From: a virus
Reading direction: 5' to 3' (one strand)
Length of the DNA: 33,956 nt
Virus record (IMG/VR): IMGVR_UViG_3300034119_000805
Span: 1 to 33,956 of that record
Under the pieces are notes generated by a model that saw only the letters and a program-made list of their open reading frames with translations, had not been told where the DNA came from and made no database searches. The position numbers and the translations under genes were made by a program. Of this stretch, positions 1 through 33,956 are shown in pieces (within the stretch, counting starts at the first letter, position 1; each line of letters opens with the position of its first letter).

Positions 1-1
1 G

Positions 2-2284
2 AACGGAGTTAATACTCTTGATAGTTCTAGTGTCGGTACGGGTAAGACAGTGGTCGCAGTCCATTTGGCCAGAGATTTGGGAAAGCCTGTCGCTGTACTT
101 TGCCCGAAAGCGGTTATCCCATCATGGCAGCGTGAGTTCGCCGAACACGGAATCAGTCCGGAATTCATTTTGAATTTTGAGAAGGTCCGTGGCGGCAAAA
201 CCAAATGGATGTCGAAGGTTGGCAAAAAGATCATGCGCTGGAACCTGAACCCTGATTCCTTGATCCTTGTCGATGAGATCCACAAATGCCTTCCGGAAGG
301 AACGAAAATCTCAACCCCCCATGGAGTTACTGATATCCAGTCTCTTCGTATTGGTGATCTGGTAGAAACGCCAATCGGCCCACGAAAAGTTACTGCTGTA
401 TGGGATACGGGGAGTAAAGACATTTTATCCTTTACAACTGAAAATGGTAGTCTACTCTCAAGCCATGACCACAAAATATTTACCGAAGAAGATGGATGGA
501 TCAGGGCCAGCGAAATCAAAGAAGGACACACTTTATTCATGCACGGAGTGTGGAACAAAGCTGACGGATCAATCGGGGAGATCGAAGAAATGCCGTCCAT
601 GTTATTGGGAGTCGAGACGAGTAACCGAAACCAGAGAATGCGTAGTCTGCAAAACCCCCATAATAAGATCGCCAAGCAAGTTTACTGCACCAAAAGAAAA
701 AACTACGTGCAGCCGAAAATGTTCAAGTCTTTATCTGTGGCAAACGTCGCCCCATCTTCGGGAACAGACAGCGCGTATCATGAAACAAGTGCAAGCCAAA
801 AATCCAGAACCTTTCAAAAAACGTTGGGAAGAAATGAAATCCAACAATCCAATGTTGGACAAAAAAATACGCGAACGAGCGACGCACAATGCTCACACAA
901 CGAATCTTTTAAGGGGGAACTACCAAAAAAATCTTACTGGAGGAAACGGAAAAGGACTCACTGCACCTCAAAAAATGCTATTGGAATCCCTCCCATGCGG
1001 GTGGGCTGCAGAGTATATAATATGGTCGGGCAAAAAAGGAAAAGAAACTGGATGGCCAATCATGGTAGCGGATCTAGCTTTTGCAAAGAACAAGTGGGCG
1101 ATAGAACTAGACGGAGCATCGCACAACAACCCATTAGCAAAAAAACGAGATCGGAGAAAAGACGAATTGCTGATAGCGGATGGATGGAAAGTTCTTCGCT
1201 TGAAGAACGCCGAAGCATCAACCTCCCGCGTGTTAGAGTTCTTCGGATCTCTAAGTTAAAACCACAGAAATGTTGGGATATTGAAGTTGAAGAAGCCTCA
1301 TGCTTTTTTGCCGAAGGTGTATTAGTTCACAATTGCAAAGGACCTTACACGCAGAATGCACAGCTGGTCATCTCGCTGGTACAGCAGGGCTACGCTGTAC
1401 ACGGAATGTCAGCCACCGCAGCCGAAGACCCCACAGAGATGCGGGCATTAGGATATCTATTGGGATTACACTCGCTCAACAAGCCAGAGAACGGACTAAC
1501 TAGCTGGTACAGCTGGATGATGAAATACGGTTGCTATCAGGACGATTGGGGCGGCTGGAAGCTAGCGACTAAAACAAAGCTGGCTCCACTACGACACACG
1601 ATGTACGGAGTGAACTGCAACAAGCTGACGCCAGCAGACTTTCCCGATAGCTTCCGCGACAATCGTGTTTTCGTCGAGCCAACCGAATTCAAGGATCTGA
1701 AGAAAATTAACAAAGCCTACGAACAATTGGGCCTCACGCCAGCGATCATTGACGAATACATACTGAATGGTACGGTAGCAAATAGCGAACATGTGCTGGT
1801 CAATATCCTCAAAGCCCGCCAACTGGCAGAGTCCTTCAAAGTGCCAGACATCGCTGAGATGGCGGAGGATTTCATCGACGGCGGAAACAGCGTTGTGATA
1901 TTCGTCAACTTTACGGATAGTTTAAATGCTCTTATTGGACTTTTAAACTGTCCTAAAATCGACGGAAACCAGACAGCGACTCAGAGACAACAGGCAATCG
2001 ATGACTTCCAAAGCGACAAAGCTAACTGCATTGTAGTCAATATCGCCGCTGGTGGTACTGGTCTATCGCTGCATGACATCAACGGAGTCCGCCCACGCAT
2101 CTCCCTCATCTGCCCCACGTTCAATGCTAAGGACTACCTGCAGGTATTGGGCCGGATACACCGCAACGGAGCAAAGTCAGACGCGCTACAAAAGGTGCTA
2201 GTCGCCGCCGGAACTATCGAAGAGCACGTGATGAAAGCAATACGGATCAAGACTGGAAATTTGGAGGCAATCCATGGCGCGTAA
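2..2284 (+). CDS. SNF2/SF2-type DNA helicase interrupted by an intein (5' partial)
   Basis: The frame is open from base 2 and the true start lies upstream. Walker A (SVGTGKT, Lys at about residue 15) is followed by motif II DEIH (residues 91-94). Beyond the intein come motif V (AAGGTGLS, near 2045) and motif VI (QVLGRIHRNG, near 2150). This order is that of SF2/SNF2-like ATPases, which move along or remodel DNA; in phages such genes sit with replication genes, as here. Removing the 349-residue intein joins DEIHK to CKGPYTQ and restores a normal motif II region, leaving about 411 residues of helicase in the window. Splicing is therefore needed for an active enzyme. The stop overlaps a small ORF that starts at 2274. 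Helicase superfamily is confident; the exact substrate is unknown. Confidence 0.93.
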   Translation, partial: NGVNTLDSSSVGTGKTVVAVHLARDLGKPVAVLCPKAVIPSWQREFAEHGISPEFILNFEKVRGGKTKWMSKVGKKIMRWNLNPDSLILVDEIHKCLPEGTKISTPHGVTDIQSLRIGDLVETPIGPRKVTAVWDTGSKDILSFTTENGSLLSSHDHKIFTEEDGWIRASEIKEGHTLFMHGVWNKADGSIGEIEEMPSMLLGVETSNRNQRMRSLQNPHNKIAKQVYCTKRKNYVQPKMFKSLSVANVAPSSGTDSAYHETSASQKSRTFQKTLGRNEIQQSNVGQKNTRTSDAQCSHNESFKGELPKKSYWRKRKRTHCTSKNAIGIPPMRVGCRVYNMVGQKRKRNWMANHGSGSSFCKEQVGDRTRRSIAQQPISKKTRSEKRRIADSGWMESSSLEERRSINLPRVRVLRISKLKPQKCWDIEVEEASCFFAEGVLVHNCKGPYTQNAQLVISLVQQGYAVHGMSATAAEDPTEMRALGYLLGLHSLNKPENGLTSWYSWMMKYGCYQDDWGGWKLATKTKLAPLRHTMYGVNCNKLTPADFPDSFRDNRVFVEPTEFKDLKKINKAYEQLGLTPAIIDEYILNGTVANSEHVLVNILKARQLAESFKVPDIAEMAEDFIDGGNSVVIFVNFTDSLNALIGLLNCPKIDGNQTATQRQQAIDDFQSDKANCIVVNIAAGGTGLSLHDINGVRPRISLICPTFNAKDYLQVLGRIHRNGAKSDALQKVLVAAGTIEEHVMKAIRIKTGNLEAIHGA
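287..1333 (+). mobile_element. Intein in helicase motif II (349 aa, one continuous frame)
   Basis: The intein starts at Cys (codon 287-289; CLPEGTKI) and ends with VLVHN (His 1328, Asn 1331); the next codon is the +1 extein Cys at 1334. Block A is at the start (CLPEGTKISTPHG, then IQSLRIGDLVET). Block B is LSSHDHKIFTEEDGW near 460-500 with the SxxH pattern. Block F is CWDIEVEEASCFFAEG just before VLVHN. The block F His found in many inteins appears to be Ser here; the penultimate His and terminal Asn are kept. Between the splicing halves (about 560-1215) the same frame stays open but encodes a basic, Ser/Asn-rich, unrecognisable sequence, because this stretch encodes an endonuclease in the +1 frame. 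Insertion directly after DEIHK is typical of inteins, which favour active-site motifs. Confidence 0.92.
444..1259 (+). CDS. EDxHD (Vsr-like) homing endonuclease nested out of frame in the intein
   Basis: This ORF lies in the +1 frame relative to the intein and is entirely inside it. The N-terminus has two Cys clusters (CTEC with CRPC at about residues 33-55, then CVVC with CSRKC) that look like zinc fingers. A NUMOD-like helical stretch follows (about 110-150). The C-terminal catalytic core resembles Vsr-type nucleases: GGNGKGLTAPQKMLLESL, VADLAF (Asp210), IELDGASH (Glu221, Asp223, His227), then RD (Asp236) and GWKVLRLKN. This pattern matches the EDxHD homing endonucleases known from split-intein loci. 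It would cut intein-less helicase alleles and spread the element. The start is uncertain: ATG 444, 465 or 492 (the last right after a GAAGAAG run). The stop TAA at 1257-1259 lies 75 nt before the intein ends. Confidence 0.85.
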   Translation: MVVYSQAMTTKYLPKKMDGSGPAKSKKDTLYSCTECGTKLTDQSGRSKKCRPCYWESRRVTETRECVVCKTPIIRSPSKFTAPKEKTTCSRKCSSLYLWQTSPHLREQTARIMKQVQAKNPEPFKKRWEEMKSNNPMLDKKIRERATHNAHTTNLLRGNYQKNLTGGNGKGLTAPQKMLLESLPCGWAAEYIIWSGKKGKETGWPIMVADLAFAKNKWAIELDGASHNNPLAKKRDRRKDELLIADGWKVLRLKNAEASTSRVLEFFGSLS

Positions 2285-2426
2285 ATTTTCAAACTTTTTT
2301 CTTTACTCTTATTGGGCTACGATTATTTTGACTGAAGTCTTAACCACAATATACGATGTCATTTGGAACTGGAGCAGGAAAAGGAGCCCTACCGCGTCAC
2401 GTAGACGGCGAAGCGTTCAGAAATAA
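2274..2426 (+). CDS. Small putative membrane protein, 50 aa
   Basis: ATG at 2274 lies inside the end of the helicase gene and is preceded by GGAGG at 2263-2267 with 6-nt spacing, the clearest Shine-Dalgarno site noticed in the window. The product starts MARKFSNFF, has one hydrophobic stretch of about 22 residues (FLYSYWATIILTEVLTTIYD) and ends in a strongly basic tail rich in Arg and Lys, as expected for a single-pass protein with a cytoplasmic C-terminus. Its last 71 nt overlap the next gene in another frame. No family is recognised. The ribosome site and translational coupling argue that it is real; the overlap and short length argue for caution. Confidence 0.45.
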   Translation: MARKFSNFFLYSYWATIILTEVLTTIYDVIWNWSRKRSPTASRRRRSVQK

Positions 2427-2574
2427 CTTCGACGATATCTTTCGTAAGCAAAGAGAATTCACTTTTGCTGAATTGCTGAAGATGCACGACAACGCAATCG
2501 AAGAAGGAAAATTTGATAAGGCAGCAGAATACAAACAGAAAATAGACACACTAAATGAAAACACAATACAATGA
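2356..2574 (+). CDS. Hypothetical protein with UVR-like helical hairpin, 72 aa
   Basis: The product begins MSFGTGAGKGALPRH and continues with a helical segment (FTFAELLKMHDNAIEEGKFD, KAAEYKQKIDTL). The spacing of charged and hydrophobic residues resembles the short UvrB/UvrC-type coiled-coil motif (E-x4-A-x3-L-F-x2-A-x2-R/Y-D-x-I). No catalytic residues are visible. It overlaps the 50-aa ORF upstream and the start of the next gene by 20 nt, so it fits a tightly packed early operon. It is probably a real small phage protein, perhaps mediating protein contacts; function unknown. Confidence 0.65.
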   Translation: MSFGTGAGKGALPRHVDGEAFRNNFDDIFRKQREFTFAELLKMHDNAIEEGKFDKAAEYKQKIDTLNENTIQ

Positions 2575-3523
2575 CCCCAAAGGGCAAGCGGGCTCCCTTA
2601 AAGCCCCATTGGGATTAGTCCCACCGTATGCAATGGAGCAGACTTCATGGGTCCACAAGTTGGGCGCAGACAAGTACGGTCCGTGGAACTGGCGCGAGAC
2701 TGGCGTATGTGCCAGCACCTACGTCAACGCAATCCTCCGCCATCTTAACGCGTGGCGTGACGGCGAAGATCTGGACCCTGAATCCGGTATCACGCATCTG
2801 GCACACATTGCCTGTAGCGCGAACATCCTCATGGATGCAGAGGTATGTGGCAAGCTACAGGATGACAGGAACAAGCGACCCACTAACGACGAAACTGAGG
2901 AAGGTTCTCCGAAAGTAGGTGGGTTTGAGCTTAATGAGGAGTTAATGAACGACATCCTTAAATGGATTCGTGGCGAAGACGAAGAGCCACCAACTAAACA
3001 TGTCGGCGGCGGTGAGTCGTACGAAGACTTTTGGGGTCCGCTTGACGAAGATACTGTACCAGAATACCGCGTCCTTAAAGAAGGAGAGCTCATTCAAGAA
3101 GGCGATGAGTTCTTTGATGAACAAGTTGGCAAATGGAAAGAGACAAGCATAGTAAAGGCTATGGGAATAGAAGTGGAAGCCATTGATTTGTACCGCCGTA
3201 AGGTCGCAGATTGCGACCTTAAAGAAGACACCGTACCAGAATACCACGTCCTCCTGAGAGAGGGCGATAAACTACAGGACGGTGATGAAGTGTATGTCGG
3301 TGAAGACCACTGGTTGCCTGTGTACGTTTCAGATTGGATGACGCCTTCAATTGTCCGCAACGGAACCTACCGCCGCAAGATCACAGATTGTGATCTTAAA
3401 GATAAGGTCGCAGATTGCGACCTTGAAGATGAATGCAAATGCGGTCGTCGTAAAGTTTATCATTGGCTTTACGGATACATCTGCGAAGACTGCGAAATCA
3501 AATATCCAGACCCACAACCATGA
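2555..3523 (+). CDS. dATP/dGTP diphosphohydrolase-like protein with repeat and zinc-ribbon tail
   Basis: Residues 1-95 match the phage family formerly DUF5664 and now described as the N-terminal domain of dATP/dGTP diphosphohydrolase: YGPWNWRE, then YVNAILRHLNAWRDGED, DPESG and HLAHIACSANILMDAE. Such enzymes would act on purine dNTP pools in the cytoplasm. After a linker, a module beginning DTVPEYRVL / DTVPEYHVL occurs twice (about residues 167-215 and 226-275), each ending in YRRK. A CxC...CxxC zinc-ribbon (CKCGRR, CEDC) closes the protein. The repeats carry three DNA quasi-palindromes encoding KVADCDL-type peptides. The start overlaps the previous gene and the stop overlaps the next ATG. 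Family assignment is good; activity and the role of the C-terminal half are inference. Confidence 0.75.
   Translation: MKTQYNDPKGQAGSLKAPLGLVPPYAMEQTSWVHKLGADKYGPWNWRETGVCASTYVNAILRHLNAWRDGEDLDPESGITHLAHIACSANILMDAEVCGKLQDDRNKRPTNDETEEGSPKVGGFELNEELMNDILKWIRGEDEEPPTKHVGGGESYEDFWGPLDEDTVPEYRVLKEGELIQEGDEFFDEQVGKWKETSIVKAMGIEVEAIDLYRRKVADCDLKEDTVPEYHVLLREGDKLQDGDEVYVGEDHWLPVYVSDWMTPSIVRNGTYRRKITDCDLKDKVADCDLEDECKCGRRKVYHWLYGYICEDCEIKYPDPQP
3199..3425 (+). repeat. Three quasi-palindromes with compensated base changes inside the coding sequence
   Basis: Copy 1 (3199-3221) has 10-nt arms TAAGGTCGCA and TGCGACCTTA around GAT. Copy 2 (3377-3397) has AAGATCACA/TGTGATCTT around GAT. Copy 3 (3404-3424) has AAGGTCGCA/TGCGACCTT around GAT. 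Copy 2 differs from the others at two left-arm positions and both are matched by changes in the right arm, so pairing stays perfect. The left-arm changes alter amino acids (Val to Ile, Ala to Thr) while the right-arm changes are silent. This suggests conserved hairpins or template-switch correction during replication. Confidence 0.85.
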
Positions 3524-3717
3524 ACAACGACCGACGAATGAAGATTACTGTGGAGATTCCACATGAAGGAAGCAAGATGGAGTTCACGTTTCCGCGAGAC
3601 GCTCCGCTAGAGGAACTTGTCACAGTGTTCCGGACAGTCATGACCTATATGGCGTGGCATCCCGATATCACTGAGTCCATGTTCAAGCGGGATTTCCTTG
3701 AGGACAACTGCATCTAA
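3520..3717 (+). CDS. Hypothetical protein, 65 aa
   Basis: The ATG overlaps the previous stop (ATGA), which favours this start over upstream in-frame codons. The product begins MNNDRRMKITVEIPH and has a short beta-strand-like N-terminus (MEFTFPRD) followed by a helix (LEELVTVFRTVMTYMAW). Short phage proteins of the form 'strands then one amphipathic helix ending in tryptophan' are common, but I do not recognise a named family. Translational coupling to the diphosphohydrolase-like gene suggests co-expression. It is followed directly by the tRNA gene. Confidence 0.65.
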   Translation: MNNDRRMKITVEIPHEGSKMEFTFPRDAPLEELVTVFRTVMTYMAWHPDITESMFKRDFLEDNCI

Positions 3718-3723
3718 TATTTC

Positions 3724-3798
3724 GCCCCTTTAGTATAACGGTTATTACACGAAATTTGTAATTTTGATATGATGGTTCGACTCCGTCAAGGGGCTCCA
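3724..3798 (+). tRNA. tRNA-Thr (anticodon UGU)
   Basis: The acceptor arms GCCCCTT (3724-3730) and AAGGGGC (3788-3794) pair over 7 bp, followed by T and an encoded CCA (3796-3798). The D arm is GTATAACGGTTATTAC. The anticodon stem CGAAA/TTTTG (with one G-U) closes the loop TTTGTAA, giving anticodon TGT, which reads ACA threonine codons. The T arm is GATGG-TTCGACT-CCGTC with one wobble pair. All four arms fold and the loop lengths are normal, so it is probably functional. It is the only tRNA I found. Confidence 0.92.
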
Positions 3799-3983
3799 CA
3801 ATTTCCCGCACCGTGAGGGAAACACGACAGTTTTGGCAGTAGCGGTCAGTGGATCGAGCCGCGCACTCTGAGCAAAAAGGCTGCATTCCCTAACGGGAAC
3901 ATAACAAAAAACGACAACGACACAATCAAGCTATTATCAGGCTTTCATCTAGCCCCCACACAATAGCGTTACCGATCAGGAAC
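3799..3983. other. Post-tRNA intergenic stretch with two small inverted repeats
   Basis: No convincing gene on the + strand. Two short inverted repeats are present: TTTCCC/GGGAAA at 3802-3822 directly after the tRNA CCA end, possibly a processing or pausing hairpin, and TTCCC-TAAC-GGGAA at 3886-3899. A minus-strand ORF starting at 3886 encodes CSEC...CQNC, zinc-ribbon-like at first sight, but it then runs through the antisense of the tRNA and is doubtful. The stretch could hold a promoter for the following small-gene cluster, though I see no clear -35/-10 pair. Confidence 0.5.
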
Positions 3984-4211
3984 ATGAACACAATAACATC
4001 AAGAATAACCGTACTGCCAAAAGGCGAGCCAATCTTCAGCCATCAAGCTACTGAAATTAGCATCGTGGACGAAGCCGCTGGACCGTTTATTGAAATTAGA
4101 CAATTTCCAGATGAGGGCGATGAAAAAAATCTTCGCTTTGACCTTGATGAGTGGCCCCACATCGCGAAGGCTGTGGGCAAGTTGATTCAAGAAATCGAGA
4201 AACTGAAATAA
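3984..4211 (+). CDS. Hypothetical phage protein, 75 aa
   Basis: The product starts MNTITSRITVLPKGEPIF and contains ATEISIVDEAAGPFIEIRQF, then DLDEWPHIAKAVGKLIQEI. The N-terminal half looks like beta strands and the C-terminal half like one helix. The VDEAAGPFIEI stretch resembles VDPSGGPFISV in the 89-aa protein at 5846-6115, so the two may be distant paralogs. An AGGA lies a few bases before the ATG. First gene after the tRNA; its stop codon overlaps the next start (TAATG). Function unknown. Confidence 0.65.
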   Translation: MNTITSRITVLPKGEPIFSHQATEISIVDEAAGPFIEIRQFPDEGDEKNLRFDLDEWPHIAKAVGKLIQEIEKLK

Positions 4212-4453
4212 TGGGCAGGACACATGATGTAACAATCAGCGCGTTCGATTTGGATCGGCTGGAGGCTGAACTCGACGCCGTGACGGAGCAACGCGACAGG
4301 CTGGCGGAGGCTGGAAAGATACTGGCCGAAGAATACGAAGATCGTCGTTCTCAGTGGGGTGGTGAATATCTTTGGCAAAAGTATGAGGATGCGGAGTCCG
4401 TAGATGCTGCTATTGCCGTTTTTACCGCCGCCGTGGAAGGAGGCCCGCAGTGA
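4211..4453 (+). CDS. Hypothetical coiled-coil protein, 80 aa
   Basis: The ATG at 4211 overlaps the previous TAA, so this start is preferred over an upstream in-frame one. Residues 10-50 form an amphipathic helix (LDRLEAELDAVTEQRDRL) likely to be a coiled coil, followed by a Trp/Tyr-rich segment and an Ala-rich end. The phrase VTEQRD recurs in the next gene (ASVTEQRDEYQGL), so the two adjacent proteins may share a helix by partial duplication or may pair with each other. No enzyme motif. Confidence 0.6.
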   Translation: MGRTHDVTISAFDLDRLEAELDAVTEQRDRLAEAGKILAEEYEDRRSQWGGEYLWQKYEDAESVDAAIAVFTAAVEGGPQ

Positions 4454-4803
4454 GTAAGACACCAAAAACGAATCACGTCTATTGCCCACACTGCGACAGC
4501 AACAATGAGCCGTACTTCTCACGCTCTGTACCGATGGGTTTTTATTGTCGTGATTGCGGCAAAGACGTTGATGAAAAACAATCCGACCAAACAATGATAA
4601 TTGACGAAATGACAACGACCGACAAAATAGAGTACTATAAAAAACTACTCGAACTTGAACGGCTCACGCTTGCGTCAGTTACTGAGCAACGCGACGAGTA
4701 TCAAGGATTGTTAATTGAGCTTTACAACGACATCAACGTCATCCATTCCGGCAAAGCTGTCAGCAAACTCAATAAACGTTTCAGGGATGAAAACTACAAC
4801 TAA
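4450..4803 (+). CDS. Small zinc-ribbon protein with coiled-coil tail, 117 aa
   Basis: Translation starts at GTG 4450, overlapping the previous TGA (GTGA). The N-terminus has CPHC (about residues 12-15) and CRDC (about 33-36), a four-Cys zinc ribbon. The rest is helical (TTDKIEYYKKLLELERLTL, then SVTEQRDEYQGLLIELYNDI). This architecture is common in small phage proteins suspected to bind nucleic acid or RNA polymerase, but no family can be named. It sits in a chain of overlapping genes and would be made with its neighbours. Confidence 0.65.
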   Translation: MSKTPKTNHVYCPHCDSNNEPYFSRSVPMGFYCRDCGKDVDEKQSDQTMIIDEMTTTDKIEYYKKLLELERLTLASVTEQRDEYQGLLIELYNDINVIHSGKAVSKLNKRFRDENYN

Positions 4804-4807
4804 GCAA

Positions 4808-5053
4808 ATGAAACCATTTTACTACGTATACCGATACAACGATAGGGGACCAAAAGTCCGACACGCCACACTCGAAGCCGCACAGACAGAAGCAATGCGT
4901 CTCTGCGAACAACACCCGTCAGAGTATTTTGAGATCCTGAAGTGCGTCGGCTTTGCCAGAACAACCAAAGCAGAAACATTTTGGATGGACGGTGAAGAGC
5001 CACCCAAAAGCGGAAACCCTTTTAGACATGTCAAACCACCAGAGTTCTACTAA
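4808..5053 (+). CDS. Hypothetical protein, 81 aa
   Basis: From ATG 4808 the product begins MKPFYYVYRYNDRGPKVRH and continues with a helix (LEAAQTEAMRLCEQHP) and strands (SEYFEILKCVGFAR). The pattern of a small alpha/beta protein with aromatic strands is seen in many phage DUFs of this size. An alternative in-frame ATG at 4787 lies inside the preceding gene, next to AGGG; 4808 is chosen because the conserved-looking sequence starts there. Its end overlaps the next gene by 26 nt. Function unknown. Confidence 0.6.
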   Translation: MKPFYYVYRYNDRGPKVRHATLEAAQTEAMRLCEQHPSEYFEILKCVGFARTTKAETFWMDGEEPPKSGNPFRHVKPPEFY

Positions 5054-5288
5054 ACTGCCGTCACGCCGCTACGCTTGTAAGGTGTGCGGTCGAAAGGGAC
5101 GCCGCAACAACGTGCCGGAGCAAAGGCTGAAAGAACCTGTCTGTCCGTCGTGCGAAAAAAGTCTTCGACATTTCGATACAATTATCGCACACATGTCTCT
5201 CTTCGATATCATCAAACGCAAAATTAGAAACAAGTACCATGACACTAAAAGAACTAGAAGACATTATTCACTACCGCAAGAAACTTGA
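5028..5288 (+). CDS. Small basic zinc-finger protein, 86 aa
   Basis: The product begins MSNHQSSTKLPSRRYACKV and carries CKVC and CPSC (about residues 17-45), a four-Cys zinc site in a very basic context (GRKGRRNN, IIKRKIRNK). This suggests nucleic-acid binding. It overlaps the upstream gene by 26 nt and the downstream gene by 50 nt in different frames, so the last 17 residues (YHDTKRTRRHYSLPQET) may be coding only by virtue of the overlap. A real small protein is likely because the Cys pairs are regular. Confidence 0.55.
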   Translation: MSNHQSSTKLPSRRYACKVCGRKGRRNNVPEQRLKEPVCPSCEKSLRHFDTIIAHMSLFDIIKRKIRNKYHDTKRTRRHYSLPQET

Positions 5289-5532
5289 TGAGATAATCCG
5301 CGACGCCGAAAGAGTCGGTGTTATTGATTTTACCGGACCGCTCTTTGAAACTGTATGGCGGACTATCGAAGCCGCTACTTGTGTTGTAGATCCTTATGAC
5401 TGGATCGGGTGGTTTATCCACGATAACGAGTACGGCAAAAACGGACTCGAAGCCGACATCGATAACAAGACCATCAAAGTCAAATCCGTCAAAGATTTAC
5501 ACACCGTAATTAAAAGGTCAGAGAAACTATGA
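5239..5532 (+). CDS. Hypothetical protein, 97 aa
   Basis: The product starts MTLKELEDIIHYRKKLDEI. A helical N-terminus is followed by TGPLFETVWRTIEAATCVV and a Trp-rich core (DWIGWFIHDNEYGKNGLEA), then two strands (TIKVKSVKDLHTVI). It looks like a compact alpha/beta protein. The DWIGWF...NEYG arrangement recurs in small phage proteins of unknown role. It overlaps the zinc-finger gene before it and the next gene by ATGA. No function can be assigned. Confidence 0.65.
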   Translation: MTLKELEDIIHYRKKLDEIIRDAERVGVIDFTGPLFETVWRTIEAATCVVDPYDWIGWFIHDNEYGKNGLEADIDNKTIKVKSVKDLHTVIKRSEKL

Positions 5533-5729
5533 GTGCTGTAGATGACTCCATTGCAAAGATTATTGCTGACAAAAATGCAGCCATCGAAGAAGCTGAGTTG
5601 CGGAAAGCAGAAGCTGCGCTGTGGAGAGCAGAGGCTGAGATGTGGAGACAAATAGCTTTAGAACAATCACATGAAAACAGAACAGATAGAGAAACAAATA
5701 ATACAGAAACTAATCCTAACTGCCCTTAA
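5529..5729 (+). CDS. Hypothetical coiled-coil protein, 66 aa
   Basis: The ATG overlaps the previous stop (ATGA). Residues 10-45 are a continuous Ala/Glu-rich helix with heptad-like repeats (EEAELRKAEAALWRAEAEMW), followed by a polar tail rich in Asn and Thr. It is probably an oligomeric coiled coil. The tail overlaps the start of the next gene in another frame. No family is recognised. Confidence 0.5.
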   Translation: MSAVDDSIAKIIADKNAAIEEAELRKAEAALWRAEAEMWRQIALEQSHENRTDRETNNTETNPNCP

Positions 5730-5859
5730 AGAGGCTTATTTTAGAAGAGCCAAAAAAGAAAAGTTAGGGTCCACAAAACAATTAACAGCAGAAATAGACT
5801 TACTAGAAATCGCAATCAGAGAAATTACACAACAAATTAAAGAAGATGAAGAAAATTGA
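5671..5859 (+). CDS. Hypothetical helical protein, 62 aa
   Basis: The product is almost entirely Lys/Glu/Ile-rich helix (EQIEKQIIQKLILTALKEAY, then TAEIDLLEIAIREITQQIKE), consistent with a two-helix hairpin. The base composition is more AT-rich than its neighbours (many AAA and ATA codons). It overlaps the genes on both sides, by 59 nt upstream and 14 nt downstream, which fits the compressed layout of this cluster. Function unknown. Confidence 0.5.
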   Translation: MKTEQIEKQIIQKLILTALKEAYFRRAKKEKLGSTKQLTAEIDLLEIAIREITQQIKEDEEN

Positions 5860-6115
5860 ACCATTTAAAATCATGGGCCGTAACGGCCATTCCTGCACAC
5901 TCACCAAACTAAAACCCAAAAAGTATTTGATCTCGTTCGTGAACCCTGTAGCCCGATTCGGGGGCGATGAATCAGGACTCAGTTTCGTTGATCCTTCTGG
6001 CGGACCCTTCATTAGTGTTGGGACTTCATTGAGGGAATACCACCCGAAACTTCCGAACAAAGCAATCGTGTCCATCGAACGCAACGAAAGCCTCCTTATC
6101 ATCACAACAGAATGA
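5846..6115 (+). CDS. Hypothetical protein, 89 aa
   Basis: The product starts MKKIEPFKIMGRNGHSCTL and is beta-rich: PKKYLISFVNP, SGLSFVDPSGGPFISVG, then KAIVSIERNESLLIITTE. The VDPSGGPFISV stretch resembles VDEAAGPFIEI in the 75-aa protein at 3984-4211. An A-rich stretch (TTAAAGAAG) rather than a clear SD precedes the ATG. Its stop overlaps the start of the nuclease gene (ATGA), so the two are probably translated together. Function unknown. Confidence 0.65.
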   Translation: MKKIEPFKIMGRNGHSCTLTKLKPKKYLISFVNPVARFGGDESGLSFVDPSGGPFISVGTSLREYHPKLPNKAIVSIERNESLLIITTE

Positions 6116-7227
6116 AACAGCAACCAGACCACAGCTCGCGTGGACACGCAGAGTTCTCGCCATCGTCGCTCAAGTACGTATCGAAATGTGCGGGATTCCA
6201 CGGACGGGAAGGCACAAATGCTGCCGCTGAAATGGGTACTCGAATCCATGAGGCGTTGGAGATCTTCGACCCGTCTGCCCTACACAACGAACAGGAACTG
6301 GATATCTACGAGAAGATCGTAGCGATGGAGAAAGAGTTCCTGAATAACTTTGGCAATATCGCTGAGGAGTACAACGAGATCCAAGTTACGGTAACCCTCA
6401 ACGGCACAGAGACATGGGGTACGTGCGACCGATTCCTGATTCTTGGAACCGGAAACGCTGTGATGGCAGACTACAAGACGGGCATCAGTATCATCGATCC
6501 GCCCGAAAAGAACTGGCAAGCGAAGGCGTATGTCGTCGGAGCGTTCCAAAAGTTTCCTGATGTAGAGGAAATTACATTCGTGTTCTATGTGCCGCAACAC
6601 AACCAGTCTCTGTACCACACGTTCAAGAGATCGGAAGACTACGACACACTGGTTCATGACTTGAGCGCAGCAATCCTCAAAGCAGAGAAGACGCGACCCA
6701 AATGGATCGGTGGCAAGCCAGATCTGGAAGATCTGACACCAACTCCCAATTGCCGCTTCTGCCGTTACGAAGACATCTGTCCGGCTTTGGGCGGGCTTGT
6801 TCTGGAAGTGGCAAGAAAGATTGACCCCCAACTTCCCGATGTAGATTTGGAAAACACCGAAGATCCAGCGGTACTTGAAGAACTTTGGGCTGTCGCAAAG
6901 GTAGTGTCGAACTGGTCGGATAGGCTACGCGCCAGAACCGTCGAGCTTGCGAAGAACGGAACTGAGTTCCCGTCCCTTCGGCTCCGCTCGATGGGGTCTA
7001 CAAAAAAGATTGTTGACAACCAGACAGTCGTAGCCATCGCCGCAGAATTTGGTCTAGACGCCGAAGAGGTAATCAACGAAGCTACTTTTTCTGTGAACAA
7101 GATCGCCAAAGCAATTGCCGACCGCACAGAAAAATCAGAAAAGAAGAAAATTTCTCAAGATTTTGTTGACGCCTGCCAAAATGCGGGCATCATCGAAACA
7201 TCCGACACGCGATACACGCTGTCGTAA
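6112..7227 (+). CDS. Cas4/RecB-like PD-(D/E)XK nuclease with probable 4Fe-4S cluster
   Basis: The core nuclease motifs are GTCDRF (Asp106), MADYKTG (Asp120, Lys122) and NWQAKAYV (Gln136, Tyr140), the order seen in RecB/Cas4-type exonucleases. Four Cys are placed as in Fe-S members: one near the N-terminus (SKCAGF, Cys26) and three after the core (CRFCRYEDIC: Cys214, Cys217, Cys223). It should digest DNA from ends and probably supports phage recombination or replication, given the DNA polymerase and primase-helicase just downstream. The C-terminal 130 residues are helical and may contact a partner. It is not part of a CRISPR locus; I see no repeats or cas genes. Confidence 0.88.
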   Translation: MKQQPDHSSRGHAEFSPSSLKYVSKCAGFHGREGTNAAAEMGTRIHEALEIFDPSALHNEQELDIYEKIVAMEKEFLNNFGNIAEEYNEIQVTVTLNGTETWGTCDRFLILGTGNAVMADYKTGISIIDPPEKNWQAKAYVVGAFQKFPDVEEITFVFYVPQHNQSLYHTFKRSEDYDTLVHDLSAAILKAEKTRPKWIGGKPDLEDLTPTPNCRFCRYEDICPALGGLVLEVARKIDPQLPDVDLENTEDPAVLEELWAVAKVVSNWSDRLRARTVELAKNGTEFPSLRLRSMGSTKKIVDNQTVVAIAAEFGLDAEEVINEATFSVNKIAKAIADRTEKSEKKKISQDFVDACQNAGIIETSDTRYTLS

Positions 7228-7265
7228 CCGTAAACAACAAACAACAGAAGCTAGAAGCTAGTAAC

Positions 7266-7913
7266 ATGAGTAAAGAAACCGAAGTGCTAATCGCACAAAA
7301 CAACAATAACATCATCAGCAACCAAAGCGGCTTGATGATCGACTCCAGCGACATCGACATTCCACGTGTCAATGTCATTCAAAAAACATCTGACATCGAA
7401 GCCCCCACCGGAAGCCTTGTCTTGGATAAGAAGTTCACCCTGCTCAAGCCAGAACAATCTGGTGAGGTCGTAGTGGTGTCCGCAACGAAGTCATGGAAGG
7501 AAGATATCCCATTCGATTCCGATACGATCCCACGTATTGCGAATACCCCAGACGAGTCAAGAAAGCTGGCTCTGGATTCAGAATGGCCAATCCTTGAATT
7601 TGCTGATATCATCCTGCTGTTCAAACAGCCGGAGGGCAGCACAGATGATGAAGCATATGCGTTCCCAATCGGTGACGAAAACTATGCACTCGCTAAACTG
7701 TATGTGGCTAAAGACGCATATAGGCAGACCTTCAAACGTCTGGCTACATTTGCGGCCTTCAACCGCGCCACGCCAATCCAGAACCGTGTCTGGAGTTTCC
7801 AGACTCAGCTTATGGAGAAAGGCAAATACAGCTGGTACGTTCCGTCTCTGACGGCGACAAACAACCAAACGCCAGAAGCAGTCGCAGAATTCCTCTCATC
7901 CTTCAACGCATAA
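7266..7913 (+). CDS. Probable replication accessory protein (ssDNA-binding candidate), 215 aa
   Basis: A polar N-terminus (about 30 residues rich in Asn) precedes a beta-rich body: IDIPRVNVIQKTSDIEAPTG, GEVVVVSATKSWKED, ADIILLFKQPEG, then a helical stretch (DAYRQTFKRLATFAAFNR) and strands (RVWSFQTQLMEKGKYSWYVP). Its position between the nuclease and DNA polymerase is where phages often encode single-stranded DNA-binding or recombination accessory proteins. I see no acidic C-terminal tail like that of gp2.5 or SSB, so the functional guess rests on context. The 38 nt upstream contain a short direct repeat (AGAAGCTAGAAGCTAG). Confidence 0.6.
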   Translation: MSKETEVLIAQNNNNIISNQSGLMIDSSDIDIPRVNVIQKTSDIEAPTGSLVLDKKFTLLKPEQSGEVVVVSATKSWKEDIPFDSDTIPRIANTPDESRKLALDSEWPILEFADIILLFKQPEGSTDDEAYAFPIGDENYALAKLYVAKDAYRQTFKRLATFAAFNRATPIQNRVWSFQTQLMEKGKYSWYVPSLTATNNQTPEAVAEFLSSFNA

Positions 7914-7917
7914 TATT

Positions 7918-8124
7918 ATGACTCCACATCAAATCATCAGAGAAGAAATTGAACACGCGTCCAAAGTTATTGCAGAGCTTTCTCAGAACATCGAGAAACT
8001 CACCGCACAACGAGACCGCATTGTCAGTTTCACCGAAGCAATGGGACTCGCTTTGCAGAGTATTCCAGAGCAACTAGAGTTTGAACTCGACACGACTCCA
8101 GAAAACGTCGTCGAATTCAAGTAA
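7918..8124 (+). CDS. Hypothetical coiled-coil protein, 68 aa
   Basis: The product starts MTPHQIIREEIEHASKVIA. Residues 5-40 are an amphipathic helix with a repeated I/L-x3-I/L pattern (AELSQNIEKLTAQRDRIV), followed by an acidic tail (LEFELDTTPENVVEF). It lies 4 nt after the putative ssDNA-binding gene and is the last gene before a strong intrinsic terminator. A small dimeric coiled-coil protein is likely. Function unknown. Confidence 0.6.
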   Translation: MTPHQIIREEIEHASKVIAELSQNIEKLTAQRDRIVSFTEAMGLALQSIPEQLEFELDTTPENVVEFK

Positions 8125-8137
8125 TAAAACCAAAGAC

Positions 8138-8180
8138 CCCCACGCGTAGTTGTTATCCGCTATGCGTGGGGTATCTTTTT
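8138..8180 (+). terminator. Intrinsic terminator or attenuator just before DNA polymerase
   Basis: CCCCACGCGTAG (8138-8149) pairs with CTATGCGTGGGG (8160-8171) over 12 bp with one G-U pair and a 10-nt loop, followed by TATC and five T (8176-8180). The layout is that of a rho-independent terminator. The polymerase ATG is only 13 nt further on, so the element likely limits read-through into the replication genes. Confidence 0.8.
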
Positions 8181-8193
8181 GCCTAAAAATAAC

Positions 8194-9954
8194 ATGAAGA
8201 CTTACGCTCTGGACTTCGAGTCGTACTACGACAAACAGTGTTCGATCACTACTTTTGGCCCTCGCGGCTATTTCTCGCATCCCAACTTCGACGCCTACCT
8301 CATGTCGGTAGTTGGGGATGACGGTACTAAATTTTGTGGCGCTCCTGCCGATTTCGATTGGTCTCTACTTAACAACAATCGTATCCTTTCTCACAACGCT
8401 TCTTTCGACCAGCACCTGTACTATTACGGAGTCGAAAACAAATGGTGGCCTGCTATCGATTTCGCAGAGTGGCACTGCACCGCCGACATGGTAGCCTGCC
8501 TCGGATTGCCAAGAAGCCTTAAAAATGCTTCCTCTGTAGTGCTCGGAATAACGGTGGACAAATCCACGCGGGACAACATGAGCGGAAAGAAGTGGTCTGC
8601 CATGACCGCCGATTTCCAGAAAGAGGTTATTGAATACGCGATCAAAGACTCCGATTACTGCTTGGAGCTTTGGCAAAAGCTATCCGATAAATGGTCCGAA
8701 CGCGAACGGAAGATCAGTCTTGTCAACCGCAAAGCTGTTTTCAACGGCATCCCGATTGACGCGGATCTGCTCCACGAAAGCATCGCTGGAATCAACCAGA
8801 CCCTTTTCAATACAGAGGAGTCCATCCCTTGGGTTGGCGAGAGACCAGTACTCAGCCGCATCGCGTTCAACGATGAGTGTCGCAAAAACGGGCTAGAGCC
8901 TCCGGCGAGCCTTGCGCTGGATAGCGACGAAGCCAACGAATTCTTGGACACCAATAGCGGCCAATATCCTTGGATCAACGCCGTCAGAAACTATCGCCGC
9001 ATTAACTCCCTTAAGCGGAAACTTGAATCCTTTGATAAGGCGACGATGGACGATGGGAGATTCTATGGCGGACTGATGTATTTCGGAGCCCACACCGGAA
9101 GGTTCTCTGGATCCGGCGGAAACCTGAATCTTCAAAACCTTCCACGCGGAGAGATGTTCGGCGTTGACCTACGTTCGCTCATCGCACCAGCGAAAGGATA
9201 CCGCTTGTTGGCGGTTGACCTCTCTCAGATCGAAGTGCGGACCCTTTGCTGGCTCGCCGAAGACAAAGACACGATGTCAGAAATCGCCGCCAGTGACGAC
9301 ATCTACGAAGCCTTTGCCATCCGTTTCGGACTCTGGGACAAGGATAAAGGATCCATGCGCGAAAACGATCCGAAGACCCGTCACATGGTCAAGGCAATCG
9401 TTCTCGGCTGCGGTTACGGCTGCGGTCCGGAGAAGTTCGCCATGATCTCCAAGATGGATCCGCTCGAAGCCGAAGGCGCGGTCAACCTCTACAGGACCAA
9501 GATGAAAAAGGTTGTGTCTCTGTGGCGCAAATACAACGAAGATATGGGCCTATCGAGAGATCAGCAAGATGAGTTCTCTATTGACCTCCCGTCTGGACGG
9601 TCCCTGAATTACGGGCGTCTACAGGCAGTGTCTCAGAAAGGCCGTACACAATATGTAGCCATGATGAACAAGCACTCCAAGAAAATGCCCGTCAAGGTTT
9701 ACGGCGGCCTGTTGGCCGAAAACGCCAGCCAAGCCCTCGCCAGAGACATCTTCTGCGATATGCTTTGCCGGATTCACGATGCGGGCTTGAAAATTATTTT
9801 CCACGTCCACGATGAAGTAGTGCTGGAAGTTCCAGAAGAAACTGCTAATCTCGATCTCCAGCGCGTGATCAAGATTATGTCTACTCCACCGGAGTGGATT
9901 CCAGATATCCCACTCGCTGCTGAAGGATCAATTCTCACTAAATACACAAAATGA
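8194..9954 (+). CDS. Family A DNA polymerase with 3'-5' exonuclease, 586 aa
   Basis: The N-terminal proofreading domain shows Exo I (DFES, Asp7/Glu9), Exo II (LSHNASFDQHL, near residue 65-75) and Exo III (YAIKDSDYCLELW, near 150). The polymerase domain has motif A (AVDLSQIEVR, Asp342, Glu347), motif B (RHMVKAIVLGCGYG, Arg396, Lys400, Tyr408) and motif C (VHDEVVLEV, His539-Asp540-Glu541). The residue matching Pol I Phe762 is Leu404. The length is usual for phage Pol A without a 5'-nuclease domain. ATG 8194 is chosen over a TTG at 8179 that lies in the terminator T-run. No SD is visible. The stop overlaps the primase-helicase start (ATGA), so the two replisome enzymes are coupled. Confidence 0.97.
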   Translation: MKTYALDFESYYDKQCSITTFGPRGYFSHPNFDAYLMSVVGDDGTKFCGAPADFDWSLLNNNRILSHNASFDQHLYYYGVENKWWPAIDFAEWHCTADMVACLGLPRSLKNASSVVLGITVDKSTRDNMSGKKWSAMTADFQKEVIEYAIKDSDYCLELWQKLSDKWSERERKISLVNRKAVFNGIPIDADLLHESIAGINQTLFNTEESIPWVGERPVLSRIAFNDECRKNGLEPPASLALDSDEANEFLDTNSGQYPWINAVRNYRRINSLKRKLESFDKATMDDGRFYGGLMYFGAHTGRFSGSGGNLNLQNLPRGEMFGVDLRSLIAPAKGYRLLAVDLSQIEVRTLCWLAEDKDTMSEIAASDDIYEAFAIRFGLWDKDKGSMRENDPKTRHMVKAIVLGCGYGCGPEKFAMISKMDPLEAEGAVNLYRTKMKKVVSLWRKYNEDMGLSRDQQDEFSIDLPSGRSLNYGRLQAVSQKGRTQYVAMMNKHSKKMPVKVYGGLLAENASQALARDIFCDMLCRIHDAGLKIIFHVHDEVVLEVPEETANLDLQRVIKIMSTPPEWIPDIPLAAEGSILTKYTK

Positions 9955-12125
9955 CATACCGATACATTAAGAACCTACGTTCATCAGAAGCTAAGAAATC
10001 GTCCGACTTGAGCGGACTCCCAAAACCAAAACAAAAACACAAAAGCAAAGCCGCCTACCGATCATGGTGTTCAGACGCCAGTACCGACCACGTATTCTAT
10101 AGCACCGTCGAAGGAGATGCTCCATCTAAACGAGTAACCAATGAGAACCCTCCGGCGGCAATCTATGGAGTTGTCGCAGACTATGACGCGCCAGTCGATT
10201 GGGATACCATCGACAACGCTATCAAGATGAAGTGCGGAGACAAGATGCCAACGTGGCGTTCCAAAACCTATTCTGGTTATGTGCGCCTTGTGTGGGAGTT
10301 TGAAGACCGCCTCCCCATTACGATGGAGATGTTCGAGATATTCATGAAGCATCTCAAAGATTCGTTGAAGGTAGACCGCGTCTTTGCTGGATTCGATACC
10401 ACGTCACTCAAACCGAATCAGTACTTTGAACTCGGAGAAGATTGGGTCAAGATCGGCGGTAAAGTCCCGTCAGCTGTCTACCAAACAGCTTTGATGAAAG
10501 CGGCAAAAGAGAAGCCCCCACAGACTAGCGAGACGTCTATCCCGATGGATGTGTTGGAATCCGAAATCCAAAAGCGTTTCCCGAATCGTTGGGTTGGGGA
10601 ATTCGATATCGGATCTCGCGGCCCACTATTCTGGATCGATGACGGCATCGATCGTGAGGGGTGTCAGATTGTCGAAGATGGCGTAGTCTGCTACAGCGAC
10701 CGTGCCGGAAAAGGCTTCGTCTCATGGCGAGAGATTTTGGGCGCGAAGTTCGTTCAAGACTATGAGCAAAAGAAACTCGGCAATCTCCTCGATCAATATT
10801 GGTTCAACGGAAAGTGTCACTACAAACTTCTCCATAGCACCGCTGTGGACATCCCCAAGGACCAGCTTATTCTCGAACTTCGCCAGTTTGGATTCAATCC
10901 AAAGCCGAAGAAGGGGCAGCCGTTGTCAGAGCTGGAAGCAGCAATTTTGGTAATTAACAACCAGAATCGTATCGACGAGATCGCTCCAGTGGTTTTCTCG
11001 AACGATCGTGTTGTGACATACAACAGTCACCGGATCCTCAACAATGCCAACATCAACCCGATTGAGCCTGCCGACAACGGAGATGTAGCAAATTGGCCGT
11101 TCATCAATCAATGGCTCGGCCAACTGTTTCATAATTCCGGAAGCAGACCAACCGTTGAATATTTGTATGCGTGGCTGAAGAGGTTCTACTCAGCGGTACT
11201 CAATCGCCAATTCGTCCAAGGGCAGGCTATGCTGCTTGTCGGTCCGACGAATAAGGGTAAGTCGCTCCTGTCAAATAGAGTTATCTCACAACTCGTCGGC
11301 GGATATGCAGACGCTTCGGACTACCTGTCTGGCCAGACCAGATTCAACAAAGACTTGGCTCGCGTAGCTGCGTGGGTGATCGACGACACGACGTCAGCAG
11401 CTTCTTTCCAAGACCAACGGAAAGCTACCGAACTCATTAAACGTGCAGTCGCCAATCCGCGTATCGAATACCATGCAAAATATGTTGACGCCATTTCGGT
11501 TCCTTGGACCGGACGGGTAATCTTCTCATTGAACATGGACGCGAACAGCCTTTCAGTTATCCCGTCTCTGGATTCCAGCAACAGGGACAAGCTGATGGCT
11601 TTGCGGATCAGCAACAAAGCGACAAGCAGTTTCCCACCGAACGGCCAGCTCGAACAAATCATTGCTTCAGAACTCCCGTACTTTGCCAAGTGGCTTTTGG
11701 ATTGGGACGTTCCGGCAGAGATCGACGACGCCAGCCGTTTCGGTGTGAAGAGCTATATCGACGAAACGATCGCTTCCGCCGCCTACGATAACTCCAGCCG
11801 TAGCTCAGTTGCTGAACTGGTCGAGTTCTTCGTCAAGAGACTTCGCGATTACAATAAGGATCTCACCCATTGGACAGGAACGCTCACCGAATTCCAAGTG
11901 GCCCTCCACGATCTCAACAACGGTCGCGCCGTCGGCATGTCTGGTAACCTTGAATTTGTTCGCCGTGGCATGGCTACGATGGAGGAAGCCTTCAGAAGTA
12001 ACACGCATGTCCGTCCAGTCCGTTCGTTCGGGCAAGGAGGCGGGAAGATGTGGGAGGTCAATCTGGATCCGAAGTACGATATTAGCAGGAGCCAAGATAG
12101 CTTTGGAGATCCTCCATCTTCTTGA
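9951..12125 (+). CDS. PrimPol-type primase fused to SF3 helicase, 724 aa
   Basis: The C-terminal half is an SF3/D5-like AAA+ helicase: Walker A LLVGPTNKGKSLL (about residues 430-442), Walker B WVIDDTTS (about 474-482) and a sensor-1/motif C segment VIFSLNMDANSL with its Asn (about 522-533). The N-terminal half carries GVVADYDAPVDW (about 73-84) and later WRSKTYSGYVRLVWEF and VFAGFDTTSLKPNQYFELGE, consistent with an archaeo-eukaryotic-type primase fold, though its catalytic triad cannot be proven by eye. It should unwind the fork and make primers for the adjacent Pol A. The 3' end overlaps the convergent endonuclease gene by 44 nt. Confidence 0.85.
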   Translation: MTYRYIKNLRSSEAKKSSDLSGLPKPKQKHKSKAAYRSWCSDASTDHVFYSTVEGDAPSKRVTNENPPAAIYGVVADYDAPVDWDTIDNAIKMKCGDKMPTWRSKTYSGYVRLVWEFEDRLPITMEMFEIFMKHLKDSLKVDRVFAGFDTTSLKPNQYFELGEDWVKIGGKVPSAVYQTALMKAAKEKPPQTSETSIPMDVLESEIQKRFPNRWVGEFDIGSRGPLFWIDDGIDREGCQIVEDGVVCYSDRAGKGFVSWREILGAKFVQDYEQKKLGNLLDQYWFNGKCHYKLLHSTAVDIPKDQLILELRQFGFNPKPKKGQPLSELEAAILVINNQNRIDEIAPVVFSNDRVVTYNSHRILNNANINPIEPADNGDVANWPFINQWLGQLFHNSGSRPTVEYLYAWLKRFYSAVLNRQFVQGQAMLLVGPTNKGKSLLSNRVISQLVGGYADASDYLSGQTRFNKDLARVAAWVIDDTTSAASFQDQRKATELIKRAVANPRIEYHAKYVDAISVPWTGRVIFSLNMDANSLSVIPSLDSSNRDKLMALRISNKATSSFPPNGQLEQIIASELPYFAKWLLDWDVPAEIDDASRFGVKSYIDETIASAAYDNSSRSSVAELVEFFVKRLRDYNKDLTHWTGTLTEFQVALHDLNNGRAVGMSGNLEFVRRGMATMEEAFRSNTHVRPVRSFGQGGGKMWEVNLDPKYDISRSQDSFGDPPSS

Positions 12126-12636
12126 GCTTGCTAATCGGGATGTGATAGCCATCCACACGAAAGGTGAACCCGCTATCTCCGTCGGGTTCACCTGCTTTTT
12201 TAAAGTCTGCCCTCCGCTTGAAAGAATCGGTCTTGATCCACCCAAGCATCCACAATTTTACCATCGAATCATGTGAACGAAGGAACACAAATAAATCGTT
12301 CTCGAACATGTGTGTTTTCTTCAATTCGACTGAGGCTGAATATTCCAGTTTCGGGATAGCCCGCGCCCTCTTTGTTTTGACCTCGATCGTGATTCCGGAA
12401 TTTGTCTTTAGGTCGTAGCTCTTGGAGAATTCTCCACAGTGGTCGATTATCCCACCAAGATATTTCTCTACCGCAATCTCTCCAAGCATCCCACTCATCC
12501 GACCCGCCCCTCTTGTGTAAGAGTTTGCTAGAACGCCCATCCGCTCAGACCGTTCAGCGGCCAACTTAAAATCCTCGCCGGAAGGACGGAACTCTATAAA
12601 TCTCCCGTCAGCGACGGGTTTGAATTGTTCAAGCAT
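12082..12636 (-). CDS. PD-(D/E)XK-type endonuclease candidate, 184 aa
   Basis: The motif series is GEIAVEKYLGG (Glu), KSYDLKTNSGITIEVKTK (Asp, then Glu-Val-Lys) and a following strand KLEYSASVE. This matches the small restriction-endonuclease-like fold used by phage resolvases and host-DNA nucleases. A C-terminal part with DLFVFLRSHDSMVKLWMLGW resembles the beta-rich ends of such proteins. It is the last gene of the leftward module, overlaps the gene before it by 8 nt, and meets the primase tail to tail. The segment encoded over the embedded rightward terminator is surface-like (GEPDGDSG). Fold assignment is moderate; substrate unknown. Confidence 0.65.
   Translation of the reverse strand: MLEQFKPVADGRFIEFRPSGEDFKLAAERSERMGVLANSYTRGAGRMSGMLGEIAVEKYLGGIIDHCGEFSKSYDLKTNSGITIEVKTKRARAIPKLEYSASVELKKTHMFENDLFVFLRSHDSMVKLWMLGWIKTDSFKRRADFKKAGEPDGDSGFTFRVDGYHIPISKLKKMEDLQSYLGSC
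12163..12201 (+). terminator. Rightward terminator located inside an opposing gene
   Basis: GGTGAACCCG (12163-12172) and CGGGTTCACC (12183-12192) form a perfect 10-bp stem with a 10-nt loop, followed by TGC and six T (12196-12201). It would end transcripts coming out of the primase-helicase gene 38 nt upstream. The same bases encode KAGEPDGDSGFTF in the leftward gene at 12082-12636, so the element is dual-purpose. No matching T-run exists in the leftward direction. Confidence 0.82.
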
Positions 12637-12934
12637 TTGCTTTAGTAATACGTTTCAAAAAGGTGTCCCATGCTGGAAAGAAGATCTCCTCCATGCATCG
12701 AACCACTGGCTCTTGCTCATAGCGATCAGCAAATCCCACTCCTGATAGAAGCAGCGATGCCTCCATCAGTTCGTGGCGGATCGTAATCAATTTGGCAGAG
12801 TCCGGTATCGCACGACTGATCTCGATAGTTTTTTGGTCGTGCTTATACTGGCCGTAAGTATCATCAAGATCGCAGAAGAGTAGGCGTACCCGCCTACCCG
12901 CTACCATGATGGTCTTTGGCCATTTGCTTTTCAT
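12629..12934 (-). CDS. Putative metallopeptidase-like phage protein, 101 aa
   Basis: From ATG 12934 the product starts MKSKWPKTIMVAGRRVRLLF. It contains LITIRHELMEASLLLSG, which resembles the zinc-binding helix of small phage proteins with HExxH (RHEL-x-HA), but here the second His is replaced by Glu (HELMEA). A later conserved-looking EPVVRCMEEIFFPAWDTFL fits the C-terminal helix of that family. It may be an inactive or altered relative. An upstream TTG in frame (12961) is possible but the ATG is preferred. Overlaps the endonuclease gene by 8 nt. Confidence 0.6.
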   Translation of the reverse strand: MKSKWPKTIMVAGRRVRLLFCDLDDTYGQYKHDQKTIEISRAIPDSAKLITIRHELMEASLLLSGVGFADRYEQEPVVRCMEEIFFPAWDTFLKRITKANA

Positions 12935-12956
12935 AAGTTTGAAATGCGTTGAGTAA

Positions 12957-12973
12957 GTCAAGTCTAGCTTGAC
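12957..12973 (-). promoter_or_regulatory. Inverted repeat upstream of a lysis-region gene
   Basis: GTCAAG-TCTAG-CTTGAC is a perfect 6-bp inverted repeat, 23 nt upstream of the leftward ATG at 12934 and next to the stop of the 48-aa gene. On the leftward strand it reads CTTGACTTAC, sharing TTGACT with the repeats at 32580-32670. It may be an operator, a promoter -35 region or a small RNA hairpin. Confidence 0.35.
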
Positions 12974-12980
12974 CTACTAC

Positions 12981-13127
12981 TCACATCTTCTCCTTCTTGA
13001 CCTTAACAGCTCCGCTGTGTAGCTCGTCTTTAAGTTTGCCCTGTTTCTTCTTAGAGAGCGGGCTAACTTTGGAGAGCAAGTAAGCAACTTGTTTCTTAGA
13101 TTTGGATTTGGATGGATCTGGTTTCAC
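12981..13127 (-). CDS. Small basic phage protein, 48 aa
   Basis: GTG at 13127 overlaps the amidase stop (GTGA). The product is very basic: KSKSKKQVAYLLSKVSPLSK, then KQGKLKDELHSGAVKVKKEK. The combination of QVAYLLS, SPL and KLKxELHSGAVKV is familiar from many small phage proteins annotated as hypothetical, so this short gene is supported by sequence pattern as well as coupling. Its basic character suggests nucleic-acid binding or assembly, but no function is known. Confidence 0.72.
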   Translation of the reverse strand: MKPDPSKSKSKKQVAYLLSKVSPLSKKKQGKLKDELHSGAVKVKKEKM

Positions 13128-13693
13128 GGTTTCTCTGCGGATAGCCAGCTAATAATTGCGTCTGCGTAGACTCTGGCAAGTTCTTCGCGACGGGCGGAAT
13201 AGAAAACGGTTTCTTCGACATTGCTGCCGAAGTATGGTTCGAGAATTGCGGCAGGACACGGAGTCCTTTGCAGGAACGCTGAACCTCTGTCCTCTTTAGT
13301 GATCGGCTTCAGACCTCTGGAATTAGCGGACGGGAATGCCTTCTTGAAAGCGAAATGGAAACAGGACGCTAGTCTGGCGGAACGTCCAGAGCTGTGCCAG
13401 TGCAGGAACTCATACCCCTTTGCGTTGGGGCCAGCAGAATTGAAGTGGAGTTCGATGGCGACATCTGCTCCGTATTCCTGAATCTGCTTCGCAATCCAGC
13501 TCATCGCGCTGCTATATCCAGTCCCCTCGTAGCGAGACCAGACTTTGACGTCGTGCTTTGCGTCGCGGAGAAGTTCCGCTGTACGCTCTGCTAATGGCTT
13601 ATTGAACGCCCACTCTGTGACGCAGTTGGTATTCACCGCACCCTTGTCGCCGGAACGGCTGTGGCCTACACAAATTGCGATCTTTTTAGGCAT
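13124..13693 (-). CDS. N-acetylmuramoyl-L-alanine amidase (endolysin), Amidase_3 family
   Basis: The catalytic pattern is complete: CVGHS (His11), TEWAFN (Glu27), IELHFN (His83) and ILEPYFGSN (Glu152), the zinc ligands and catalytic Glu of Amidase_3 enzymes. It cleaves the bond between MurNAc and L-Ala in peptidoglycan to release progeny. At 189 residues it is a single catalytic domain with no cell-wall-binding domain and no signal peptide, so it needs a holin to reach the wall. Two small membrane genes lie directly upstream in the same leftward transcription unit, as expected for a lysis cassette. Confidence 0.93.
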   Translation of the reverse strand: MPKKIAICVGHSRSGDKGAVNTNCVTEWAFNKPLAERTAELLRDAKHDVKVWSRYEGTGYSSAMSWIAKQIQEYGADVAIELHFNSAGPNAKGYEFLHWHSSGRSARLASCFHFAFKKAFPSANSRGLKPITKEDRGSAFLQRTPCPAAILEPYFGSNVEETVFYSARREELARVYADAIISWLSAEKP

Positions 13694-13715
13694 ACGGTGA
13701 ATACCTTTCTGCGGA

Positions 13716-13868
13716 TCACTTAGCGTCTTTGGCCTTGATCAAGCCGATGCCAGCCGTCACGGCTGCGAATGCGCCGACAAAATCGGGCGCACCACCTTTG
13801 AGGATTTGGATGCCAACGCCCGAAAGCGTAGCCACAATTGTCAGGATGCCTAATGCGGTTGTTCTCAT
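13716..13868 (-). CDS. Small two-helix membrane protein, lysis cassette, 50 aa
   Basis: The ATG at 13868 overlaps the stop of the putative holin (ATGA). Two hydrophobic segments, ALGILTIVATLSGVGIQIL and FVGAFAAVTAGIGLI, are separated by KGGAPD, and the end is basic (KAKDAK). This is a hairpin-type membrane protein. Placed between a holin candidate and the amidase it could be a second holin, an antiholin or a pinholin-like protein. No family is certain. Confidence 0.65.
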   Translation of the reverse strand: MRTTALGILTIVATLSGVGIQILKGGAPDFVGAFAAVTAGIGLIKAKDAK

Positions 13869-14107
13869 TTGTCTGTGGGGTTATTTCTCTTGCGCCATTT
13901 CACAATGATCTGGCTGACCATGTTATACAGTGAAATAATACTGATTGCAAGCAGAATAACGCTGCCGCTAAAGCGTACCCACCAGTCCAGTTGTTCCTGA
14001 AATGAAGTAATTAGAGCGAGTGAGGATGCGGCGATTCCAGTAAATCCATTAGTGTAAGACCACATAGGGTTAACAGATAGGTCAGTGGTTAAGTGGTCGC
14101 TAATCAT
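13865..14107 (-). CDS. Holin candidate, 80 aa
   Basis: The N-terminus is polar (MISDHLTTDLSVNPMWSYTN), followed by hydrophobic segments GFTGIAASSLALITSF and FSGSVILLAISIISLYNMVS, and a basic C-terminus (KWRKRNNPTDK). Length, topology and position just upstream of a small membrane gene and the amidase fit a phage holin that permeabilises the inner membrane. It lacks sequence features that would name a holin class. It starts 6 nt after the stop of the connector-like gene. Confidence 0.65.
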   Translation of the reverse strand: MISDHLTTDLSVNPMWSYTNGFTGIAASSLALITSFQEQLDWWVRFSGSVILLAISIISLYNMVSQIIVKWRKRNNPTDK

Positions 14108-14112
14108 TTTAC

Positions 14113-15042
14113 TTAGTACATGTTGTATGGAGTCCCGTTTCCTGAATAAGGGTCGATGGTAAAGACTTGTCGTGCACCGCCTCTGGAGGCATCTTTTTCC
14201 TCTTCCAGTAGCTGGCGGCAGACTTGCCAGTGGTAGCCAGAGCGTTCGATGTCAGCGTTGTCTTCCGCTGTAGTGGCGAGAATAGCGCATTTAATGGCGT
14301 TCACGTTACCCAAATAGACGATGTCGGACTCGTCCATCAGCGGCAGGAACGCCCTCTTGAGGAGTAGGAAGACCTTCTGAGTAGCTCCATTGTTTGGTTC
14401 GCTAGTGCGGAAACGCCTGTATCGGGCAACGAAATCCCCTCTTCCTTCTGCCAGAGTGTAGGTGTCTGCTCCTGCTATTCCGACGAGGCGGACGTTCACT
14501 GGAATGCCTTCAAAACGGACTTCGACCACTTTACGGATGTCCGTATGGGGCGACAGCATTGAGGCGGCATTGCTGATATCGTAGGTATAGTTGCTTGTCG
14601 CGCCACTTTCCCGCTCATAAACGACATGAACGTAGCCGTCGTTCGGCAAAGTCGTGTTAGGCGAGATAGGCTCCAGACGCAAAGTATGGTTGGTGTCGTT
14701 GGGCAGGACTTCCTTTACCGGACCGTAACCGTCGTCAACAACACCGAAAATCGGGAAGGCTTTGTATCCATTGGGGACTCCAGCGATTTTGTAGTCATGC
14801 CATTGGGCCCACAAGTTCTTAGGAGTGCCGTCCACTGTGGCGCACATGATCGATTCGGCTTCTGCTGGAAGGGAGAAATAGCCGTTCGGAGTGGTAATCT
14901 CCAGCTCGTAGCAGAGATCCCGCCAGTAGCCCATCGCGTAGAGCCGTGGCAGGACCAGATTCAAAACTGGCAGGAACCTCTGATCAGGCGAACAGTAGTT
15001 CGACAGCTGGTCAGACAGAGACTTTACGGTCATAGCGGGCAT
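14113..15042 (-). CDS. Virion protein, possible head-tail connector/adaptor, 309 aa
   Basis: The N-terminal part is helical (KSLSDQLSNYC, RFLPVLNLVLPRLYAMGYWR), the middle is beta-rich (YFSLPAEAESIMCATVDG, YVHVVYERESG, VVEVRFEGIPVNVRLVG) and the C-terminal part is again helical (GNVNAIKCAILATTAEDNAD, WQVCRQLLEEEKDASRG). Helix-sandwich-helix layouts of about this size are seen in short-tailed phage adaptor and tail-tube-A proteins at the portal. The gene is near the end of the morphogenesis operon. It may start at the first Met or three codons later. A structural role is likely; the adaptor call is inference. Confidence 0.55.
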   Translation of the reverse strand: MPAMTVKSLSDQLSNYCSPDQRFLPVLNLVLPRLYAMGYWRDLCYELEITTPNGYFSLPAEAESIMCATVDGTPKNLWAQWHDYKIAGVPNGYKAFPIFGVVDDGYGPVKEVLPNDTNHTLRLEPISPNTTLPNDGYVHVVYERESGATSNYTYDISNAASMLSPHTDIRKVVEVRFEGIPVNVRLVGIAGADTYTLAEGRGDFVARYRRFRTSEPNNGATQKVFLLLKRAFLPLMDESDIVYLGNVNAIKCAILATTAEDNADIERSGYHWQVCRQLLEEEKDASRGGARQVFTIDPYSGNGTPYNMY

Positions 15043-15084
15043 AGGGGCAGCTTACAGGAAAAAGGGTTGGGGGTCAAGGATGGT

Positions 15085-15447
15085 TTACCACTTGCCGATG
15101 GGGCACTTTTCAGTAGCCATCCTCAGTTTGGCTTGCGTGGAACAGCCGCACTTCTTGCAGCGGCCAGTGCCCGCCATGCCAGCGGCGTCCCAGAATGCGC
15201 AGTCTTTACAGGTTTCAAGTCGGATATTAAAGATTTTTTTATCAACTAACTCGAACCTATTTTTCGCCCATTCTATTGTTGAATTAGCAAGGCTGGATAT
15301 CATTTTGCCTAAATTATTTTTGTTTTGAGATATACATAGCGAGCACACTCCTTTACTAGGATATCCTCCATATAAATTTAATAAACACTTGTTTGCTTTT
15401 GGAGAAAACTCTTCAGCAAATTTACATTTATGAGATTGTAAATTCAT
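15085..15447 (-). CDS. Cys-rich zinc-binding protein (DUF6171-like), 120 aa
   Basis: The C-terminal half has CKDCAFWDAAGMAGTGRCKK, then CGCSTQAKLRMATEKCPIGKW, a compact Cys-rich module that recurs in phage genomes. The N-terminal half has another set of Cys (HKCKF, NKCLLN, GVCSLC). Base composition changes within the gene: the first half (15240-15447) is AT-rich like the island to its right, while the second half is like the core genome, so a recombination junction may lie inside it. Function unknown; zinc binding is likely. Confidence 0.65.
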   Translation of the reverse strand: MNLQSHKCKFAEEFSPKANKCLLNLYGGYPSKGVCSLCISQNKNNLGKMISSLANSTIEWAKNRFELVDKKIFNIRLETCKDCAFWDAAGMAGTGRCKKCGCSTQAKLRMATEKCPIGKW

Positions 15448-16543
15448 ACGAAACGCTTACTTCTCCACAATTTCCACCACTATAACCAGAACCAGAACCC
15501 GATATTGGAAGGCTCCCATCTGTTTCTACTTTATCAGATCCCATTCCTAGAAAGCATGGTGGGGTGCTAGAATTATTAGAATAAAATTGCGCAGTAAAAA
15601 TTTCTATTCCAAAACCGATTCCGCATTTACTATCGGGACTATCAGATATCTTACCCAAAAAAATGGACACCCCACCTTGGATAGCCTGAAAAGGTTGAGA
15701 GAAACCGCATGGGCCCATTTTACTTAAAATTTGTGTGCCACTACGAATAATAGGATTATATCCTGATTTAGAGAATGTTGCTGAATACGTTAGCGTTACT
15801 GATGTAACGCCTAAAAATTCAGAAATAAAACCACAGTCACCGCAGACGTCACAGTGATCTAAACCTTCGTATTTCTTTTTTTCTTCTTCCGGCTCAGTCT
15901 CGTCTGGATAGAAATATTCTAACACTGTTATTCTTCTCACTATATTAGAATTTTTTTCCTTAGAAAAACGTTGCCTTTTTTTAATTTCTTTAAAAACTAA
16001 TTCGTTATATTCATCACCCTCAAAAGTATAAAGCCCATCAAGAAATGAGGCTGTCCAATTATCTTTATGGTAATAATACTCTCCAAGTATTTTTCCATCA
16101 CTCGTTGCAGGAAAAGCATCTTGGCCAGAAGTTTTTTTAGATTCTATTCTAGTATATTTGTGGGGGCTAAATATTGAATTAACTAATGCTGGTTTTTCAA
16201 AATTAAGTGATTCAAATTGGGGTTCTCTTTTATCGTATGAATTTGCATATTCTTTTTTCAAAGACGTGAACGGCAGGTCTTCGTTGTAACTTTCCATTTC
16301 GTCGGCTCCATACTGTGCTTCATAAACAGCGTATCTATGATTCGTAGTTTTTGGGCTGAACGGAGACGGGCCATCTGTCGTTTTCTCTTCATAAATGCAA
16401 AATTTCTTGACGTTAAATAACCAATTAGTGCAGACCCCAATGTCGGATACCGCGTTGGCTTTTGCGGTTTCCACAGACGTGTTAAAAGAATCGGGGACCA
16501 TTGAAAATCCAGCTCCTTTCGGAGAAATTATAAACGTCGGCAT
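15428..16543 (-). CDS. Hypothetical virion-associated protein, AT-rich island, 371 aa
   Basis: ATG 16543 is used; a TTG six codons upstream is the alternative. The product starts MPTFIISPKGAGFSMVPDSF, is rich in Tyr, Ser, Lys and Glu, has a Cys cluster (DHCDVCGDCGF) near residue 235, and ends in a Gly/Ser-rich beta segment (SGSGSGYSGGNCGEVSVSYE). Strand-rich composition and position among tail genes suggest a virion or host-recognition component. Codons are much more AT-rich than those of the replication genes, which points to separate acquisition. No family is recognised. Its end overlaps the next gene by 20 nt. Confidence 0.6.
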   Translation of the reverse strand: MPTFIISPKGAGFSMVPDSFNTSVETAKANAVSDIGVCTNWLFNVKKFCIYEEKTTDGPSPFSPKTTNHRYAVYEAQYGADEMESYNEDLPFTSLKKEYANSYDKREPQFESLNFEKPALVNSIFSPHKYTRIESKKTSGQDAFPATSDGKILGEYYYHKDNWTASFLDGLYTFEGDEYNELVFKEIKKRQRFSKEKNSNIVRRITVLEYFYPDETEPEEEKKKYEGLDHCDVCGDCGFISEFLGVTSVTLTYSATFSKSGYNPIIRSGTQILSKMGPCGFSQPFQAIQGGVSIFLGKISDSPDSKCGIGFGIEIFTAQFYSNNSSTPPCFLGMGSDKVETDGSLPISGSGSGYSGGNCGEVSVSYEFTIS

Positions 16544-16627
16544 GGATGTTATGTGGCCCAATACACCGGATAAGTCAATGCATTTTTCATTGAATTTTAC
16601 AAAAACAGTTGACTTTAGCGACGAATT

Positions 16628-17551
16628 ATGGGAACATTGAGCATGGCTCTATTAGCAGGTACTACATCACCCCCGCGAGGAAATGGTGACGATACGCTCA
16701 CCCTCCCAAAAGACTGGAATCCTTACTGGCGTACAGAAGGTTCACCTTCTCAATATGGACCGCCCCAAGCGGGGCCTTCTCAATATGGACCCCCCCGATC
16801 GAATTTCGACAGCCGCAATTACAATAGTGGTATCGGTGGTGGTGGTGGTGGCGGCGGCTTCAGTAAGGGATTTCTTAATTATTTAGCTGACGCTAGAGCA
16901 ATGAAACTCCGAGAAAAAGAAGCTGGAATTGGTCTAACCGGAGCGCAGACAGGGAAAATCGGAGCTGAGACAGCTGATATTTATGGAATGACAGCTCCCT
17001 CCCAAATGAAAATGAATTTGATGGGGTCACAAATAGATGAAACATACGGCAGAACGGCTCCTACGCGAGCTAGTATGGCTAACATATATGCCGACATAGC
17101 CGGAAAATACGGCCTTACGGCCCCATCAATGGCTAATATGTACGCTACATATGGCAGCACAAATGCGGATTTGATGCGGGCTGGCGGTAGCCGAACCACA
17201 ACAATGAAAAACTTAGGACCATTCGGAGGTGAGACGACGACAACAAGTCCAAATTTTTATTTCAGCAATCCAATGGCTGGCGGTGGTGGCTTCCCAATGG
17301 CTGGCGGTGGCGGTGGCGGTGGTGGCTTCCCAATGGCTGGCGGTGGTGGCTTCCCAATGGCTGGCGGTGGCGGTGGTGGCTTTAACACACCTACTGGAGG
17401 TTTAACCGCACAGTCAATTTTTGATGCCTACGAAAAAGCCCAGAAGGCTAAGGCTATCGTCAAAGAGGGGCGGGAAATGATCGAGGCTACATACGGTAAA
17501 CAACTAGATAGAAGGGGGAGGCGGCTCCCATATAATTATATTATGGGGTGA
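16628..17551 (+). CDS. Glycine-rich repeat protein on the opposite strand, 307 aa
   Basis: This is the only rightward gene of substance in the leftward structural region. The product has a Pro/Tyr repeat (SQYGPPQAG / SQYGPPRS), a run of eight Gly, a repeated segment around ADIYGMTAPS, ANIYADIAGKYGLTAPS and ANMYATYG, then several PMAGGGGF-type repeats. A helical Lys-rich end follows (AYEKAQKAKAIVKEGREMIE). Similar Gly-rich proteins occur in phage virions, but no family is certain. It may start at ATG 16628 or 16643. No SD is visible. The reversed direction inside an AT-rich island suggests a moron or a recently moved gene. Confidence 0.65.
   Translation: MGTLSMALLAGTTSPPRGNGDDTLTLPKDWNPYWRTEGSPSQYGPPQAGPSQYGPPRSNFDSRNYNSGIGGGGGGGGFSKGFLNYLADARAMKLREKEAGIGLTGAQTGKIGAETADIYGMTAPSQMKMNLMGSQIDETYGRTAPTRASMANIYADIAGKYGLTAPSMANMYATYGSTNADLMRAGGSRTTTMKNLGPFGGETTTTSPNFYFSNPMAGGGGFPMAGGGGGGGGFPMAGGGGFPMAGGGGGGFNTPTGGLTAQSIFDAYEKAQKAKAIVKEGREMIEATYGKQLDRRGRRLPYNYIMG
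17270..17382 (+). repeat. Tandem Gly-repeat DNA
   Basis: The unit CCAATGGCTGGCGGTGG appears four times with variable GGTGGC runs between copies. It encodes the PMAGGGGF repeats of the gene at 16628-17551. Such triplet-rich tracts change length easily by slippage, so the protein probably varies between strains. Confidence 0.85.
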
Positions 17552-17561
17552 AAAGCCCCCA

Positions 17562-17972
17562 CTAAAGTGTTTTGAATCCAAAGTCAACTGGCACAGTCAT
17601 GCGGCCAGCTGCTCCGTCTTTCCAAACAAAGAATTGATAACTTATTTCGGCTTTCGATCGTTTAACGTCTATTTCTAATTCAGATGCACAATTTGTTCTC
17701 TGATTAGTTTGTTGTAAACTATCATTCCTTCTATTAATTTTAGCAAAGTTTTCAGAGTTTTTTTTCAGTTGTGCTCTTTCATAGTCGTTTTTAAGATCTA
17801 AAAATAGATCTCTTTGATCTTTTCCTGAAGTACCAATTCCGGCAGCCCGTGCGGTTCGACCCAACATTAGATTGGTGCTCAAATCATCAGTATTGATGCC
17901 GAGAGATTGTGCAATTTTTTTTGCTTCTCTGCGGTCGCTTATACTTATTTTTTTGTTATACGCATCGCCCAT
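17562..17972 (-). CDS. Hypothetical protein, AT-rich island, 136 aa
   Basis: A Lys/Asp-rich helical N-terminus (SISDRREAKKIAQSLGI) is followed by LMLGRTARAAGIGTSGKDQR and a long helix (LFLDLKNDYERAQLKKNSEN). The C-terminal part is beta-like (SYQFFVWKDGAAGRMTVPVD). It lies directly downstream of the 612-aa virion protein and converges with the Gly-rich gene, 10 nt from its stop. It might be a chaperone or small structural partner of the neighbouring tail protein; this is only context. Confidence 0.55.
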   Translation of the reverse strand: MGDAYNKKISISDRREAKKIAQSLGINTDDLSTNLMLGRTARAAGIGTSGKDQRDLFLDLKNDYERAQLKKNSENFAKINRRNDSLQQTNQRTNCASELEIDVKRSKAEISYQFFVWKDGAAGRMTVPVDFGFKTL

Positions 17973-17986
17973 AATAATTTATAGTA

Positions 17987-19825
17987 TTATTTCAATTGAG
18001 ACGCGTCGAAGACAGTCGCAACGCATCTATTATAGCCCCATTTATAAGGATCTACTTTGGAGTCAATTAAATACAATCCCGAATTTGGGACAGAAGGTGG
18101 AGAAGTAGCAGCAAAAGAAGTAGGGCTGACGCTTGCCCAAGTAGATTGATTTGCCGAATATGTTCCAGTCACCCTAGCTGTTACATTTTTAGCAATTACC
18201 CCACTTATTGTAACTCCAGCACACAAACACGGACCTATTCTAGAGATCTTAATATCTGTATCCACAGAACCAGTTGCTCCAAAACCTCCGCCTTCAGATG
18301 TCGCCTCTCTATCCTCAGACTTTGACTCAGATTTAGAGGTTGAAAATCTTACCGACGAAGATACTGATTTTCCAGTCGCTACAAGTCTATAAATTTTTGG
18401 TTTAAAAATAGGCCAAGATTCAATATTCTTTCCCGTAAGTGAGCGCAACTTACCAATAACTTTTGCATTTTTATAAGTAAAAAAGTAATAATTTGTAGCT
18501 ATCAAATCTGTAGACCAAATTTCTTCAAGTTCTATATCTAATTCTGGAGTTGCGCTAGCACTTCCAGATGCATTCCCACTCGAAGAACTTGAAGTACTAC
18601 CATCTGTAATCCCCTCACTCCCCCCCCGTTCCGCTTCACTATAGAATCCGTCGGATCTATCTTCATCCCAGATAACCCCTATTTTTTTAAGCATCGGCGG
18701 TAAATTTAAATTTACTCTAGTTTCATGTGACCGGATATAAGAATTAATTTCTTCGGGAGCAAATGAAGTAATTTTTACTGTGCGGTCTTTATTCACCGCT
18801 TCGTAATCAACAGAAGACGGAGTATTTGGAGTTTGTAATTCATTATTCGCACTATTTGAAGTAACAACTTCTTGTTTTTTTACCGATACGCCGTCGAGTA
18901 AATCATCCCATTCTCCAGAATATAGGGTTGGCCATTCATCTACTTTTACTGTTTCTTTAACGTAGGAACCGTCTCCTAACGGAGTTACTCTAGACTCCTG
19001 AATCAAGTATCCAGAATCTGCTTCTAGGAGGCCCGAAGAAAAGGTCTCTTCAGATATAGACACTGTCCCACCGACATAGGACTGGGAGCCAGAAAGCGTT
19101 ACATTTTCCGTCGGTTTATCTCTCGAAACAGTTCGGACAAGTTTGATATCTGGATTGATCTGATTCTGAGTAACTGAAAGTTCAGATCCAGTAAGAGTTG
19201 GCTGTTCCGCAAGACCTTCTACAATCTGTTCTGTTGTCGTTTGAGGGATTGAAGATCGAAATTTTTCTGGGACTAGATCACTCTTTTCCGCCCCATATGA
19301 CAGCTTATAATCGAGAAAAGCTGTTTCAATATACGTGTGAACTTCTGCGACGTACAGAGAATCCAGTTCCTGTTCATTAATCCGCTGTTGTTGGCGATCA
19401 AAGAAAACATATTCTACTCCATCAAACTTATCCTCTGGAATGTTCGGCATAGCCGTTCCAAACGGAATGTCGAGCGGCTGAAAATTTTCACGTAGCGTCA
19501 CATAAGAACGCTGCACAACACGGAACTGGCGCGATGGTCCAATGCCCTGAAGCCCGAACGAAAAGTTGTAGAGATCCTGATTCTCCCTATCAGCTGCGTA
19601 GAAGAACTCGAAGATCTCGTTGCGTTCGATATCAACTGGCTTAATATAAACCAGTTTATGGTTAGGCCATTTGTTGGCATTCGGATACGGGGTTCCGTAT
19701 TCGGGGAAGGGGTTTCCGCGATTACAGTCACGTACTTCACTGAACAAGACATCCCCAATAATCGGGGTTGGGAAGATCTTGCGGTCTTGCCTATATGGGG
19801 CTTGCGGTAATTGAGAGACTGGCAT
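17987..19825 (-). CDS. Large virion protein, probably tail or tail-associated, 612 aa
   Basis: The N-terminal 190 residues (MPVSQLPQAPYRQDRKIFPT onward; FEFFYAADRENQDLYNFSFG) have core-genome base composition. The remainder is more AT-rich, Ser/Thr/Glu-rich and beta-like, with a Ser-rich linker (GSTSSSSSGNASGSASATPE) and a repeat-like end. A conserved N-terminus for virion attachment and a variable distal part is typical of tail fibre, spike or nozzle-associated proteins. Its place right after a fibre gene supports a virion role. No domain can be named. Confidence 0.6.
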   Translation of the reverse strand: MPVSQLPQAPYRQDRKIFPTPIIGDVLFSEVRDCNRGNPFPEYGTPYPNANKWPNHKLVYIKPVDIERNEIFEFFYAADRENQDLYNFSFGLQGIGPSRQFRVVQRSYVTLRENFQPLDIPFGTAMPNIPEDKFDGVEYVFFDRQQQRINEQELDSLYVAEVHTYIETAFLDYKLSYGAEKSDLVPEKFRSSIPQTTTEQIVEGLAEQPTLTGSELSVTQNQINPDIKLVRTVSRDKPTENVTLSGSQSYVGGTVSISEETFSSGLLEADSGYLIQESRVTPLGDGSYVKETVKVDEWPTLYSGEWDDLLDGVSVKKQEVVTSNSANNELQTPNTPSSVDYEAVNKDRTVKITSFAPEEINSYIRSHETRVNLNLPPMLKKIGVIWDEDRSDGFYSEAERGGSEGITDGSTSSSSSGNASGSASATPELDIELEEIWSTDLIATNYYFFTYKNAKVIGKLRSLTGKNIESWPIFKPKIYRLVATGKSVSSSVRFSTSKSESKSEDREATSEGGGFGATGSVDTDIKISRIGPCLCAGVTISGVIAKNVTARVTGTYSANQSTWASVSPTSFAATSPPSVPNSGLYLIDSKVDPYKWGYNRCVATVFDASQLK

Positions 19826-19829
19826 AATT

Positions 19830-21398
19830 TTAGATGAGTGCTACTGCCGTCACGTTCATGAAGTCTATGGTTGCACTATTTGGGGCATCTGCATTCGTAA
19901 CAAACACTTCAATAAAGTCATTAGTCGCTAACTCAACAATAGTTTGGATCGATACGTGAGCCAGATCACCAGCGCCTGCACCAGTTGTTGAAATAATTGA
20001 CGGACTTAATAGGGATGATGTATTCTTATGAAATGCAAACTTATAGTCATTTGTAGCAGTCCCGTGGAAACTTAACGCCGCCGCTATCAAAAACTTACGT
20101 GTTGCAGTTCCTGTATACGTTAATCTGTTACTAGCAGGGTGTGTGAAGTTAGATAAAAAACCCGCCGTTGTTGTTCCGTTAACTTTTACAAAAGTTCCAG
20201 TTGTGCCTATTGATGTTGCGGTAATGCTCGAAATATAATACTCACCGTATGTCGATTGAGTGACTCCTGTACCACCGTCCGCAATAGAAATTGGTGCTTC
20301 ACTAGAAGTAAGAATAGTACCATCAGACTTAATAAAGCCAGACGCTAATGCGGTTACACCAGTACCGCCATTAGCTACTGGAAGGATGCCAGTTACTCCA
20401 GTTGTCAGCGGCAAACCAGTACAACTCGTAAGTGTGCCAGAAGTCGGTGTGCCCAATTGTGGAGTAACGAGTACTGGTGAAGTCGCAAGTACGTTTGCGC
20501 CAGAACCAGTCGAAGTAGTAACACCAGTACCGCCGTTTGCGACTGGGAGGGATCCACTAACGTGTGTAGTTAGGCCAATTTTTCCGTATGATGGAGCAGC
20601 GCCAACACCACCAGAAATAAGAGCATTACCCGTAGCTACATCTGGCAATTTTTGCAGTGTAGACGCTGTATTCGCATAAAGAATATCACCAATTGTATAA
20701 GCCCCAAAACCAGTTCCGCCACTTGTAGCTACAAGAGGAGTTGAGAGAGATATGCCGGAACCAAACGCTACATTGCTAATCGTACCACCAGTAATTGATA
20801 TAGATCCGGAACTTTGTGTGGCCATTGACCCCAGTCCAAGAGTAGAGCGGGCAGAGGAAGCATCCCCGTCTTCAAGAAGAGAGAAAGCAAACGAAGAACA
20901 TGTGATAGATTGAGGACTTCCAGCCCCCAATCCTGAATTCCTGCCGATAATCTGGTAGTCGCTAATCGTTTGCATTTTTGCAAAAGTCACAGCGCCACTC
21001 TCAATGGTTGTAGTTCCACTTGAATTAACTGTAACGTCGCCAGTGACTGCGACGGATGTCGGAACGCTGCCGCTGCTACCTACGAGAATATTGCCACTCG
21101 ACATAGAGGCGAGTTTCGAGTGTGCGATAGCAGCGGAAGCATTGATGTCAGCGTTGACGACTGCTCCAGAGGCGATCGATGTCACGCCAGTATTGGAAAT
21201 AGTAACATCTCCAGTAACGGCAACGGATGTCGGAACGTTGCTGCTGTTGCCTACAAGAACGTTTCCGCTGGTCAGAGAAGCAAGTTTGCTAAAAGCGATT
21301 GCGGCATCGGCTGCGACGGAAGTATTCGTTACTGATCCGACAGATGGAACTGAAACGCCAGCGTCTGAGATGGTCAAGATGTAGGTGTCTGATGGCAT
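19830..21398 (-). CDS. Tail fibre protein with Gly-Gly-Thr-Gly repeats and jelly-roll-like tip, 522 aa
   Basis: The shaft is built from repeated segments such as AVTGDVTISNTGVTSIASGA, AHSKLASMSSGNILVG and several copies of PVANGGTGV, typical of phage fibre shafts and fibre-like structural proteins. The last 120 residues (from about GTFVKVNGTTTAGFL; RKFLIAAALSFHGTATNDYK; NDFIEVFVTNADAP) resemble the C1q/TNF-like jelly rolls that form trimeric receptor-binding tips. It should bind the host surface. The small adaptor gene at 21403-21765 lies 4 nt upstream, as with the second fibre at 22411. Confidence 0.78.
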   Translation of the reverse strand: MPSDTYILTISDAGVSVPSVGSVTNTSVAADAAIAFSKLASLTSGNVLVGNSSNVPTSVAVTGDVTISNTGVTSIASGAVVNADINASAAIAHSKLASMSSGNILVGSSGSVPTSVAVTGDVTVNSSGTTTIESGAVTFAKMQTISDYQIIGRNSGLGAGSPQSITCSSFAFSLLEDGDASSARSTLGLGSMATQSSGSISITGGTISNVAFGSGISLSTPLVATSGGTGFGAYTIGDILYANTASTLQKLPDVATGNALISGGVGAAPSYGKIGLTTHVSGSLPVANGGTGVTTSTGSGANVLATSPVLVTPQLGTPTSGTLTSCTGLPLTTGVTGILPVANGGTGVTALASGFIKSDGTILTSSEAPISIADGGTGVTQSTYGEYYISSITATSIGTTGTFVKVNGTTTAGFLSNFTHPASNRLTYTGTATRKFLIAAALSFHGTATNDYKFAFHKNTSSLLSPSIISTTGAGAGDLAHVSIQTIVELATNDFIEVFVTNADAPNSATIDFMNVTAVALI

Positions 21399-21402
21399 GG
21401 TA

Positions 21403-21765
21403 TTAACTGATTGGGTCTACTGGAACTCCTTTAGTGATGTTAGCTCGTACAGTTACGGAACCATAAAGAAGACGCTCCATGACTGTTCCGCGTTGCATGA
21501 AGATGTCATACTCGTAATCTCCAGCTGGTTTAAGCAGTAGGGTATTTGCCTCTGTAAGGGCTAAGGAAACCTGTCCGTTTACGCCGCTATTGAGAATGGT
21601 CGCCGTAAACGAGACTACCTCTTTCTTAGTAGCCGTCTCACGGATATCAGCATAGAATGTAGCACTGCCGATATTGACGGCAGCACCAGCCTGATTCTGG
21701 ATCGTCAGCACGAAGTTGTATTCGGCAGCGCGATCAATTGTGATATCGTAGTTGGCGGCGAGCAT
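21403..21765 (-). CDS. Beta-sandwich fibre-adaptor protein, copy 1, 120 aa
   Basis: The product MLAANYDITIDRAAEYNFVL is clearly related to the 116-aa protein at 24651-25001 (MSAANYDLSISCGEDFNFTL). Both share an AxIRE strand (ADIRETATKK / AEIREEHKKP), an LSLT/LALTEA segment and an RLLYGSVTVRANI / KLLYGKVNSVANI end. The pattern resembles BppU-type N-terminal domains that attach receptor-binding proteins to phage baseplates. Each copy lies directly upstream of a fibre gene or its satellites. Paralogy is certain by eye; the adaptor function is inference. Confidence 0.7.
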   Translation of the reverse strand: MLAANYDITIDRAAEYNFVLTIQNQAGAAVNIGSATFYADIRETATKKEVVSFTATILNSGVNGQVSLALTEANTLLLKPAGDYEYDIFMQRGTVMERLLYGSVTVRANITKGVPVDPIS

Positions 21766-21777
21766 TTCAGTTTGAGC

Positions 21778-22032
21778 TTAAATAGCTTTGTAGAAGATAG
21801 CTGTTCCAGTAATCACGCCAGTTCCTCCGATAATCGGAGTGTCGATGCGGAGTAATGCTGGATAGGTGATCGACGTTTGGGTTCCGGTAAGGAGCGGTGC
21901 GTTTAGGGCCGTTGTAATTGTGCCGGAAGTAACCCACTGCATAGCGCAGTAATTACCAGCAGGGACGGTTGTAGCGGTCACGATTACAGCACCGCCGCGT
22001 CCGGCATTTTGTTTGAGGATTGTGTCAGTCAT
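21778..22032 (-). CDS. Small beta-rich virion-associated protein, 84 aa
   Basis: The product MTDTILKQNAGRGGAVIVTA is followed by short strand-like Thr/Ile/Gly-rich segments (ITTALNAPLLTGTQTSITYP, IIGGTGVITGTAIFYKA). Composition is that of small structural or fibre-associated proteins. It lies between two fibre modules and is probably co-transcribed with them. No family is recognised. Confidence 0.55.
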   Translation of the reverse strand: MTDTILKQNAGRGGAVIVTATTVPAGNYCAMQWVTSGTITTALNAPLLTGTQTSITYPALLRIDTPIIGGTGVITGTAIFYKAI

Positions 22033-22059
22033 AGGAGTAGTCTATCTAAAGGTTTGGAT

Positions 22060-22401
22060 TTAATCAAGGGTTATTGATCCGTCAGGGTTTGGTGTAAATT
22101 GTGGGATTTGTTCAATCTTTTGTTGGATGATTTCCACAAGATCATCTCGCTTGCCAGTAAATTGTTGCAGCATAAACTGAACCAATTGATTATTCAGTTC
22201 AATCAATTCGACCGCATCAGTTCCCAATGCCTCGATTCGTTCAGTAAGAGTGAATTGGTTGTTAGACCATAAAGCATCGAACGCATTAAGCCATTGCCTA
22301 AACATTTGATCTGCAATTGTTTTTGGCACACGCTTAACCGATTCAATCGTGCGTTGAAGTTGGTCTGGTTGAATTGATTGTTGTTGGTGTAGTAAACTCA
22401 T
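22060..22401 (-). CDS. Helical protein between fibre genes, 113 aa
   Basis: The product is Gln-rich and nearly all helix: MSLLHQQQSIQPDQLQRTIE, then IADQMFRQWLNAFDALWSN, RIEALGTDAVELIELNNQL and FTGKRDDLVEIIQQKIEQI. It ends with a short polar segment. It lies 9 nt after the large fibre gene and could be a fibre chaperone or a small structural partner, as helical genes next to fibres often are. This is context only. Confidence 0.55.
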   Translation of the reverse strand: MSLLHQQQSIQPDQLQRTIESVKRVPKTIADQMFRQWLNAFDALWSNNQFTLTERIEALGTDAVELIELNNQLVQFMLQQFTGKRDDLVEIIQQKIEQIPQFTPNPDGSITLD

Positions 22402-22410
22402 TGTTTGTTA

Positions 22411-24651
22411 TTACGTTGCGGTTCCAAGAATGATGTTCTTTACAGTTCCAGCATCATTGTAATCAAGAATGAATTGCAAACCATTCCGGCGGATTGCAAA
22501 TTCACCTCTGGCTAGTGTGTTGTCGCGTTCCACACCATCACCAGCAACGGCAGTAATAGTTCCAGTTGCTGGAGTGGCTGGAGATCCAGTCACTTCATAT
22601 GTAAAGCTATTGGTAGCAACAGATAAGATTGTTTTCGTTCCATTGTATGCTGCCTGAGATGCGCCAGAAATAGTTACTTGAGCACCAACTGAATATCCGT
22701 GTGCATTTAGTGTAACTGTTGCCGTTGTTCCAGATCGGGTAATAGTTACGCTTTGGGATCTCTTAGCATCATCATATTCTGTCGACCTGTTCTGAACAGT
22801 CATGGCGCACATGCCAGTATTTCCGTGCAATCGAATGTATGAACTAGCTGTTCCGCTTGAATTTAATCTTAATGTGTTACCATTATAAACATAGGAACCT
22901 CCGCCAATTGCGATTGATGAATCGCTATGTGATTCACAACCATTTCCGATAGCTAATGATGACCCGCCAGAAGCAATTGAAGAATAACCAAAAGCAATAT
23001 CATTAAGACCAGTTGCGCTAGAATATACTCCGATTGAAATAGTCTGATAATTAGAAGAAATCGTTGAGTTTCCAATAGCTACAGATTCGCTACCAGTAGC
23101 ATTATTCACGTATCCAATGGCAGTTGAAAGATCACCTTCAGCACCATTAGAAGTCCCAATTGCTGTGCATCCTGATGGGCCTGCTGCATTAGAAAACGCT
23201 CCAACAGCAATATTATAATTACCAGTTGCCGTAACAGTCACACCAATAGCAGTTGATGATCCGTCACCTGCTATATCTCCAATTGCTGTGGCTTGTGAAC
23301 CAATAGCTGTGCAACCATTGCCATCGGCTGCTGAATTAGATCCAATAGCAGTTGAGAAGCCACCAGCAGCAGAACTATTAAGTCCAAAAACACTACAGGC
23401 AACACTTGGATTCTGTCCGCTATATGCGCTAGTTTGATAAATTGTTATGTTATTTCCTACTGCTGTGGATGCTGTTCCATTATTTACAAGTTTGATGCCG
23501 TAATTGATACCTTCCGATTGATTGGCAACTTGTGTTGAGGAATCACGTAGAGATTGAACATCTAAAGCATTATCACCTCTGGTATTACCAGTAAGATCGC
23601 CACCGATCCATGCAGTTCCAACTTTACGCATCGGCAATCCATTAGGCGTAACGGCACGGACTGAATCTGTTCCTGCTTGGGATTCATCAACTGTTGCGAG
23701 TTCAACAATGCCTTTAGCAGTTGTGGTGGCATCTATGATTGACCCATCAGAGTTGCTAGTGATAGCAATCGTTCCGGATACGTTAGGTAGCGTCCAGTCA
23801 CGATTTGCTGTAATGTCAGCGGTCTTTAGGCGACCAGTGAATGTGCTGAAGAACCAGACGAACCAGCCGCGAATACGCTCGACTGCGGATCGGTTGTTGC
23901 CAGTGTCGCCAAATTTATGGTGATAGGTTGCAGTAGTGCCAGCGGATACTGATTCCCCACCAGTTGCATTTAGGGAATAGCCTTTTGAGCCAGTCCCATT
24001 AACTGAATATCCATCCACTCCTATACCATCTGCTGTATTACCGTATACTCCAGCAAGCCCGCCATCTCCATAGGCTCCGTATCCTTCGCCAACAAGATCA
24101 AGACCATATAATCCTGCTCCACCACTACCAGCAGAATAACCAGTTACAGCTGCCTCGTCCGCATCCTCAGCATTAAACTCAGCAGAACCAGTAGCTGATC
24201 GCAAAACTAATGTGTTAGCATTTCCAACACTTGCCGCTGCTGTCGCGCCAGCAATATTAGTGCCATTGCCAAAAATGTAGCCTGTTAGGTTTGTAGTAGT
24301 ACTAGTCGTAACTGTATTTGGTCCAGCTGCGCCTGTCGCACCAGTTGCGCCAGTTGCGCCAGTTGCGCCAGTTGCGCCAGTTGCACCTGTATTTCCTTTA
24401 GGCAAAGTCAGATTAAGTATCTGCGACGGGCTTGAACCAGTGATACTAGCCGATGCGGGTACATTACTTTCGACAGTTGTTACTGTGCCAATCCCTAAAA
24501 CATTAGCGGGTCCAGTCGGTCCAGTAGCACCGTTTAATGCAATTTGTAGTTCTATTCCGTCCGTAACGGACAGCGAAACATTAGAGTCATTATCCTCAGT
24601 AATACTAAGGCTATACTTTGGCGTTTCGTTTATGACCAGTTTATTTGCCAT
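22411..24651 (-). CDS. Large trimeric tail fibre with collagen-like and YadA-head-like repeats, 746 aa
   Basis: Residues 95-115 form a collagen-like Gly-Ala-Thr tract (GATGATGATGATGATGATG). The centre (about 440-610) consists of many 14-residue repeats of the form A-x-G-x-x-S-x-A-I-G (SSLAIGNGCESHSDSSIAIG, STAIGYVNNATGSESVAIGN), as in the left-handed beta-roll head of YadA-type trimeric adhesins. A segment with PNGLPMRKVGTAWIGGDLTG lies between. The end (RNGLQFILDYNDAGTVKNII) is beta-rich. These features predict a long homotrimeric fibre for host adsorption. The adaptor paralog at 24651-25001 overlaps its start codon region. Confidence 0.8.
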   Translation of the reverse strand: MANKLVINETPKYSLSITEDNDSNVSLSVTDGIELQIALNGATGPTGPANVLGIGTVTTVESNVPASASITGSSPSQILNLTLPKGNTGATGATGATGATGATGATGAAGPNTVTTSTTTNLTGYIFGNGTNIAGATAAASVGNANTLVLRSATGSAEFNAEDADEAAVTGYSAGSGGAGLYGLDLVGEGYGAYGDGGLAGVYGNTADGIGVDGYSVNGTGSKGYSLNATGGESVSAGTTATYHHKFGDTGNNRSAVERIRGWFVWFFSTFTGRLKTADITANRDWTLPNVSGTIAITSNSDGSIIDATTTAKGIVELATVDESQAGTDSVRAVTPNGLPMRKVGTAWIGGDLTGNTRGDNALDVQSLRDSSTQVANQSEGINYGIKLVNNGTASTAVGNNITIYQTSAYSGQNPSVACSVFGLNSSAAGGFSTAIGSNSAADGNGCTAIGSQATAIGDIAGDGSSTAIGVTVTATGNYNIAVGAFSNAAGPSGCTAIGTSNGAEGDLSTAIGYVNNATGSESVAIGNSTISSNYQTISIGVYSSATGLNDIAFGYSSIASGGSSLAIGNGCESHSDSSIAIGGGSYVYNGNTLRLNSSGTASSYIRLHGNTGMCAMTVQNRSTEYDDAKRSQSVTITRSGTTATVTLNAHGYSVGAQVTISGASQAAYNGTKTILSVATNSFTYEVTGSPATPATGTITAVAGDGVERDNTLARGEFAIRRNGLQFILDYNDAGTVKNIILGTAT
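24330..24389 (-). repeat. 9-bp tandem repeat encoding the collagen-like tract
   Basis: On the + strand GCGCCAGTT and close variants (GCACCAGTT, GCACCTGTA) recur in tandem at least six times; read leftward they encode Gly-Ala-Thr triplets of the large fibre. The copies are nearly identical, so length variation by slippage is likely. Confidence 0.88.
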
Positions 24652-25001
24652 TATACGTTACTAATGTTAGCTACAGAGTTTACTTTGCCGTAAAGAAGTT
24701 TGGTCGTTACGCCAGATTGAGTCCAAAATAAGTCCCACTTGTACTGTCTGGTGGGGCTGATCTCTTTTGTTTGAGCGGCAGTCAGGGAAAGTTTAAGTGT
24801 CCCGTCAGTGTTTGCGCCTACGACAGTTACTGCAAAGGCTGCGATAAGTGGCTTCTTGTGTTCCTCGCGGATCTCCGCGACGTAGTTAGATCCAACGAAA
24901 TTTATCGGAGTCTCAAAAGCGTCAAGGACTCGCAACGTGAAGTTGAAGTCCTCGCCGCAAGAGATGGAGAGATCGTAGTTTGCTGCCGACATCGTGGACA
25001 A
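24651..25001 (-). CDS. Beta-sandwich fibre-adaptor protein, copy 2, 116 aa
   Basis: Paralog of the 120-aa protein at 21403-21765: the AANYD start, FNF strand, AEIREEHKKP strand, LKLSLTAAQTKEI helix and KLLYGKVNSVANI end all align. It lies immediately upstream of the large collagen/YadA-like fibre and its stop overlaps that gene's ATG. It probably links that fibre to the virion. Two starts are possible (MSTM or the second Met). Confidence 0.7.
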   Translation of the reverse strand: MSTMSAANYDLSISCGEDFNFTLRVLDAFETPINFVGSNYVAEIREEHKKPLIAAFAVTVVGANTDGTLKLSLTAAQTKEISPTRQYKWDLFWTQSGVTTKLLYGKVNSVANISNV

Positions 25002-25032
25002 ATATAGTTATTTGTCTATGCGATGTCAAGGC

Positions 25033-25401
25033 TTAACGCTTCGGCTGTGCCAGTGCGCGTTCGATAGCGACCATGAATCCGCCGCCGCTGTCTTCGCCAC
25101 CGCCGCCACCGCCTTTGCCCATCTTGCCGCAACGACATTTTTCTTTGTCGCCGCCGCACTCTGGACAGGACTCGCCTTCCATCTCGCCTTCGCCTTCCAT
25201 TTCGGCTTCGCCTTCAGCGCCTTCTTCGTACTCGCCTTCCTCTTCCATTTCTGGCTCTTCTTGAGGAAGCGGCTTTCCGGCAACGGATACGGGCATCAAC
25301 ATGCCGTCCATCACAAGGAACTCAACTTCAGCGGTAAACGGCTTTGACTCCGCATTAGCAGGAAGTTTCAAGCCTTCTGGAATAGGGATGTGGGATTTCA
25401 T
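25033..25401 (-). CDS. Acidic linker protein with Cys cluster, 122 aa
   Basis: An ordered N-terminus (MKSHIPIPEGLKLPANAESK, VEFLVMDGMLMPVSVAGKPL) is followed by a strongly acidic stretch built of Glu, Gly and Met (about residues 50-80). Then come a Cys cluster (CPECGGDKEKCRC), a Gly run and a helical end. The acidic stretch is a low-complexity repeat and could mimic DNA; the Cys cluster could bind zinc. Position between the capsid and fibre genes suggests a virion or assembly role. No family is recognised. It overlaps the upstream gene by 4 nt (ATGA). Confidence 0.55.
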   Translation of the reverse strand: MKSHIPIPEGLKLPANAESKPFTAEVEFLVMDGMLMPVSVAGKPLPQEEPEMEEEGEYEEGAEGEAEMEGEGEMEGESCPECGGDKEKCRCGKMGKGGGGGGEDSGGGFMVAIERALAQPKR

Positions 25402-26222
25402 TTGAGTGTGCGGTAGAAGTCTAGTGCGATCTTCGTGTCGGATTTGTTGAGGCGTTCGGGATCTTGTTCGATGAACGAAGTAAGATCCGCCATACGTGCT
25501 TTATCTACGCGTGACTTAGGATCGAACGCAGTGCCAGTCGTTTTACGGAAAAGAGCTGCCATTCGAGCTTCATCGATAACTGGTGCGGCTTTAGGAGCCT
25601 GATTTCGAGCTGCCTCCATTTCAGCGATTGCCTCATCGGAACGCCCATAGGACGGCGAGGGGGCAGAAGTGGGTTGATTTCGAGCTGCCTCCATTTCAGC
25701 GATTGCCTCATCGCTGCGCCCATAGGACGGCGAGGGGGCTTCTGTCGATTGATTCGCGGGGGTGGTAGCAGTAGCAGTAGCTGGAACTGCCTGTCCCGTT
25801 GTAGCAGCGGGAACTGGAGCAGTTGCCGGAACAGGAGATTCTGGCGTTGATGTGGCTGGAGCTGCGTATTGTTGCTCGCGTCTTCCTTTTGATACGGCGT
25901 TTACAATCTCAGTAAGCGCGACGTTTTTATCAGAAATTCCTTTGGGAGTATTGAGTGTTGATCCCAAAAAGGCCGTAAGTTTTTGTCTAGCGTCGTCGTA
26001 ATCTTTATATGCCTGTTCTTCCGGAGTCAGTTTTACTGATTCACTTCTAGTCGTGCGCTCCCTTTTCGCCGGACGGTTGGTCTTTGAAGCTGTATCCATT
26101 TTGGATCTAACATCAGCCGCCAATTTTTCCAGTGTTGGTCGAGCGTATTTATTTGAATACTGAACATCAAAACCAGCACTGCCAGTTCGATTCATAATTG
26201 CATCAAGAAATTCATCAGACAT
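25398..26222 (-). CDS. Hypothetical virion-region protein with internal repeat, 274 aa
   Basis: The product begins MSDEFLDAIMNRTGSAGFDV. A helical, charged region (LTPEEQAYKDYDDARQKLT) precedes a Pro/Ala/Thr-rich linker (TPESPVPATAPVPAATTGQ). Two copies of a 25-residue repeat (SPSYGRSDEAIAEMEAARNQ) follow, then a helical end (ARMADLTSFIEQDPERLNKS). Long disordered linkers plus short helices are seen in phage internal or scaffolding-type proteins. Lies just downstream of the capsid and decoration genes. Function unknown. Confidence 0.55.
   Translation of the reverse strand: MSDEFLDAIMNRTGSAGFDVQYSNKYARPTLEKLAADVRSKMDTASKTNRPAKRERTTRSESVKLTPEEQAYKDYDDARQKLTAFLGSTLNTPKGISDKNVALTEIVNAVSKGRREQQYAAPATSTPESPVPATAPVPAATTGQAVPATATATTPANQSTEAPSPSYGRSDEAIAEMEAARNQPTSAPSPSYGRSDEAIAEMEAARNQAPKAAPVIDEARMAALFRKTTGTAFDPKSRVDKARMADLTSFIEQDPERLNKSDTKIALDFYRTLK
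25601..25739 (-). repeat. 75-bp-period direct repeat within the gene at 25398-26222
   Basis: Copies at 25601-25664 and 25676-25739 (64 nt each) are nearly identical, differing mainly at GGAAC versus GCTGC. They encode the repeated SPSYGRSDEAIAEMEAARNQ segment. Near-identity at DNA level indicates a recent duplication or ongoing conversion. Confidence 0.88.
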
Positions 26223-26264
26223 AAGAAAGGAGTGTTAGGGTTACACTATACAGGATACAGGGAG

Positions 26265-26299
26265 CAGGAACACTACACTATCGGAGTGTAGTGTTCCTG
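26265..26299. repeat. Perfect 15-bp stem-loop between structural genes
   Basis: CAGGAACACTACACT (26265-26279) and AGTGTAGTGTTCCTG (26285-26299) pair perfectly around ATCGG. It lies between the decoration-like gene and the 274-aa gene. No T-run follows in the leftward direction, so it may be an RNA processing or stability hairpin, or a weak terminator. The bases just left of it contain GGATACAGG-type words. Confidence 0.8.
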
Positions 26300-26307
26300 A
26301 TTAGGGT

Positions 26308-26700
26308 TTAGGATACACGATACCAACCAGTCCCATTGCTGAGAAGGTGGGCTGAAGTGCCTGTAGTAACCGCTTCGGTTCCGGCAGCAAGGGTTGGCAG
26401 GGTAGCCGTTCCTGAACCGTCGTTGATTACAAACAGCTCACGAAGCACACCGGAAGCGGCGGGCAGGGTGATGGTGCTTGTAGTACCGCCTGAGATAACC
26501 AGTACACGGGAAGCGATGGTGATGTTACCAGCATCAGTGTCAGTTACAACATCAGTAGCACTAAGACCATTGATCTGGTTCAGCGGGAGCTTACGAACTT
26601 TCGACGAGCCAGTCGCCGTGAGGTCGTAAACAGGAAGAAGGTCGTCGCCAGTCGGCGTCGAATTCGTTGCGAGAGTTGGGAGGTCGTCGAGCGTAGGCAT
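26308..26700 (-). CDS. Head decoration or fibre-like small structural protein, 130 aa
   Basis: The product starts MPTLDDLPTLATNSTPTGDD with LLPVYDLTATGSSKVRKLPL, a phrase often found in small phage structural proteins located next to the capsid gene. The rest is beta-rich and Thr/Gly-rich (ITIASRVLVISGGTTSTITL, ELFVINDGSGTATLPTL, HLLSNGTGWYRVS). It follows the major capsid gene, separated by a strong hairpin. A decoration or fibre-base role is likely, but not proven. Confidence 0.6.
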   Translation of the reverse strand: MPTLDDLPTLATNSTPTGDDLLPVYDLTATGSSKVRKLPLNQINGLSATDVVTDTDAGNITIASRVLVISGGTTSTITLPAASGVLRELFVINDGSGTATLPTLAAGTEAVTTGTSAHLLSNGTGWYRVS

Positions 26701-26718
26701 AGTCGTATTGGGGGATGT

Positions 26719-26751
26719 GCTAAGGGGTTCCCGTTATGGGAACCCCTTAGC
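26719..26751. repeat. Perfect 14-bp stem-loop after the capsid gene
   Basis: GCTAAGGGGTTCCC (26719-26732) and GGGAACCCCTTAGC (26738-26751) pair perfectly around GTTAT, 8 nt after the capsid stop. Very stable GC-rich stem, but no T-run follows leftward. It could lower expression of downstream genes relative to capsid, or protect the 3' end of capsid mRNA. Confidence 0.85.
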
Positions 26752-26758
26752 GGTTTGA

Positions 26759-28099
26759 TTAGGCAGCGGGGGTGGTGCTGTCGCGCTTGAACAGAATTAC
26801 ATAGCCCAACTCAGTCTTGATCGGCTTCGTCGCGCTGGCAAGGATGCCACGGAAGAAACCAGTCGTGCCGTCAGGGTTGGTGATTTCGTTGAGGATGTTG
26901 GTCCACTTGAAGTCACCGCGATAGTTGACGGGATTGAAGGTCAGACCGTTCGAGCCCGACATCGGGTTCGGGATCTGCGACTCCATCACATGCGGGTGGA
27001 TGATGTAAGCAGCTTCGTAGTTAGCGGTGTCATAGGCAGCGTTGTAGCTGGTGATGCCACTGCTGACGGTGTAAGGCTGAACGCGAGTTACTGTGCCGCC
27101 GCTGATCGTGAAGCGAGGAGCGAGATCGTCAACCAGATGGTAGAAACCACGGAACGATTTCTCGACGCCCAACGGAGCGATGAGGTCAGACACCTTCGAG
27201 TTGTTGTAGCGAACATCGTCGCGGAAGCCAGCTTCGGTTTGGAGCGCGTAGGAAGCCTCAGAGCTGAGGACAACTGCGAACACCGGACGACCGTTTTCCT
27301 TGCCGTACGACTCAGCGGAAGCGCCGCGACGGACGAGCTGGAAGTACAGCGTGTCGAGGATCTTGTTGCTGATGTTAGCGGCGGGAGTAACGTCTGCGTT
27401 AGAAGCACCGGAGCTGTTGATGTCAAGCTCTGCGATTTGGAGACCTTCAAACGAATCGTTTGCGGTGTTATCGGCGTCAGAGTTTTTAGCAACAGTCGTA
27501 AGGATCGGAGTGCCAGTCGCAAGGCAGGGAACAAAGTTAGCGGCGGTCTTTTCGTACTCGTCGCGATAACGGTTTTCCCATGTGTAGCGGCTCGACTCAG
27601 TAAGCACGTCAAGGATAGCGCGAAGCTGCTCTTGACGATGTGCTGCAAAGCGGAGGTCTTCCAGCGAGATGCGTGGCGACTCGATGACAGCACGTGAGAT
27701 GCTGTAGTTCTTGAGTTGCTTGCTGAACTGAACGTACGAACGACGATCAGTTGCAGACGAACCACGACCGCCTTGGACATCGTCAGCAGCGTCCTTGAGG
27801 GGCTGGTTGAGGTCCGAAGCGCCGAAGGCGTTTGCACTAGCGTTGATGGTTCCAAGATTACTCCATGTGACGCCTTGAACGCCGGAACCGGAAGTAGCGG
27901 TAGCGGGGATCGTGCGGTCATACACAAGGGTGGTCAGTTGATAGCCCATGCCTTCGGGGAAGGCGGACTGCTTAACGAGATCCATCCACGGCGAAGTGTG
28001 GAGGGTACGCTTGTAGACATCCTGACCGATACGGTTTGCTTCTTCAGCGAGGATGGTGTTGATTGCGGTAAGGCCGGAGCCAAGATCGAATGTGGACAT
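26759..28099 (-). CDS. Major capsid protein, 446 aa
   Basis: The product begins MSTFDLGSGLTAINTILAEE and contains VYKRTLHTSPWMDLVKQSAF, QLKNYSISRAVIESPRISLE and SEASYALQTEAGFRDDVRYN, a layout of N-terminal arm, long helix and strand-rich A-domain consistent with HK97-fold capsids of short-tailed phages. Length and position directly after the scaffold and portal genes fit. Base composition is more GC-rich and codons look optimised relative to neighbours, as expected for the most abundant virion protein. No SD precedes the ATG; a 270-nt leader with a terminator separates it from the scaffold gene. Confidence 0.85.
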   Translation of the reverse strand: MSTFDLGSGLTAINTILAEEANRIGQDVYKRTLHTSPWMDLVKQSAFPEGMGYQLTTLVYDRTIPATATSGSGVQGVTWSNLGTINASANAFGASDLNQPLKDAADDVQGGRGSSATDRRSYVQFSKQLKNYSISRAVIESPRISLEDLRFAAHRQEQLRAILDVLTESSRYTWENRYRDEYEKTAANFVPCLATGTPILTTVAKNSDADNTANDSFEGLQIAELDINSSGASNADVTPAANISNKILDTLYFQLVRRGASAESYGKENGRPVFAVVLSSEASYALQTEAGFRDDVRYNNSKVSDLIAPLGVEKSFRGFYHLVDDLAPRFTISGGTVTRVQPYTVSSGITSYNAAYDTANYEAAYIIHPHVMESQIPNPMSGSNGLTFNPVNYRGDFKWTNILNEITNPDGTTGFFRGILASATKPIKTELGYVILFKRDSTTPAA

Positions 28100-28371
28100 A
28101 ATATTAAAAGTGGGGGTTGTAGAAAAGGGGGTTAATAGACAGAGTGCCTTACTTCCAATTGATCACATTAGAACTGTTTCGTGGCACAGAGCGGGCCGAT
28201 CAATCTTCCATTTAGCGGGTGTTTTGTTAGGAACAAAGTCCATTTTACTACGATCCTTATAGAACTGCTTAATGGCCAGAGCAACCGTCGGATTCGTCGT
28301 TGCTGTAAAACTACGAAAAAAGGGGGTTGTTGTCAACCCCCTTTTAACATTGATGTAAAATCGCTTAACGG
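28100..28371 (-). other. Capsid gene leader with a coding-like remnant
   Basis: Read leftward, this stretch holds the bidirectional terminator (28316-28345), then an open frame that could start at TTG 28336 (57 codons) or ATG 28243 (26 codons) and ends at 28163. Its translation (PTVALAIKQFYKDRSKMDFV, then PNKTPAKWKIDRPALCHETV) looks protein-like but has no good start or ribosome site. The 40 nt before the capsid ATG contain two ACCCCC-T/A-rich repeats. A promoter for the capsid gene should lie here but I see no strong -35/-10 pair. Confidence 0.4.
28316..28345 (-). terminator. Bidirectional intrinsic terminator between scaffold and capsid genes
   Basis: GGGGGTTG (28322-28329) and CAACCCCC (28334-28341) pair around TTGT. 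Six A precede and four T follow on the + strand, so leftward transcripts end in a run of six U. It lies 27 nt past the scaffold stop and upstream of the capsid gene, implying a separate promoter or regulated read-through for capsid. Confidence 0.85.
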
Positions 28372-29526
28372 TTAGGATCCTCCGAAAGCACGGTTGATTG
28401 CGTCGATGAAGTTGCCTTCGACACCGCCGGAAGGACGTTTGCCACTTCCGGAAGAACCGGACATCTTCGGTTCGGCGTTCTCGTACTCAGCCAGTTTGTC
28501 GGTGAGGGCTTCGTTCTCTTTCCGCATCGCCATCAATTCGCGTACCATAGGCGGCAACAGCTGTGCCGATACCGCGTTGTAGGCAAAGTCAACGGGATGG
28601 ATCACCGAAGGATCGACCGAAGCGGCTTTATTCTGGATCGCGTTGATGTCGAGACCGTCGAGAGCCTTCACGAAAGGCAGCTTTTCGGTGATCCGATCCA
28701 TAACGTTACGTGTTACGTTTTCGCGTAGTCGGGCACGTTCTACAAGTTCTTGTTTCTGACGCGCCTCTGAAAGAAGCGAAGCCTCTCTCGCGGCCTCTTC
28801 TACATTTTCATATAGTAGTTTCCTCCGCTCCAAGATCGGATCAATCTCTTCTGCGATCCGATAGATGCGGGCCTTGTCTCGGTCGGAAGCGTGTGGGATT
28901 AGTTCTGAGAGACGTTCATCTTGAACTTCTGGATCGTCAATAGCGAGAATATCAATAAGCGTTTCTGCTGAGATGTCATATTTATCCGCGATCTGATCTG
29001 CAAGCCCAAGCAAATGAGCTAGTGGCTTTGTGATTGTTTCTTCATAGGCCGCAGTCTGCTCAAGATTCGTGAACATCTTCTCCTGCTCGTACTCCGCGAT
29101 GCGGGACTGGAGCTGCTCGATATCCTTGTTCTCTGCGATTGCAGACAACTCTTGTAACTTCGACTCCTGCTCCTTGGAAAGTTGGCGGAGTTGGTCGAGT
29201 TCGGAGCGGCTGCCTTTCAGTTCCTCTTTAAGTTGCTTGAAACGGTTGGCCGCTTTTGGAGTCCAGTCTACTTCCTCAGTAAGTTGCTCAAGTGGATCCT
29301 CTTCGCCAGACGGCTCCTGATTCGTGTTTGACGGTTCAGGACTCTCTGACTCCTTGGCTTTTGACTCAAGGGATTGGGGTTCAGGATTCGGGTCTCCGGA
29401 TGCAGCGAAATCGAGCTTGGCGAAGGCGGCATCGAGTGCGTCTCCGAAGGATGACTGTTGCGCGGTATCCGGAAGCTGTTCGACGGCTGGGGATTCCGTT
29501 ACGGGTTCGGCGTTATATGAGTCCAT
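28372..29526 (-). CDS. Scaffold protein, 384 aa
   Basis: An acidic, disordered N-terminus (Glu/Pro/Ser-rich, about residues 1-80) is followed by long charged helices with coiled-coil character (RFKQLKEELKGSRSELDQLR, SRIAEYEQEKMFTNLEQTAA) and a basic, Gly/Ser-rich C-terminus (MSGSSGSGKRPSGG, then FIDAINRAFGGS). This composition and the position between portal and capsid genes are characteristic of internal scaffolding proteins that guide procapsid assembly and contact the capsid through their C-terminus. Its 5' end overlaps the preceding gene by 28 nt. Confidence 0.85.
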   Translation of the reverse strand: MDSYNAEPVTESPAVEQLPDTAQQSSFGDALDAAFAKLDFAASGDPNPEPQSLESKAKESESPEPSNTNQEPSGEEDPLEQLTEEVDWTPKAANRFKQLKEELKGSRSELDQLRQLSKEQESKLQELSAIAENKDIEQLQSRIAEYEQEKMFTNLEQTAAYEETITKPLAHLLGLADQIADKYDISAETLIDILAIDDPEVQDERLSELIPHASDRDKARIYRIAEEIDPILERRKLLYENVEEAAREASLLSEARQKQELVERARLRENVTRNVMDRITEKLPFVKALDGLDINAIQNKAASVDPSVIHPVDFAYNAVSAQLLPPMVRELMAMRKENEALTDKLAEYENAEPKMSGSSGSGKRPSGGVEGNFIDAINRAFGGS

Positions 29527-29804
29527 TCAGTATTGGTGGTTTGTGTTCTGGTAGTGGTGGGGAACTTAGTAAGTTTGTGGAGATCGCTGAAGGCGTCTCG
29601 ATATCCAGCGTACCATGCTAGACGAAGATTGTTGTTATCTGCGTCGGCAAGCGTAGCGTGTGTTGGGCCAGAGATCTCTTTCAAGATCGCGACCGCTGTT
29701 TGGAACGCTTCTGAGTCGAGCGTCTCGCGCAACTCTTCCACGGATTTAATGTCGTTGAACCACCGATCTAGTGGGATCGGCAGAGGTATTTTCTTTGATG
29801 CCAT
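29499..29804 (-). CDS. Small protein between portal and scaffold, 101 aa
   Basis: The product MASKKIPLPIPLDRWFNDIK has a helix with AFQTAVAILKEIS and a segment LRLAWYAGYRDAFSDLHKL typical of short phage proteins found right after portal genes. The C-terminus is Thr-rich and overlaps the scaffold start. GAGGA lies 11 nt before the ATG, one of few SD-like sites in the structural region. Possible assembly factor; no firm function. Confidence 0.6.
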   Translation of the reverse strand: MASKKIPLPIPLDRWFNDIKSVEELRETLDSEAFQTAVAILKEISGPTHATLADADNNNLRLAWYAGYRDAFSDLHKLTKFPTTTRTQTTNTEWTHITPNP

Positions 29805-29807
29805 ATT

Positions 29808-32072
29808 TTACTGTTCCTCTTGGGGAGGATTCATTTTTCTGAATTCAAGTGCCGCTTTAGAGTCGCGAATGGCGACGTCTTGGTCAGCTTTACGCTGGCG
29901 GATTTGAAAGTCAAGCTCTGCTTTCTGGCGAGCCATGTCCATTTTCATTTGATGCTCTTGCATCTTGAGGTCAATTGGATTCGGTCCGACCTGTTGCGGC
30001 TGCCCGCCTTCGGCAGCCATTTGCTCTTGCGCGTCCATCTGATCACGCTGGATCTTCTGGAGTGCCTTGCTAGTGTTGTTAATAGCCTCCTCAGCGAATT
30101 GCATGATCTGTTTGGCCTGACTGACCATCGATTGCAACGAAGGGTCGCCAGAGGCAAACTGGAGCGTTTCTCCGATATGCTGGTAGAACGCTTGGAGCAT
30201 CGGCAACACTTGTTGCGGATCCGCCTGTCCGACGTTGATCTGTTCGATGATCTGGTTGAGCACTGGCAAGTGTGTCTGCAAGTGCATTCCGTGCATCTCG
30301 TTCGGCACAACAGGAACGGGCTGTCCGGCCTGAAGTTGCTGGTTCTCGAAGAACGCGATCTTGAGGTCAACGGTTGGGCGTTCCTCAACATTGGCGGGAA
30401 CGTAGCGGTCGGCAAGATCATGGCCGACGCGTGTGCTGACGATGTCGCGAGTGAGGTTACGGCGACCGACCTCATCGAACGTGCCAGCCATTGCTTGCAT
30501 CTCGCGGAGAGCGACAAGACGGTTTGCGTAGGAACCATTTCCGATAGAGCGGACGGCCTTCGTTTTGCTGAGGTCGAGCTTCTTGATGAACTCTGCCTCG
30601 ACACCGCGATCGGCACAACGTTTGTAGAATTCCTTAATAGCTGAATCTGGTCTTTTGTTTTCGACGATACGACGAACGACCTCACGCATCAGGCGAGTCC
30701 ACGCTGCGTAGAACAAGTTAAGCGAAGCGCCAGACAGTCTGGTAGCGACGTCCATGTCGGCGACCACTTGCATCTGGTTCTTGTAGGGAGACGACTGGTT
30801 CGGTCCGTAGGTCGAGACGGTGTCGGTGTTGAGCTGAAGCTGTGTTGTGAGATCCTGCAACGCTGGCATCACAGCTTGTGACAAGTTTGGGATCGCCTTC
30901 TCGACGATCTTCACGTTGGGCGACACAATGGCATACGCACCGTAATAGGTGAACTGCAACTCATCCAGAGCGCGTTGTGATTCCGGCTGTAGCATGACAG
31001 CGGAGGACAGCATCGCGCCATCAATCATCTGGCAACGGAGACGGTTGCTAGTCTGGATGTGGTTGAAGATGCGCTGGCCCAAACCACGTATGGAGTGGTA
31101 GGTTCCGTTGGAACCAACGCCGTATGTAAACATGACATACGCCTGTTCTGGCGACGAATAACGAGAAAGTTTCTTGTAGCAAAAGTCTTTCGGAGAGTCT
31201 TCAGCGCAAATAAAATGACTGACACTGCCATCCATCTCACGGATAAGGAAGTGTAAAACAGACACAGTGGGGTTCTGAAGTCCAGTATATAAGTCATTAT
31301 TTTTTAGCTCCTGCTGGATTGCTTCCCAATCTGTGTAGAGGGAGCCACCTTCGGAATAGCGTCGGCCAGTTGTCTTAACATTTTTGGTGATGATGCGCTT
31401 TACTTCGTCCGGATTCCACCCGACCTTAGTGGCGACCTCTTCGTTACGGACGAACGAATAGAGTTCATGCAAAAGATATTCGCGGCGGATCACCGCGACA
31501 TCAACGGAGTTCTCGCTAGACGGGGTTTGGCGAGGGATGAGGATATCAGCAAAACTACCGACACGGAAACGCCACTCGTCTGGATTGTCAAAGTAGGCAA
31601 CGCCGACTCCGTGCTTGATGAATGTGGTACAGAGGCGGAGATAGGAACTGTGAAACTCTGGCCAGTTGCGAAGCATATGTGTCACCTCTTCGGCGATTAC
31701 GTCTTCTTTGTAGCCCATCTGGCTTTTTTCTCCGAGCGTTCCCTTCACTTCGACGAGCTTTTCGAGAGAGCTGTAGAGATCGACGTAAGCCGAAAGCGAG
31801 ATGTCCAACAAGCGCTGGGCGTCTCCGAAGTTTAGGTTCGTCTTGAGCTGCTGCCCACTAGAAGCAAGTTTTGCAGAATCGTACGGAGCCGCGCCGTCAA
31901 ACATCGAATCGATACGGGCGCGAGTGACTGATGACTTCTCATCCCCACGACGAAGAGCGTTGAAAATTGACAACGCCGATTGTACGTCTTTAAGTCTGGT
32001 TTCGACTGGCTTGCCCTTTTCGTCCAAGGCTTCTAAAGCAAGACCGTCGATATCGAGATGCGTAGATGACAT
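29808..32072 (-). CDS. Portal protein, 754 aa
   Basis: Length, position at the head of the morphogenesis genes, and sequence style fit a short-tailed phage portal: MFDGAAPYDSAKLASSGQQL, then NWPEFHSSYLRLCTTFIKHG, VGVAYFDNPDEWRFRVGSF, IRGLGQRIFNHIQTSNRLR and ISLSAYVDLYSSLE. A long Gln/Met/Glu-rich C-terminal coiled coil (QMDAQEQMAAEGGQPQQVG, QMKMDMARQKAELDFQIRQR) resembles the barrel and tail of large portals. It forms the dodecameric DNA gateway at one capsid vertex. A sigma70-like promoter lies just upstream. Confidence 0.85.
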   Translation of the reverse strand: MSSTHLDIDGLALEALDEKGKPVETRLKDVQSALSIFNALRRGDEKSSVTRARIDSMFDGAAPYDSAKLASSGQQLKTNLNFGDAQRLLDISLSAYVDLYSSLEKLVEVKGTLGEKSQMGYKEDVIAEEVTHMLRNWPEFHSSYLRLCTTFIKHGVGVAYFDNPDEWRFRVGSFADILIPRQTPSSENSVDVAVIRREYLLHELYSFVRNEEVATKVGWNPDEVKRIITKNVKTTGRRYSEGGSLYTDWEAIQQELKNNDLYTGLQNPTVSVLHFLIREMDGSVSHFICAEDSPKDFCYKKLSRYSSPEQAYVMFTYGVGSNGTYHSIRGLGQRIFNHIQTSNRLRCQMIDGAMLSSAVMLQPESQRALDELQFTYYGAYAIVSPNVKIVEKAIPNLSQAVMPALQDLTTQLQLNTDTVSTYGPNQSSPYKNQMQVVADMDVATRLSGASLNLFYAAWTRLMREVVRRIVENKRPDSAIKEFYKRCADRGVEAEFIKKLDLSKTKAVRSIGNGSYANRLVALREMQAMAGTFDEVGRRNLTRDIVSTRVGHDLADRYVPANVEERPTVDLKIAFFENQQLQAGQPVPVVPNEMHGMHLQTHLPVLNQIIEQINVGQADPQQVLPMLQAFYQHIGETLQFASGDPSLQSMVSQAKQIMQFAEEAINNTSKALQKIQRDQMDAQEQMAAEGGQPQQVGPNPIDLKMQEHQMKMDMARQKAELDFQIRQRKADQDVAIRDSKAALEFRKMNPPQEEQ

Positions 32073-32080
32073 TCGCGTGG

Positions 32081-32108
32081 ATAGTAAGTTTTACAGAAAA
32101 GATGTCAA
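32081..32108 (-). promoter_or_regulatory. Sigma70-like promoter for the portal-led operon
   Basis: On the leftward strand TTGACA (32108-32103) and TACTAT (32086-32081) are separated by 16 nt. The -35 is a perfect match to the bacterial consensus and the -10 matches at four of six positions. It lies in the gap between the NUMOD4-like gene and the portal ATG, the expected place for a late promoter, leaving a very short leader. Confidence 0.55.
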
Positions 32109-32112
32109 GACC

Positions 32113-32568
32113 TTATTCTTCTTCGTTGAAATTCGCGTCGGCTCCCCACACATGTCGAACGAATCGAGCGAGACGAATCTGGTAGCGTCTCCCGTCAGCG
32201 CGGCGGATCGAGATGTACCGCTTGTTGGTCGGGCCATGCAGGAAGTCCGGAACGATGTAGTAGCTGTTGGCGTGCACCCCACACTTCGATTTCCGTAGGC
32301 AGTAGACATCGCCGTAGTTGGTGACAGCGTAGTCTGGGAAGTCATCATGCAAACGAGCATTCTCCCGCTCGAAGACATATTCGTGGGTGAGCTGCATTTC
32401 GGGCTCGATAGCTTTAGAAAGATTGAGACGACGGCGGACACCATCGTCGCACCAAACCCTCCCGAAAACTCCATTGTCAGATCGGCTAACGCGGAGTCGC
32501 TTGCCATCGCGGTAGAGGCGATTGTCAGAATCTACGGTGTACTTTGTGACGTTGGGGATAATGGGCAT
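32113..32568 (-). CDS. NUMOD4/HNH-like DNA-binding protein, 151 aa
   Basis: The middle contains FPDYAVTNYGDVYCLRKSK, the NUMOD4-type pattern (Y-x-V-T/S-N-x-G-x-V) found in HNH homing endonucleases, followed by YISIRRADGRRYQIRLARFV and RHVWG, where HNH proteins usually have v-x-x-H-r-l-V-A. The catalytic His is not evident (Arg at that place), so this may be an inactive, DNA-binding relative or a domesticated regulator. An N-terminal segment (YRDGKRLRVSRSDNGVFGRV) repeats part of the same layout. It is the first large gene of the leftward module, immediately before the portal promoter. Confidence 0.6.
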   Translation of the reverse strand: MPIIPNVTKYTVDSDNRLYRDGKRLRVSRSDNGVFGRVWCDDGVRRRLNLSKAIEPEMQLTHEYVFERENARLHDDFPDYAVTNYGDVYCLRKSKCGVHANSYYIVPDFLHGPTNKRYISIRRADGRRYQIRLARFVRHVWGADANFNEEE

Positions 32569-32579
32569 GGCGGTAAAAT

Positions 32580-32670
32580 GATATCGGCCCCTTAAAAGTC
32601 AAGATCTTTTTCTTGCTGTGAGAAAATAATTTTCTGTAGTGAAAAAGATAACGGCCCCCTAAGAGTCAAG
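32580..32670 (-). promoter_or_regulatory. Two 24-bp direct repeats upstream of the structural operon
   Basis: Copies at 32580-32603 and 32647-32670 match at 21 of 24 positions and lie 67 nt apart. On the leftward strand the consensus is CTTGACTyTTArGGGGCCGwTATC. Both contain TTGACT and a TATC 13 nt further on, too close for a standard sigma70 promoter. They are candidate binding sites for a phage or host regulator, or phage-type promoters, controlling the NUMOD4-like gene and the structural genes. Confidence 0.6.
32621..32635. promoter_or_regulatory. AT-rich palindrome between the direct repeats
   Basis: AGAAAAT-A-ATTTTCT is a perfect palindrome with 7-nt arms and one central base, the size of a dimeric repressor operator. 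It lies between the two 24-bp repeats. Confidence 0.45.
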
Positions 32671-32690
32671 TTATTTTCCCCCCTATATAT

Positions 32691-32766
32691 AAAAACTTTT
32701 CTATAACTACTATAAACTGATTGGGCTATAACCCAATCAGTTTATTCTATTCTATAGAAAGTTTTT
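32691..32766. repeat. Nested inverted repeats in an AT-rich region (origin or RNA candidate)
   Basis: An inner perfect 13-bp stem (TAAACTGATTGGG 32713-32725, CCCAATCAGTTTA 32732-32744) with a 6-nt loop is enclosed by an outer stem (AAAAACTTTTCTATA 32691-32705, TATAGAAAGTTTTT 32753-32766) with one bulged base. Flanks are TATATATA-rich. The layout could form a long RNA structure or a cruciform, and suits a replication origin or a regulatory RNA. Confidence 0.7.
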
Positions 32767-33037
32767 GAAGTGGGTCGTAGCACCATTACAAAAGTATACA
32801 CATTTTAAGGGGGTAAGACGCTGCAACCTGCATCCTGTAAGGCTTAGCGGCGATTCCCGCACTGTAAATTCCGCTCCGTTTATCGTGCGTAAACGCAAAT
32901 AATATGCGTTAATAAGCCCTAAAAAGGGTCAAATAAACTAGAAAAGTAACAAGTCGTATAAAAGGCGATTAAACAGATTGGCCTAAAAATGGCCAAAAAT
33001 GGGGGGTCTTATGCAACAAGTCGGGATGTTGGATAAG

Positions 33038-33071
33038 CTGATAAGTGAAAAAGCAACAAATCACTTATCAG
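33038..33071. repeat. Perfect 11-bp stem-loop at the end of a small leftward gene set
   Basis: CTGATAAGTGA (33038-33048) and TCACTTATCAG (33061-33071) pair perfectly around a 12-nt A-rich loop. It lies just past the small leftward genes at 33061-33508 and may end or stabilise their transcript. No clear T-run follows. Confidence 0.7.
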
Positions 33072-33138
33072 AACCCCTATCCTGAGCCATGATTCCGGTC
33101 ACTCGAACGATCTTGACGGTCAGCTTTTCGCCGCCCAT
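33061..33138 (-). CDS. Possible tiny ORF, 25 aa
   Basis: ATG at 33138 opens a frame MGGEKLTVKIVRVTGIMAQD and a few more residues, ending at the hairpin arm. It overlaps the 3' end of the 50-aa membrane gene by 19 nt in another frame. The peptide has a plausible strand (LTVKIVRVTG), as seen in very short phage genes, but there is no other evidence. Confidence 0.25.
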   Translation of the reverse strand: MGGEKLTVKIVRVTGIMAQDRGSDK

Positions 33139-33272
33139 ATGAGTCCGACATTGGCCATCGCGTATGAAAACCACACCAAAGCCCATGGCAAGTCGCCCTT
33201 AATCGTATAACTTACGCCCACCGTCGCGTATAGGACCATCGCGATCCCAACAACTATCTGCTCGAAACTCAT
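33120..33272 (-). CDS. Small two-helix membrane protein, 50 aa
   Basis: The ATG at 33272 overlaps the stop of the upstream gene (ATGA). The product has two membrane segments: IVVGIAMVLYATVGVSYTI and PWALVWFSYAMANVGLIWA, joined by KGDL. The hairpin with a short charged turn and the phrase WFSYAMANVGLI are familiar from small phage membrane proteins of unknown function. It is far from the lysis cassette, so a holin role is not implied. Confidence 0.72.
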   Translation of the reverse strand: MSFEQIVVGIAMVLYATVGVSYTIKGDLPWALVWFSYAMANVGLIWAAKS

Positions 33273-33508
33273 TTCGTTATTCCTGATTCCCGTTTCCTTT
33301 TCCGTTGTTCCTTGATCCGGTCTTTGTTCTTCGCGTAGTAGCTCTTGTTGTACTGCTTCATCGCTTCCCGCTCCTCTGGATCAAGGAAGTCGCGCACCTC
33401 TCGCTTCCGAACGATGATGTGTTTGTTCTTCTCGTAATAGGATCGCTGATACGCGATTCGGGCTTCCTTGTTTTTCAAGTAGTACTCTTGCTTTCGTGGG
33501 TCGGGCAT
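33269..33508 (-). CDS. Basic repeat protein, YYxKNK type, 79 aa
   Basis: From ATG 33508 the product starts MPDPRKQEYYLKNKEARIAY and contains three copies of Y-Y-x-K-N-K (EYYLKNK, SYYEKNK, SYYAKNK) in a highly charged helical context. The same repeats form the N-terminal DNA-binding part of many phage HNH and endonuclease VII-like proteins, but no Cys/His nuclease centre is present here. It is either a stand-alone nucleic-acid-binding protein or a truncated endonuclease. An upstream in-frame start (33553) is less likely because the pattern starts at the chosen Met. Confidence 0.65.
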   Translation of the reverse strand: MPDPRKQEYYLKNKEARIAYQRSYYEKNKHIIVRKREVRDFLDPEEREAMKQYNKSYYAKNKDRIKEQRKRKRESGITK

Positions 33509-33653
33509 GCCCAAGACTAGCCAAAGCCGGACCGTTGTCAAATTTTTTCTCACGGACGCATATATACATGTGTGTCTCTCACGAAAAACTGACTAGTGAC
33601 GGGTGGCGTGTCGGCTCTCAACTTGTGACAATGTGTGTAAAACGGAGTCGGCT

Positions 33654-33674
33654 AGCCGTTGAAAATCAACGGCT
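33654..33674. terminator. Possible terminator hairpin
   Basis: AGCCGTTG (33654-33661) and CAACGGCT (33667-33674) pair around AAAAT. On the + strand TACGG and CTTTTTCG follow, giving a weak T-run 6 nt past the stem. It may terminate rightward transcription or be a stable non-terminating hairpin. Confidence 0.35.
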
Positions 33675-33910
33675 TACGGCTTTTTCGCCGCTTTTCCTTT
33701 CCGATTTGATGTCATCTTGGATAGTGAACCATGGATCCGGCTTCCGGAATCAGGGTGCAGGTCTCCGGCTTTGCTGGCCAGCGGGTGGGTCGGCCTTGCC
33801 GCGATGCCGCTTGCCCTGCTTCCGGTTTCCTGCACCATGAACCATGGATCCGGTTGCCTGTTGCCTGTCTCCGGTTGCCTGTCTCCGGTTGCCTGTCTCC
33901 GGTTGCCTCC

Positions 33911-33933
33911 CACTAGTGCGGGCCGCACTAGTG
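33911..33933. repeat. Perfect 23-nt palindrome near the right end
   Basis: CACTAGTGCGG (33911-33921) and CCGCACTAGTG (33923-33933) are exact reverse complements around a single G. It follows the 14-nt tandem repeats by 3 nt. Size and symmetry suit a protein-binding site or a structural DNA element. Confidence 0.75.
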
Positions 33934-33956
33934 CCAAAAGCAAGGTGTCCTGCAAT

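Follow-up and report, generated by a model that had tools for sequence, protein, structure and literature searches.

A nested palindrome in a fragment of a phage genome is one of a family of sites whose copies match within a genome while the genomes differ, which occur in both orientations and whose palindromic form is kept by compensatory change. This palindrome is probably a gene-control site. We tentatively read it as a copy of a nested palindromic DNA site, specific to the phage, that sits at fixed gene junctions and would control or insulate operons, an interpretation that we place first while holding it at less than even confidence.

The 33,956-base fragment, an IMG/VR virus record analysed as a whole (the window; G000 in our numbering), encodes on its plus strand a helicase with an intein domain, a PolA-type DNA polymerase, an exonuclease and a primase, and on its minus strand most of the large genes of its right two thirds, among them the genes for a tail-like protein and for the probable portal protein p754, which has no PHROG or Pfam match. 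The helicase gene (50-2284, plus strand) contains a match to the Pfam domain Intein_splicing (E 1e-9), and a tRNA-Thr (TGT) gene lies at 3724-3798. The palindrome is located in a 700-nt gap (32569-33268) between the minus-strand genes p151 and p94, upstream of the probable portal gene (Table 1).

Table 1. Features of the p94-p151 junction and its surroundings (window coordinates).
Feature	Position	Strand	Remarks
Nested palindrome, portal-side copy (P)	32691-32766	-	Read in the sense of the flanking genes
Inner arms	32712-32725 and 32732-32745		14 bp; sequence hypervariable among phages
Loop of inner stem	32726-32731		6 nt
Outer arms	32691-32705 and 32752-32766		AT-rich, near-conserved type AAAAACTTTTCT/AGAAAAGTTTTT
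19-bp direct repeat, copy 1	32652-32670	-	Minus strand CTTGACTCTTAGGGGGCCG, with TTGAC in it; follows the hairpin when read in gene sense
19-bp direct repeat, copy 2	32585-32603	-	Just ahead of the p151 start codon
p151	32113-32568	-	Small, fast-evolving protein directly upstream of the portal-like gene
p94	33269-33553	-	Small charged protein; the palindrome lies downstream of p94
p754 (754 aa), probable portal	29808-32072	-	Assigned by length, C-terminal coiled coil and genomic place

A first-pass annotation had placed nested inverted repeats at 32691-32766, and they are present at exactly that position, far beyond chance: as RNA, 32685-32772 is predicted to fold at -30.1 kcal/mol, which none of 200 dinucleotide shuffles equalled (mean -8.9, sd 2.3; z = -9.2). 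The two tiers described there were borne out, with the correction that the inner stem measures 14 bp around a 6-nt loop rather than 13 bp, and the shorter inverted repeats reported nearby also exist, for example one of 11 bp at 33038-33071. On the minus strand the outer arms read AAAAACTTTCTATA ... TATAGAAAAGTTTTT and pair save for a surplus A in one of them. Of the window's perfect hairpins with a loop no longer than 60 nt, only one has a longer stem (15 bp, 26265-26299) and one has an equal stem (14 bp, 26719-26751). Both of these have 5-nt loops, lie in gaps between minus-strand genes and may be ordinary terminators. The two 19-bp direct repeats each begin with CTTGAC on the minus strand.

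Neither the portal-like protein nor the terminase of one relative gave a tblastn match in 50,697 phage records, and the latter matches PHROG 2 (terminase large subunit) by profile. Many uncultivated relatives were found in IMG/VR, many of them on contigs of 50-68 kb; three MAG contigs are labelled Opitutae, Verrucomicrobiales and Acidimicrobiaceae. A first search yielded 53 loci and a second 142, of which 80 were kept, many on the same contigs; removal of duplicates left 92 upstream regions, 90 of which were scanned for hairpins and which are not independent loci. A tblastn match to p94 was present in 37 of the 53 first loci and in 76 of the 92 non-duplicate regions. In 73 of the 90 loci the best hairpin of the interval between p94 and p151 or the portal gene beat the best of 15 dinucleotide shuffles. 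As P was defined as the best hairpin of that interval, with a span limit of 87 nt, another hairpin may have been taken in weak loci. The 40 representatives share a design of 71-87 nt (the upper value being the span limit), in which outer arms of the type AAAAACTTTTCT/AGAAAAGTTTTT (AAAAAGTCTTCT and similar in some clades) enclose an internal loop and an inner stem, often of 13-16 bp, with a loop of about 4 nt. When the outer arms alone were used as the query in a scan of viral_contigs, 24 loci were recovered, some sharing a contig: 16 (18 matches) had 13-15 of 17 central pairs and lay behind TerL (10 loci) or by p94/portal (6 loci), while the remaining 8 had 2-3 of 11-12 central pairs and matched neither gene. 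We also noted short repeats resembling ACCGCTCAGAGATT in the p94-p151 gap of L012 and L013, and a tandem pair of the palindrome, its members about 119 nt apart, close to the stop codon of p94 in L043, L086, L092, L093 and L094.

Across the relatives the outer arms are near-conserved, whereas the inner arms are hypervariable yet complementary. In 21 ungapped 76-nt copies from one clade 96.1% of cells pair, compared with 50-65% in slid registers, a figure that is favoured by the choice of members, which required the outer arms and at least 10 of 14 inner pairs. Double changes occur in 8 of the 15 inner pairs of this clade, and 47 cells are doubly changed versus 14.9 in shuffles. The earlier suspicion that the stem is functional is thus supported by its conserved place and by strong covariation among relatives. 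The inner arms can also change fast: in L021 and L023 the portal genes are 98.7% identical, fourfold sites agree at 0.97 and the 60-nt flanks at 0.90-0.92, whereas identity is 0.72 over the whole hairpin and 0.63 over its inner 36 nt. As the inner arms are identical within three other pairs (L105/L107, L065/L077 and L066/L128), rapid turnover is a feature of some clades only.

TerL was located in 49 of 50 contigs, and we classified 25 of the 50 TerL regions as carrying a second palindrome (T) behind the TerL stop codon; the search for T covered 600 nt, counted from a point 60 nt ahead of the end of the TerL match. Each T hairpin was compared against the P hairpins of 48 genomes, and for 22 of the 25 genomes with a T hairpin scoring above 15.5 the genome's own P was the best or tied-best of the 48, the near-identical strains G047 and G048 tying with each other. 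The exceptions ranked second behind a close relative (G033), fifth (G015, whose hairpin lies 324 nt away) and 38th (G010, whose P call is doubtful). Relative to its own P, the better-scoring orientation of T was the same one in 13 and the flipped one in 10 of the 23 genomes with an own score of at least 30, the call being ambiguous in G006, G008 and G050, where fewer than 4 points separate the two orientations. A further contribution to the matching could come from template-switch repair of quasi-palindromes. In the window's near-twin G001, whose portal is 98% identical, the window palindrome recurs unchanged over 76 nt at 58781-58856, and a T copy behind the terminase (about 34582-34657) is identical over 53 nt. 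This T copy is itself enclosed by another palindrome, of about 20 bp (TATTTACATTGTAGTTTGAT/ATCAAACTACAATGTAAATA), at about 34540-34690 (locus L144), which adds a third tier. A BLAST scan of 27 contigs with their own palindromes gave 1-4 copies per contig, including tandem copies in G051, G044, G040 and G043 and further copies ahead of a DUF932 gene (Pfam) in G033 and G039, ahead of a gene for 361 aa in G051 (P-loop-like by eye, with no Pfam match) and close to a contig end in G002. TerL and portal are separated by 18 kb in G005 and by 24 kb in G001. In G006 (L140:742-13377) the intervening stretch contains a giant ORF of 4211 aa, which we considered as a virion polymerase and set aside, as it had no significant Pfam match; PF00940 (T7-like RNA polymerase) was matched in none of 22 contigs, the positive control being equally without a match.

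Such hairpins could act at the level of RNA: a bidirectional transcript hairpin would end or process the upstream message, as an AU-rich terminator with a T run or as an RNase III-type double-stranded site, and recombination alone would keep the copies alike. The copies do lie close behind the TerL and p94 stop codons and ahead of the next gene, in either sense the outer arms place an A run before the hairpin and a T run after it, the fold is stable, and symmetric hairpins would tolerate flips. G-U pairs on the transcribed strand, however, are not in excess over A-C in the helix interiors of 40 non-redundant hairpins (85% similarity, drawn from 59 strong ones and read in gene sense): helix-internal A-C mismatches number 32 versus 24 G-U, 19 versus 10 when two flanking pairs are required on each side and 9 versus 7 when three are required. 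Unlike these, terminator-like hairpins of the same contigs, scored in the same symmetric way and including chance hairpins, gave 84 A-C versus 105 G-U (30 versus 52 under the stricter two-pair rule; Fisher p 0.13 for palindromes versus control, 0.009 under the stricter rule). The palindromes do not combine a GC-rich stem with a T run in the manner of an intrinsic terminator, as their stems are AT-rich (892 A-T versus 306 G-C pairs in the 40) and their T runs, about 3-8 by eye, are only 3 long in some clades, unlike the GC-rich hairpin with T run at 13918-13998 of G005. In the window a simple terminator scan lists the inner stem as terminator-like on the plus strand, that is, antisense to the flanking genes. 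RNA punctuation would also leave the matching of inner arms within a genome unexplained, and we regard it as a serious alternative that is nevertheless on the unlikely side.

The lack of a G-U excess together with the flips relative to transcription therefore favours an element that functions, or is maintained, at the DNA level rather than as sense-strand RNA. The proposal of the first-pass annotation that the repeats form a structured RNA fared poorly on the same grounds, and Rfam matched nothing in the window but a tRNA; strong covariation of a hairpin need not indicate RNA. The lambda nut and HK022 put sites offer a comparison, as they are hairpin sites of phage-type-specific sequence, two per genome, placed ahead of major operons; those act as RNA in one orientation, whereas the palindromes occur either way round and show no preference for G-U pairs.

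A predicted promoter pattern (TTGAC-N16..19-TAnnnT, a sigma70-like consensus match) lies within 150 nt downstream of 18 of the 23 T copies scoring at least 17, the background rate over 27 contigs being 0.075 per kb and strand, and downstream of three of the four further copies, the exception being G002, where the flank ends at 187 nt. Only 3 of the 40 P representatives are followed by the full pattern; TTGAC alone occurs within 90 nt of P in 10 of the 40 (2.7 expected in shuffles) and upstream in 6 of the 40. The median spacing from the terminase to the next gene is 152 nt with T (n = 25) versus 36 nt without (n = 25). Since TTGAC is also found at the TerL stop in 9 of the 12 T-lacking sequences listed, the promoter does not depend on the palindrome. 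Moreover, since P mostly has no promoter match of this kind downstream and in one clade ends about 16 nt ahead of the p151 start, the site does not act identically everywhere.

We also weighed a cis site for replication, packaging or recombination, such as paired origins like P4 ori/crr, a pac site or att-like sites bracketing the TerL-portal stretch. The elements are palindromic, AT-rich and often paired, T adjoins TerL, and extra inner-arm sequences, direct or inverted, lie outside the hairpin in L008, L017, L072, L028 and L038, forming larger palindromes or iteron-like sets (the iteron-like copies being those of L008, L017, L028 and L038). GC skew shows no change of sign in the window, which extends 1.2 kb beyond the hairpin. 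Expressed as the mean percentile among random places of the same contig, the uncorrected skew step is 0.36-0.37 at P and 0.37-0.38 at T. Correction for gene strand with a common slope gave 0.22 at P (10 of 27 contigs at or below 0.05) and 0.47 at T (1 of 18); with a slope per genome, P is at 0.23 when the slope is fitted away from P (6 of 27 at or below 0.05) or at 0.30 (4 of 27), whereas T has no step (0.47-0.49, n = 18, with 0.5 expected). In G001 the step at P stands at percentile 0.02 in every version, and the steepest increase or decrease of skew is often found no more than about 1.5 kb from P, its sign varying by clade.

Because the sign of the step varies between clades, a module boundary explains it equally well; the shift in composition at P is modest and would fit an origin, a border between modules or uneven expression. 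For the replication origin suggested in the first-pass annotation, the strand-corrected step at P, larger than at random places, counts in favour, and the clade-dependent sign of the step counts against. The step fits an origin or a module border better than a simple operator. Against a cis site of the kinds named above, T shows no step, contigs run through both sites at permuted places, and T is missing in half of the genomes. An att site of a tyrosine integrase and a protelomerase telomere site were rejected, neither enzyme being encoded in any of 27 contigs (controls positive in 14 of 14 and 1 of 14 genomes, respectively). Taken together, we judge a replication, packaging or recombination site to be improbable.

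Another candidate is a selfish palindrome of the REP/MITE kind, which would multiply inside phage genomes and survive only where it falls between genes. One to four near-identical copies per genome, with tandems, flips, intergenic locations and extra places in G002, G033, G039 and G051, would be expected of such an element; on the other hand, most copies occupy the same two junctions in divergent genomes, and none of the 16 palindromic loci of the arm-only scan lies elsewhere. REP/BIME palindromes served by RAYT are likewise intergenic, placed behind stop codons and concerted, but here copies are few, positions are conserved and none of 27 contigs encodes a Y1 transposase (control positive in 5 of 14), although a host enzyme could still serve. 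The T-bearing junctions are longer, but no target-site duplication was noticed at them. Self-copying is the least probable of the explanations that we considered.

Returning to a DNA site that controls or insulates operons, we envisage sites before p151 and the portal gene, behind TerL in about half of the genomes and singly elsewhere, which would punctuate or control transcription at the border between one operon and the next. The palindrome would act mainly as DNA, either through the binding of a phage protein or by extruding a cruciform, and recombination between palindromic copies may homogenise and flip them. A candidate binder is p151. In 67 of 92 regions the portal-like gene is immediately preceded by an ORF of 90-260 aa, and 37 relatives of p151 are 16-70% identical to the window's version. 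Its AlphaFold2 model (mean pLDDT 89) has no fold match by Foldseek (best E 7e-3, TM 0.17). Its resemblance to homing endonucleases is faint: two of 38 family members weakly match NUMOD4 (best E 0.005), and one relative matches the PADLOC HEase (homing-endonuclease) entry (E 8e-6). Inner-arm similarity correlates with p151 similarity (r 0.70; partial 0.32 given portal) only slightly better than with p94 (0.66) or portal (0.59; n = 44), which does not prove contact. As inner arms diverge among phages with similar p151 (in L021/L023, p151 similarity is 0.90 but inner-arm similarity 0.42), a p151 that reads the whole arm is disfavoured.

A more specific reading, which we hold to be doubtful, takes the inner arms as a fast-changing identity code, a palindromic word of each lineage's own that would stand in matching copies at operon junctions and that a phage factor dedicated to it would read as DNA. 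The word might then be driven to change by conflict with satellites or with relatives infecting the same cell, and recombination would copy it between sites so that all change together. The palindrome provides a well-defined cis element for an uncultivated phage family, with natural replicates in which sites diverge between phages and stay matched within one, and hence a natural experiment on how phage regulatory repeats stay in step and what reads them.

Among titles and abstract openings of the open-licence PMC literature we recognised no description of paired nested palindromes of this kind; the nearest likenesses in print are ESAS and the repeated motifs of some other phage clusters. ESAS of Cluster K mycobacteriophages are described as 17-bp imperfect inverted repeats with a short spacer, several per genome, in intergenic positions upstream of genes; their consensus varies by subcluster, SigA-like promoters are reported to lie within them in Adephagia, and regulator binding has been proposed, the function being unproven (PMC3203893, PMC11373665, PMC12699233). 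The palindromes reported here resemble ESAS in being repeated inverted repeats with short loops upstream of genes, though of a longer nested form, and in having a consensus that differs between groups. They differ in that there are 1-4 copies, each a nested palindrome of about 76 nt with outer and inner tiers, in that they flip, in that inner arms differ from one lineage to the next in most cases yet agree between copies in the same genome, and in that the promoter-like match lies downstream (at T) and not within the motif. The ESAS-linked 13-bp SAS motif GGGATAGGAGCCC is not enriched in the window (1 match with up to 3 mismatches versus 5.7 by chance), and for this reason, together with the different copy number and architecture, we do not file the palindrome as an ESAS member. 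Clusters O, EF and EG likewise carry repeated motifs of unproven function; those of Cluster O mycobacteriophages and Cluster EG Microbacterium phages are dyad-symmetric sites of 17 bp and 18 bp, many in short intergenic gaps (PMC4351075, PMC7302621). These palindromes are short (7-bp or 8-bp arms), number 8-34 copies and have the same sequence cluster-wide, unlike those described here. The nested palindrome may nonetheless work like ESAS and like the motifs of these three clusters.
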